Of a stretch of DNA of 35,854 nt, positions 1 to 35,854 are shown piece by piece. Positions within the stretch are counted from its first letter, which is position 1. Every line of letters begins with the position of its first letter. The position numbers and the translations under genes were made by a program. This DNA comes from an uncultured Clostridia bacterium (GTDB lineage Bacteria; Bacillota; Clostridia; Christensenellales; Borkfalkiaceae). The notes beneath the pieces were generated by a model. That model was given only the letters and a program-made list of their open reading frames with translations. It was not told where the DNA came from and did no database searches. The DNA lies in the NCBI GenBank assembly GCA_947629485.1, contig CANRDX010000016.1:1-35854 (forward strand), in the 5' to 3' direction.

Positions 1-167
1 ACCATAAAACCGACGGTAAATCAAGTCCGTGCGGAACGAAAAAACAAAAATGGCATTTCGGCGTGAGCTTGTCTTGAACGAATGCGCCGTCGGGCGGCGC
101 GGGCGCTTCGTTTTGCAAAAGGAAAAGGCAAGGCTGAACGCAAAGCGATCCTCTGTTTTGTACAAAT

Positions 168-194
168 TCCCGCCGATTTCTCGGCGGGAGTTTT
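168..194 (+). terminator. Probable intrinsic terminator of an upstream gene
   Basis: A 9-bp perfect stem (168-176 with 181-189) closes on a TTTC loop and is followed by GTTTT. It lies upstream of the promoter of the M60 protein gene, so it would end transcription entering from the left. The rest of 1-240 shows no convincing gene: an open frame at 29-268 has no ribosome site and an Arg/Lys-rich composition unlike a real protein. Confidence 0.55.
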
Positions 195-240
195 CGGCTG
201 CGAAAGGGCGTTTTTCGCCTTCTGAAATCAACGAAATTTG

Positions 241-269
241 TTGCGCAAATTCGGTCTGTATGATATAAT
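241..269 (+). promoter_or_regulatory. Sigma-A type promoter of the M60 surface protein gene
   Basis: TTGCGC at 241-246, a 17-nt spacer and TATAAT at 264-269. The TGA just before the -10 box makes it an extended -10 (TGnTATAAT). The predicted start near 276 gives a leader of about 27 nt with a GGGGAGAGG ribosome site before the ATG at 303. Confidence 0.8.
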
Positions 270-302
270 GCAATAAACTTAAAAACGGGGAGAGGTTTTG
301 CC

Positions 303-3300
303 ATGACAAAACGCAGAAAGATCTGGGTCTCACTTCTCGCACTCGCGGCGGCGGCGCTGCTCATTTGGGCGTTCCATTCGCTATCGGGCATATTCGGCGC
401 GTTTGCCGAAGAGAATGCCGATCTCAGTATCGAGAGGCTGGATCCCGACGACGCCATCTTTAAGAACGGATATCTTGACCGTTACGGCGTTCCCACCGAA
501 AAGTTCGAATACTCCAACAACGGGTCTGCCGAGCAGGGCGCGCCGCTCTCCTATGCGTTCGACCGCAATTTCGGCTCCATTTGGCGTTCGCAGATGCAGT
601 TCAACGGCACGGACGAGACCGTCAACTATGTAGAGGCAAAATTCAACACTCCCGTCGAGATCGACCGCATTCTCTATCAGGCGGACGCGAGCTGGTCCAA
701 CCGCGGGAGCTTTACGCGCGTGCGCATTTCTTATATCCCCGAAGGGGGAAAAGATTATACCGCGCTGGAAGAGCTTGACTACCCGCAGACCTCCGCGACC
801 AACGCCAATCTGATCAAATTCAAGACCCCTCGCACGGTGGAAGCGATCAAGATCGAGTGGTTGAAGATCCACACGGGGCACCGCACCTGTGCGGCGGCGA
901 GCGAGATCATCTATCTCCAACCGCAGAGCGAAGCGGTGGAAAAGGTACAAAAGCTCTTCACCGACTATGCGCAGCTTCATCTCGACCCCTCTATTGAGAC
1001 GAAGGAACAGATCGAGGCGCTCCGCGGCGACGTCATGGAATATGCGTCGTACGATAGCGAGCTTTCGGGCATGCTCAGCCGCGCCGAACAGATCCTCGAA
1101 GGGAAGATCGTCCGCGACGCCCGCAGGGAGATGGGCACGGCGGAGGGGAGCGAAAACCTTTTGACCCGCTACGGCGACGTCGCGGGATATGCGCGCAGTA
1201 CGTTGAAGATGTCGTGGTTCGGCACCAACCGTCAGGCGACGGGCATCTCCGTCACCCCCGCAGACACGCTCACGGTGTATGTGGACGGCGAGGACGGCGA
1301 CCCGCTTCCCCGCCTCGTCATCACGCAGCATTGGGGCGCGTGGTCGGGCTGGAAGAGCGGGGAATACACCCTGCGGCTCGGCAAAAATGTCATTCACCCT
1401 CAGGATATGAACAAAGAGGGGTACAAGACGCAGCATGAGGATCAGAAACAATCTATCCGCGCGGGGGTGCAGGTCCCCACGGGCGGGCCTATCTACCTCG
1501 TCAACCCCTACACGGAAAAAGATCAATCCGAAAACGTCAAAGTGTACATCGAGGGCGGCACGCTCATTCCCATCTTCCGCAAGGGGGGCGACGTCAACTA
1601 CTATAAGGAACAGCTCGCCGCGTATGCGGATACGGTGGAAAACGAGTGGCAGTCCTTGATAGACGGGACAACGCTGAGCGGCACGCCCAAGATCGTAGAC
1701 GTCACCGAGATCGTCTCCGAAAATATCATCGTCACCGTGCGCGCCTCCCGCGCAAACAAGGCGTATAACGAGGCGGGGTACGACCCGCAGCATGCCGCCG
1801 AGAATTGGGACGCCTACGTGAAAGAACTTCTCGAATCGGACGGCGTCATCATCAAAGAAGAGGACAACGGCAATTACGGCGGGAAATACGATCCCCGCGC
1901 ACGCTATCTCAACTGTAACATCCGCCTCATGCAGCCCTACGGCGCGGCATACGCCTTCACGGAGCACGTCGGCATTCAGGTGGATTGGGAGATGGGCGCG
2001 CTCACGGGCGAGAGCTTCGGCTGGGGCTACACCCACGAGCTGGGGCACATGATGGATATCGGAGAGCGCACCGTCAGCGAGTGCAGCAACAACATGCTCT
2101 CCAAATACGATGAGACGGTCATGTCGAAGATCGCCCAGCGCGGGGATTTCGACGCGACGACGGCGGCGCTCGCGCCCGATGAACACGCGGCTTCCTTCTG
2201 GAACACCAACCGCGGCAACTTCATCTTCTGGTGGTTCATCGAGAGCTTTGAAAACGGCTGGTGGCCCACGCTGGAAAATCTCTACCGTTACGAAGATATC
2301 TACAAAGATCACAGGACGGCGGACGGCAAGCTCGAAGCGGACTTTGCCACCATCAACGCCACCGAGAAGCAGGTGCTTCTCTCCTCGATCGCGGCGGGCT
2401 ACGACCTCTCCTATTACTTTGAACGTTGGGGCTACAACCTCTCCATGAACGATCCCATCTTTGCCCGCGCGACGGCTTCGGCGTCCTTCAACACCCTCAT
2501 GGAAGAGGCGAAGAAGGCGGAGAAAATAAAACGGGACGGCTACGAGCCGAAAATTTGGTATGTGGACGCCGACGAATGGTGGGCGCGCAAGCTCGGCGGC
2601 GAAAAAACTTCCATCTATTCCGCCGCCGACCGCCCCGAGATCAAGGCGGTCACCCCCTGCGACGGCGGCTATGCCATTCTCATCGACGGCGGGGAGAAGT
2701 GCAAGCTCTCCTCCCACCTCGGGTTCGAGATCCTCGAAGGCAAAGGGGAGAACAAGAAAGTCGTCGGCTTCACGACCGCCGAGACGTTCACCGATAAGAC
2801 GGAGTACGACGAGGGCTACATCCCCGTATACAGCGTCGTCGCATACGACCGCGCCCTCACCTATTCGGGAGCGAGCGACGAGCTTTCCGCCCAAGAAGAG
2901 GAGATCGTCTGCAAGATCGGCAGCAAAGAGTTCTCCTCCGTCCGCGCGGCGGTGAAGGCGGCGGGGCCTTCCGATACGATCGTCCTCGTCAAGTCCTGCT
3001 ATGCGAGCGGCATCGTCATCGATAAGCCCGTCGCTTTCAGGGCGGAGAACGGCGCCGTGCTCTGCAAGAACGGCTCCGACGAACTCTTCCTCATCGCAGA
3101 GGGCGGCAAGCTCACCCTGACGGGGACGGAGAAAGCGCACTTCATGCTCGACGGCAGCGGCGCCGAGCAGATCAGCGGCCTCATCCGCGTGGATAAGGGC
3201 GGCAGTCTCGACATGGACTACTGCACGCTGCAAAACTGCAATATTTCCCAGCGGAGCGCAAGTAACGGCGCGCTCTCCATCATAGGCGATGCGGATAGCC

Positions 3301-5594
3301 GCGTCACGGTGAACCATACAAACTTTGAGCGCAACTCCTCCCGTCTCGGCGGCGCGGTGTACTCCCAGAGCGGCGCGATCTCGAAGTTCGAGAACTGCAC
3401 CTTTACGAACAACGAGGCGCAGGAGGGCGGCGCGGTGTATTCGCGCGGCACTTCGATGAACTTCCTCTCCTGCACCTTCCGCGAAAACAGCGCGTCGATC
3501 TGGGGCGGCGCAATCGCGGGGACGACCAACTGCAATCTCGGCTTCGAGGAGTCGGCGTTCGAACAAAATTCCTCGGGGCGCGGCGGCGCGATCTATGTTT
3601 TCGGCGCGCTCACCCTCAAAAACGGCAGCGTCACGGGCAACACCGCGACGGAAGAGGGCGGCGCGATCATGCACGCGTCCACGGCATGGTGGCGCGCTAT
3701 GACGCTGAACGGAACCAAAGTCGCAGACAACACCTGCGAGGGCGGCGCGGCGATCTACACCGTCGGGACTGTATCCCTTACGGGGGCGGATCTCTCCGCG
3801 GGCGGCTGTCTGTACGTCTTTGCGGCGGCGTCTAACGAGACGGTCACGTTCAGCGGCGGCAAGCTCGCGGGCGACATCTACAAGAACGAGAAGTGCACGT
3901 TCACGGTGAGAGGCTCCCTCTTCACGGCTTCTGGCACTGTTCACGTCGTCCTCGTCACCGATTCCGCCGTCAGCGCATCCGCGACGATGGAGACGGTGCT
4001 CTTTCAGGCAAACTTTACGTTCGCCTCCGACGCCGCCGCGCCTTTTTCGACGAGCCGCGGGGAGATCGTCGTAGACGGCAGCGAGATCCGTATCTCGCTC
4101 GAAACGGTGGAACTCACCTTCCATGCGGGCGATAAGACTTGGAAGTATCAGTTTCTTCCCGACAAAGAACTTGTGTTCAATACAGATAGTCACGACGAGA
4201 CGACGTACGTCACGGAGTGGTCGGTGGACGGAGCGGTCTATCGGCCGGGCGAGAGCTATCTCGTCACGAAGAGCGCGACCTTCGAGGGCACCGTCGCCAA
4301 AAAGACGCGCGTCGAGTTCCATTATGGATTGGACGGGCAAGAGGACGGCATCGTGTATGTCATTCCCGGCGAGAGCTATTCCTTGCCCCGCCAAACCTTT
4401 GAAAAGCACGTCCTCAACGGCTGGTATCTGAACGATGTGCGCTATCTTCCCGGCTCGTCGCATAAGGCGGAGGCGGGCAAGGATCTCGTCTACACGGCGG
4501 AGATCATCAACAAGTTCGTCGTGCGGTATTGGCTCAAAAACATCAACGGCGGGGAGGATCTGCTGCTCGAAACGCTGTACTACGCCTACGGCGAGGTCCT
4601 CGCCATCGCGGGAGAGGGGCGGTACGAGGGAGATAACATCACCGATTTCATTCCCGACGGGAGCCGCATCGAAACGTATTTGCGCAAGGATACGGGGGAA
4701 GTGCTCTCGGATACCTATGCCGTCGTTTGCGACCTCGAACTCGAAGCGGTCGTCGAGGAACAGCCGATCTATGTCAACTATACCATCAATTACGGCGATC
4801 ACCTCACCAACGACTTCGACGAAGTAAAGCGGGGGACGGACTACACCCTCGCCATGCGGACGATCCCTTACGGCTATCACATCACCCGAATTAGGCTGAA
4901 CTCGGTCGGCGGGCGTTTGGGCTACTATGAAGTCGAGATCCCGCAGGAGCAGGTCGAGAACTTCGTCATAGAAGATATCGACGCAATTTTCTGTATCCTC
5001 GATATTCAGGTGGAGCGCAACGACTACACCGTCACCTATACCCGCAACGGCGAAGAAGTCGATAAACAGCTCTTCAAATACGAGTCGGAGCTTGTTCTCA
5101 GCGCGCCGAAAGAGGGCGAACTGCCCGAAAAGCATCACTTCGTGAGCCTTCAAGTGGGAAGGGAGCAGATGGTGCTCAACGAGGAGGGCGAATATGTCGA
5201 GGCGTTGCAGTTCATCGACCTGCAACTCGACGAGAATGGCGAGACGAAGTATGTCGTGACCGACGATATCGTCATCAACACCAACATCTATATCGAGGTG
5301 GAAGCGCAGCCCGAGGATCCGAGCGGCCCCATTGACCCGACCGACCCCGACGGGCCGACCGACCCCGACGATCCGAGCGGCCCCGACCATCCGACCGATC
5401 CCGATGACCCGAACACGCCCGACACGCCCGATGACCCGAACACGCCCGACGATCCGAGCGATCCCGCCCAAGAGCAGGACGAGGGCGGCGGGATTTCAAC
5501 GCGCATGATCGCGGGGATCGCCGTCGGCGGCGTCGCGCTCATAGGCGGCGTTGCGGCGCTTCTCATCGTTGTGAAAAAGCGCAGACGGCGTTAA
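303..5594 (+). CDS. Large membrane-anchored surface protein with M60-like metalloprotease, F5/8C-like and beta-helix domains
   Basis: The protein has 1763 residues. It begins with a hydrophobic export segment (about 9-35). Residues about 60-205 resemble an F5/8 type C (discoidin) carbohydrate-binding domain. Residues about 290-735 look like a peptidase M60 domain: the zinc site HELGH is at 578-582 and a third ligand Glu is likely E593, fitting the family pattern HExxH-x(8-28)-E. Known M60 enzymes cleave mucin-type O-glycoproteins, so a host or mucin glycoprotein substrate is inferred. Residues about 970-1210 carry repeated GGA(I/V)Y and FxxN motifs typical of right-handed beta-helices of the polymorphic membrane protein type. 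Residues about 1270-1660 contain InlB/MucBP-like beta repeats. The tail is a Pro/Asp-rich spacer (about 1668-1724), a transmembrane helix (about 1735-1755) and KKRRRR. No LPXTG motif is present, so anchoring is by the helix. The gene stands alone between its own promoter and tandem terminators. Confidence 0.85.
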   Translation: MTKRRKIWVSLLALAAAALLIWAFHSLSGIFGAFAEENADLSIERLDPDDAIFKNGYLDRYGVPTEKFEYSNNGSAEQGAPLSYAFDRNFGSIWRSQMQFNGTDETVNYVEAKFNTPVEIDRILYQADASWSNRGSFTRVRISYIPEGGKDYTALEELDYPQTSATNANLIKFKTPRTVEAIKIEWLKIHTGHRTCAAASEIIYLQPQSEAVEKVQKLFTDYAQLHLDPSIETKEQIEALRGDVMEYASYDSELSGMLSRAEQILEGKIVRDARREMGTAEGSENLLTRYGDVAGYARSTLKMSWFGTNRQATGISVTPADTLTVYVDGEDGDPLPRLVITQHWGAWSGWKSGEYTLRLGKNVIHPQDMNKEGYKTQHEDQKQSIRAGVQVPTGGPIYLVNPYTEKDQSENVKVYIEGGTLIPIFRKGGDVNYYKEQLAAYADTVENEWQSLIDGTTLSGTPKIVDVTEIVSENIIVTVRASRANKAYNEAGYDPQHAAENWDAYVKELLESDGVIIKEEDNGNYGGKYDPRARYLNCNIRLMQPYGAAYAFTEHVGIQVDWEMGALTGESFGWGYTHELGHMMDIGERTVSECSNNMLSKYDETVMSKIAQRGDFDATTAALAPDEHAASFWNTNRGNFIFWWFIESFENGWWPTLENLYRYEDIYKDHRTADGKLEADFATINATEKQVLLSSIAAGYDLSYYFERWGYNLSMNDPIFARATASASFNTLMEEAKKAEKIKRDGYEPKIWYVDADEWWARKLGGEKTSIYSAADRPEIKAVTPCDGGYAILIDGGEKCKLSSHLGFEILEGKGENKKVVGFTTAETFTDKTEYDEGYIPVYSVVAYDRALTYSGASDELSAQEEEIVCKIGSKEFSSVRAAVKAAGPSDTIVLVKSCYASGIVIDKPVAFRAENGAVLCKNGSDELFLIAEGGKLTLTGTEKAHFMLDGSGAEQISGLIRVDKGGSLDMDYCTLQNCNISQRSASNGALSIIGDADSRVTVNHTNFERNSSRLGGAVYSQSGAISKFENCTFTNNEAQEGGAVYSRGTSMNFLSCTFRENSASIWGGAIAGTTNCNLGFEESAFEQNSSGRGGAIYVFGALTLKNGSVTGNTATEEGGAIMHASTAWWRAMTLNGTKVADNTCEGGAAIYTVGTVSLTGADLSAGGCLYVFAAASNETVTFSGGKLAGDIYKNEKCTFTVRGSLFTASGTVHVVLVTDSAVSASATMETVLFQANFTFASDAAAPFSTSRGEIVVDGSEIRISLETVELTFHAGDKTWKYQFLPDKELVFNTDSHDETTYVTEWSVDGAVYRPGESYLVTKSATFEGTVAKKTRVEFHYGLDGQEDGIVYVIPGESYSLPRQTFEKHVLNGWYLNDVRYLPGSSHKAEAGKDLVYTAEIINKFVVRYWLKNINGGEDLLLETLYYAYGEVLAIAGEGRYEGDNITDFIPDGSRIETYLRKDTGEVLSDTYAVVCDLELEAVVEEQPIYVNYTINYGDHLTNDFDEVKRGTDYTLAMRTIPYGYHITRIRLNSVGGRLGYYEVEIPQEQVENFVIEDIDAIFCILDIQVERNDYTVTYTRNGEEVDKQLFKYESELVLSAPKEGELPEKHHFVSLQVGREQMVLNEEGEYVEALQFIDLQLDENGETKYVVTDDIVINTNIYIEVEAQPEDPSGPIDPTDPDGPTDPDDPSGPDHPTDPDDPNTPDTPDDPNTPDDPSDPAQEQDEGGGISTRMIAGIAVGGVALIGGVAALLIVVKKRRRR
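5305..5475 (+). repeat. Low-complexity Pro/Asp repeat stretch inside the surface protein gene
   Basis: This stretch encodes irregular DP, DPDDP and DPNTPD units that act as the wall-spanning spacer. It includes an exact 22-nt direct repeat at 5402-5423 and 5429-5450 (period 27, in frame). Such repeats can change copy number by slippage without shifting frame, so spacer length may vary between strains (inference). Confidence 0.8.
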
Positions 5595-5613
5595 AATTTC
5601 CGCCGTCATTTGC

Positions 5614-5646
5614 GGGACGCAAGCCAAAACTTGCGCCCCGTTTTTT
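5614..5646 (+). terminator. Intrinsic terminator, first of a tandem pair
   Basis: A stem of CGCAAG with CTTGCG (5618-5623 with 5630-5635), extended by GGG/CCC across one mismatch, is followed by TTTTTT at 5641-5646. It lies 19 nt after the stop codon of the M60 protein. Confidence 0.75.
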
Positions 5647-5656
5647 CTTTTTCGGA

Positions 5657-5680
5657 GGGCGCGATCTTGCGCCCCTTTTT
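5657..5680 (+). terminator. Intrinsic terminator, second of a tandem pair
   Basis: The stem GGGCGC (5657-5662) with GCGCCC (5669-5674) closes on a 6-nt loop and is followed by CTTTTT. Together with the preceding hairpin it separates the surface protein gene from sleB. Confidence 0.75.
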
Positions 5681-5732
5681 CTTTTCGCATAAAAAATTTT
5701 TCTCTTGCACACATTGCGCATAGGAGGAAATT

Positions 5733-6479
5733 ATGAAGAAGTTATTGTCGGTTGCGGCGCTTGCGCTTGCGCTCACCGCAACAACCGTAGCGGGAACGGC
5801 GGCAACCGTCGCCCGCATACAACAGCAGCCCGTCGAGACCGCCGTCGCGGAAGCGGCGGTGCTGAGGCAGGGCAGCAGAGGAGCCGAAGTGAAGGAAGTG
5901 CAGCGCCGCCTCAAACAGTGGGGATATTACAGCGGCACGGTAGACGGGATCTTCGGCGCGGGGACGAAACAGGCGGTCATCGCGTTCCAGAAGAAGAACG
6001 GGCTTACGGCGGACGGCGTCGTCGGAAGGGCGACCTATAAGGCGCTCGGCATGACGGAGTCCTACAACGCGCTCGGCGGCTCCTCTTCGGGGGGAACAAG
6101 TTCCTCGAACGTGCCCTCGGGATACACGTCGTCCGATCTCTATCTGCTCGCGAAGGCGATCTACGCCGAGGGAAGAGGGGAGATCTACACGGGGCAGGTA
6201 GCCATCGGTGCCGTGATCCTCAACAGGGTGAAGCATTCATCCTTTCCCAATTCCGTCTCGGGCGTGATCTACCAGAAGGGGGCGTTCACGGCGGTCACAG
6301 ACGGGCAGATCAATCTCGAACCCAATCAGACGGCGTATAACGCCGCGCGCGACGCCATGAACGGCTGGGATCCGACGTACGGGTGCATCTACTACTACAA
6401 CCCCGCCGTCGCGACGAGTTCGTGGATCTTCAACCGTCAGACGGTGACGGTCATCGGCAAGCACGTCTTTGCCATATAA
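5733..6479 (+). CDS. sleB: Spore cortex-lytic enzyme SleB (peptidoglycan-binding plus Hydrolase_2 domain)
   Basis: SleB hydrolyses the muramic-delta-lactam cortex peptidoglycan of spores during germination; family members are lytic transglycosylases. The protein has 248 residues: a signal peptide (about 1-25), a PG_binding_1 domain (about 45-107, with the typical GxxGxxVxxxQ and VDGIFGxxTxxAV patterns), a Ser/Gly linker, and the Hydrolase_2 catalytic domain (about 130-248). The conserved AEGRGE motif places the likely catalytic Glu at 146. A GGAGG ribosome site precedes the ATG at 5733. ypeB follows after 9 nt, which matches the conserved sleB-ypeB pair of Bacilli and Clostridia. In Bacillus the operon is made in the forespore by sigma-G. 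The upstream sequence has a possible GCATA box at 5687, but no convincing sigma-G -10 box. Confidence 0.93.
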
Positions 6480-6488
6480 GGAGGAGTT

Positions 6489-8426
6489 ATGGAAAAGGAA
6501 ATCGGAAAAAATGTATCGAGCGGCGCGAAGAAGGTAAAGCGCGTGGAGAGCGAGAAAAAGGCGAAGCCGACGAAAAAGACGGCAGTCAAAAAGACGGCGG
6601 AAACGCGCGCGGTGAAAAAGGAGCACGCGGCGGCGGATCGGCGCGTGGCGGCGGCAAAGGCGCGCGCCGAAAAAAAGCAGGAAAAGATCGGCGAGAAGGC
6701 GGCGTTGAAGCAGGCGAAGCTCGAAAAAAAGGCGGAGGTCAAGGCGAAGAAGCTGGAAAAGAAGCAGCGCATCGCCGAGAAAAAACTTGCGCGCAAGGAA
6801 CTTCTCGCAAAGAAGAAAGCGGAACGCCTCGCCAAAAAGCAGCAAAAACGCGCCGAGATCAAGGAGCGGCGCGTGGAGAAGCGCGCGGAGCGGCGCGCCC
6901 GCAAGGAGATGCTCAAAAACGAGACGAAGGCGGAAAAACAGAAGCGCCTCGCCCGCGAAAAGAAGGAGCGTCTCGCCTTAAAGAGCAAGAAGCATGAGGC
7001 GCGCGAACGCGCCCGTGCAGAGAAGCGCAAGGCAAGAGAGGCGGCCCATGTCCGCAAAGCGGAGGAGAGAAAGCACAAGCGCGAACAGCGCACCGAGCGG
7101 AAGCGCACGCCCGGATTCGGCGGCTGGCTCGCCGCCGTCATCTCCCTCGGAACGGCGTGCCTTGTGCTCGCGACGGTCGTCACGGCGGGCGCGATCCGCA
7201 TGAACGATATGGCTGTCGCGACGGAAAACAGCTACCGCGCCAACCTCTACGAGATGGTTTCCGCTTCCGAACAGCTCGACGACGACCTCTCCAAGCTCCG
7301 CATTTCGGCGGGGGCGAACGAACAGCGTCTCCTTCTTACGGATATCCTCGTGGAGACCGCTCTCATGGAGAGTTCGCTCGAAAAGATCCCCGTGGACGAG
7401 GCGACGGGAACGGATATTTCGTCCTTTGTGAACAAGACGAGCTCCTATGCGCGCACTCTTCTTCAAAAACTCGCGTCGGGAGAGAGCCTTTCAAAGAGCG
7501 AGCTTTCCACGGTGACCTATCTCTATGAGATCAACGATCAGCTCTATCATGAGCTGAACGAGCTGACGACGTTGGCGGAGCGCGGCGCCATGCGCGCCTT
7601 CATGGAGGGCAAGAGCGGGAAGGTATCCGACCGCTTCGCCCAAATGGGGCAGTCCGTCGCAAAGGGCGCCGAAGAGACGCTCGACGCGCCCTTCGCGGGC
7701 GGCGGCAACGTCGGCGAAAACAGGCTCGCCCGCTTCGAGGAGATCACCTCGTCCGAGGCGGAAGAGCGCGCAAAGCAGTACTTTGAAGCATACCATGTCC
7801 GCGAAGTGAAGTTCACGGGCGAGACGATCACGAACGAAGTCTCGTGCTACAACTTCGTCCTCACCGACGAAAACGACGTGGAGATCTTCGCGGAGATCAC
7901 GAAAAACGGCGGGAAACTTGCGTTCTTCGACACCTACGAGGAGTGCACGACGAAGAATTTCGACCTTTCGACCTGCGACGCCATTGCCCGCGAGTACCTC
8001 TCCTCGCTCGGCATCGGCAACGTGGAAGCCGTCTGGCTCTCCGACGGGGGCATGGTCGCGAACCTCACCTATACTTCGCTCGAAGACGGCGTGCGCATCT
8101 ACCCCGAGACCATTCGCGTCCGCGTCTGCGAAGAGAAGGGAAGGGTCGTGGGATTGGACGCCCGCGAGTATCTTCTCAACGATGAAGAACGCGATCTCTC
8201 GGCGCGCCTTTCAAAGTCGGAAGCGCAGAGCAAGCTCTCCGCAGGGTTGGAGCCTTACGCCGCGAACCTCGCGCTCATCCCCGTGAACGGGCAGGAGACG
8301 CTGTGCTGGGAATTTGCCTGCAAGTATGCGGACGGCGAATATATCGTCTATCTCGACGCCTCCACGGGCGAAGAGGTGCGCATCTTCCGCGTTCTGCAAA
8401 GCGCGCAGGGGAGCTATTTGAGATAA
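6489..8426 (+). CDS. ypeB: Germination protein YpeB with a long basic N-terminal extension
   Basis: YpeB is the partner that SleB needs for stable deposition in the spore. Residues about 240-645 match the family: the N-terminal helical region just after the membrane segment, then PepSY-like repeats toward the C terminus. A single transmembrane helix lies at about 212-235. Known YpeB proteins are about 450 residues with a very short cytoplasmic N terminus. This one has 645 residues because about 205 residues, almost only Lys, Arg, Ala and Glu, precede the membrane helix. The extension reads as one long charged helix or coiled coil, with KKTAVKKTAE-like stretches near its start similar to histone H1-like tails. 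The ATG at 6489 has a perfect AAGGAGGAG ribosome site 9 nt after the sleB stop, so the extension is translated rather than a start-site error. Family assignment is firm; the role of the extension is unknown. Confidence 0.9.
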   Translation: MEKEIGKNVSSGAKKVKRVESEKKAKPTKKTAVKKTAETRAVKKEHAAADRRVAAAKARAEKKQEKIGEKAALKQAKLEKKAEVKAKKLEKKQRIAEKKLARKELLAKKKAERLAKKQQKRAEIKERRVEKRAERRARKEMLKNETKAEKQKRLAREKKERLALKSKKHEARERARAEKRKAREAAHVRKAEERKHKREQRTERKRTPGFGGWLAAVISLGTACLVLATVVTAGAIRMNDMAVATENSYRANLYEMVSASEQLDDDLSKLRISAGANEQRLLLTDILVETALMESSLEKIPVDEATGTDISSFVNKTSSYARTLLQKLASGESLSKSELSTVTYLYEINDQLYHELNELTTLAERGAMRAFMEGKSGKVSDRFAQMGQSVAKGAEETLDAPFAGGGNVGENRLARFEEITSSEAEERAKQYFEAYHVREVKFTGETITNEVSCYNFVLTDENDVEIFAEITKNGGKLAFFDTYEECTTKNFDLSTCDAIAREYLSSLGIGNVEAVWLSDGGMVANLTYTSLEDGVRIYPETIRVRVCEEKGRVVGLDAREYLLNDEERDLSARLSKSEAQSKLSAGLEPYAANLALIPVNGQETLCWEFACKYADGEYIVYLDASTGEEVRIFRVLQSAQGSYLR

Positions 8427-8432
8427 AGCGTT

Positions 8433-8463
8433 CGGTCTCGCAAAATAAAATTTTGCGAGACCG
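8433..8463. terminator. Long perfect inverted repeat between convergent genes
   Basis: A 13-14 bp perfect stem (8433-8445 with 8451-8463) closes on a 3-5 nt loop just after the ypeB stop. It lacks a following T run on the plus strand, so by itself it is an mRNA 3'-end hairpin rather than a classic terminator. Confidence 0.5.
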
Positions 8464-8464
8464 T

Positions 8465-8500
8465 AAAAAAACGGGCTGCGTTTTCCGCAGTCCGTTTTTT
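8465..8500. terminator. Bidirectional intrinsic terminator between ypeB and the minus-strand pair
   Basis: The stem CGGGCTGCG (8472-8480) with CGCAGTCCG (8486-8494) includes one G-T pair. It is flanked by AAAAAAA before and TTTTTT after, so it can end transcription from both sides. Confidence 0.85.
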
Positions 8501-8521
8501 CGCTCATGCGCGCCGCGCGGG

Positions 8522-9538
8522 TCACACCGCGGCGGCGAGTTTTTTCTTGCTTTTGAGGTTGGCTTCCAGCTCTTCGCACGCCTCTTGCAATTCCGCTTCC
8601 GTCTCGGAAACGTCCACGCCGTCGAGAATGTTCTGCAAGCGGTATTCCTTGTTCAAATAGCGAATGGTCTGATATCCGATGACCGTCGTCAGCGTGCCGT
8701 TGACAAGCCCCTGCACGGAGGAGTCCACGATCGCCGAGATCGCGTTGCCGAGCAGGGGAATGCCCTTCACGACGTTGCCCATCGTCTTGGCGACGGAGCT
8801 GCCGATATTCACGCCGCCCAGCCCGTAGGCGATGAGCGCGTTCTGCAACACGACGGCGAAGATGCGCGCGAGGCGGGCGTCCGAGGGGCGGAAGCCGTAG
8901 AGGAAAACGATATCCTTGATGAGTTGAAGATTGAGAAAGACGACGAGCACAGCGTCAAGCTTTTCCGATTGGGAGATCGCCGAAAACGCCGCGGATTTGA
9001 GCGAGCTGCGGGCGATGAGCGACCGTGCGGATTTCTTCACCGAACCCTTGTAAAGCTCGGTGAGGCAGGATTTGATCTTCTGCTCGTCGTCCGTCTTGAC
9101 GGCGATGGCGAGCCTGCCCACGACTTCGGAATCGTACCAACCCACACCGTCCACTTTGGCGGTGACGTCGATGATCTTATCGGCGATCTCTCTGCGCAGT
9201 TTGCGGTTGTGCCGCTGCGCCTTGCGCGCGGTGAAGGCGTTCACGTTGGTCTCGAACGACCCCAGCCGCATGATCTTCACGAGGGGAACGACGTAGACGC
9301 AGAGAAAGACGATGAGGCACACGGCGCCCACGGCATACCCCGCGTATTTGTTGACGTCGTACACTCTCAGCGCGATGAGCGCGAGCACAACGAGCAGAAA
9401 TACGCCCACGATCGCCGCGAGAAAGCGCAGCGCGAACTTTGCGCCGCGCACATTCTGCCGCCGCACATATTTCTGTTCGTATTCATAGATCGTCATCTTT
9501 GTTTCGGGCGAGCCGCCCTCGTTTGAACGCTTCTTCAT
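8522..9538 (-). CDS. DUF697-type integral membrane protein
   Basis: The protein has 338 residues. Two close transmembrane helices (about 37-60 and 66-90) are followed by a basic cytoplasmic stretch and a C-terminal region (about 190-310) that resembles the DUF697 domain, with a conserved-looking LNLQLIKDIVFLYGF segment and Gly-rich hydrophobic segments. DUF697 proteins occur alone or fused to GTPases and their function is not known. The start at 9538 is supported by GAGGAA a few bases upstream. It is the second gene of a two-gene unit, 18 nt after the zinc-ribbon gene, and ends at the shared bidirectional terminator. The family call is from pattern recognition only. Confidence 0.65.
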   Translation of the reverse strand: MKKRSNEGGSPETKMTIYEYEQKYVRRQNVRGAKFALRFLAAIVGVFLLVVLALIALRVYDVNKYAGYAVGAVCLIVFLCVYVVPLVKIMRLGSFETNVNAFTARKAQRHNRKLRREIADKIIDVTAKVDGVGWYDSEVVGRLAIAVKTDDEQKIKSCLTELYKGSVKKSARSLIARSSLKSAAFSAISQSEKLDAVLVVFLNLQLIKDIVFLYGFRPSDARLARIFAVVLQNALIAYGLGGVNIGSSVAKTMGNVVKGIPLLGNAISAIVDSSVQGLVNGTLTTVIGYQTIRYLNKEYRLQNILDGVDVSETEAELQEACEELEANLKSKKKLAAAV

Positions 9539-9556
9539 AGTTCCTCTTTTTTCGGG

Positions 9557-9805
9557 TTATTTTCTGAACACGATGATGCACACGATGATCGCGATCGCGA
9601 CGACCGCGCCGATCGTATAGGTGAACATGCGGATCTTTTTGATCTTCTTATCGCTCAACGGCTGATAGCCCTTCGGCACGAGCGCGCCGCCGCAGTGCGG
9701 GCACTTCGTCATATGGTCGAGCACGGGTCTTTGGCAGTGCGGACAAGCGAGGGTGTGCTTTTCGAGGTCGCGCTGTCTGTCCTCTTTGAGCGTCGTCTGT
9801 TTCAT
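9557..9805 (-). CDS. Small zinc-ribbon membrane protein
   Basis: The protein has 82 residues. Two CPHC knuckles (about residues 21-24 and 35-38) form a zinc ribbon, and one transmembrane helix lies near the C terminus (about 60-79). Proteins of this kind are common in Clostridia and usually have no assigned role. The -10 box of its promoter lies only 6 nt from the ATG and no ribosome site is visible, so the transcript probably starts at or next to the start codon (leaderless). No alternative in-frame ATG, GTG or TTG with a ribosome site lies before the first CPHC. It is the first gene of a unit with the DUF697 protein. Confidence 0.75.
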   Translation of the reverse strand: MKQTTLKEDRQRDLEKHTLACPHCQRPVLDHMTKCPHCGGALVPKGYQPLSDKKIKKIRMFTYTIGAVVAIAIIVCIIVFRK

Positions 9806-9811
9806 GGATCT

Positions 9812-9840
9812 ATTATATCACGAACTCTGCCGCATTTCAA
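9812..9840 (-). promoter_or_regulatory. Promoter of the zinc-ribbon/DUF697 unit, predicted leaderless
   Basis: On the minus strand, TTGAAA (9840-9835), a 17-nt spacer and TATAAT (9817-9812). The expected start point is 9805-9806, which coincides with the A of the ATG at 9805. Confidence 0.8.
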
Positions 9841-9978
9841 CGGTTTTCGGGAAAACGGAAAAATTTCCCGCGCGGAAAGGGATCGCCCCAAAAGCGGCGC
9901 GCCGCCCAATTCTGCGGGCAAATTGCCCTGCCGACGTAATTTTTCGTGTTTTTTCTTCCGAAAACCGCCTTGAAAGGC

Positions 9979-10007
9979 TTGTCTTTTTCCATGATATGGT
10001 GTATAAT
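9979..10007 (+). promoter_or_regulatory. Promoter of ppdK
   Basis: TTGTCT at 9979-9984, a 17-nt spacer and TATAAT at 10002-10007, giving a leader of about 35 nt. It diverges from the zinc-ribbon promoter; the roughly 140 bp between the two show no other recognised element. Confidence 0.7.
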
Positions 10008-10048
10008 CGCTCTTGACAAAAAACACAATCATCAGGAGGAATCAGTTC

Positions 10049-12694
10049 ATGGCAAAAAAGTATTGTTACCTGTTCACCGAAGGGAACGCGAACATGCGCG
10101 AACTTCTCGGCGGCAAGGGCGCAAACCTCGCGGAGATGACCAACATCGGTCTCCCCGTCCCGCAGGGCTTTACCATTTCGACGGAGGCTTGCACACAGTA
10201 CTATGAGGACGGCAGGCAGATCAATCCCGAAATTCAAGCCGAAATCATGGAATATATCGATAAGATGGAGCACATCACCGGCAAGAAGTTCGGCGATCTC
10301 GAAAATCCTCTGCTCGTCTCCGTCCGTTCGGGCGCGCGCGCTTCCATGCCCGGCATGATGGATACCATTCTCAACCTCGGCTTGAACGAACAAGTCGTCG
10401 AGGTTCTCGCGAAGAAATCGGGCAATCCCCGCTGGGCGTGGGATTGTTACAGAAGGTTCATTCAGATGTTCTCCGACGTCGTCATGGAGGTGGGCAAGAA
10501 GTATTTCGAGAAGCTCATCGACGAGATGAAGGAGAAGAAGGGCGTGAAGCAGGACGTCGAACTCAACGCCAACGATCTCAAAACGCTCGCCAACCAGTTC
10601 AAAGACGAATATAAATCGAAGATCGGCAAGGATTTCCCCTCCGATCCCAAAGAACAGCTCTTCGAGGCGATCAAGGCGGTGTTCCGCTCGTGGGATAACC
10701 CCCGCGCAAACATCTACCGTATGGATCACGATATCCCTTACAGCTGGGGCACCGCGGTCAACGTGCAGATGATGGCGTTCGGCAACATGGGCGACAACTG
10801 CGGCACGGGCGTTGCGTTCACGCGCAATCCCGCAACGGGCGAGAAGGGGCTTATGGGCGAATTTCTCACCAACGCGCAGGGCGAAGACGTCGTTGCGGGC
10901 GTCCGCACCCCCATGCCCATCGCGAAGATGGCGGAGGTGTTCCCCAAAGTATATGCGCAGTTCCAAGACGTCTGCAAGATCCTCGAATCGCACTACCGCG
11001 ATATGCAGGATATGGAGTTCACCGTGGAGAACGAGAAGCTCTACATGCTCCAAACCCGCAACGGCAAGCGCACGGCTGCCGCGGCGATCAAGATCGCATG
11101 CGACCTCATCGACGAGGGCATGATCAGCGAGAAAGAAGCGCTCATGCAGATCGACGCGAAGTCCCTCGACATGCTCCTTCACCCGCAGTTCGACCCGAAG
11201 GCTTTGAAGGCAGCCGATAAGAGCAACATCGTCGGAAGGGGCATTGCGGCTTCTCCCGGCGCGGCGGCGGGCACCATCGTATTCACCGCCGAAGACGCCG
11301 TCGTCGAAGGCAAGAAGGGCAACAAAGTCGTTCTCGTCCGCCTCGAAACGTCGCCCGAGGACATCGAAGGCATGAAATATGCGCAGGGCATCCTCACGGT
11401 GCGCGGCGGGCAGACCTCGCACGCGGCGGTCGTCGCCCGCGGCATGGGTACGTGCTGCGTCTCCGGTTGCGGCGACATCAAGATGGACGAAGAGAACAAG
11501 TGCTTCACGCTTGCGGGCAAGCTCTTCAAGGAGGGCGACGTGCTCTCCCTCGACGGCTCCACGGGCAACATCTACGATGTGCTCATTCCCACCGTTCCCG
11601 CCGATCCGGGCAGCGGATATTTCGGCAGGATCATGGATCTTGCGGATAAATACAAGGCGCTCGGCGTGCGCACCAACGCGGATACGCCCAAAGACGCCAA
11701 GCAAGCGGCTTCGTTCGGCGCGCAGGGCATCGGCCTTTGCCGCACCGAGCACATGTTCTTCGATCCCGCGAGGATCGGCGCCTTCCGCGAAATGATCTGC
11801 GCGGATACCGTCGAGGAGCGCGTGAAGGCGCTCAACAAGATCGAGCCGATGCAGCAGGCGGACTTCGAGGGTCTCTTCGAGGCGCTCGGCGGCCAGCCCG
11901 TCACCATCCGCTTCCTCGATCCGCCCCTCCACGAGTTCGTTCCCACCGAGGAAGAGGACATCAAAGCGCTCGCAAAGGCGCAGAAGAAGTCCGTCGCCGA
12001 GATCAAGCAGATCATCTCCGATCTCCACGAGTTCAACCCCATGATGGGGCACCGCGGCTGCCGTCTCTGCGTCACCTATCCCGAGATCGCCGTCATGCAG
12101 ACGAGGGCCGTCATGAAGGCAGCCATCGCCGTCGCAAGGCGCCATAAGGATTGGAAGATCGTCCCCGAGATCATGATCCCGCTCACGGGCGAAGTGAAGG
12201 AATACAAGTTCGTCAAAGATATCGTCGTAAAGACGGCGGAAGAGGTCATCAAGTCCAAGCACAAGAAGATCAAGTACGAAGTGGGTACCATGATCGAGAT
12301 CCCCCGTGCGGCTCTGACGGCAGACGCCATCGCGAAGGAAGCGGATTTCTTCTGCTTCGGCACGAACGACCTCACGCAGATGACGTTCGGGTTCTCCCGC
12401 GACGACGCAGGCAAGTTCCTTCCCGCATATTATGCAAACAAGATCTACGAGAGCGACCCGTTCGCAAGATTGGATACGACGGGCGTCGGCCAGCTCATGG
12501 AGATGGCTGTGAAGAAGGGCAAGAAAGCGAACAGAAAACTGCACACCGGCATTTGCGGCGAGCACGGCGGCGATCCTTCGTCCATCGAGTTCTGCCACAA
12601 CATCGGGCTTTCCTATGTCTCCTGCTCGCCCTTCCGCGTCCCGATCGCTCGCCTCGCGGCCGCGCAAGCGAATATTAAAAATCCGAGAAAGTAA
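10049..12694 (+). CDS. ppdK: Pyruvate, phosphate dikinase
   Basis: PPDK interconverts pyruvate + ATP + Pi and PEP + AMP + PPi in the cytosol. In anaerobes it often works in the glycolytic direction with PPi. The protein has 881 residues, close to the roughly 874 of the clostridial enzyme. It contains the N-terminal ATP-grasp region (about 1-340, with GGKGANL near residue 22), the swivelling phosphohistidine domain with GGQTSHAAVVARG (catalytic His458) and the PEP/pyruvate TIM barrel ending in GICGEHGGDP with the conserved Cys836. The ATG at 10049 was chosen because AGGAGGA lies 8 nt upstream; a TTG frame opening at 10013 would start within the transcription start region. The gene has its own promoter. 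Its 3' end is unusual: two 205-bp repeat units, each ending with another copy of the C-terminal codons, separate the stop codon from the likely native terminator. Confidence 0.96.
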   Translation: MAKKYCYLFTEGNANMRELLGGKGANLAEMTNIGLPVPQGFTISTEACTQYYEDGRQINPEIQAEIMEYIDKMEHITGKKFGDLENPLLVSVRSGARASMPGMMDTILNLGLNEQVVEVLAKKSGNPRWAWDCYRRFIQMFSDVVMEVGKKYFEKLIDEMKEKKGVKQDVELNANDLKTLANQFKDEYKSKIGKDFPSDPKEQLFEAIKAVFRSWDNPRANIYRMDHDIPYSWGTAVNVQMMAFGNMGDNCGTGVAFTRNPATGEKGLMGEFLTNAQGEDVVAGVRTPMPIAKMAEVFPKVYAQFQDVCKILESHYRDMQDMEFTVENEKLYMLQTRNGKRTAAAAIKIACDLIDEGMISEKEALMQIDAKSLDMLLHPQFDPKALKAADKSNIVGRGIAASPGAAAGTIVFTAEDAVVEGKKGNKVVLVRLETSPEDIEGMKYAQGILTVRGGQTSHAAVVARGMGTCCVSGCGDIKMDEENKCFTLAGKLFKEGDVLSLDGSTGNIYDVLIPTVPADPGSGYFGRIMDLADKYKALGVRTNADTPKDAKQAASFGAQGIGLCRTEHMFFDPARIGAFREMICADTVEERVKALNKIEPMQQADFEGLFEALGGQPVTIRFLDPPLHEFVPTEEEDIKALAKAQKKSVAEIKQIISDLHEFNPMMGHRGCRLCVTYPEIAVMQTRAVMKAAIAVARRHKDWKIVPEIMIPLTGEVKEYKFVKDIVVKTAEEVIKSKHKKIKYEVGTMIEIPRAALTADAIAKEADFFCFGTNDLTQMTFGFSRDDAGKFLPAYYANKIYESDPFARLDTTGVGQLMEMAVKKGKKANRKLHTGICGEHGGDPSSIEFCHNIGLSYVSCSPFRVPIARLAAAQANIKNPRK

Positions 12695-13077
12695 GTTCAC
12701 AAATTTTTCCTGTCGGAAAAATTTCGTGAGGGGTCAAGACGCCGACTTCATTCGGCGTCGTCGCCCGCAGGCGCTCTGCCTTGTCCAAACAACAAGCCGC
12801 AGGGGTGCGGCAAATTGAGTCCCGCAGCGAAGAAGCGTGGTTCTTCTCGCGGAAAAATTGATTGCGGCACAGGCGAATATTAAAAATCCGAGAAAGTAAG
12901 TTCACAAATTTTTCCTGTCGGAAAAATTTCGTGAGGGGTCAAGACGCCGACTTCATTCGGCGTCGTCGCCCGCAGGCGCTCTGCCTTGTCCAAACAACAA
13001 GCCGCAGGGGTGCGGCAAATTGAGTCCCGCAGCGAAGAAGCGTGGTTCTTCTCGCGGAAAAATTGATTGCGGCACAG
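12668..13077 (+). repeat. Two identical 205-bp tandem units joined to the ppdK 3' end
   Basis: Unit 1 (12668-12872) and unit 2 (12873-13077) read as identical over all 205 bases. Each starts with the last codons of ppdK (A-N-I-K-N-P-R-K-stop), continues with about 172 nt of non-coding, hairpin-rich DNA, and ends with sequence that would encode EKLIAAQ, the counterpart of ARLAAAQ in PPDK. A further partial copy of the gene end follows at 13078-13104 with three A-to-G changes. Hairpins in unit 1 are 12698-12728 (10-bp stem plus CAC/GTG), 12738-12759 (8-bp stem), 12797-12810 (5-bp stem) and 12822-12852 (interrupted stem). No plausible ORF or recombinase is inside. See findings for the att-site interpretation. 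Confidence 0.9.
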
Positions 13078-13104
13078 GCGGATATTAAAAGTCCGAGGAA
13101 GTAA
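13078..13104 (+). pseudogene. Third, diverged copy of the ppdK C-terminal codons (likely ancestral gene end)
   Basis: This reads A-D-I-K-S-P-R-K-stop in the same sense as PPDK and differs from copies 1 and 2 at three positions. It sits 24 nt before a strong terminator, as expected for the original end of the ppdK transcript. It is not attached to the rest of the gene. Confidence 0.7.
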
Positions 13105-13127
13105 GCATTAAACGGAAAAGCAAAACG

Positions 13128-13156
13128 GCGGCGCCCCGCAGGGCGCCGCTTTTTTT
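13128..13156 (+). terminator. Intrinsic terminator, probably the native one of ppdK
   Basis: A 9-bp GC-only stem (13128-13136 with 13141-13149) closes on a CGCA loop and is followed by TTTTTTT. It is 434 nt after the ppdK stop in the present arrangement but only 24 nt after the third copy of the gene end. Confidence 0.9.
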
Positions 13157-13210
13157 GTGGGAAGATTTTTCCGAAGGGGAAGGATCTCACGCATTTTTTC
13201 CGAAATCCTC

Positions 13211-13239
13211 TTGCCAAACGGGAGGATTTATATTACAAT
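13211..13239 (+). promoter_or_regulatory. Promoter of the trmL operon, predicted leaderless
   Basis: TTGCCA at 13211-13216, a 17-nt spacer and TACAAT at 13234-13239. The expected start point, 13245-13246, coincides with the ATG at 13246. An AAGGA lies just before the ATG but is too close to work as a ribosome site and would be outside the transcript. Confidence 0.7.
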
Positions 13240-13245
13240 AAGGAC

Positions 13246-13725
13246 ATGCTTCATGTCGTTCTTGTCGAGCCTGAGATCCCGCAGAATGCGGGCAACATTG
13301 CGCGGACGTGCGCGGCAACGGGGTGCGTTCTGCACCTCGTGCGCCCGTTGGGGTTCGAGATCTCCGATAAATATCTCAAACGCGCGGGGCTGGATTATTG
13401 GAAATATGCGGACGTCCGCCTCTACGACAGTATCGCCGAGGTCTTTTCGGCGCTCACGGGCGCGGCGTTCTTTTTCTTTACGACGAAGGCGGGAAGGAGC
13501 TATACGGAAGCAAACTATCCCGAGGAGTGCGCGCTCGTGTTCGGAAAGGAGACGAAGGGGCTGGACGAAGAGCTTCTTCGGGCGCACCATGATCGCTGTG
13601 TGCGCATTCCGATGCGCGAAGGGCTGCGCTCCCTCAATCTCTCCAACTGCGTCGCGGTCGCCGTGTACGAGGCGTTCCGCCAAAACGGATTCAAGGGGCT
13701 GTCCTCTGCGGGGAGATTCGTATGA
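13246..13725 (+). CDS. trmL: tRNA (cytidine(34)-2'-O)-methyltransferase TrmL
   Basis: TrmL is a SPOUT-fold enzyme that uses S-adenosylmethionine to methylate the 2'-O of the wobble nucleotide in certain leucine tRNAs. The protein has 159 residues, the usual length. Family signatures are the N-terminal VLVEPEIPQNAGNIART, LVFGKETKGL (about 97-106) and the C-terminal knot region RIPMREGLRSLNLSNCVAVAVYE. The N terminus aligns with family members at this ATG, so the start is firm although there is no normal ribosome site. It opens an operon whose next gene overlaps by four bases (ATGA). Confidence 0.93.
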   Translation: MLHVVLVEPEIPQNAGNIARTCAATGCVLHLVRPLGFEISDKYLKRAGLDYWKYADVRLYDSIAEVFSALTGAAFFFFTTKAGRSYTEANYPEECALVFGKETKGLDEELLRAHHDRCVRIPMREGLRSLNLSNCVAVAVYEAFRQNGFKGLSSAGRFV

Positions 13726-14801
13726 GCCGCGCGAAAAAATTTGCGAAAGGGGCGATCCTTTTCGCGTTTGCCGCGCTCTTCGTCTTTCTGCTCTTCGTGC
13801 CGCTTCCGCAGACCGTCGGCGCCGCGGCAGAGGAGGAGGACGTCGTCTGGCAGGACGGAACGCGGGAAACGCTCTCTTACTCTGAGGCGTTCTCCATGCT
13901 TGCGGGCGCTGAAGGGGGCGACGTATTGCTCGAATCGGAGGGGCGCACGGGGCGCGTCGCGCAGGGCGAGGCATTCGCCGCCGTGAACGCTGCGCTCTCG
14001 GACGGCGAACTTGCCATGCTCCTCATTGTCGGATCCTCGTCGTTCTCCCGTCTCGGGCGCGCTGCGCTCTTCCTCGAACACGGTTCGACGGTGTATTATG
14101 CGGGCGAAGCCTTCCGCTACACGGGCTCGCGCGTGGAACGGTCCGCGTCGGAGGCGGCAAGGCGCGTCGTTCTCTCGGATGGGAGCCTACCCGCGGGATA
14201 TCTCGCCTCCGTCGGGGCAAGCGAGCTTGTCCTCACCGCGGCGGCGGAATTTTCGGCGGCGGATCTTGTCGGAAGCCGCGTGACTTCGGCGCGCGCCGTT
14301 CTGCCCTATCTTGCGGAAGGGGAGGCGGTCTATCTTCGCACTGCGGGCGGGACGAGGCTTCTCGCCGCGCTCCCTCTTCTCACTTCGCTTGAAGTCGCGC
14401 CCTGCGCCTATGCAGACCGCGGCGCGCTCGTCCCCTGCGGCAGTTTGGTCTCCCTCACTCTTCCCTTTGCGGGAAGCGCGCTCCATTTTGGGAGCGAGAC
14501 GGAGGGCATGTTCGCGTGGCTGTTCCTCACGAAGAGCTACGATGTCCCCGAAACGCTCAAATCGGTAAAGATCACGGGCGGCTCGCTCATTGCACACTGT
14601 TTCTACGCCTGCCCCGATATCGAAGAGATCGACGTCTGCGGGTTGGATCCCGCGCAGATCTCGCCGCTTGCGTTCCGCGACGCTTTGGGGCTTCTCACGC
14701 TGCATACGCCGCGCGCCGACGTCGTTCTTCCCGCGGAGGGATTCGAGAGCCATATCGCGCCCTGCGGCTGTACGGTATATACGAGACGAGGTAAATCATG
14801 A
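13722..14801 (+). CDS. Exported protein of unknown function with weak leucine-rich-repeat-like C terminus
   Basis: The protein has 359 residues and is not recognised as a known family. It has a signal peptide or anchor (about 10-35, ending in VGAAAEEE), so it is secreted or surface-held. The middle is Ala/Leu/Val-rich. Residues about 255-330 (PETLKSVKITGG, then FYACPDIEEIDVCG) resemble degenerate BspA-type LRR_5 repeats, often found in surface proteins of gut Clostridia. It overlaps trmL by ATGA and is overlapped in the same way by the cardiolipin synthase gene, so the three are translationally coupled. A role at the envelope is suggested only by the signal and the neighbour. Confidence 0.75.
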   Translation: MSRAKKFAKGAILFAFAALFVFLLFVPLPQTVGAAAEEEDVVWQDGTRETLSYSEAFSMLAGAEGGDVLLESEGRTGRVAQGEAFAAVNAALSDGELAMLLIVGSSSFSRLGRAALFLEHGSTVYYAGEAFRYTGSRVERSASEAARRVVLSDGSLPAGYLASVGASELVLTAAAEFSAADLVGSRVTSARAVLPYLAEGEAVYLRTAGGTRLLAALPLLTSLEVAPCAYADRGALVPCGSLVSLTLPFAGSALHFGSETEGMFAWLFLTKSYDVPETLKSVKITGGSLIAHCFYACPDIEEIDVCGLDPAQISPLAFRDALGLLTLHTPRADVVLPAEGFESHIAPCGCTVYTRRGKS

Positions 14802-16375
14802 GGTTATTGAAACGTCTTTTCAGCAGATTTTTCATCGTGGCGTTCACGATCGTTCTGATGGTCGCGCTCATTTGGGCGGCGATCACTTTGGCGATCCTCA
14901 TCACCTATCATCTCGTTGCCGAATACGCGCCCGAAGCCGCGCCCTACTTTGAAGCGGGAGCCGCGCTGCTCGCCTATATTTTAGCGGCGATCTCCGTTTT
15001 GCACGTCGCCAACCGCGACATGGTACCCGAGACGAAGATCCCGTGGATCATTTGCATCGTCATTCTCAACATCTACGGCGCCGTCGTCTACATTATGTTT
15101 TCCTCCAACCGCCCCTCGCGCAAGAAGCGCGAATTCTATCACACCGTCGATCGGAACGTCGCGCGGCACGAGGGCAGGAAGTTCTCCGCGGAGCAGTTGC
15201 ACGAGAGAATGGGCAGGTGGGCGCAGGTGAGCGAAGCGCTCTGTACCGTCACGCCGTCCGCCACTGTGCACGGCGGCACCAAGACGGAATACTTCCCCTC
15301 GGGCGAAGCCTTTTTCGAACGTCTGCTCGGCGATCTGGAACGCGCGGAGAAGTACATCTTCCTCGAATATTTCATCATCGAACGGGGGAAGATGTGGAAT
15401 TCCATTCTCGAAGTGCTCGAACGCAAGATCGCCGAGGGCGTGGAGGTCCGCGTCATGTACGACGACTTCGGCTGCATGGGGAAGATCCACTTGAACTATC
15501 ACCGCACGCTCAAAAAAAAGGGGATCCTCTGCAAGAAGTTCAACCCGTTCGTGCCCGTGCTCTCCAACGTTCACAACAACCGCGATCACAGAAAGATCAC
15601 CGTGATCGACGGCAAAGTGGGATATACGGGCGGGCTGAATCTCGCCGACGAATACATCAACGAAGTCCATCCCTTCGGGCATTGGAAGGATACCGCCGTA
15701 CGTCTCGAAGGAGAGGGCGTCAAGAGCCTGCTCTTCCTCTTTTTGCGGCTCTACGACTTGCAGGCAAAGACGACGGACGACGTTTCCCGCTATCTGCCCG
15801 ATAAAGAGGAGGACTTCGGCGAACAGGGCTATGTCCAGCCCTACGGCGACGGGCCGTTCCCCATCTATGCGCGGCATTTCAGCGAGGATATCTACATCAA
15901 TATCCTCAACGCCGCCCGCAAGTACGTGTATATCACGACGCCCTATCTTATCATCGACTATCGCATGCGCGAGGCGCTGGTGCTTGCCGCCCGCCGCGGG
16001 GTGGACGTGCGCATCGTCACGCCCCATATCCCCGATAAGAAGATCGCCTTTGCGCTCACGCGCTCCAACTATCTTGCGCTCATTCAGCGCGGCGTAAAAA
16101 TTTACGAGTATTCGCCCGGCTTTATCCACGCAAAGATGTTCCTTGCCGACGGCGCCGTCGCGACGGTGGGCACGGTCAATCTCGACTATCGCTCCTTCCT
16201 CTATCACTTCGAGGACGGCGTGTTGATGTATAAAACGGAGGCGGTGGACGCGATCGCGAAGGACTTTGAAGAGATCTTTGAGGCCTCTTCGTTGCAGACG
16301 GCGGAGGACGCCAAGCGCAGCGTCGTGTGGCGCTGGATCTGCGAGATCGCAAAATTGTTCGCACCGCTCTTTTAA
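14798..16375 (+). CDS. cls: Cardiolipin synthase (phospholipase D family)
   Basis: This enzyme condenses two phosphatidylglycerol molecules to cardiolipin and glycerol at the membrane. The protein has 525 residues: N-terminal transmembrane helices (about 12-38, 50-68 and 82-101) and two PLD domains. Both HKD motifs are intact: H264-x-K266-x(4)-D271, followed by GKVGYTGG, and H444-x-K446-x(4)-D451, followed by VGTVNLDYRS. These supply the two catalytic histidines. Length and layout match bacterial ClsA-type enzymes. The gene overlaps the preceding exported protein by ATGA. Confidence 0.93.
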   Translation: MRLLKRLFSRFFIVAFTIVLMVALIWAAITLAILITYHLVAEYAPEAAPYFEAGAALLAYILAAISVLHVANRDMVPETKIPWIICIVILNIYGAVVYIMFSSNRPSRKKREFYHTVDRNVARHEGRKFSAEQLHERMGRWAQVSEALCTVTPSATVHGGTKTEYFPSGEAFFERLLGDLERAEKYIFLEYFIIERGKMWNSILEVLERKIAEGVEVRVMYDDFGCMGKIHLNYHRTLKKKGILCKKFNPFVPVLSNVHNNRDHRKITVIDGKVGYTGGLNLADEYINEVHPFGHWKDTAVRLEGEGVKSLLFLFLRLYDLQAKTTDDVSRYLPDKEEDFGEQGYVQPYGDGPFPIYARHFSEDIYINILNAARKYVYITTPYLIIDYRMREALVLAARRGVDVRIVTPHIPDKKIAFALTRSNYLALIQRGVKIYEYSPGFIHAKMFLADGAVATVGTVNLDYRSFLYHFEDGVLMYKTEAVDAIAKDFEEIFEASSLQTAEDAKRSVVWRWICEIAKLFAPLF

Positions 16376-16380
16376 GGAAA

Positions 16381-16626
16381 ATGATCCATTCGCTCTCAGG
16401 CGGCGTGATCGCCGACAACACCGCCGCGCTCTTCGCAAAGGTAGAGATAAGCGGCGCGTTCTATTGGTATATCGCCCCCTTCCCCATATCCGCGGGGGAG
16501 AAGGCGCTCGCGCCCTTCGGAAGGGAGGAGAGGCTCGTGGAGGCGACGGTCGTAAGAACGGAACTTTGCACCCCGCAGACGGCTCCCGTTCCTTTCCGCC
16601 GCGCCAAAATGCTGGAAAAGATATAA
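16381..16626 (+). CDS. Small conserved-looking protein with a PriA-N-like beta pattern
   Basis: The protein has 81 residues and starts 5 nt after the cardiolipin synthase stop with an AAGGA ribosome site. The sequence YWYIAPFPISAGEKALAPFG, then LVEATVV and, near the end, APVPFRRAKMLEKI, follows the pattern 'xGDxVxVPFGxxxxxxGxVxxV...APxPxxxxKxI' seen in short clostridial proteins of unknown function that resemble the N-terminal DNA-binding domain of primosomal protein PriA. The match is from memory of the pattern, so no function is assigned. It ends the trmL operon, 6 nt before the mntP promoter. Confidence 0.6.
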   Translation: MIHSLSGGVIADNTAALFAKVEISGAFYWYIAPFPISAGEKALAPFGREERLVEATVVRTELCTPQTAPVPFRRAKMLEKI

Positions 16627-16632
16627 AAAACG

Positions 16633-16661
16633 TTGACAGCGTCCCGCCCGTATGGTACAAT
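16633..16661 (+). promoter_or_regulatory. Promoter of the Mn2+ riboswitch-mntP transcript
   Basis: Consensus TTGACA at 16633-16638, a 17-nt spacer and TACAAT at 16656-16661. The expected start near 16668 is just before the aptamer. Confidence 0.88.
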
Positions 16662-16667
16662 CATATC

Positions 16668-16791
16668 GTCATAGGGGAGTAATCGGCTCGCACGGCGAGC
16701 GGCAGCGTCCACATAATGCGGAAAAAACCGCGGGTGCTGCATGAAACGGTGAGACTTATGCACGGGATTTTGCCGTGCGTGAGTCTTTTTT
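16668..16791 (+). ncRNA. yybP-ykoY (Mn2+) riboswitch with transcription terminator
   Basis: The leader carries the conserved elements of this class: AGGGGAGTA at 16673-16681, CGTCCACATAA at about 16696-16706, and the 3' segment GGTGAGACTTATGC at 16748-16761. These RNAs sense Mn2+ and normally switch expression on. The expression platform is visible: a 14-bp stem (16752-16765 with 16773-16786, two G-U pairs) followed by TTTTTT. Its left arm uses the 3' part of the aptamer, so aptamer folding and terminator are mutually exclusive. The gene behind it encodes the Mn2+ exporter MntP, which confirms the ligand by context. Confidence 0.93.
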
Positions 16792-16850
16792 CTTATCTGC
16801 CGCCGCACATGCGGAAGGCGCGTTTCGCCCCCATTGGAAAGGAAGAGAGC

Positions 16851-17426
16851 ATGGAGAGTTGGGATATCCTCCTCATCGGCGTCGCGCTGGCGATGGACGC
16901 CGTTGCAGTCGGAATGACGGACGGCATGGCGGAGCCGCGCATGAAGCCGCGCAAAATGTTTGCGATTGCGGCGGCGTTCGCCTTCTTCCAATTCATCATG
17001 CCCGTTCTCGGCTATTACTGCGGATATGCCTTCGCGCGGCAGATCGGCGGGATCGCGCCCTATCTCTCCTTTGCGGTGCTCGCCTTTCTCGGCGGCAAGA
17101 TGATCTTTGAAAGTTTCTCGGAGGAGAAAGAGGGCGTTCCCGCAAGGCGGACGGGCGCTTGGAAAGTGCTCGCGCAGGCGGTCGCGACGAGTATCGACGC
17201 GCTCGCCGTCGGCGTCACCCTGCTCGCCGCGGAGAGCGAAGGGGGGCTTCCCGCGCACGTCGCGCTCTGTTCGCTCGTCATCGGGCTTGTTACGCTCTGT
17301 CTTGCCCTTCCCGCGGTGTGCTTCGGGCGGTACGCGTCGAAAAAGCTCGGCGGCAGGGCGGAACTCTTCGGCGGGGCGGTGCTCGTTCTCATCGGCATAA
17401 AGCTCTTGCTCGAAGGGATACTATAA
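16851..17426 (+). CDS. mntP: Manganese efflux pump MntP
   Basis: MntP exports Mn2+ across the cytoplasmic membrane and protects against manganese excess. The protein has 191 residues with six predicted transmembrane helices arranged as two similar halves. Each half has the family motif with a membrane-embedded Asp: AMDAVAVG (D16) and SIDALAVG (D116). The ATG at 16851 was chosen because GGAAAGGA precedes it and because the frame opening further upstream (16716) lies inside the riboswitch. Expression is controlled by the upstream Mn2+ riboswitch. No clear terminator follows. Confidence 0.95.
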   Translation: MESWDILLIGVALAMDAVAVGMTDGMAEPRMKPRKMFAIAAAFAFFQFIMPVLGYYCGYAFARQIGGIAPYLSFAVLAFLGGKMIFESFSEEKEGVPARRTGAWKVLAQAVATSIDALAVGVTLLAAESEGGLPAHVALCSLVIGLVTLCLALPAVCFGRYASKKLGGRAELFGGAVLVLIGIKLLLEGIL

Positions 17427-17474
17427 ACCGAGAGAAAGGGGAATGATCCCAAAAGCGGCGGCGCGCCCGCACGC

Positions 17475-17503
17475 TTGACAATTCTTTTGCGATGTGCTAC
17501 TTT
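17475..17503 (+). promoter_or_regulatory. Promoter of the CaCA antiporter/ABC exporter operon
   Basis: TTGACA at 17475-17480, a 17-nt spacer and TACTTT at 17498-17503 with TGC in front (extended -10). AGGAGGAGGG at 17509-17518 precedes the ATG at 17524. Confidence 0.7.
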
Positions 17504-17523
17504 TACGCAGGAGGAGGGCGTTT

Positions 17524-18534
17524 ATGCTCTATCTTTGGATATTTCTTCTCATCGTGGGATTCGCGCTCCTCGTAAAGGGGGCGGATTGGTTCGTAGACGG
17601 CGCGGCGGGGATCGCGGAAAAATGCAGGATATCCCCCCTCGTCATCGGGCTTACCGTCGTCGCGTTCGGCACGAGCGCGCCCGAACTCGCCGTCTCCGTT
17701 GCCGCCGCGATCAAACATTCGACGGGCATTGCGATCGGCAACGTCTTGGGGAGCAACATCGCGAATATCCTGCTCATTCTCGGGATCTCCTCGCTCATAC
17801 GCACGCTCCCCGTCAAGAAGAATTCTTTCTTCCTCGATATCCCCGTTCTTCTCCTTGCCTCCGCCCTCATCATCGGGCTGGGCGTTTGGGGAAGCGCGCT
17901 CGCATGGTGGGACGGGCTTATTCTCATCGCCGTCTTTGCGGTCTATATGGTACTGCTCTTTTTGAACGCCCGCCGCGAACAGAGGCAGACGGCATTGGAG
18001 CATACCATGCCCGAGGGCAAGCGGGAAGAAAAGCAGCCGAAAACGGCGTTTGGCAAGTGGATGCGCGCGATGATGGAGCGGACATGGTTCCTCATTCTGC
18101 TCACGCTCGTAGGGCTTGGAATGGTCGTCGGGGGCGGGACGCTTCTCGTCGAGGCGGCGAAGTTCATCGCCAATTATTTTGATGTGCCCGAGGATATCAT
18201 CGGGCTTACCGTCGTCGCCATCGGCACCTCGCTCCCCGAGCTTGTCACCTCCGCCGTCGCCGCGGCGAAAGGGGAGACGGATATCGCCGTCGGCAATATC
18301 ATCGGAAGCAACATCTTCAACATCTTCCTCGTGGCGGGCGTCTCCTCTCTCTTTTGGCCGCTCGCCTTCGACTACCCGAACAACCTCATCGACGGGCTTG
18401 TCGCGCTGGGCGCGGCAGTACTCTTTCTCATCTGCGCGCTTGCGGGCAGACGCAAGCTCGGCAAGATCGCGGGGGCAGTCATGCTGCTCTCCTTTGCCGG
18501 CTACTACACCTACCTGTTTCTTGTAAGGATTTGA
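17524..18534 (+). CDS. Calcium/sodium antiporter of the CaCA family (YrbG-like)
   Basis: The protein has 336 residues and about ten transmembrane helices in two inverted repeats. The ion-binding alpha repeats are intact: GTSAPELAVS at about 49-58 followed by GNVLGSNIANILLI, and GTSLPELVTS at 234-243 followed by GNIIGSNIFNIFLV. Such proteins exchange Na+ or H+ for Ca2+. The ATG at 17524 has a strong ribosome site 5 nt upstream. The ABC exporter genes follow with a single base between the stop and the GTG start, so they are co-transcribed. Confidence 0.92.
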   Translation: MLYLWIFLLIVGFALLVKGADWFVDGAAGIAEKCRISPLVIGLTVVAFGTSAPELAVSVAAAIKHSTGIAIGNVLGSNIANILLILGISSLIRTLPVKKNSFFLDIPVLLLASALIIGLGVWGSALAWWDGLILIAVFAVYMVLLFLNARREQRQTALEHTMPEGKREEKQPKTAFGKWMRAMMERTWFLILLTLVGLGMVVGGGTLLVEAAKFIANYFDVPEDIIGLTVVAIGTSLPELVTSAVAAAKGETDIAVGNIIGSNIFNIFLVAGVSSLFWPLAFDYPNNLIDGLVALGAAVLFLICALAGRRKLGKIAGAVMLLSFAGYYTYLFLVRI

Positions 18535-18535
18535 A

Positions 18536-20242
18536 GTGAAGCATCTATTTTCCTGTCTGAAAACATATCGGCTCGAGGCGGTCCTGTCGCCTCTTTTCAA
18601 GCTGCTCGAAGCGGGAATGGAGCTTCTCGTCCCCCTCGTCGTCGCGAAGATCGTAGACGTCGGCATTGCGCAGGGCGACAAGATGTTCATCGTGCACGCC
18701 GTGCTGCTGCTCGCGGGATTCGCCGCGCTCGGCCTTGTGTTTGCGCTCACGGCGCAGTACTTCGCCGCGAAAGCCGCCGTGGGGACGGGCGCGGAACTCC
18801 GCCGCCGTCTCTTCAACAAGATGCAGACCTTTTCCTTCGCCCAAATCGATAAAATGGGCGCGCCCTCCATGCTCACGCGCATGACGAGCGACGTCGATCA
18901 GGTGCAGACGGGGGTGAATATGGTGCTGCGCCTTCTGCTCCGCTCGCCCATCGTGGTGTTCGGCGCGACGGCGATGGCATTCGTCGTAGACTACAAGTGC
19001 GCCCTCGTCTTTCTCGCCCTCATTCCTCTTCTCGCACTCGTCGTCGCCTCGGTGATGGCGGCGAGCATACCCAAATACCGCGCCGTGCAGGAGGAACTCG
19101 ACGGCGTGTACCTCTCCGTGCGGGAGAACCTCACGGGCGTGCGCGTGCTGCGCGCCTTCCGTCTGGAAGAGAAAGAGGGGGCGGCGTTTTCCCGAAAGAG
19201 CGAGACGTTGGAGCGCGCGCAAAACCGCGTGGGGCGGATCGCCGCGCTCACGGCGCCGCTCACCTTCCTTCTCGTCAACGTCGCCGTCATCGCGCTCATC
19301 TTTACGGGCGCGGTGCGCGTCAACGGGGGAAGTATCCTGCAAGGGGACGTGGTCGCCCTCTACGGCTATCTCGCGCTCATTCTCGTCGAACTCGTCAAAT
19401 TCGCCAATCTCATCGTCACGGTGTCGCGGGCGGCTTCCTGCGCCAAACGCGTCGGCGCCGTGTTGGATATGGAGGGGGAAAAGGACGGCGCGGAGGAAGA
19501 AGAGACCGCGACGGACGCCGCTTTCTCCTTTGAAAACGTCTCCTTCACCTACGAGGGGGGCGGCGCGCCCGCGCTCTCGGGCGTGACCTTCGAGGCGCGC
19601 CGCGGCGAGACGGTGGGGATCGTGGGCGGCACGGGATCAGGCAAGAGCACGCTCGTGCGCCTTCTTCCCCGCTTCTATACGGCGACGGAAGGGGTCGTGC
19701 GCGTGTTCGGAAGGAACGTCGCGGCGGCGCCCGCCAAAGTTCTGCGCGAAAAAATAGGCTATGTGCCGCAGAAGGCGGTGCTCTTCCGCGGGACGATCGC
19801 TTCCAACCTTCGCTGGGGGGCGAAGGAGGCTTCCGACGAAGAACTGCTCGCCGCCCTGAAAATTGCGCAGGCGGAGGACGTGCTCGCCGCAAAGGGCGGG
19901 CTGGAAGGGGAGATCGAGCAGGAGGGGCGCAACCTTTCGGGCGGACAGCGCCAGCGCCTCACCATCGCCCGCGCCCTCGTCGGGCGACCCGAGATCCTTG
20001 TGCTCGACGACGCCTCTTCCGCCCTCGACTATGTGACCGACGCACGGCTGCGCGCCGCCCTCCGCGGCTTGGGGTGCACCGTCGTCATCGTATCCCAGCG
20101 CGTCGCGTCCGTGATGCACGCCGATAAGATCTTGGTTCTTGATGAGGGCAGAGTCGCGGACATGGGTACCCACGAAGAGCTGATGGAGCGCTGCGGACTG
20201 TATCGCGAGATCTACCGTTCGCAGACGGAGGAGGCGATATGA
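18536..20242 (+). CDS. Heterodimeric ABC exporter, subunit with degenerate ATPase site
   Basis: The protein has 568 residues: a six-helix exporter domain (about 10-305) and an ATP-binding domain (about 330-568). The Walker A GGTGSGKST has Lys370 and the signature is canonical (LSGGQRQR). The Walker B reads LVLDDASS, with Asp492 in place of the catalytic Glu, and the switch residue is Gln521 (VSQR) instead of His. These changes mark the degenerate half of heterodimeric multidrug-type exporters such as TM287/288. The GTG start at 18536 is supported by AAGGA 6 nt upstream. The partner gene overlaps by ATGA. The substrate is unknown. Confidence 0.9.
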   Translation: MKHLFSCLKTYRLEAVLSPLFKLLEAGMELLVPLVVAKIVDVGIAQGDKMFIVHAVLLLAGFAALGLVFALTAQYFAAKAAVGTGAELRRRLFNKMQTFSFAQIDKMGAPSMLTRMTSDVDQVQTGVNMVLRLLLRSPIVVFGATAMAFVVDYKCALVFLALIPLLALVVASVMAASIPKYRAVQEELDGVYLSVRENLTGVRVLRAFRLEEKEGAAFSRKSETLERAQNRVGRIAALTAPLTFLLVNVAVIALIFTGAVRVNGGSILQGDVVALYGYLALILVELVKFANLIVTVSRAASCAKRVGAVLDMEGEKDGAEEEETATDAAFSFENVSFTYEGGGAPALSGVTFEARRGETVGIVGGTGSGKSTLVRLLPRFYTATEGVVRVFGRNVAAAPAKVLREKIGYVPQKAVLFRGTIASNLRWGAKEASDEELLAALKIAQAEDVLAAKGGLEGEIEQEGRNLSGGQRQRLTIARALVGRPEILVLDDASSALDYVTDARLRAALRGLGCTVVIVSQRVASVMHADKILVLDEGRVADMGTHEELMERCGLYREIYRSQTEEAI

Positions 20243-21990
20243 AACGCAGAGAAATTTTTCGCCGCCTCTTGAAATATCTGAAACCGCAGGGCGTGTATCT
20301 CTTGCTCTCCGCCCTGTTTGCGCTCGTCGTGGCGGCGGGGCAGCTCCTCGTTCCCTACTTTGCGGGGAGGGCGGTGGACTGCATTCTTTCGGAAGGCAAT
20401 ATAGAATGGGCAAATCTTCGCCGCAATCTTGCGATCATCGCCGTCTGCACCGTGACGGCGGGCGCCGCGCAGTGGCTTTTGAGCCTCTCCAACAACCGCG
20501 TCGCCTATCGCGTGCTCTCCGATCTGAGGAAGGACGCCTTCCGCAAATTGGAAAAACTTCCGCTCAAATACATGGACAACCGTCCCTACGGCGATACGAT
20601 CAGCGTGATCGTGACAGACGCCGAGAGCGTGGCGGACGGGCTTCTTTTAGGGTTCACGCAGATCTTCACGGGCACGCTCACGATCTGCGGCGTGCTCGGG
20701 GTGATGCTTGCCATTCGCTGGGAGATCGCCCTCGTCGTATTCTGTATCACGCCGCTCTCCTTCTTCGTTGCGCGGTTTGTCGCCTCGCGGACGTATAAAA
20801 CGTATCGCAAACAGGCGGAGGCGCGCGCGGACGAGACGGCGTTTGCCGACGAGATGATCGGAAATCTCAAAATCGTAAAGGCATTTTGCAGGGAAGAGGA
20901 GAACGAACGCGTCTTTGAAGAGAAAAACGAGGCGCTTAAAAAAGCATCTCTTCGCGCCCTCTTTTTCTCTTCCACCACCAATCCGACGACCCGCTTCGTC
21001 AACGCGCTGGTATATGCCGCCGTCGCGCTCGCGGGGGGGCTGCTCGTCATCGGCACGGGGGGCGCCTTCTCCGTGGGCGGCATGACGACGTTTTTGCAAT
21101 ACGCCAACCAATACACCAAGCCGTTCAACGAGATCTCCGAGGTGATCGCGGAGTTCCAGAACGCGCTCGCCTGCGCGGGGCGCGTCCTTTCTCTCATCGG
21201 CGAAGAGGAGGAGATCTCCGACGAAGGAAATCTCTCCCTCGGGCGCGCCGAGGGAAGCGTGGAGCTTCGCGACGTCTCCTTCTCCTACGATCCCGCCCGT
21301 CCGCTCATCGAAGATCTCGATCTTAACGTCCGCGCGGGCATGCGCGTCGCGATCGTCGGACCCACGGGGTGCGGCAAGACGACGCTCATCGGGCTTCTCA
21401 TGCGTTTTTACGACGTGGACGAGGGCGCGATCTATGTGGACGGAAGGGATATCCGCACCGTCACCCGCGCCTCCTTGCGCGAGAACTTCGGCATGGTCTT
21501 GCAGGAGACGTGGCTCAAACGCGCGACCGTGCGCGAGAATCTGTGCATGGGTCGCCCCGATTGCACCGAAGAGGAGATGATCGCCGCGGCGAAAGCGGCA
21601 AAGGCCCATGCCTTCATTCTCCGCCTTTCGGAGGGATACGATACCGTCATCGGCGGCGACAGCGCGCTCTCGGAGGGGCAGAGGCAGCTCCTGTGCATCG
21701 CCCGCGCCATGCTCTGCCGCCCGCCCATGCTCATTCTCGACGAAGCGACGTCCAACATCGATACGCGCACCGAGCGCATCGTGCAGGAGGCGTTTTCCGC
21801 CCTCATGAAGGGGAGAACGTGTTTTATCGTCGCGCACAGGCTTTCCACGATCGTAAACGCCGACCTCATTCTGGTGATGAAGGACGGGAAGGTGATCGAG
21901 CGGGGAACGCACCGCGAACTTCTCGCGCACGGCGGCTTCTATCGGGAGCTTTACGAAACGCAGTTCGCCCGCCCCGCCGCGCTTTCATAG
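20239..21990 (+). CDS. Heterodimeric ABC exporter, catalytic subunit
   Basis: The protein has 583 residues: an exporter transmembrane domain (about 15-315) and an ATP-binding domain (about 345-583). Walker A GPTGCGKTT has Lys380, Walker B is LILDEATSN with the catalytic Glu502, and the switch His533 is present (VAHRLSTI). The signature is altered to LSEGQRQ, which fits pairing with the degenerate site of the partner subunit. The two proteins therefore form one consensus and one non-consensus ATP site. It overlaps the first subunit gene by four bases with a GGAGGAG ribosome site. No clear terminator follows. Confidence 0.92.
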   Translation: MKRREIFRRLLKYLKPQGVYLLLSALFALVVAAGQLLVPYFAGRAVDCILSEGNIEWANLRRNLAIIAVCTVTAGAAQWLLSLSNNRVAYRVLSDLRKDAFRKLEKLPLKYMDNRPYGDTISVIVTDAESVADGLLLGFTQIFTGTLTICGVLGVMLAIRWEIALVVFCITPLSFFVARFVASRTYKTYRKQAEARADETAFADEMIGNLKIVKAFCREEENERVFEEKNEALKKASLRALFFSSTTNPTTRFVNALVYAAVALAGGLLVIGTGGAFSVGGMTTFLQYANQYTKPFNEISEVIAEFQNALACAGRVLSLIGEEEEISDEGNLSLGRAEGSVELRDVSFSYDPARPLIEDLDLNVRAGMRVAIVGPTGCGKTTLIGLLMRFYDVDEGAIYVDGRDIRTVTRASLRENFGMVLQETWLKRATVRENLCMGRPDCTEEEMIAAAKAAKAHAFILRLSEGYDTVIGGDSALSEGQRQLLCIARAMLCRPPMLILDEATSNIDTRTERIVQEAFSALMKGRTCFIVAHRLSTIVNADLILVMKDGKVIERGTHRELLAHGGFYRELYETQFARPAALS

Positions 21991-22028
21991 CCGATCACGG
22001 AAAATTCATCGCATTTTCGCGCCCCAAG

Positions 22029-22057
22029 TTGTATTCGGTGCGAAAACGTGGTATAAT
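22029..22057 (+). promoter_or_regulatory. Promoter of the HtrA-like protease gene
   Basis: TTGTAT at 22029-22034, a 17-nt spacer and TATAAT at 22052-22057. GGAGGA at 22082-22087 precedes the ATG at 22094. Confidence 0.75.
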
Positions 22058-22093
22058 GAACAAAGATCTTTCTATCCTTTCGGAGGATTCTGA

Positions 22094-23458
22094 ATGAAAA
22101 AAACATATTTGGCGGCGGCGTGCGTCGTCCTCGCGGGCGCGGTAACGCTTGCGGGCTGTTCCATCGCCGATATCATGCACTCCTATTCTTCCGACGAAGT
22201 TTTCCCCTACGACGTCGCCACCGAGCACGGGGAGGACGGCTCCCCCGAGAGCTGGCTCTCCTCGCTGCAAACACCCACCACGGAGCTTCGCCGCCTCTAT
22301 GAGGAGGCGAAAAACCAAGAGGACGGCGGCTTCACGGGGACTTTTTACGAATTTCTCCAAGAGTTCGGCGTCGAAGACGGCAGCCTCGCCGTTCAGACGG
22401 GGATGCGCTCCGTCGTGCGCGTCAACTGCGCCATCGCGGGCACGGTGAATTACAGCCTCGGCTCGGGCGTCATCTATTCCCTCGACAAGAGGGAGGGGGA
22501 CGCGCTCATCGTCACCAACTACCACGTCGTCTACAACAAAAAGGGCACGGGCAGGGAGAAAGTCCCCTATGTCAGCGACGATATCGACGTATATCTCTAT
22601 GGGGCGGAAGTCTCCTCCCGCGCGATCGAGGCGACCTTCCTCGGCGGGGCGATGGAGTATGATATCGCCGTTTTGAAGGTGGAGAACTCCCCTTATTTGA
22701 AGGAGACGGCGGAAAACAAGGTGTATGCGACGGAGGCGGTCGCCTGCGACTCCGCTTCCGTCACCCTCGGCGATCGCGTCTATGCGATCGGAAACGCGGG
22801 CGGCTACGGGCTTTCTGCGGTCGAAGGCATCGTATCTCTGGAATCGGAGACGGCTACCTTTGCGGCGGTAGACGGCAACGGCACGATGACCCTTCCCGAG
22901 ATCCGCACCGACGCCGCGCTCAATCCCGGCAACTCGGGCGGGGGGCTTTTCAACGCCGCGGGCGAACTTTTGGGGATCGTCAACGGAAGGGCGGAGAACA
23001 ATATGGTCGGCATCGGATACGCGATCCCTTCCAATATCGCGCTCGCCGTGGCGCAGAACGTGATAGATACCTGCGCAAAAAGCCCGAACGCGCATTGCGG
23101 CGCCCTCGCCACGCTTGGCATCACCGTCTCCGTTGCCGACAGCCGCGGGGTCTATGACGAGGAGACGGGCAAGATCTATATCGAACAGCAGATCACGATC
23201 GAGGGCGTCTCTTCGGATTCTGCGGCGAAGAGGGCGGGCTTTGCGGGAGGGGATACCCTGATTTCCGCGACGCTCCGCTCGCACCGCGGCGGCGAAGCGT
23301 ATGAGCGGAAGGTCTATCTTACCGACGAGCGAAGGCTGACGGAGCTTTTGTTGGAAGCCCGTCTCGGCGATACGATGCAATTTGAATTGCGCAGAGGGGG
23401 CGAGACGAAGACCCTCTCAGTCACTTTCACAGCGGACGACTTCCGCACGCTCGCGTAG
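22094..23458 (+). CDS. HtrA/DegP-like S1C serine protease lipoprotein with PDZ-like C terminus
   Basis: The protein has 454 residues. The signal peptide ends in the lipobox LAGC with Cys22, so it is a membrane-attached lipoprotein rather than the transmembrane-anchored form usual in Firmicutes. The trypsin-like domain (about 105-320) has the complete triad: His144 in TNYHVV, Asp190 in EYDIAVLKV, Ser281 in NPGNSGGGL. The C-terminal region (about 345-450) has the pattern of a PDZ domain (AGFAGGDTLISA, then FELRRGGE). HtrA proteases degrade or refold damaged envelope proteins. Between lipobox and protease lies an acidic linker of about 85 residues. It is a single-gene unit with its own promoter and terminator. 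Confidence 0.93.
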   Translation: MKKTYLAAACVVLAGAVTLAGCSIADIMHSYSSDEVFPYDVATEHGEDGSPESWLSSLQTPTTELRRLYEEAKNQEDGGFTGTFYEFLQEFGVEDGSLAVQTGMRSVVRVNCAIAGTVNYSLGSGVIYSLDKREGDALIVTNYHVVYNKKGTGREKVPYVSDDIDVYLYGAEVSSRAIEATFLGGAMEYDIAVLKVENSPYLKETAENKVYATEAVACDSASVTLGDRVYAIGNAGGYGLSAVEGIVSLESETATFAAVDGNGTMTLPEIRTDAALNPGNSGGGLFNAAGELLGIVNGRAENNMVGIGYAIPSNIALAVAQNVIDTCAKSPNAHCGALATLGITVSVADSRGVYDEETGKIYIEQQITIEGVSSDSAAKRAGFAGGDTLISATLRSHRGGEAYERKVYLTDERRLTELLLEARLGDTMQFELRRGGETKTLSVTFTADDFRTLA

Positions 23459-23490
23459 AAGCTCGTGATCGATCGATGATTTTCGGATAC

Positions 23491-23536
23491 AGACCGCCGA
23501 GGCAGGCACCATGCCCGCCTTCGGCGGTCTTATTTT
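23491..23536 (+). terminator. Intrinsic terminator of the protease gene
   Basis: AGACCGCCGA (23491-23500) pairs with TCGGCGGTCT (23521-23530). An inner GGC/GCC stem and a TATTTT tail follow the usual pattern. Confidence 0.8.
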
Positions 23537-23539
23537 CTT

Positions 23540-24090
23540 GCCCACCCCTTCTCAAATACGTCATGTTGAGCTTGCCGAAACATCACCGCATTATAACAAG
23601 GTGATACTTCGACTTCGCTCAGTATGACCATTTAGAAGCCTTCCCCCCTCGGGGGGAAGGTGTCACGTCGAAGCCGTGACGAATGAGGGGCATATTGGAA
23701 ACCAACCCTCATCAGTCACCTTTGGTGACAGCTTCCCCCTTCAAAGGGGGAAGCCTTGCGGACTTCGTATGAGGGGATTCTCTCGCTTCGCTCAGTATGA
23801 CGTAATTAGAAGCCCTACCCCGTTTACGGGGGAGGGTGGCACGGCTTCGCCGTGACAGGTGGGGGTGAACCCTTGTCGCCCCTGAAAGGGGAGATGTCAC
23901 GAAGTGACAGAGGGGTTAAAACCCTTTCCCCCGCTTCGCGGGTACTTTCCCTAAAAGGGACAGCGAGAATAATGTGATACTTCGACATGCCTCGTTCATC
24001 GGCGGCTCAGTATGACGAATTAGAAGACCTACCCCGTTTACGGGGGGGGAGGGTGGCGAGCGAAGCGAGACAGGTGGGGGAATATCTCCT
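23540..24090. repeat. Intergenic mosaic of interspersed palindromic repeats
   Basis: No gene is visible in about 550 bp. The stretch is built from short palindromes: 23640-23659 (perfect CTTCCCCCC/GGGGGGAAG), 23662-23680 (GTCACG/CGTGAC), 23715-23729 (GTCACC/GGTGAC), 23731-23754 (GCTTCCCCC/GGGGGAAGC) and others. Two motifs recur: CTCAGTATGAC at about 23619, 23791 and 24006, and ACCCCGTTTACGGGGG with GAGGGTGG at about 23816-23838 and 24031-24056. GTGATACTTCGAC occurs at 23601 and 23974. This resembles REP/BIME-like repeats that are scattered through many gut Clostridia genomes. The repeats may form mRNA 3'-end hairpins, but no function is shown. Confidence 0.8.
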
Positions 24091-24151
24091 ACGCGAAAAC
24101 GGAATAACAAACGATTTTGTTCATTTTTCTTTTTTTCTCCTTATTTTTGGC

Positions 24152-24180
24152 TTGACAGGAACGTTTTTTGAGATTATAAT
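24152..24180 (+). promoter_or_regulatory. Consensus promoter of tRNA-Gly
   Basis: Perfect TTGACA at 24152-24157, a 17-nt spacer and perfect TATAAT at 24175-24180. Transcription would start about 6 nt before the tRNA. Confidence 0.92.
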
Positions 24181-24192
24181 AGTAAATGAAGT

Positions 24193-24267
24193 GCGCGAGT
24201 CGCCTATCGGTATGGCGCCAGCTTCCCAAGCTGGTTCTGGCGGGTTCGATTCCCGTCTCGCGCTCCA
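24193..24267 (+). tRNA. tRNA-Gly (anticodon CCC)
   Basis: A 75-nt cloverleaf: acceptor GCGCGAG (24193-24199) with CTCGCGC (24257-24263), anticodon stem CCAGC/GCTGG around loop TTCCCAA with CCC at 24225-24227, T loop TTCGATT, discriminator T and an encoded CCA. It reads GGG codons. It has its own promoter and terminator and is a single tRNA gene. Confidence 0.95.
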
Positions 24268-24271
24268 TCTT

Positions 24272-24301
24272 ATGCGCACACGAAGCTGTGCGCATTTTTT
24301 T
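24272..24301 (+). terminator. Intrinsic terminator of tRNA-Gly
   Basis: A 9-bp stem (24272-24280 with 24287-24295) closes on a CGAAGC loop and is followed by a T run. The next roughly 200 bp (24302-24500) hold no feature I recognise. Confidence 0.88.
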
Positions 24302-24500
24302 GTCGCAATTTTTATTTCCCGAATCGGGAAGAAAGACGCCGCGGTTTCCCCGCTCTGCGAGAATGTATAAAAAAATTTTTTATGCAAGTTCACCCCTTTC
24401 CGCAAGAAAATATTTCCTCCGCGCGCGCATGATATATGGAAAAAGGTGATGAAATGTGTGTGAAATCGGTGTAAATCTTTTTCTGCCGCCCCGTGTTCCC

Positions 24501-24529
24501 TTGACAAAGGCGCCGCAAAAGCGTATAAT
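24501..24529 (+). promoter_or_regulatory. Consensus promoter of the two-lipoprotein operon
   Basis: Perfect TTGACA at 24501-24506, a 17-nt spacer and perfect TATAAT at 24524-24529. This predicts strong housekeeping expression with a leader of about 45 nt. Confidence 0.9.
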
Positions 24530-24580
24530 ATTCGATGGAATTGCGATTAAATGAATAATTTCCGAAAGAGCGAGGTTTCT

Positions 24581-26230
24581 ATGAAGAAAATCATGATATT
24601 TCTTGCTGCGGCAAGCATTGCGCTGTGCGGCGCTCTGTTTGCGGGATGCGACGGCGGCAATGACGGACATACGCACGAATACGGGGAATGGACGGTCGCC
24701 GTCCAACCCAATTGCGAGAACGCGGGTTCGCAATACCGCGCCTGCACCATTTGCGGCGAGAAAGAGGAAAAAACGGTTCCCGCGCTCGGGCACGATTGGA
24801 GCCTCGGCACCGTGACGAAGGCCGCTAAATGCGAAGAGGTGGGCGCCCGCCTTCAATCCTGCCGCCGCTGCAATAAGGATCGCACGGTGGAGATCGCCCC
24901 CCTCGGCCACGATTGGGATTGGGCGAACGGCGAAGTCGAGACCCCCGCGACCTGCGAAGAGGCGGGCGTCGGTTCTTTTGCTTGTCTGCGTTGCGGGAAG
25001 TCGCAGGAAAACGTTGCGATCCCCGCCCTCGGGCACAGCTGGGGGGCGGCGCGCCCCACCAAGAGCGCGACCTGCGAAGAGGCGGGCGAGCGCGTCAAAG
25101 AATGCACGGTGTGCGGCAAAGAGGAAAAGGAGACTGTTCCCGCCCTCGGGCACAGCTGGGTCGCGGGCGCGGTGATCCGCGAGGCGAGCTGCACCGAGGC
25201 AGGATTGCAATCCCGCACGTGCTCCGTCTGCGGTAAGACGGGGGAGGGGGAGATCGAACCCCTCGGGCATAATTGGCAGGGAGATTACACCATCGACATA
25301 AAACCCACCTTCGAGACGGACGGCGAAAAGTCCTATCACTGCACGCGCTGCGATGCGCGCACGGGCGTGACGAAAGTGGATAAATTGGACGAAGATATCC
25401 CCATCGACTATGAATTCTGTCTTTTGCGCAATAACGGCACGGCGGTCATCGATCCGCAGATCACCGTGGAGGTGTTCGACGGCGACGAGCGGGTCGCGGT
25501 GAGCGGCCGCGGCACCCTCTCGGGGGGCAGGTTCGTTGCCAATCTTTTGCCGAAGGTCTACACGGTGAAGGTGAAAAACCTTCCCGAAGGCTACTCTGCG
25601 GAGCAGAGCTATACGGCGGCGCCCGACGATCCCCTCTGCAAGATCTATCTCTCGGCTTCTCCGATTGCCTCTGCCGCGCCGCAGGGCACAAAATACGACG
25701 TGGGCGACGTTGTGCACGATTTCACCGTGACCACGGTGGAAGGCAAAAGCCTCACGCTCTCCGAGATCCTCGGCAAGAAGAAGGCGGTCGTGCTCAACTT
25801 CTGGTACACGGGCTGCGTATGGTGCAAGGAGGAATTCCCGGGATTGGAGCGGGCGTACAAGACGTATCAAGAGGACGTCGAGGTCATCGCGATCGACCCC
25901 GCCGCGCAGGGCGATTCCGAAGTCGGCGCCCGCGCGTTCGCACAGCAATACGGGCTGACGTTCCCCGTCGTTCTGGATCGGGAAAGCAAGATCCACAACT
26001 ATTTCTCGGTCACGGGTTACCCCGTGACGGTGGTCATCGATCGGGAGGGCGTCGTCGCCGAGATCCACAGGGGCGGCCTTGTCGAGGGCACGGCGGGCAA
26101 CTACGATTCCGAGAGGCTCTTCTCCGATCTCTTCAAAAAATACATTTCCGATTCCTATTGGAAAAATACTGCGAATACACCGCTTGACGTGCTTCTCTCG
26201 GGAGAATATCTCCCCGTCGGGAAGCACTGA
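24581..26230 (+). CDS. Lipoprotein with six CxxC repeats fused to a TlpA/ResA-like thioredoxin domain
   Basis: The protein has 549 residues and a lipoprotein signal ending LFAGC (Cys23), so it acts on the outer face of the membrane. Residues about 30-265 hold six repeats of about 40 residues of the form GH(D/S/N)W...C(E)xxG...CxxC; the sixth lacks the first Cys and the GH motif. Such repeats occur in many clostridial surface proteins; metal binding or structure is assumed, not proven. Residues about 270-375 form a linker with beta-rich sequence. Residues about 380-520 are a thioredoxin fold of the TlpA/ResA/peroxiredoxin type: GDVVHDFTVTT, LNFWYTGC, active site C412-V-W-C415, and cis-Pro region GYPVTVVID. 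It is probably an extracytoplasmic thiol reductase. The ATG at 24581 was chosen over one at 24551 because the signal peptide begins there. The next lipoprotein gene follows after 17 nt. Confidence 0.88.
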   Translation: MKKIMIFLAAASIALCGALFAGCDGGNDGHTHEYGEWTVAVQPNCENAGSQYRACTICGEKEEKTVPALGHDWSLGTVTKAAKCEEVGARLQSCRRCNKDRTVEIAPLGHDWDWANGEVETPATCEEAGVGSFACLRCGKSQENVAIPALGHSWGAARPTKSATCEEAGERVKECTVCGKEEKETVPALGHSWVAGAVIREASCTEAGLQSRTCSVCGKTGEGEIEPLGHNWQGDYTIDIKPTFETDGEKSYHCTRCDARTGVTKVDKLDEDIPIDYEFCLLRNNGTAVIDPQITVEVFDGDERVAVSGRGTLSGGRFVANLLPKVYTVKVKNLPEGYSAEQSYTAAPDDPLCKIYLSASPIASAAPQGTKYDVGDVVHDFTVTTVEGKSLTLSEILGKKKAVVLNFWYTGCVWCKEEFPGLERAYKTYQEDVEVIAIDPAAQGDSEVGARAFAQQYGLTFPVVLDRESKIHNYFSVTGYPVTVVIDREGVVAEIHRGGLVEGTAGNYDSERLFSDLFKKYISDSYWKNTANTPLDVLLSGEYLPVGKH

Positions 26231-26247
26231 GCCGAAAGGAGGCCAAC

Positions 26248-29200
26248 ATGAAAACATTGCGGAAATTCTTAATCGCGGCGCTTTTTGCGGCGCTCACGCT
26301 GGCGGCGGGGATCTTCGCCGCGGCGTGCTCGAACGAAGACGAGACGGGCGGCGATACGGCGTACACGCTCACGCTGGACTTGGACGGCGGCACGCTCTCC
26401 ACCTCCTCGCTCTCGCTCAAAGAGGGGGAAAACATCTACGACGCCGTGAAAGATCTCGTCCCCGTGAAGACGGGCGTCACCTTCGGCGCATGGTTCTACG
26501 GCGAAAATGCGATCGCCGAGGACATGACCATGCCCGCGGCGGACCTCACGCTTGTGGCGAAATACAAAGTATATTACACGGTGGAAGTGTACCTCGAACA
26601 GCAGGGCGGCAGTTACGCCCGCGCAGACGAGCTTTTTGAAGAGGGGAGCGGCTATGTCGGCACCGCGATCTCTCCGCAGGCTCCCACCGTCGAAGGATAC
26701 GAACGCACGGATATGCCCGCGGGCGGCACGCCCGTGACGTCGATCACGCTCGGTGAGAACGCCGCGGAAAACGTGCTTCGCTTCTATTACAGGATCGAGC
26801 GCGAAGTGATCTCCTTCTCTGCGGGAGCTTTGACGGCGACGGGATCCGTCCCCTCCATCGAACTGATGCGCGGCGGCGCCTACACCCTTCCCGAAAACGG
26901 CTTCAAACTCGAAGGATACCGCTTCGCGGGCTGGTCTACGGCGGCGGGCGGCGAAGTCGAAAAACAGCCCGGCGAAGAGGTGGAAAACGCCGTGCGCTCC
27001 GTCCAATACTTTGCCGTATGGGATCGCGGCTACACCGACCGCATGGGCACGAGCGACGTCATCTTTTTCCCGCGCGGCGCAAAAACGACGGCGATCCTTT
27101 CCCGCGGCGGCGTCGAGCTTGACGCGGAGCAGTATCTCGGCGTGCGCGACGGCGACGAATTCTCCTTCCGCGACGGCGAGACGCGCGGAAAGATCTTCGA
27201 GGACTATACGTTCTGCTACGCGCAAAACGAATATCTCGGAAAATATGTGTTCTACGATCACAACGAGGGCGACGCCTATTTTGAGGAAACAACGCTGACG
27301 GTGGACGAATATTTGGGCGCCGTTTATGCCTATTCCGACGAGAAGGGCGCACACTCCGTTTCGGGCAGCCTCGCCTTCGACCGTGAAAACGGCGACTACC
27401 TCTTCACGGAGAGCGGGGAAGGGCGCACCGCCTTCAACTGTCTGCTCGGCGCGGACGACGGCGGCACGAAGATCTTCTCGATCCGCGGCGACGAAGCGGG
27501 CTTCTATCTCGACTTCTGGATCGTGGACAGGGAGACGGGGCAGGGCTTCTCGATGGGCGACATGCTCATGCTCGACGGATACGGCAAGGCATACGTCTAT
27601 CCCTCTACGGGCTATTTTGTCTGCGAGGGCGTCTACACCGTGAGCGGCACTTACAGCAGTTCGACGGGCGAAAGATTTGTGAAGATGTCCTGCGTCATCG
27701 AGGATCCCTACGGCATTCTCGACGGCACGGAGGGGATCTTCGCGCGTTCGATCTATACCATGCCCTCGGGAGAGGCGGAGTACGGCTACTACGTCTTTGC
27801 GGACAGCTATGAGGGCAATTACACCGCCGCAGACGGTTCCACCCTCACCCTCGACGGCTTCGGCAACTTTGCGGACAGCGCGGTCTACGCGCCTGCGCAG
27901 GGCGAGCGCGTGCAGGGCGGCTACGAACTCTCCATGATCTACAACGAGGGGGCGGTGATCGTCACCCTTGCAGACGGAACGCAGTTCAAGTTAGACTTCT
28001 CCGACCGTCTCTCGCCCTCCTTCGCGCCCTACGCGCCCACCGCCGCCTACACCGAGTATCACCTGCTCGGCTCGGGTGAAGCGGTCGGCTTCCCCCTCCT
28101 TCTCCTCTACGATGAGGACTACGGCGACGGTACGCTCGGGAAGAAGGCGGAACTCTATGTCTCCTTCGACGAGGGCGACACCCTCCAATATGCGGCGAGG
28201 GGCTATTATACCGCAACGGAGATCGGCTCGGGCTTTCTTCTTTACAGCTTCGTGCGCACGGAAGTGGAATCCATCTTTTCCTTCAACGTTCCCGAGACGA
28301 TGAAGTTCTACACGACGGAACTCATCAGCTCGGAGACGCTCTGGCGTCTGCCCGTCTACTGCATTCTCGAAGAGAACGACGTGAAGAATTACGACGTCGT
28401 CGAACTTCCCGACGGCAGTTATTTCTGGGCGCACAGGGAGATCACGTTCGCAGGCGTCGGCTCGCTCTGGTTCGTGGGCGGCGCTGTGATCGAGGGAACG
28501 TTCACGATCTCGCGCAGCCGCTACTTCGATACCGTGCGCGGCACCTTCCTCTACGGCGACGGAAACGCGACGCGGACGCTCTCCTATCTGCTCAATGCGG
28601 ACGCCGACGGCGTATACCATGCCTCGGACGGGGGCGGCGAGGAGACCGAACTTTACTTCTATTATGTAGATAGCGGCTCTTCGAGCGGACAATATATCAT
28701 GGACTTCGTTCTCGACGGACAGGGTAACGCGAAGTGGCAGGACGATCAGGGCGAGTGGCAGAGCGGCACCTATCAGGAAGTGGGCAAAACGGAGTTCGAC
28801 GACCAGATCTTTACGCTGCGGATCGCAGGGGAGATCAAATTCCGTTTCACGATCTATCAGCTCCGCGGCAGCTCCGTCATGAACGTCTACTTCAAATACG
28901 ACGGAAGAACGCAGGGCGATTACACGGCGGCGGACGGCAGCGCCCTTCATCTCGACGGGTACTTCTATGCCAGCTATACGGCGGCGGACGGAACTTCCTC
29001 CTTCGGCACCTATTCCGTCGATCCCTCGCGCACCGTCGTGCTCTTCACCTACGACGAGACGGGCGCGGCGCAGTATTTCAGGATCAACACCTCCTCGCGC
29101 CTGCTCAACATTCTCGACGACGCGTACGGCGAATGGTATCTCGTGAACGCCAGCCTTCAATTCGTCAACTTCTTCACGATCAGATTCGACGGATTGGGCA

Positions 29201-31149
29201 ACTTCTCCGTTTATACCCAGCTCGGCGCGCTGTATAGCTCGGGGCTTTACGCGCCCTTCGGCACGGACGGCGAATATATTCTCTACGACGCCGACCTCGG
29301 CGCGTCGCTCGGCAAGCACGATTTCCGCATCTCATTCTACCGCCCCGCGATGGGCACCTCCGCCTGCGTGGTGTACGACGAGGACTTGAAGGGGCTGTTC
29401 ATCAACGACGATCTCGATATCCTTCAACTCGACGGCTACGGCAACGCGAGCCTCTACACCGCGGACGGAAGATACGGCGGCACGGGCTATTCGACGGTGG
29501 TAGACGAGGAGAACGGCTTCATGTACCTCACCTTCGAGGCGGATTACAGCGAAGTGTACTTCCTGCTCGACCGCGAAGAGGGCACGTTCTATCTGCTTGA
29601 CTACTCCGCGTTCGATCTCGTGTACTACTCCGACGAGTTCAAGCTCCTCTCCTTCGGCTCGGACGCCGCGGCGCGCGTCAATCTGAAAGGCACGCGCTAT
29701 ACGGAGGGGGAGGACGGCTCCCGCACCGAGGAGGAATACGAGACGCTGTTCAGCGGATTCTACTATGTGTGGGAGGGCAAGACGCACGTCTATCCCTACG
29801 ACTACGAGACGGAGTCCTCGACGCACCATGTGCTCGACTTCGCGCCCGGCAAAGACGTCGCAAATTTCACCTACGACGGCGCGACGTACACCCTCTGGGA
29901 CGGAAACGAGATCCGCATCCGCGGCGTTGTGGAATTCTACGGCAAGGACAACGAGCCGACGGGCGAGGATCCGATCGACGCGGAGTTCGCCTTCAAGTTG
30001 AAGGACAACGGGCAGAACTACAATCTTGCGGGGCAGTTTGTGCTCGGCGGGCAGACGTATAACGACTTCACACTCAACTTTTATACGGACGGCGGCTTCC
30101 GCCCCACGGTCACATATAATTATGTAGACTACGCGATTTCGTTCGGCGTGGAGGGCGATACGAGAACATTCACCGTAAGGGCGGGATATATCGTCGAAGA
30201 TATGCCCGACTTCTACGACAACTTCCGCGAGACGGAGACGGTCCACCTCGGCGGGCACATCGTGAAGGAATTCATCGGGTTCGGCCCCCTCGAACTTCGG
30301 CAGGCGGAGTACAGCGGCGAATTCTACTATCTCTACGACAAGGCGACATTCTCCGAACCTATCACGTTCAGCGAGATCAAGGCGGAGGAGCTTGTGAAGG
30401 TCGGCTACCGCGGCGACAACGGCACGGGTTCCGGCTCGCTCGGCTACTGCTACGAGATCGTGTTCGCGTTCAAAGGCGTGAACTACGCGGTGGATTTCTA
30501 TGAAACCTATGCCGAAGAGAACGAGGGCACCGTCTACGTTCTGCAAGGCTTCTATTCCTACAAGGAGTTTGAAGCGGACGGATACACGGTTCGCCTCAAA
30601 TTCTTCGAGCATGCGACGACGCAGAACACGCCCGGCTACGGCGTGGAGGGCGCAAAGGGCAAGCCGTACGCCGCGACCGTGTTCAAAGACGGCGAGGCGA
30701 TCGTCAACTACGATACGGGCGTGACGATCGGCGGCGACGCGGTTTGGCTCATCGAATTCACGGGCGTAAACGACAACGGCTATTCGCGTGCGGGCGCGGG
30801 CTATCTCGTCAAATATGCGTACGCTCCCGACGGGGCGGCGGTGCAATCGGTCACCGTGGAGAAATACGCCTTCAAGCAGCTGGCGACGGCTTCGGGCGAC
30901 TTCTTCTTCAACCTCTTCGTAGACGGCGAAGGGAACATCGCGCAGGTCATCGCCGTTGCATACAAGGTCTCGTCGGATGCGTGGGCGTGGGTCGAGGAGG
31001 CGCACGATCTCACCCGCAATGCCGACGGCACGGAGTGGGTGTTCTACGGCAAGGCGGGCAGCGCGATCGAGAACAAGTTCACCGCCGTGTTCGAGCAGTC
31101 CGCATCTCTCGGGCTGACCGTGCGCGTCAAGACGGAGATCGCGGGATAA
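26248..31149 (+). CDS. Very large repeat lipoprotein of unknown function
   Basis: The protein has 1633 residues and starts with a lipoprotein-like signal peptide ending FAAAC (Cys27), with an AAAGGAGG ribosome site. Residues about 35-260 contain InlB B-repeat-like beta-grasp units (LDLDGGTLS, EGYRFAGWST, YFAVWD). The remainder is beta-rich, acidic and full of Tyr, Phe, Asp and Gly. A motif [L/F]DGxGxA..Y....G....GxY recurs at about residues 441, 534, 822, 902, 981 and 1062; the last four are spaced by almost exactly 80 residues, and a weaker copy lies near 731. I recognise no catalytic motif. It is co-transcribed with the CxxC/thioredoxin lipoprotein, which suggests a shared surface role, perhaps adhesion or polymer binding. 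Confidence 0.85.
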   Translation: MKTLRKFLIAALFAALTLAAGIFAAACSNEDETGGDTAYTLTLDLDGGTLSTSSLSLKEGENIYDAVKDLVPVKTGVTFGAWFYGENAIAEDMTMPAADLTLVAKYKVYYTVEVYLEQQGGSYARADELFEEGSGYVGTAISPQAPTVEGYERTDMPAGGTPVTSITLGENAAENVLRFYYRIEREVISFSAGALTATGSVPSIELMRGGAYTLPENGFKLEGYRFAGWSTAAGGEVEKQPGEEVENAVRSVQYFAVWDRGYTDRMGTSDVIFFPRGAKTTAILSRGGVELDAEQYLGVRDGDEFSFRDGETRGKIFEDYTFCYAQNEYLGKYVFYDHNEGDAYFEETTLTVDEYLGAVYAYSDEKGAHSVSGSLAFDRENGDYLFTESGEGRTAFNCLLGADDGGTKIFSIRGDEAGFYLDFWIVDRETGQGFSMGDMLMLDGYGKAYVYPSTGYFVCEGVYTVSGTYSSSTGERFVKMSCVIEDPYGILDGTEGIFARSIYTMPSGEAEYGYYVFADSYEGNYTAADGSTLTLDGFGNFADSAVYAPAQGERVQGGYELSMIYNEGAVIVTLADGTQFKLDFSDRLSPSFAPYAPTAAYTEYHLLGSGEAVGFPLLLLYDEDYGDGTLGKKAELYVSFDEGDTLQYAARGYYTATEIGSGFLLYSFVRTEVESIFSFNVPETMKFYTTELISSETLWRLPVYCILEENDVKNYDVVELPDGSYFWAHREITFAGVGSLWFVGGAVIEGTFTISRSRYFDTVRGTFLYGDGNATRTLSYLLNADADGVYHASDGGGEETELYFYYVDSGSSSGQYIMDFVLDGQGNAKWQDDQGEWQSGTYQEVGKTEFDDQIFTLRIAGEIKFRFTIYQLRGSSVMNVYFKYDGRTQGDYTAADGSALHLDGYFYASYTAADGTSSFGTYSVDPSRTVVLFTYDETGAAQYFRINTSSRLLNILDDAYGEWYLVNASLQFVNFFTIRFDGLGNFSVYTQLGALYSSGLYAPFGTDGEYILYDADLGASLGKHDFRISFYRPAMGTSACVVYDEDLKGLFINDDLDILQLDGYGNASLYTADGRYGGTGYSTVVDEENGFMYLTFEADYSEVYFLLDREEGTFYLLDYSAFDLVYYSDEFKLLSFGSDAAARVNLKGTRYTEGEDGSRTEEEYETLFSGFYYVWEGKTHVYPYDYETESSTHHVLDFAPGKDVANFTYDGATYTLWDGNEIRIRGVVEFYGKDNEPTGEDPIDAEFAFKLKDNGQNYNLAGQFVLGGQTYNDFTLNFYTDGGFRPTVTYNYVDYAISFGVEGDTRTFTVRAGYIVEDMPDFYDNFRETETVHLGGHIVKEFIGFGPLELRQAEYSGEFYYLYDKATFSEPITFSEIKAEELVKVGYRGDNGTGSGSLGYCYEIVFAFKGVNYAVDFYETYAEENEGTVYVLQGFYSYKEFEADGYTVRLKFFEHATTQNTPGYGVEGAKGKPYAATVFKDGEAIVNYDTGVTIGGDAVWLIEFTGVNDNGYSRAGAGYLVKYAYAPDGAAVQSVTVEKYAFKQLATASGDFFFNLFVDGEGNIAQVIAVAYKVSSDAWAWVEEAHDLTRNADGTEWVFYGKAGSAIENKFTAVFEQSASLGLTVRVKTEIAG

Positions 31150-31174
31150 GGCAGAAAATTTCTATGGCAAAACG

Positions 31175-31206
31175 AGAGCCGCGCACCTTTTCGTGCGCGG
31201 CTCTTT
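31175..31206. terminator. Hairpin terminator after the large lipoprotein gene
   Basis: A 12-bp perfect stem (31175-31186 with 31193-31204) closes on a CTTTTC loop, with only a short T run after it. It lies between the lipoprotein gene and the converging phosphopantetheinyl transferase gene and may serve both. Confidence 0.65.
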
Positions 31207-31270
31207 CATATGGAAGTTTTTTCAAAAGAGAAAGCCGCCCTGCGCGGGCGGCGGCAAAGCTACTGTTCTC

Positions 31271-31990
31271 TTATACGCTATCGCCATGCGGAGAGCGGGA
31301 AGATCGTGCCGCAAATTCCTTCAAGATCTCGCTTGCCGTATAAAAGATCGCAGACATGGTATGCTCCGATCGCGCGGAGCAGACGGAGAGCATATACTCT
31401 CCCTCCTCTTCGGCGGGAAGAAGGGTTTTCTCCCCGTACCGCAGGCGATAGGAGCGAATGGCGCAGGCGAGCGGTGCCCCGTCGAACGAGGGATCGCCCG
31501 CCGTGTCGAGCCGTTTGAGGTCGTTTGCAAGGGAGCCGCCGCGCTGTTTTACGGCGCTCTCCTTCGCCGTCCACACGCGGAAGAAGGCAGAGATGCCGCC
31601 GCAAAGTTCCGCGCGTTCCCGCTCCGAAAAACACCGCGCCGCGATGGAACGAAAGTCGATTGGGCGGATCTTCTCCACGTCCACGCCGACGGGTGCGTCG
31701 TCAAACGCGCAGACGGCGATTCCTCCCGCATGGGAGGCGTTGAAACAAAAGTGCGGAAAGCCTGCAAGATAGGGCTTGCCGCGCTCTCCGCGGCGGATGT
31801 CGATGCGGTCGGAGGAAAGGGAGAGCGACTGCATGATTTCGAGGCGGAGGATCGCCTCCGCGACCGTACTCCTCGCGCGGTCGTCCGCCCTTTGAAAGCG
31901 CACGATCTCGGCTCTGCGCGCCGCGGGGAAATATTGCAGCGCGTCCTCCTCCCCGTTCAGATCGGTAAGATCGGCAACGATCAGTTTCAC
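31271..31990 (-). CDS. 4'-phosphopantetheinyl transferase (Sfp/HetI type)
   Basis: This enzyme transfers the phosphopantetheine arm of CoA to a Ser of carrier proteins. The protein has 239 residues from the GTG at 31990, typical of the Sfp type and about twice the AcpS monomer. Family motifs are FNASHAGG (83-90), VGVDVEKI with metal ligands D104 and E106, and the C-terminal WTAKESAVK (W140 to K148) with E144. An ATG frame from 32029 would overlap the preceding gene and adds a Gly/Asn-rich stretch, so the GTG is preferred; the ribosome site (GGGGGTGG) is weak and the start is uncertain. It follows the hydrolase gene by 19 nt. No carrier protein or NRPS/PKS gene is in the window, so the target may be the fatty acid ACP. 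Confidence 0.85.
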   Translation of the reverse strand: MKLIVADLTDLNGEEDALQYFPAARRAEIVRFQRADDRARSTVAEAILRLEIMQSLSLSSDRIDIRRGERGKPYLAGFPHFCFNASHAGGIAVCAFDDAPVGVDVEKIRPIDFRSIAARCFSERERAELCGGISAFFRVWTAKESAVKQRGGSLANDLKRLDTAGDPSFDGAPLACAIRSYRLRYGEKTLLPAEEEGEYMLSVCSARSEHTMSAIFYTASEILKEFAARSSRSPHGDSV

Positions 31991-32009
31991 GCCGCCACCC
32001 CCGTTTCTC

Positions 32010-32987
32010 TCATTTGAGGTGGGCGGCAAAGAACGCCGCGATCTTATCGAAGGGAATGGCGTTCTTCCCCCCGCCGTCGTAGAGGTCGGTGTGCACCGCG
32101 CCGGGGACGACGAGAAGCTCCTTGTTTTCGCCTTCGAGCTTTTTGAACGCGTCCTCCGAGAAATAGCGGGAGTGCGCTTTCTCCCCGCATACGATCAAAA
32201 CGGCGCTTCGTATCTCCCCCGCATAGGCGAGGATGGGCATGTTCATAAACGAGAGCGAAGAAGTCGTATTCCAGCCGTCGTTGGAGTTCAAACTGCGGAC
32301 ATGGTATCCCCGTTTTGTCTTGTAATAGTCGTAATAATCCTTCACGAAGAAGGGCGCGTCGTCGGGAAGGGGATCGACCACGCCGCCCGCCCGAGCGTAG
32401 CTTTCGCTCTTATAATCGAGCGTTCTTTGCGCGTTCATCGCCTGTTTTTTCGCATAGCGCGCTTCGGCGGAGTTCTCGCTGTCGAAATAGCCGTTCGCGT
32501 TCACCCTCGTCATATCGTACATGGTAGAGGCGACCGTCGCCTTGATCCTCGTATCCATCGCGGCGGCGTTCAGCGCCATTCCGCCCCAGCCGCAGATGCC
32601 GAGAATGCCGATCCTTTCGGGATCGACGCGCTCGTCGCAGGAGAGGAAATCGACCGCCGCGCAAAAGTCCTCGGTGTTGATGTCGGGAGAGGCGACATAC
32701 CTCGGCTCGCCGCCGCTCTCGCCCGTGAACGACGGGTCGAACGCGATCGTCAAAAATCCCATTTCCGCGAGCGTCTGCGCATAAAGCCCCGCGGCTTGCT
32801 CCTTCACCGCGCCGAAGGGACCGGAGACGGCGATCGCGGGCAGCTTTTCGCCGCTGTTCTTCGGAAGATACAGATCCGCCGCAAGGGTCAGCCCGTAGCG
32901 GTTATGAAAAATCACCTTCGTGTGTTCGACCTTTTCGCTCTTTGCGAAGGTCTTATCCCATTTTTCTTCCAACTTCAAAGTCTGCAT
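32010..32987 (-). CDS. Alpha/beta hydrolase with a cysteine nucleophile elbow (DLH/YcjY-like)
   Basis: The protein has 325 residues from the ATG at 32987, preceded by an AGGAGG site. The fold order is typical: strand LPAIAVSGPFG (about 49-59), a conserved FDPSFTGESGGEP segment (about 83-94), nucleophile elbow GILGICGWGG with Cys132 where most hydrolases have Ser, then VCGEKAHS (acid region) and AVHTDLYD with the likely catalytic His. A Cys nucleophile is known in dienelactone hydrolase, and GIC(x)xGG elbows occur in the YcjY-like hydrolases. The substrate is unknown. It has its own promoter and leads a two-gene unit with the phosphopantetheinyl transferase. A longer frame from 33035 would include the promoter and is rejected. 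Confidence 0.85.
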   Translation of the reverse strand: MQTLKLEEKWDKTFAKSEKVEHTKVIFHNRYGLTLAADLYLPKNSGEKLPAIAVSGPFGAVKEQAAGLYAQTLAEMGFLTIAFDPSFTGESGGEPRYVASPDINTEDFCAAVDFLSCDERVDPERIGILGICGWGGMALNAAAMDTRIKATVASTMYDMTRVNANGYFDSENSAEARYAKKQAMNAQRTLDYKSESYARAGGVVDPLPDDAPFFVKDYYDYYKTKRGYHVRSLNSNDGWNTTSSLSFMNMPILAYAGEIRSAVLIVCGEKAHSRYFSEDAFKKLEGENKELLVVPGAVHTDLYDGGGKNAIPFDKIAAFFAAHLK

Positions 32988-33006
32988 ATGCGCCTCCTTT
33001 TTTCCC

Positions 33007-33035
33007 ATTATATCACCGAACGGAAAAAATAGCAA
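33007..33035 (-). promoter_or_regulatory. Promoter of the hydrolase/phosphopantetheinyl transferase unit
   Basis: On the minus strand, TTGCTA (33035-33030), a 17-nt spacer and TATAAT (33012-33007). The start near 33000 leaves a leader of only about 13 nt that consists mainly of the ribosome site. Confidence 0.78.
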
Positions 33036-33107
33036 TCCCTTCGCGCCCTCTGCGTAATGCGCTTCGGCGTTTTTTTCCGCCGACGGCGAAAGGGCAATGC
33101 AAACCTT

Positions 33108-33899
33108 TCATACGTCCGTCTTGTTCAGAATGACGATCGAGACCGCCCCAAGCCCCGCGGCGAAGAGGGGACCGCCGAGGACGCATAAAACCACATGGAA
33201 CGCGCCCGCATTGAGCGGCGTCATCATGGGGATCATGGTAAAGAGAAGCATTCCCGCCGCGAGAGAGCCGAGAATGGAGAGCCACAGCCGTTGCTTTCCG
33301 ACGGTCGCAAGCGTTAAAGCGATGGAAACAAAGACGAGCGCAAAGAAAATTTTGCTTATCATGCAGGCGATAATTCCGCCCGCGCTCGCACCTACCGCCG
33401 AGGTATCGAAGGAAAGCCCCGCGATCCCGCCGCCGATCATTGCGCCGATAAAGTAAAGAAGGAATATTCCGACCGACGCTACAAACAACACAATGGTTTT
33501 GGAGAGGACGTAATCGGTCTTTTTCGAGCGCACCGTAAAGAGATTTTTCACGTACCCGCTTCGGAAGTCCTCGCCGACGAACAGGCAGACGAAGATCGCC
33601 ACAAGGAAGTACAAAAGGTTGATATTGCACATGCTCGTAAGATCCATGCTCATGGCGTTCCCGCCCGCCGAGCCGATCGCCTGCCAAACGTTCGTAAACA
33701 TTTCCTCGGTGCGAACTGTCTGCTCTGCTGCGGGCATGCCCCCCATGAATGACGTCATAACAAGAATGAGAACGGGAAGGGCGAGAGAGATCGCGAACAT
33801 GATCCATACCGTGGGCATTGTGAACATTCTGCGCGTGTCCACTTTGAGCATGGTTTTCAGGCGTTTTGAAAAATCGCCGAATTTTGTATTCGCGTTCAT
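33108..33899 (-). CDS. ABC-2 type transporter permease (copy B)
   Basis: The protein has 263 residues and about six transmembrane helices: an N-terminal helix after MFTMPTVW, a large extracytoplasmic loop, then five helices. The motif EDFRSGYVKNLFTVRSKKTDY, with the charged loop before the second helix, is shared with the permease at 34807-35625, so the two are paralogues. It overlaps the ATPase gene in front of it by ATGA. Such BcrB/LanE-like permeases form exporters with BcrA-type ATPases, often for peptide antibiotics; the substrate cannot be told here. It is the last gene of the minus-strand cluster; no clear terminator was found in the 72 nt after it. Confidence 0.85.
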   Translation of the reverse strand: MNANTKFGDFSKRLKTMLKVDTRRMFTMPTVWIMFAISLALPVLILVMTSFMGGMPAAEQTVRTEEMFTNVWQAIGSAGGNAMSMDLTSMCNINLLYFLVAIFVCLFVGEDFRSGYVKNLFTVRSKKTDYVLSKTIVLFVASVGIFLLYFIGAMIGGGIAGLSFDTSAVGASAGGIIACMISKIFFALVFVSIALTLATVGKQRLWLSILGSLAAGMLLFTMIPMMTPLNAGAFHVVLCVLGGPLFAAGLGAVSIVILNKTDV

Positions 33900-34797
33900 T
33901 TTCTTTCCTCCCTCATGAGACCCTCGTAGTATTCTTCGAGGCTGATTTTTGCCGTCCTGATTTCGCTCACAACAATTCCGAAGTTCCCGAACAGATATTT
34001 CGCAACATCCTCTGCATGCGCTCCATACACGCGGATTTCGCCCGTTTGCTCGTCCATATCCGCCCGTCCGAACGCCCGCTGTAAAATCGCTCGCGTCTTT
34101 TCGATCTCGTCCGTTTTGAGGGCAACATAGGTCGGGCAGTCGGCATTGAGCTGTTCGGCGGTCATCTCCCGTAGCATCTTCCCATTGCGGATAATCCCGT
34201 AATGGGTAGCGATTTTTTCAAGCTCGCCCAAGATATGCGAGGAGATGAGAATTGTCGTGCCGCGCTTCGAAAGGTCAATCAAGACCTCCCGCATGATGCG
34301 CATGCCGTCGGCGTCCAGCCCGTTGATCGGCTCGTCGAGAACGAGGAGCTTAGGGTTCCCAGCAGGGCAAAGGCGATTCCAATGCGTTGCTTCATGCCGA
34401 GCGAGCAGTTTTTGAACTTATTCGATGCCGCGCCGTCCATGCGGACGAGGTGCAGAACGCGCCGTATTTCTTCGTCCTCGTTCTTTAAGCCGAGGTTGGC
34501 GGCTTGCAGTTTCATATTGTTCCAGACGGTGTAATTCGGAAAGCACCCGGGGGCTTCGATGAGAACGCCGATTTGCGAGCGAACGCCCTGATCCCGATGG
34601 TCTTTCCCCCAAAGTTTTATTTCGCCGCCGCTCGGCCGAATGAGGCCGCAAATGAGCTTTTCCGTCGTCGATTTGCCGCTTCCGTTCTCACCGATAAAAC
34701 CGTAGATCGCGCCCTCGGGCACGGACATGGTCAGCCCGTCCACCGCGCGTTTTTCACGGAACGTCTTGGTCAAATTTCTGATTTCGATCGCATTCAT
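33896..34797 (-). pseudogene. ABC transporter ATPase, BcrA type (copy B), interrupted by a single-base frameshift
   Basis: With one base restored, the gene would encode about 300 residues with all ATPase motifs: Walker A GENGSGKST (Lys42), signature NCSLGMKQR and Walker B LLVLDEP, followed by an intact second half with SSHILGELEKIA (switch His). The reading frame breaks at about 34355-34357, just before Walker B: the first frame runs ALLG and then into a nonsense tail, while the other frame reads NPKLLVLDEPINGLDADG. One A appears to be missing after GGAA on the coding strand. The flanks are well conserved, so this is either a recent inactivating mutation or a sequencing/assembly error. Upstream it follows permease copy A by 9 nt, and downstream it overlaps permease copy B by ATGA. 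Confidence 0.85.
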
Positions 34798-34806
34798 ACT
34801 TTCACC

Positions 34807-35625
34807 TCAATACACGTCCCTGCGGTACAGAATGACCGACCCGAGGACGTTATAGATGACCGCCCACACGAGAGAGCAGGCAAGGCACACGACGACGGAA
34901 GTAAAGTTTGCCGAAAGGCACGCCTGCACCGAGGAGCCGTAGAGGAAGATATTCAGCGCCGCTGTATTTCCGACGAGCGCCGCCGCGCCGATGACGGGGA
35001 TCCCCGTTCCCAATACGAAGCAGAGGGCAATCGAAATGCCGAACTTCCTGCGGAAGATGATATTGATGAAGGTGTAGAGGCTCGCCCAGCCGAGGCTCAT
35101 AATCATTTTACCGAGGATCGCGCAAAGGAGAGAACCTGCGTTGATCGCAAACGGAAGTCCCGTCGCCGCGCCCGCGATCGTCCCGCCGACAAGATAAGTA
35201 AAGCACATACACACCATCGAGAACGCGGAGACGAGGGTTTTTGAAATCATATAGTCCTCTTTCTTGGCGTGGGTGGTAAACAGTTGCTTGACGTACCCGC
35301 TCCGATAATCGTGTCCGATGAAGATAGACACCATAATGCCGCCGAAGATGAACACCATGTTCATGTTGGCGTATTCGCCCATATCGTGAACGATATAGAG
35401 CGGGCTGTCTGCGGCGATGATCTGCCAAGCATTGGAGAACATGCCCGCCGTCTCGCCCTCGCCCATTGCTCCCATCGATACAAGCGCGGGAATGAGTGCC
35501 GCAATCACGATGAAGATATAAAAGAGCGGCGTATGAAACAGGCGGTAGAAGTCCACGCCGAGCATACCTTTGAGCCTTTCAAAAAAGCTCGGCTTCTCGA
35601 ATTGCAACGTTTTCGTTTTTTCCAT
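34807..35625 (-). CDS. ABC-2 type transporter permease (copy A)
   Basis: The protein has 272 residues and about six transmembrane helices. It is a paralogue of the permease at 33108-33899: both begin with a short cytoplasmic stretch (RLKGMLGVDFYRLFHTP versus RLKTMLKVDTRRMFTMP), have a long outside loop, and share the motif HDYRSGYVKQLFTTHAKKEDYMISKT. It starts with an AAAGGAGGC ribosome site that overlaps the end of the upstream ATPase gene. The order ATPase-permease-ATPase-permease indicates a tandem duplication of a two-gene transporter. Confidence 0.85.
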   Translation of the reverse strand: MEKTKTLQFEKPSFFERLKGMLGVDFYRLFHTPLFYIFIVIAALIPALVSMGAMGEGETAGMFSNAWQIIAADSPLYIVHDMGEYANMNMVFIFGGIMVSIFIGHDYRSGYVKQLFTTHAKKEDYMISKTLVSAFSMVCMCFTYLVGGTIAGAATGLPFAINAGSLLCAILGKMIMSLGWASLYTFINIIFRRKFGISIALCFVLGTGIPVIGAAALVGNTAALNIFLYGSSVQACLSANFTSVVVCLACSLVWAVIYNVLGSVILYRRDVY

Positions 35626-35626
35626 A

Positions 35627-35854
35627 TTACACAGCCTCCTTTCCGCTCATAAGGGAAACATAGTATTCTTCCAGCCCGATCTTATGCTTTTTCAGCTCGC
35701 TCGGCGCGAAGCCGTGCTGCATAAGATAAGCGGAGAGCCTTGCCGTGTCGTCCACGTCATAGACGCGAAGCTCGCCTTCCTCGAATTTGACGTTGCACCC
35801 GCCGCGCCACAAAAGGTCTGCCGTCGCTTGCAAATTTTGCGTCTTTAAGGAAAC
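35627..35854 (-). CDS. ABC transporter ATPase, BcrA type (copy A), C-terminal part only
   Basis: Only the last 75 codons are in the window; the gene continues past the right edge. The end of the fragment (HKIGLEEYYVSLMSGKE) matches the end of the copy B ATPase (AKISLEEYYEGLMREE), and the preceding ELRVYDVDD segment matches EIRVYGAHAED, which identifies it as the paralogous ATPase. It is followed by permease copy A with one base between. Confidence 0.8.
   Translation of the reverse strand, partial: VSLKTQNLQATADLLWRGGCNVKFEEGELRVYDVDDTARLSAYLMQHGFAPSELKKHKIGLEEYYVSLMSGKEAV

What the first reader, a model, noticed from the sequence alone, without database searches (positions are those of the whole stretch)
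12647..13156. ORF-less 205-bp tandem unit that looks integrated into, and regenerates, the 3' end of ppdK
Seen: the ppdK end is followed by two identical 205-bp units, and the C-terminal codons occur three times at an exact spacing of 205 (12668, 12873, 13078). Each copy ends in a stop codon. The three junctions differ in a telling way. Copy 1 has the host sequence on its left (ARLAAAQ) and the unit sequence on its right. Copy 2 has unit sequence on both sides (EKLIAAQ, then ANIKNPRK). Copy 3 has unit sequence on its left and a different right side (ADIKSPRK), which runs directly into a strong terminator 24 nt later. That is the topology of attL, intact element and attR for a small circular element inserted twice (or as a dimer), restoring the gene end as elements in tRNA genes do. 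The unit carries its own variant of the ppdK end, with synonymous and conservative differences, as if acquired from a related lineage. A protein-coding housekeeping gene as target and a size near 205 bp without any recombinase would be unusual; it would have to be mobilised in trans. Alternatives: simple unequal duplication after an older duplication of the gene end, or an assembly artefact.
Basis: partly seen in the sequence, partly recalled or inferred. Interest (0 to 1): 0.85.

Follow-up and report, generated by a model that had tools for sequence, protein, structure and literature searches.

The report
Repeated gene tail after ppdK
In a genus of uncultured gut bacteria the last few codons of the housekeeping gene ppdK are often copied again behind the gene, with small hairpin-rich DNA pieces in between, at the same spot where a conjugative-looking element inserts; the 205-bp repeat in this window is one such case, built from a common dispersed repeat plus a spare gene tail.

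Summary
In detail: two identical 205-bp units follow ppdK and its last codons occur three times. (1) The unit is not a dedicated element: its core (E1, 168 bp) is a dispersed hairpin-rich repeat with 35 model matches in this genome. (2) The rest is a spare ppdK tail. The middle junction is the hybrid expected from unequal crossover between an older tail pair, so the second unit is probably a recent duplication. (3) The tail pair belongs to a genus-wide pattern: 25 of 71 ppdK loci carry 1, 2 or 4 extra tails, mostly separated by another hairpin, E2. (4) Extra tails differ from the gene's own tail almost only synonymously (99 codon changes to 10; 48 to 1 in 16 copies without a usable start), so they look like recently functional gene ends. 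(5) The same codons are the attachment site of a serine-recombinase element that replaces the PPDK C-terminus. What moves the small units, if anything, is unknown; a test of which tail is native does not favour simple displacement.

The parts
10049..12694 (+). ppdK, pyruvate phosphate dikinase; start taken at the ATG of MAKKYCYLF
12659..12694 (+). c1 / T1: the gene's own tail AAQANIKNPRK-stop; holds the core GCxCAGGC used by the serine-recombinase element in relatives
12696..12863 (+). E1 copy 1: dispersed structured repeat (left stem TTCACAAATTTTT..AAAAATTTCGTGAGG, GCCGCAGGGGTGCGGC hairpin, terminal hairpin)
   Evidence: ends set by eye
12864..12899 (+). c2: hybrid tail copy, left part as c3 and right part as c1
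12901..13068 (+). E1 copy 2, identical to copy 1
13069..13104 (+). c3: third tail copy with substitutions (ADIKSPRK), followed by non-repeated DNA
13122..13155 (+). GC-rich hairpin followed by a T run, terminator-like
   Evidence: inverted repeat I6
13246..13725 (+). TrmL-like tRNA methyltransferase gene, next gene behind the array
   Evidence: reading frame, translation and comparison; name recalled, no family search

Best explanation
The ppdK 3' end in this genus is a recombination hotspot where spare copies of the gene's last 12-17 codons accumulate. In this window an ancestral arrangement gene tail - E1 repeat - E2 hairpin - spare tail (still seen in G059) lost E2, probably through the GCGGCA shared by the E2 start and the spare tail; unequal crossover between the two tails then doubled the 205-bp interval and made the hybrid middle tail. 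Across the genus the spare tails are not decaying local duplicates: they keep coding-type constraint, so they were functional ppdK ends until recently. The inference is that units of the form [tail + hairpin spacer] are exchanged between genomes and recombine at the tail, by homologous recombination or by a site-specific recombinase in trans. Shown: the sequences and junctions, the genus-wide arrays, the constraint, and element ends at the same codons. Inferred: the order of events, exchange between genomes, and the agent.
For: Unit identity and hybrid junction. E1 is dispersed: 9 BLAST matches in this genome, matches in 46 of 61 genus genomes, 35 model matches in this genome. G059 has tail-E1-E2-tail, its E1 confirmed by the model at E 1.6e-11. 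25 of 71 loci have extra tails, 32 copies in all. Codon changes against the own tail: 99 synonymous, 10 not; 48 and 1 in the 16 copies that have no ATG/GTG/TTG in frame after the last stop within 90 bases upstream; neutral expectation 23-28% synonymous. 21 of 25 array loci have no nonsynonymous change. In L090 five tails differ only synonymously while the spacers differ by a few bases and a 4-base indel. Array presence needs at least 16 changes on the tree, of 25 array loci. The serine-recombinase element uses the core GCACAGGC in the same codons.
Against: The window's own copies show the weakest constraint together with L097 (7 synonymous, 4 nonsynonymous), so here the spare tail may be older and decaying. 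Which tail is native is unresolved: over the last 27 bases the gene's own tail was nearer to the closest plain-ended relative in 14 of 23 loci, the last tail in 4, 5 ties; 11:7 and 12:6 with three and five relatives; over 39 bases 13:5, 9:9 and 9:9 (an earlier form gave 11:8 with 6 ties). Extra tails are nearer to their own gene's tail (mean 4.0 differences in 39) than to an average other tail (9.6), though 18 of 32 have a still nearer tail in some other genome. The loss of E2 in the window rests on a 6-base microhomology. The tail model was trained on coding tails and could miss decayed copies; one was seen in L046. The tree is weakly resolved (29 of 68 inner branches open), its bootstrap had not settled, and no shuffle control was run for the 16 changes.
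Confidence: 0.58

Rival explanations
1. Mobile gene-tail cassettes: [tail + hairpin spacer] units excise as small circles and insert site-specifically at the ppdK core, mobilised in trans by the serine recombinase of the ppdK-site element or by another recombinase; each insertion swaps or adds a gene end.
For: In 18 of 32 extra copies the homology starts 4-10 bases left of the element's core. Coding-type constraint of copies without a usable start. Patchy occurrence with 1, 2 or 4 extra copies. Different spacers between tails: 24 E2, 2 E1+E2, 2 E1, 4 neither. In 4 of 25 loci T1 and T2 are identical over 36 bases, as after a recent event.
Against: In the other 14 copies the homology starts 18 bases left of the core. 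The recombinase family is in only 6 of 103 genus genomes at E <= 1e-80 and not in this one. The unit ends do not show the element's own arms, by eye. No viral contig matches the exact tail or E2 pattern. The native-tail test does not favour it. No circular form was tested.
Confidence: 0.3
2. Purely homologous events: local tandem duplication of the gene end plus frequent replacement of ppdK by related species' alleles, so that the gene's tail and the spare tails look like tails of different lineages. No site-specific movement.
For: Needs only homologous recombination; the window's hybrid junction is of this type. Extra tails are nearer to their own gene's tail than to an average other tail.
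Against: Spare tails left behind would decay neutrally, yet 21 of 25 array loci show no nonsynonymous change and only one decayed relic was seen among loci without arrays (L046). The shared tail is only 33-51 bp. The left end of the copies clusters at two places.
Confidence: 0.3
3. Spare tails are constrained as DNA sites of a recombinase that depends on codon positions 1 and 2 and tolerates wobble changes, so the constraint mimics coding.
For: Recombinases that target protein genes may depend on conserved positions (recalled, not tested). The core lies in the tail.
Against: The stop codon and the last codons, far from the core, are kept too in nearly all copies. The element itself brings a different right half, AAIKQSKEKK.
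Confidence: 0.12
4. Assembly artefact: the copy number in the window is an error of a metagenome assembly.
For: The two units are identical, and some ppdK contigs end 22-152 bases behind the stop, so assemblies break here.
Against: Three distinct junctions c1, c2, c3, and comparable arrays in many separately assembled genomes.
Confidence: 0.08

Closest known systems
Staphylococcal cassette chromosome (SCC) at the 3' end of rlmH, moved by Ccr serine recombinases
   Different: Here most tandem spacers are about 100-200 bp and without genes; direct repeats are 33-51 bp and synonymously diverged; the ppdK-site element has a VirB4-like gene nearby
Genomic islands in tRNA genes that restore the target and leave a displaced fragment
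   Same: Regenerated gene end plus displaced fragment (start of the abstract of PMC4383910, seen)
   Different: Target is a protein gene; units are tiny and without integrase; the spare copies keep coding-type constraint
REP/MITE-type dispersed repeats (for E1)
   Same: Short, palindromic, no gene, tens of copies per genome, often in tandem
   Different: No transposase partner and no exact ends were shown; several hairpins with compensatory changes; no Rfam family in the window or in nine related loci at E <= 1
Integron gene cassettes with attC hairpins
   Same: Tandem units that each hold a hairpin
   Different: No gene in the unit; no attC core boxes recognised by eye; units within the L090 array are near-identical; integron integrases were not searched for

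Membership tests
SCC-like serine-recombinase element at a protein gene 3' end (the element in G024/G007) | Large serine recombinase gene at one end of the element | tested here: met
   611-aa protein with Pfam Resolvase 2.4e-29 and Recombinase 1.4e-17, reading into the ppdK tail
SCC-like serine-recombinase element at a protein gene 3' end (the element in G024/G007) | Both junctions at the gene's 3' end, gene end restored | tested here: met
   new C-terminus AAIKQSKEKK* behind ppdK in G006, G007, G024; native tail next to the recombinase in G007, G024; the two ends are on different contigs, so their linkage is inferred
SCC-like serine-recombinase element at a protein gene 3' end (the element in G024/G007) | Recombinase of the CcrA/B/C lineage | not tested
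   no tree with Ccr proteins was made
Site-specific element flanked by attL and attR (the window unit) | Unit bounded by copies of the target site | tested here: met
   c1, c2, c3
Site-specific element flanked by attL and attR (the window unit) | Unit specific to the site | tested here: not met
   E1 core has 35 model matches in the genome, 2 of them here
Site-specific element flanked by attL and attR (the window unit) | Cognate recombinase in the same genome | tested here: inconclusive
   no relative of the ppdK-site recombinase at E <= 1e-80; other recombinases not searched, and the unit could be served in trans from elsewhere
Site-specific element flanked by attL and attR (the window unit) | Excised circular form | not testable with these tools
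   no reads
Structured dispersed repeat (E1) | Many copies with compensatory base changes | tested here: met
   10 of 18 predicted pairs have both-side changes in 24 copies; 33-52 model matches in six genomes
Known Rfam family | Match at the gathering score | tested here: not met
   window: only a tRNA; nine related loci at E <= 1: one tRNA and ten weak matches below their gathering scores

The most novel reading that the evidence does not exclude
The ppdK 3' end carries a cassette array in which each cassette is a functional gene tail plus a hairpin spacer. The cassettes move between genomes without coding any protein and swap or stack interchangeable C-termini of a housekeeping gene, using a site shared with a serine-recombinase conjugative element.
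Probability: 0.3. Interest if true: 0.85.

Novelty: new variant of a known kind. Interest (0 to 1): 0.66.

Why it matters
Target-gene restoration is known for large islands with their own integrase. Here very small gene-less units carry a working gene end, and copies that seem unable to be translated still show coding-type constraint. If the units move, they would be very small site-specific cargo, and the ppdK tail would be a ready assay site for a new serine recombinase. If they do not move, the locus is a clear case of gene ends being shuffled by recombination in gut bacteria.

Tried and rejected
Dedicated 205-bp circular element: rejected as stated, because the core is a dispersed repeat. 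Five other E1 arrays (L004, L011, L016, L017, L026) show no repeated gene end when read by eye; L026 begins at a contig end. Translation of spare tails in place: an upstream in-frame start exists for 14 copies outside the window and not for 16, so it cannot explain the constraint as a whole. Known RNA family: none. Consensus folding of E2 on a plain alignment failed (2 pairs, no covariation); hairpins are seen in single folds, and arm covariation was judged by eye only. Integron attC: considered from memory only. Viral carriers: no exact match. Displacement of a native tail by an incoming one: not supported. The first part ran with a filter that kept no rows and is not used; its second part is. 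Papers: 15 of 180 papers were listed and, 10 of 69; in those lists the terms 'pyruvate phosphate dikinase' and 'ppdk' have 0 occurrences. 'dikinase' has 0 occurrences in PMC10083194 (passages seen). Searches were seen only as listings with abstract starts. I make no claim that the pattern is absent from print.

Rows left out: of 77 genus genomes with a ppdK match (103 searched), 8 are not in the tail count (G003, G006, G007, G011, G064, G070, G078, G083). The 71 loci are 70 from 69 genomes (G008 twice) plus L100 from genome contigs. L098 and L099 were dropped as repeats of L035 and L049, judged by identical tails and flanks. 5 of the 46 loci without extra tails hold under 300 bases downstream, so arrays there could be missed. 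In the native-tail test L056 and L097 were dropped (23 of 25 used).
Full report
Observation. Two 205-bp units follow ppdK and are identical over all 205 positions. The last codons of ppdK occur at 12659-12694, 12864-12899 and 13069-13104. The first copy is the gene's own end, the second is flanked by unit sequence on both sides, and the third leads into other DNA with a terminator-like hairpin. No other direct repeat of 30 bases exists in the window.

What the unit is made of. The part between the tails, here called E1, is not specific to ppdK. A 205-bp query gives 9 matches in this genome, 3 of them in this array, and matches in 46 of 61 genus genomes examined. A covariance model of its 3' part (E-values rough) finds 35 matches in this genome at E <= 1e-4; 27 of them are listed, 25 of these elsewhere. 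It finds matches in 15 of 81 genomes of a family sample, in 4 of 18 genera. E1 has a variable left stem, often beginning TTCAC, and a conserved 3' domain in which 10 of 18 predicted pairs show changes on both sides among 24 copies. It stands in tandem at several other places, for example with periods 171, 194, 202, 219 and 248. Rfam gives only a tRNA in the window and, in nine related loci at E <= 1, one tRNA and ten weak matches below their gathering scores.

How the doubling arose. The middle tail has the left part of the third tail and the right part of the first. One unequal crossover between the two tails of tail-E1-tail gives exactly this, so no second integration is needed. This is inference.

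The genus-wide pattern. I read the DNA behind ppdK at 71 loci: 70 loci from 69 of the 77 genus genomes with a match and one from genome contigs. A tail model finds extra tails at 25 of 71 loci: 20 loci with one, 4 with two, 1 with four, 32 copies in all. Of the 32 spacers 24 hold E2, a hairpin that starts directly behind the stop codon (93-121 bases to the end of the next core), 2 hold E1 and E2, 2 hold E1 only (both in the window), and 4 hold neither. G059 has tail-E1-E2-tail, the state from which the window can be derived by loss of E2. Two E2 core patterns, searched in 61 genomes, gave 10 and 9 places: 11 at the ppdK end, 2 at the recombinase end of the element, 2 on a G059 contig with further tails, and 4 in DNA that looks unrelated by eye. 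Array presence needs at least 16 changes for 25 array loci on a tree of the DNA just upstream (300 columns, 29 of 68 inner branches open, no shuffle control). None of 23 other-genus loci shows an array (at least seven of them have under 500 bases downstream, and L242 has one 14-base match to its own tail), nor do 74 of the 77 wider loci L101-L177 that could be read, one of them too short to tell.

Coding constraint. Against the same locus's own tail the extra copies differ at codon positions 1, 2 and 3 by 15, 7 and 100 changes; 99 codon changes are synonymous and 10 are not. In the 16 copies with no ATG, GTG or TTG in frame after the last stop within 90 bases upstream the numbers are 48 and 1; in 14 others 44 and 5; in the window 7 and 4. 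A neutral expectation is 23-28% synonymous. 21 of 25 loci have no nonsynonymous change; the exceptions are L072, L056, L097 and the window L028. In L090 five tails differ only synonymously while the spacers differ by a few bases and a 4-base indel. So most spare tails look as if they served as real gene ends until recently.

The site is an attachment site. In G024 and G007 a large serine recombinase gene (611 and 627 aa; Pfam Resolvase and Recombinase for the first) runs into ...GTGGAGTACT|GCACAGGC, followed by a native ppdK tail. A VirB4-like gene lies nearby in G007. In G024, G007 and G006 ppdK itself ends in a different C-terminus, AAIKQSKEKK*, followed by element-type DNA. The two kinds of ends lie on different contigs, so the whole element was not read through. 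A very similar replaced end is seen in G152 of another genus. Relatives of the recombinase start about 300 bases behind ppdK in G069 and G162 (the one in G162 has an internal stop). The family is found in 6 of 103 genus genomes at E <= 1e-80, not in G000, and in 5 of 81 genomes of the family sample at E <= 1e-100.

Results against a simple story. The left end of the tail copies clusters at two places: 4-10 bases left of the element's core in 18 of 32, and 18 bases left of it in 14. If an incoming unit displaced the native tail, the last tail should resemble the tails of close plain-ended relatives more than the gene's own tail does. It does not: over 27 bases the last tail is nearer in 4, 7 and 6 of 23 loci with one, three and five relatives, the gene's own tail in 14, 11 and 12; over 39 bases 5, 9 and 9 against 13, 9 and 9 (earlier form 8:11 with 6 ties). 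Extra tails are on average nearer to their own gene's tail (4.0 differences in 39) than to other tails (9.6). The DNA behind ppdK differs between genomes, trmL being found behind it only here among the loci, so plain ends are not proven empty sites. No viral contig matches the exact tail or E2 patterns.

Conclusion. The 205-bp unit itself is a dispersed repeat plus a spare tail, most simply doubled by unequal crossover. The spare tails, kept as if coding and present at a third of the loci, are the surprising part, and what moves them is open.

Noticed in passing
G000 and relatives; e.g. L007 1523-2043, L017 928-1709, L026 1-646: E1 is an abundant dispersed repeat with compensatory stems, 33-52 model matches in six genomes, 4 genera, often tandem, no Rfam family. 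Function and mobility unknown.
   Followed up: partly
L197 2207-4042, L198 5523-7406, L069, L199, L200, L257: Conjugative-looking element with a large serine recombinase at the ppdK 3' end that replaces the PPDK C-terminus; faintly similar sequence behind ppdK in L116 and L146 may mean a wider spread.
   Followed up: partly
G163:C1:375-692 and G163:C16:36378-36695: Two ppdK C-terminal matches of equal score on two contigs of one genome.
   Followed up: no
L046, about 81 bases behind the ppdK stop: A decayed spare tail, seen by eye and with a weak score, in a locus counted as having no array.
   Followed up: partly
G021:C74, G006:C7, G007:C35, G088:C39, G056:C52, G102:C12: Contigs end 22-152 bases behind the ppdK stop, as if assemblies break at this locus.
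   Followed up: no
window 303-5594 and 26248-31149: Two very long reading frames of 1763 and 1633 aa, not examined. A tRNA lies at 24193-24264.
   Followed up: no
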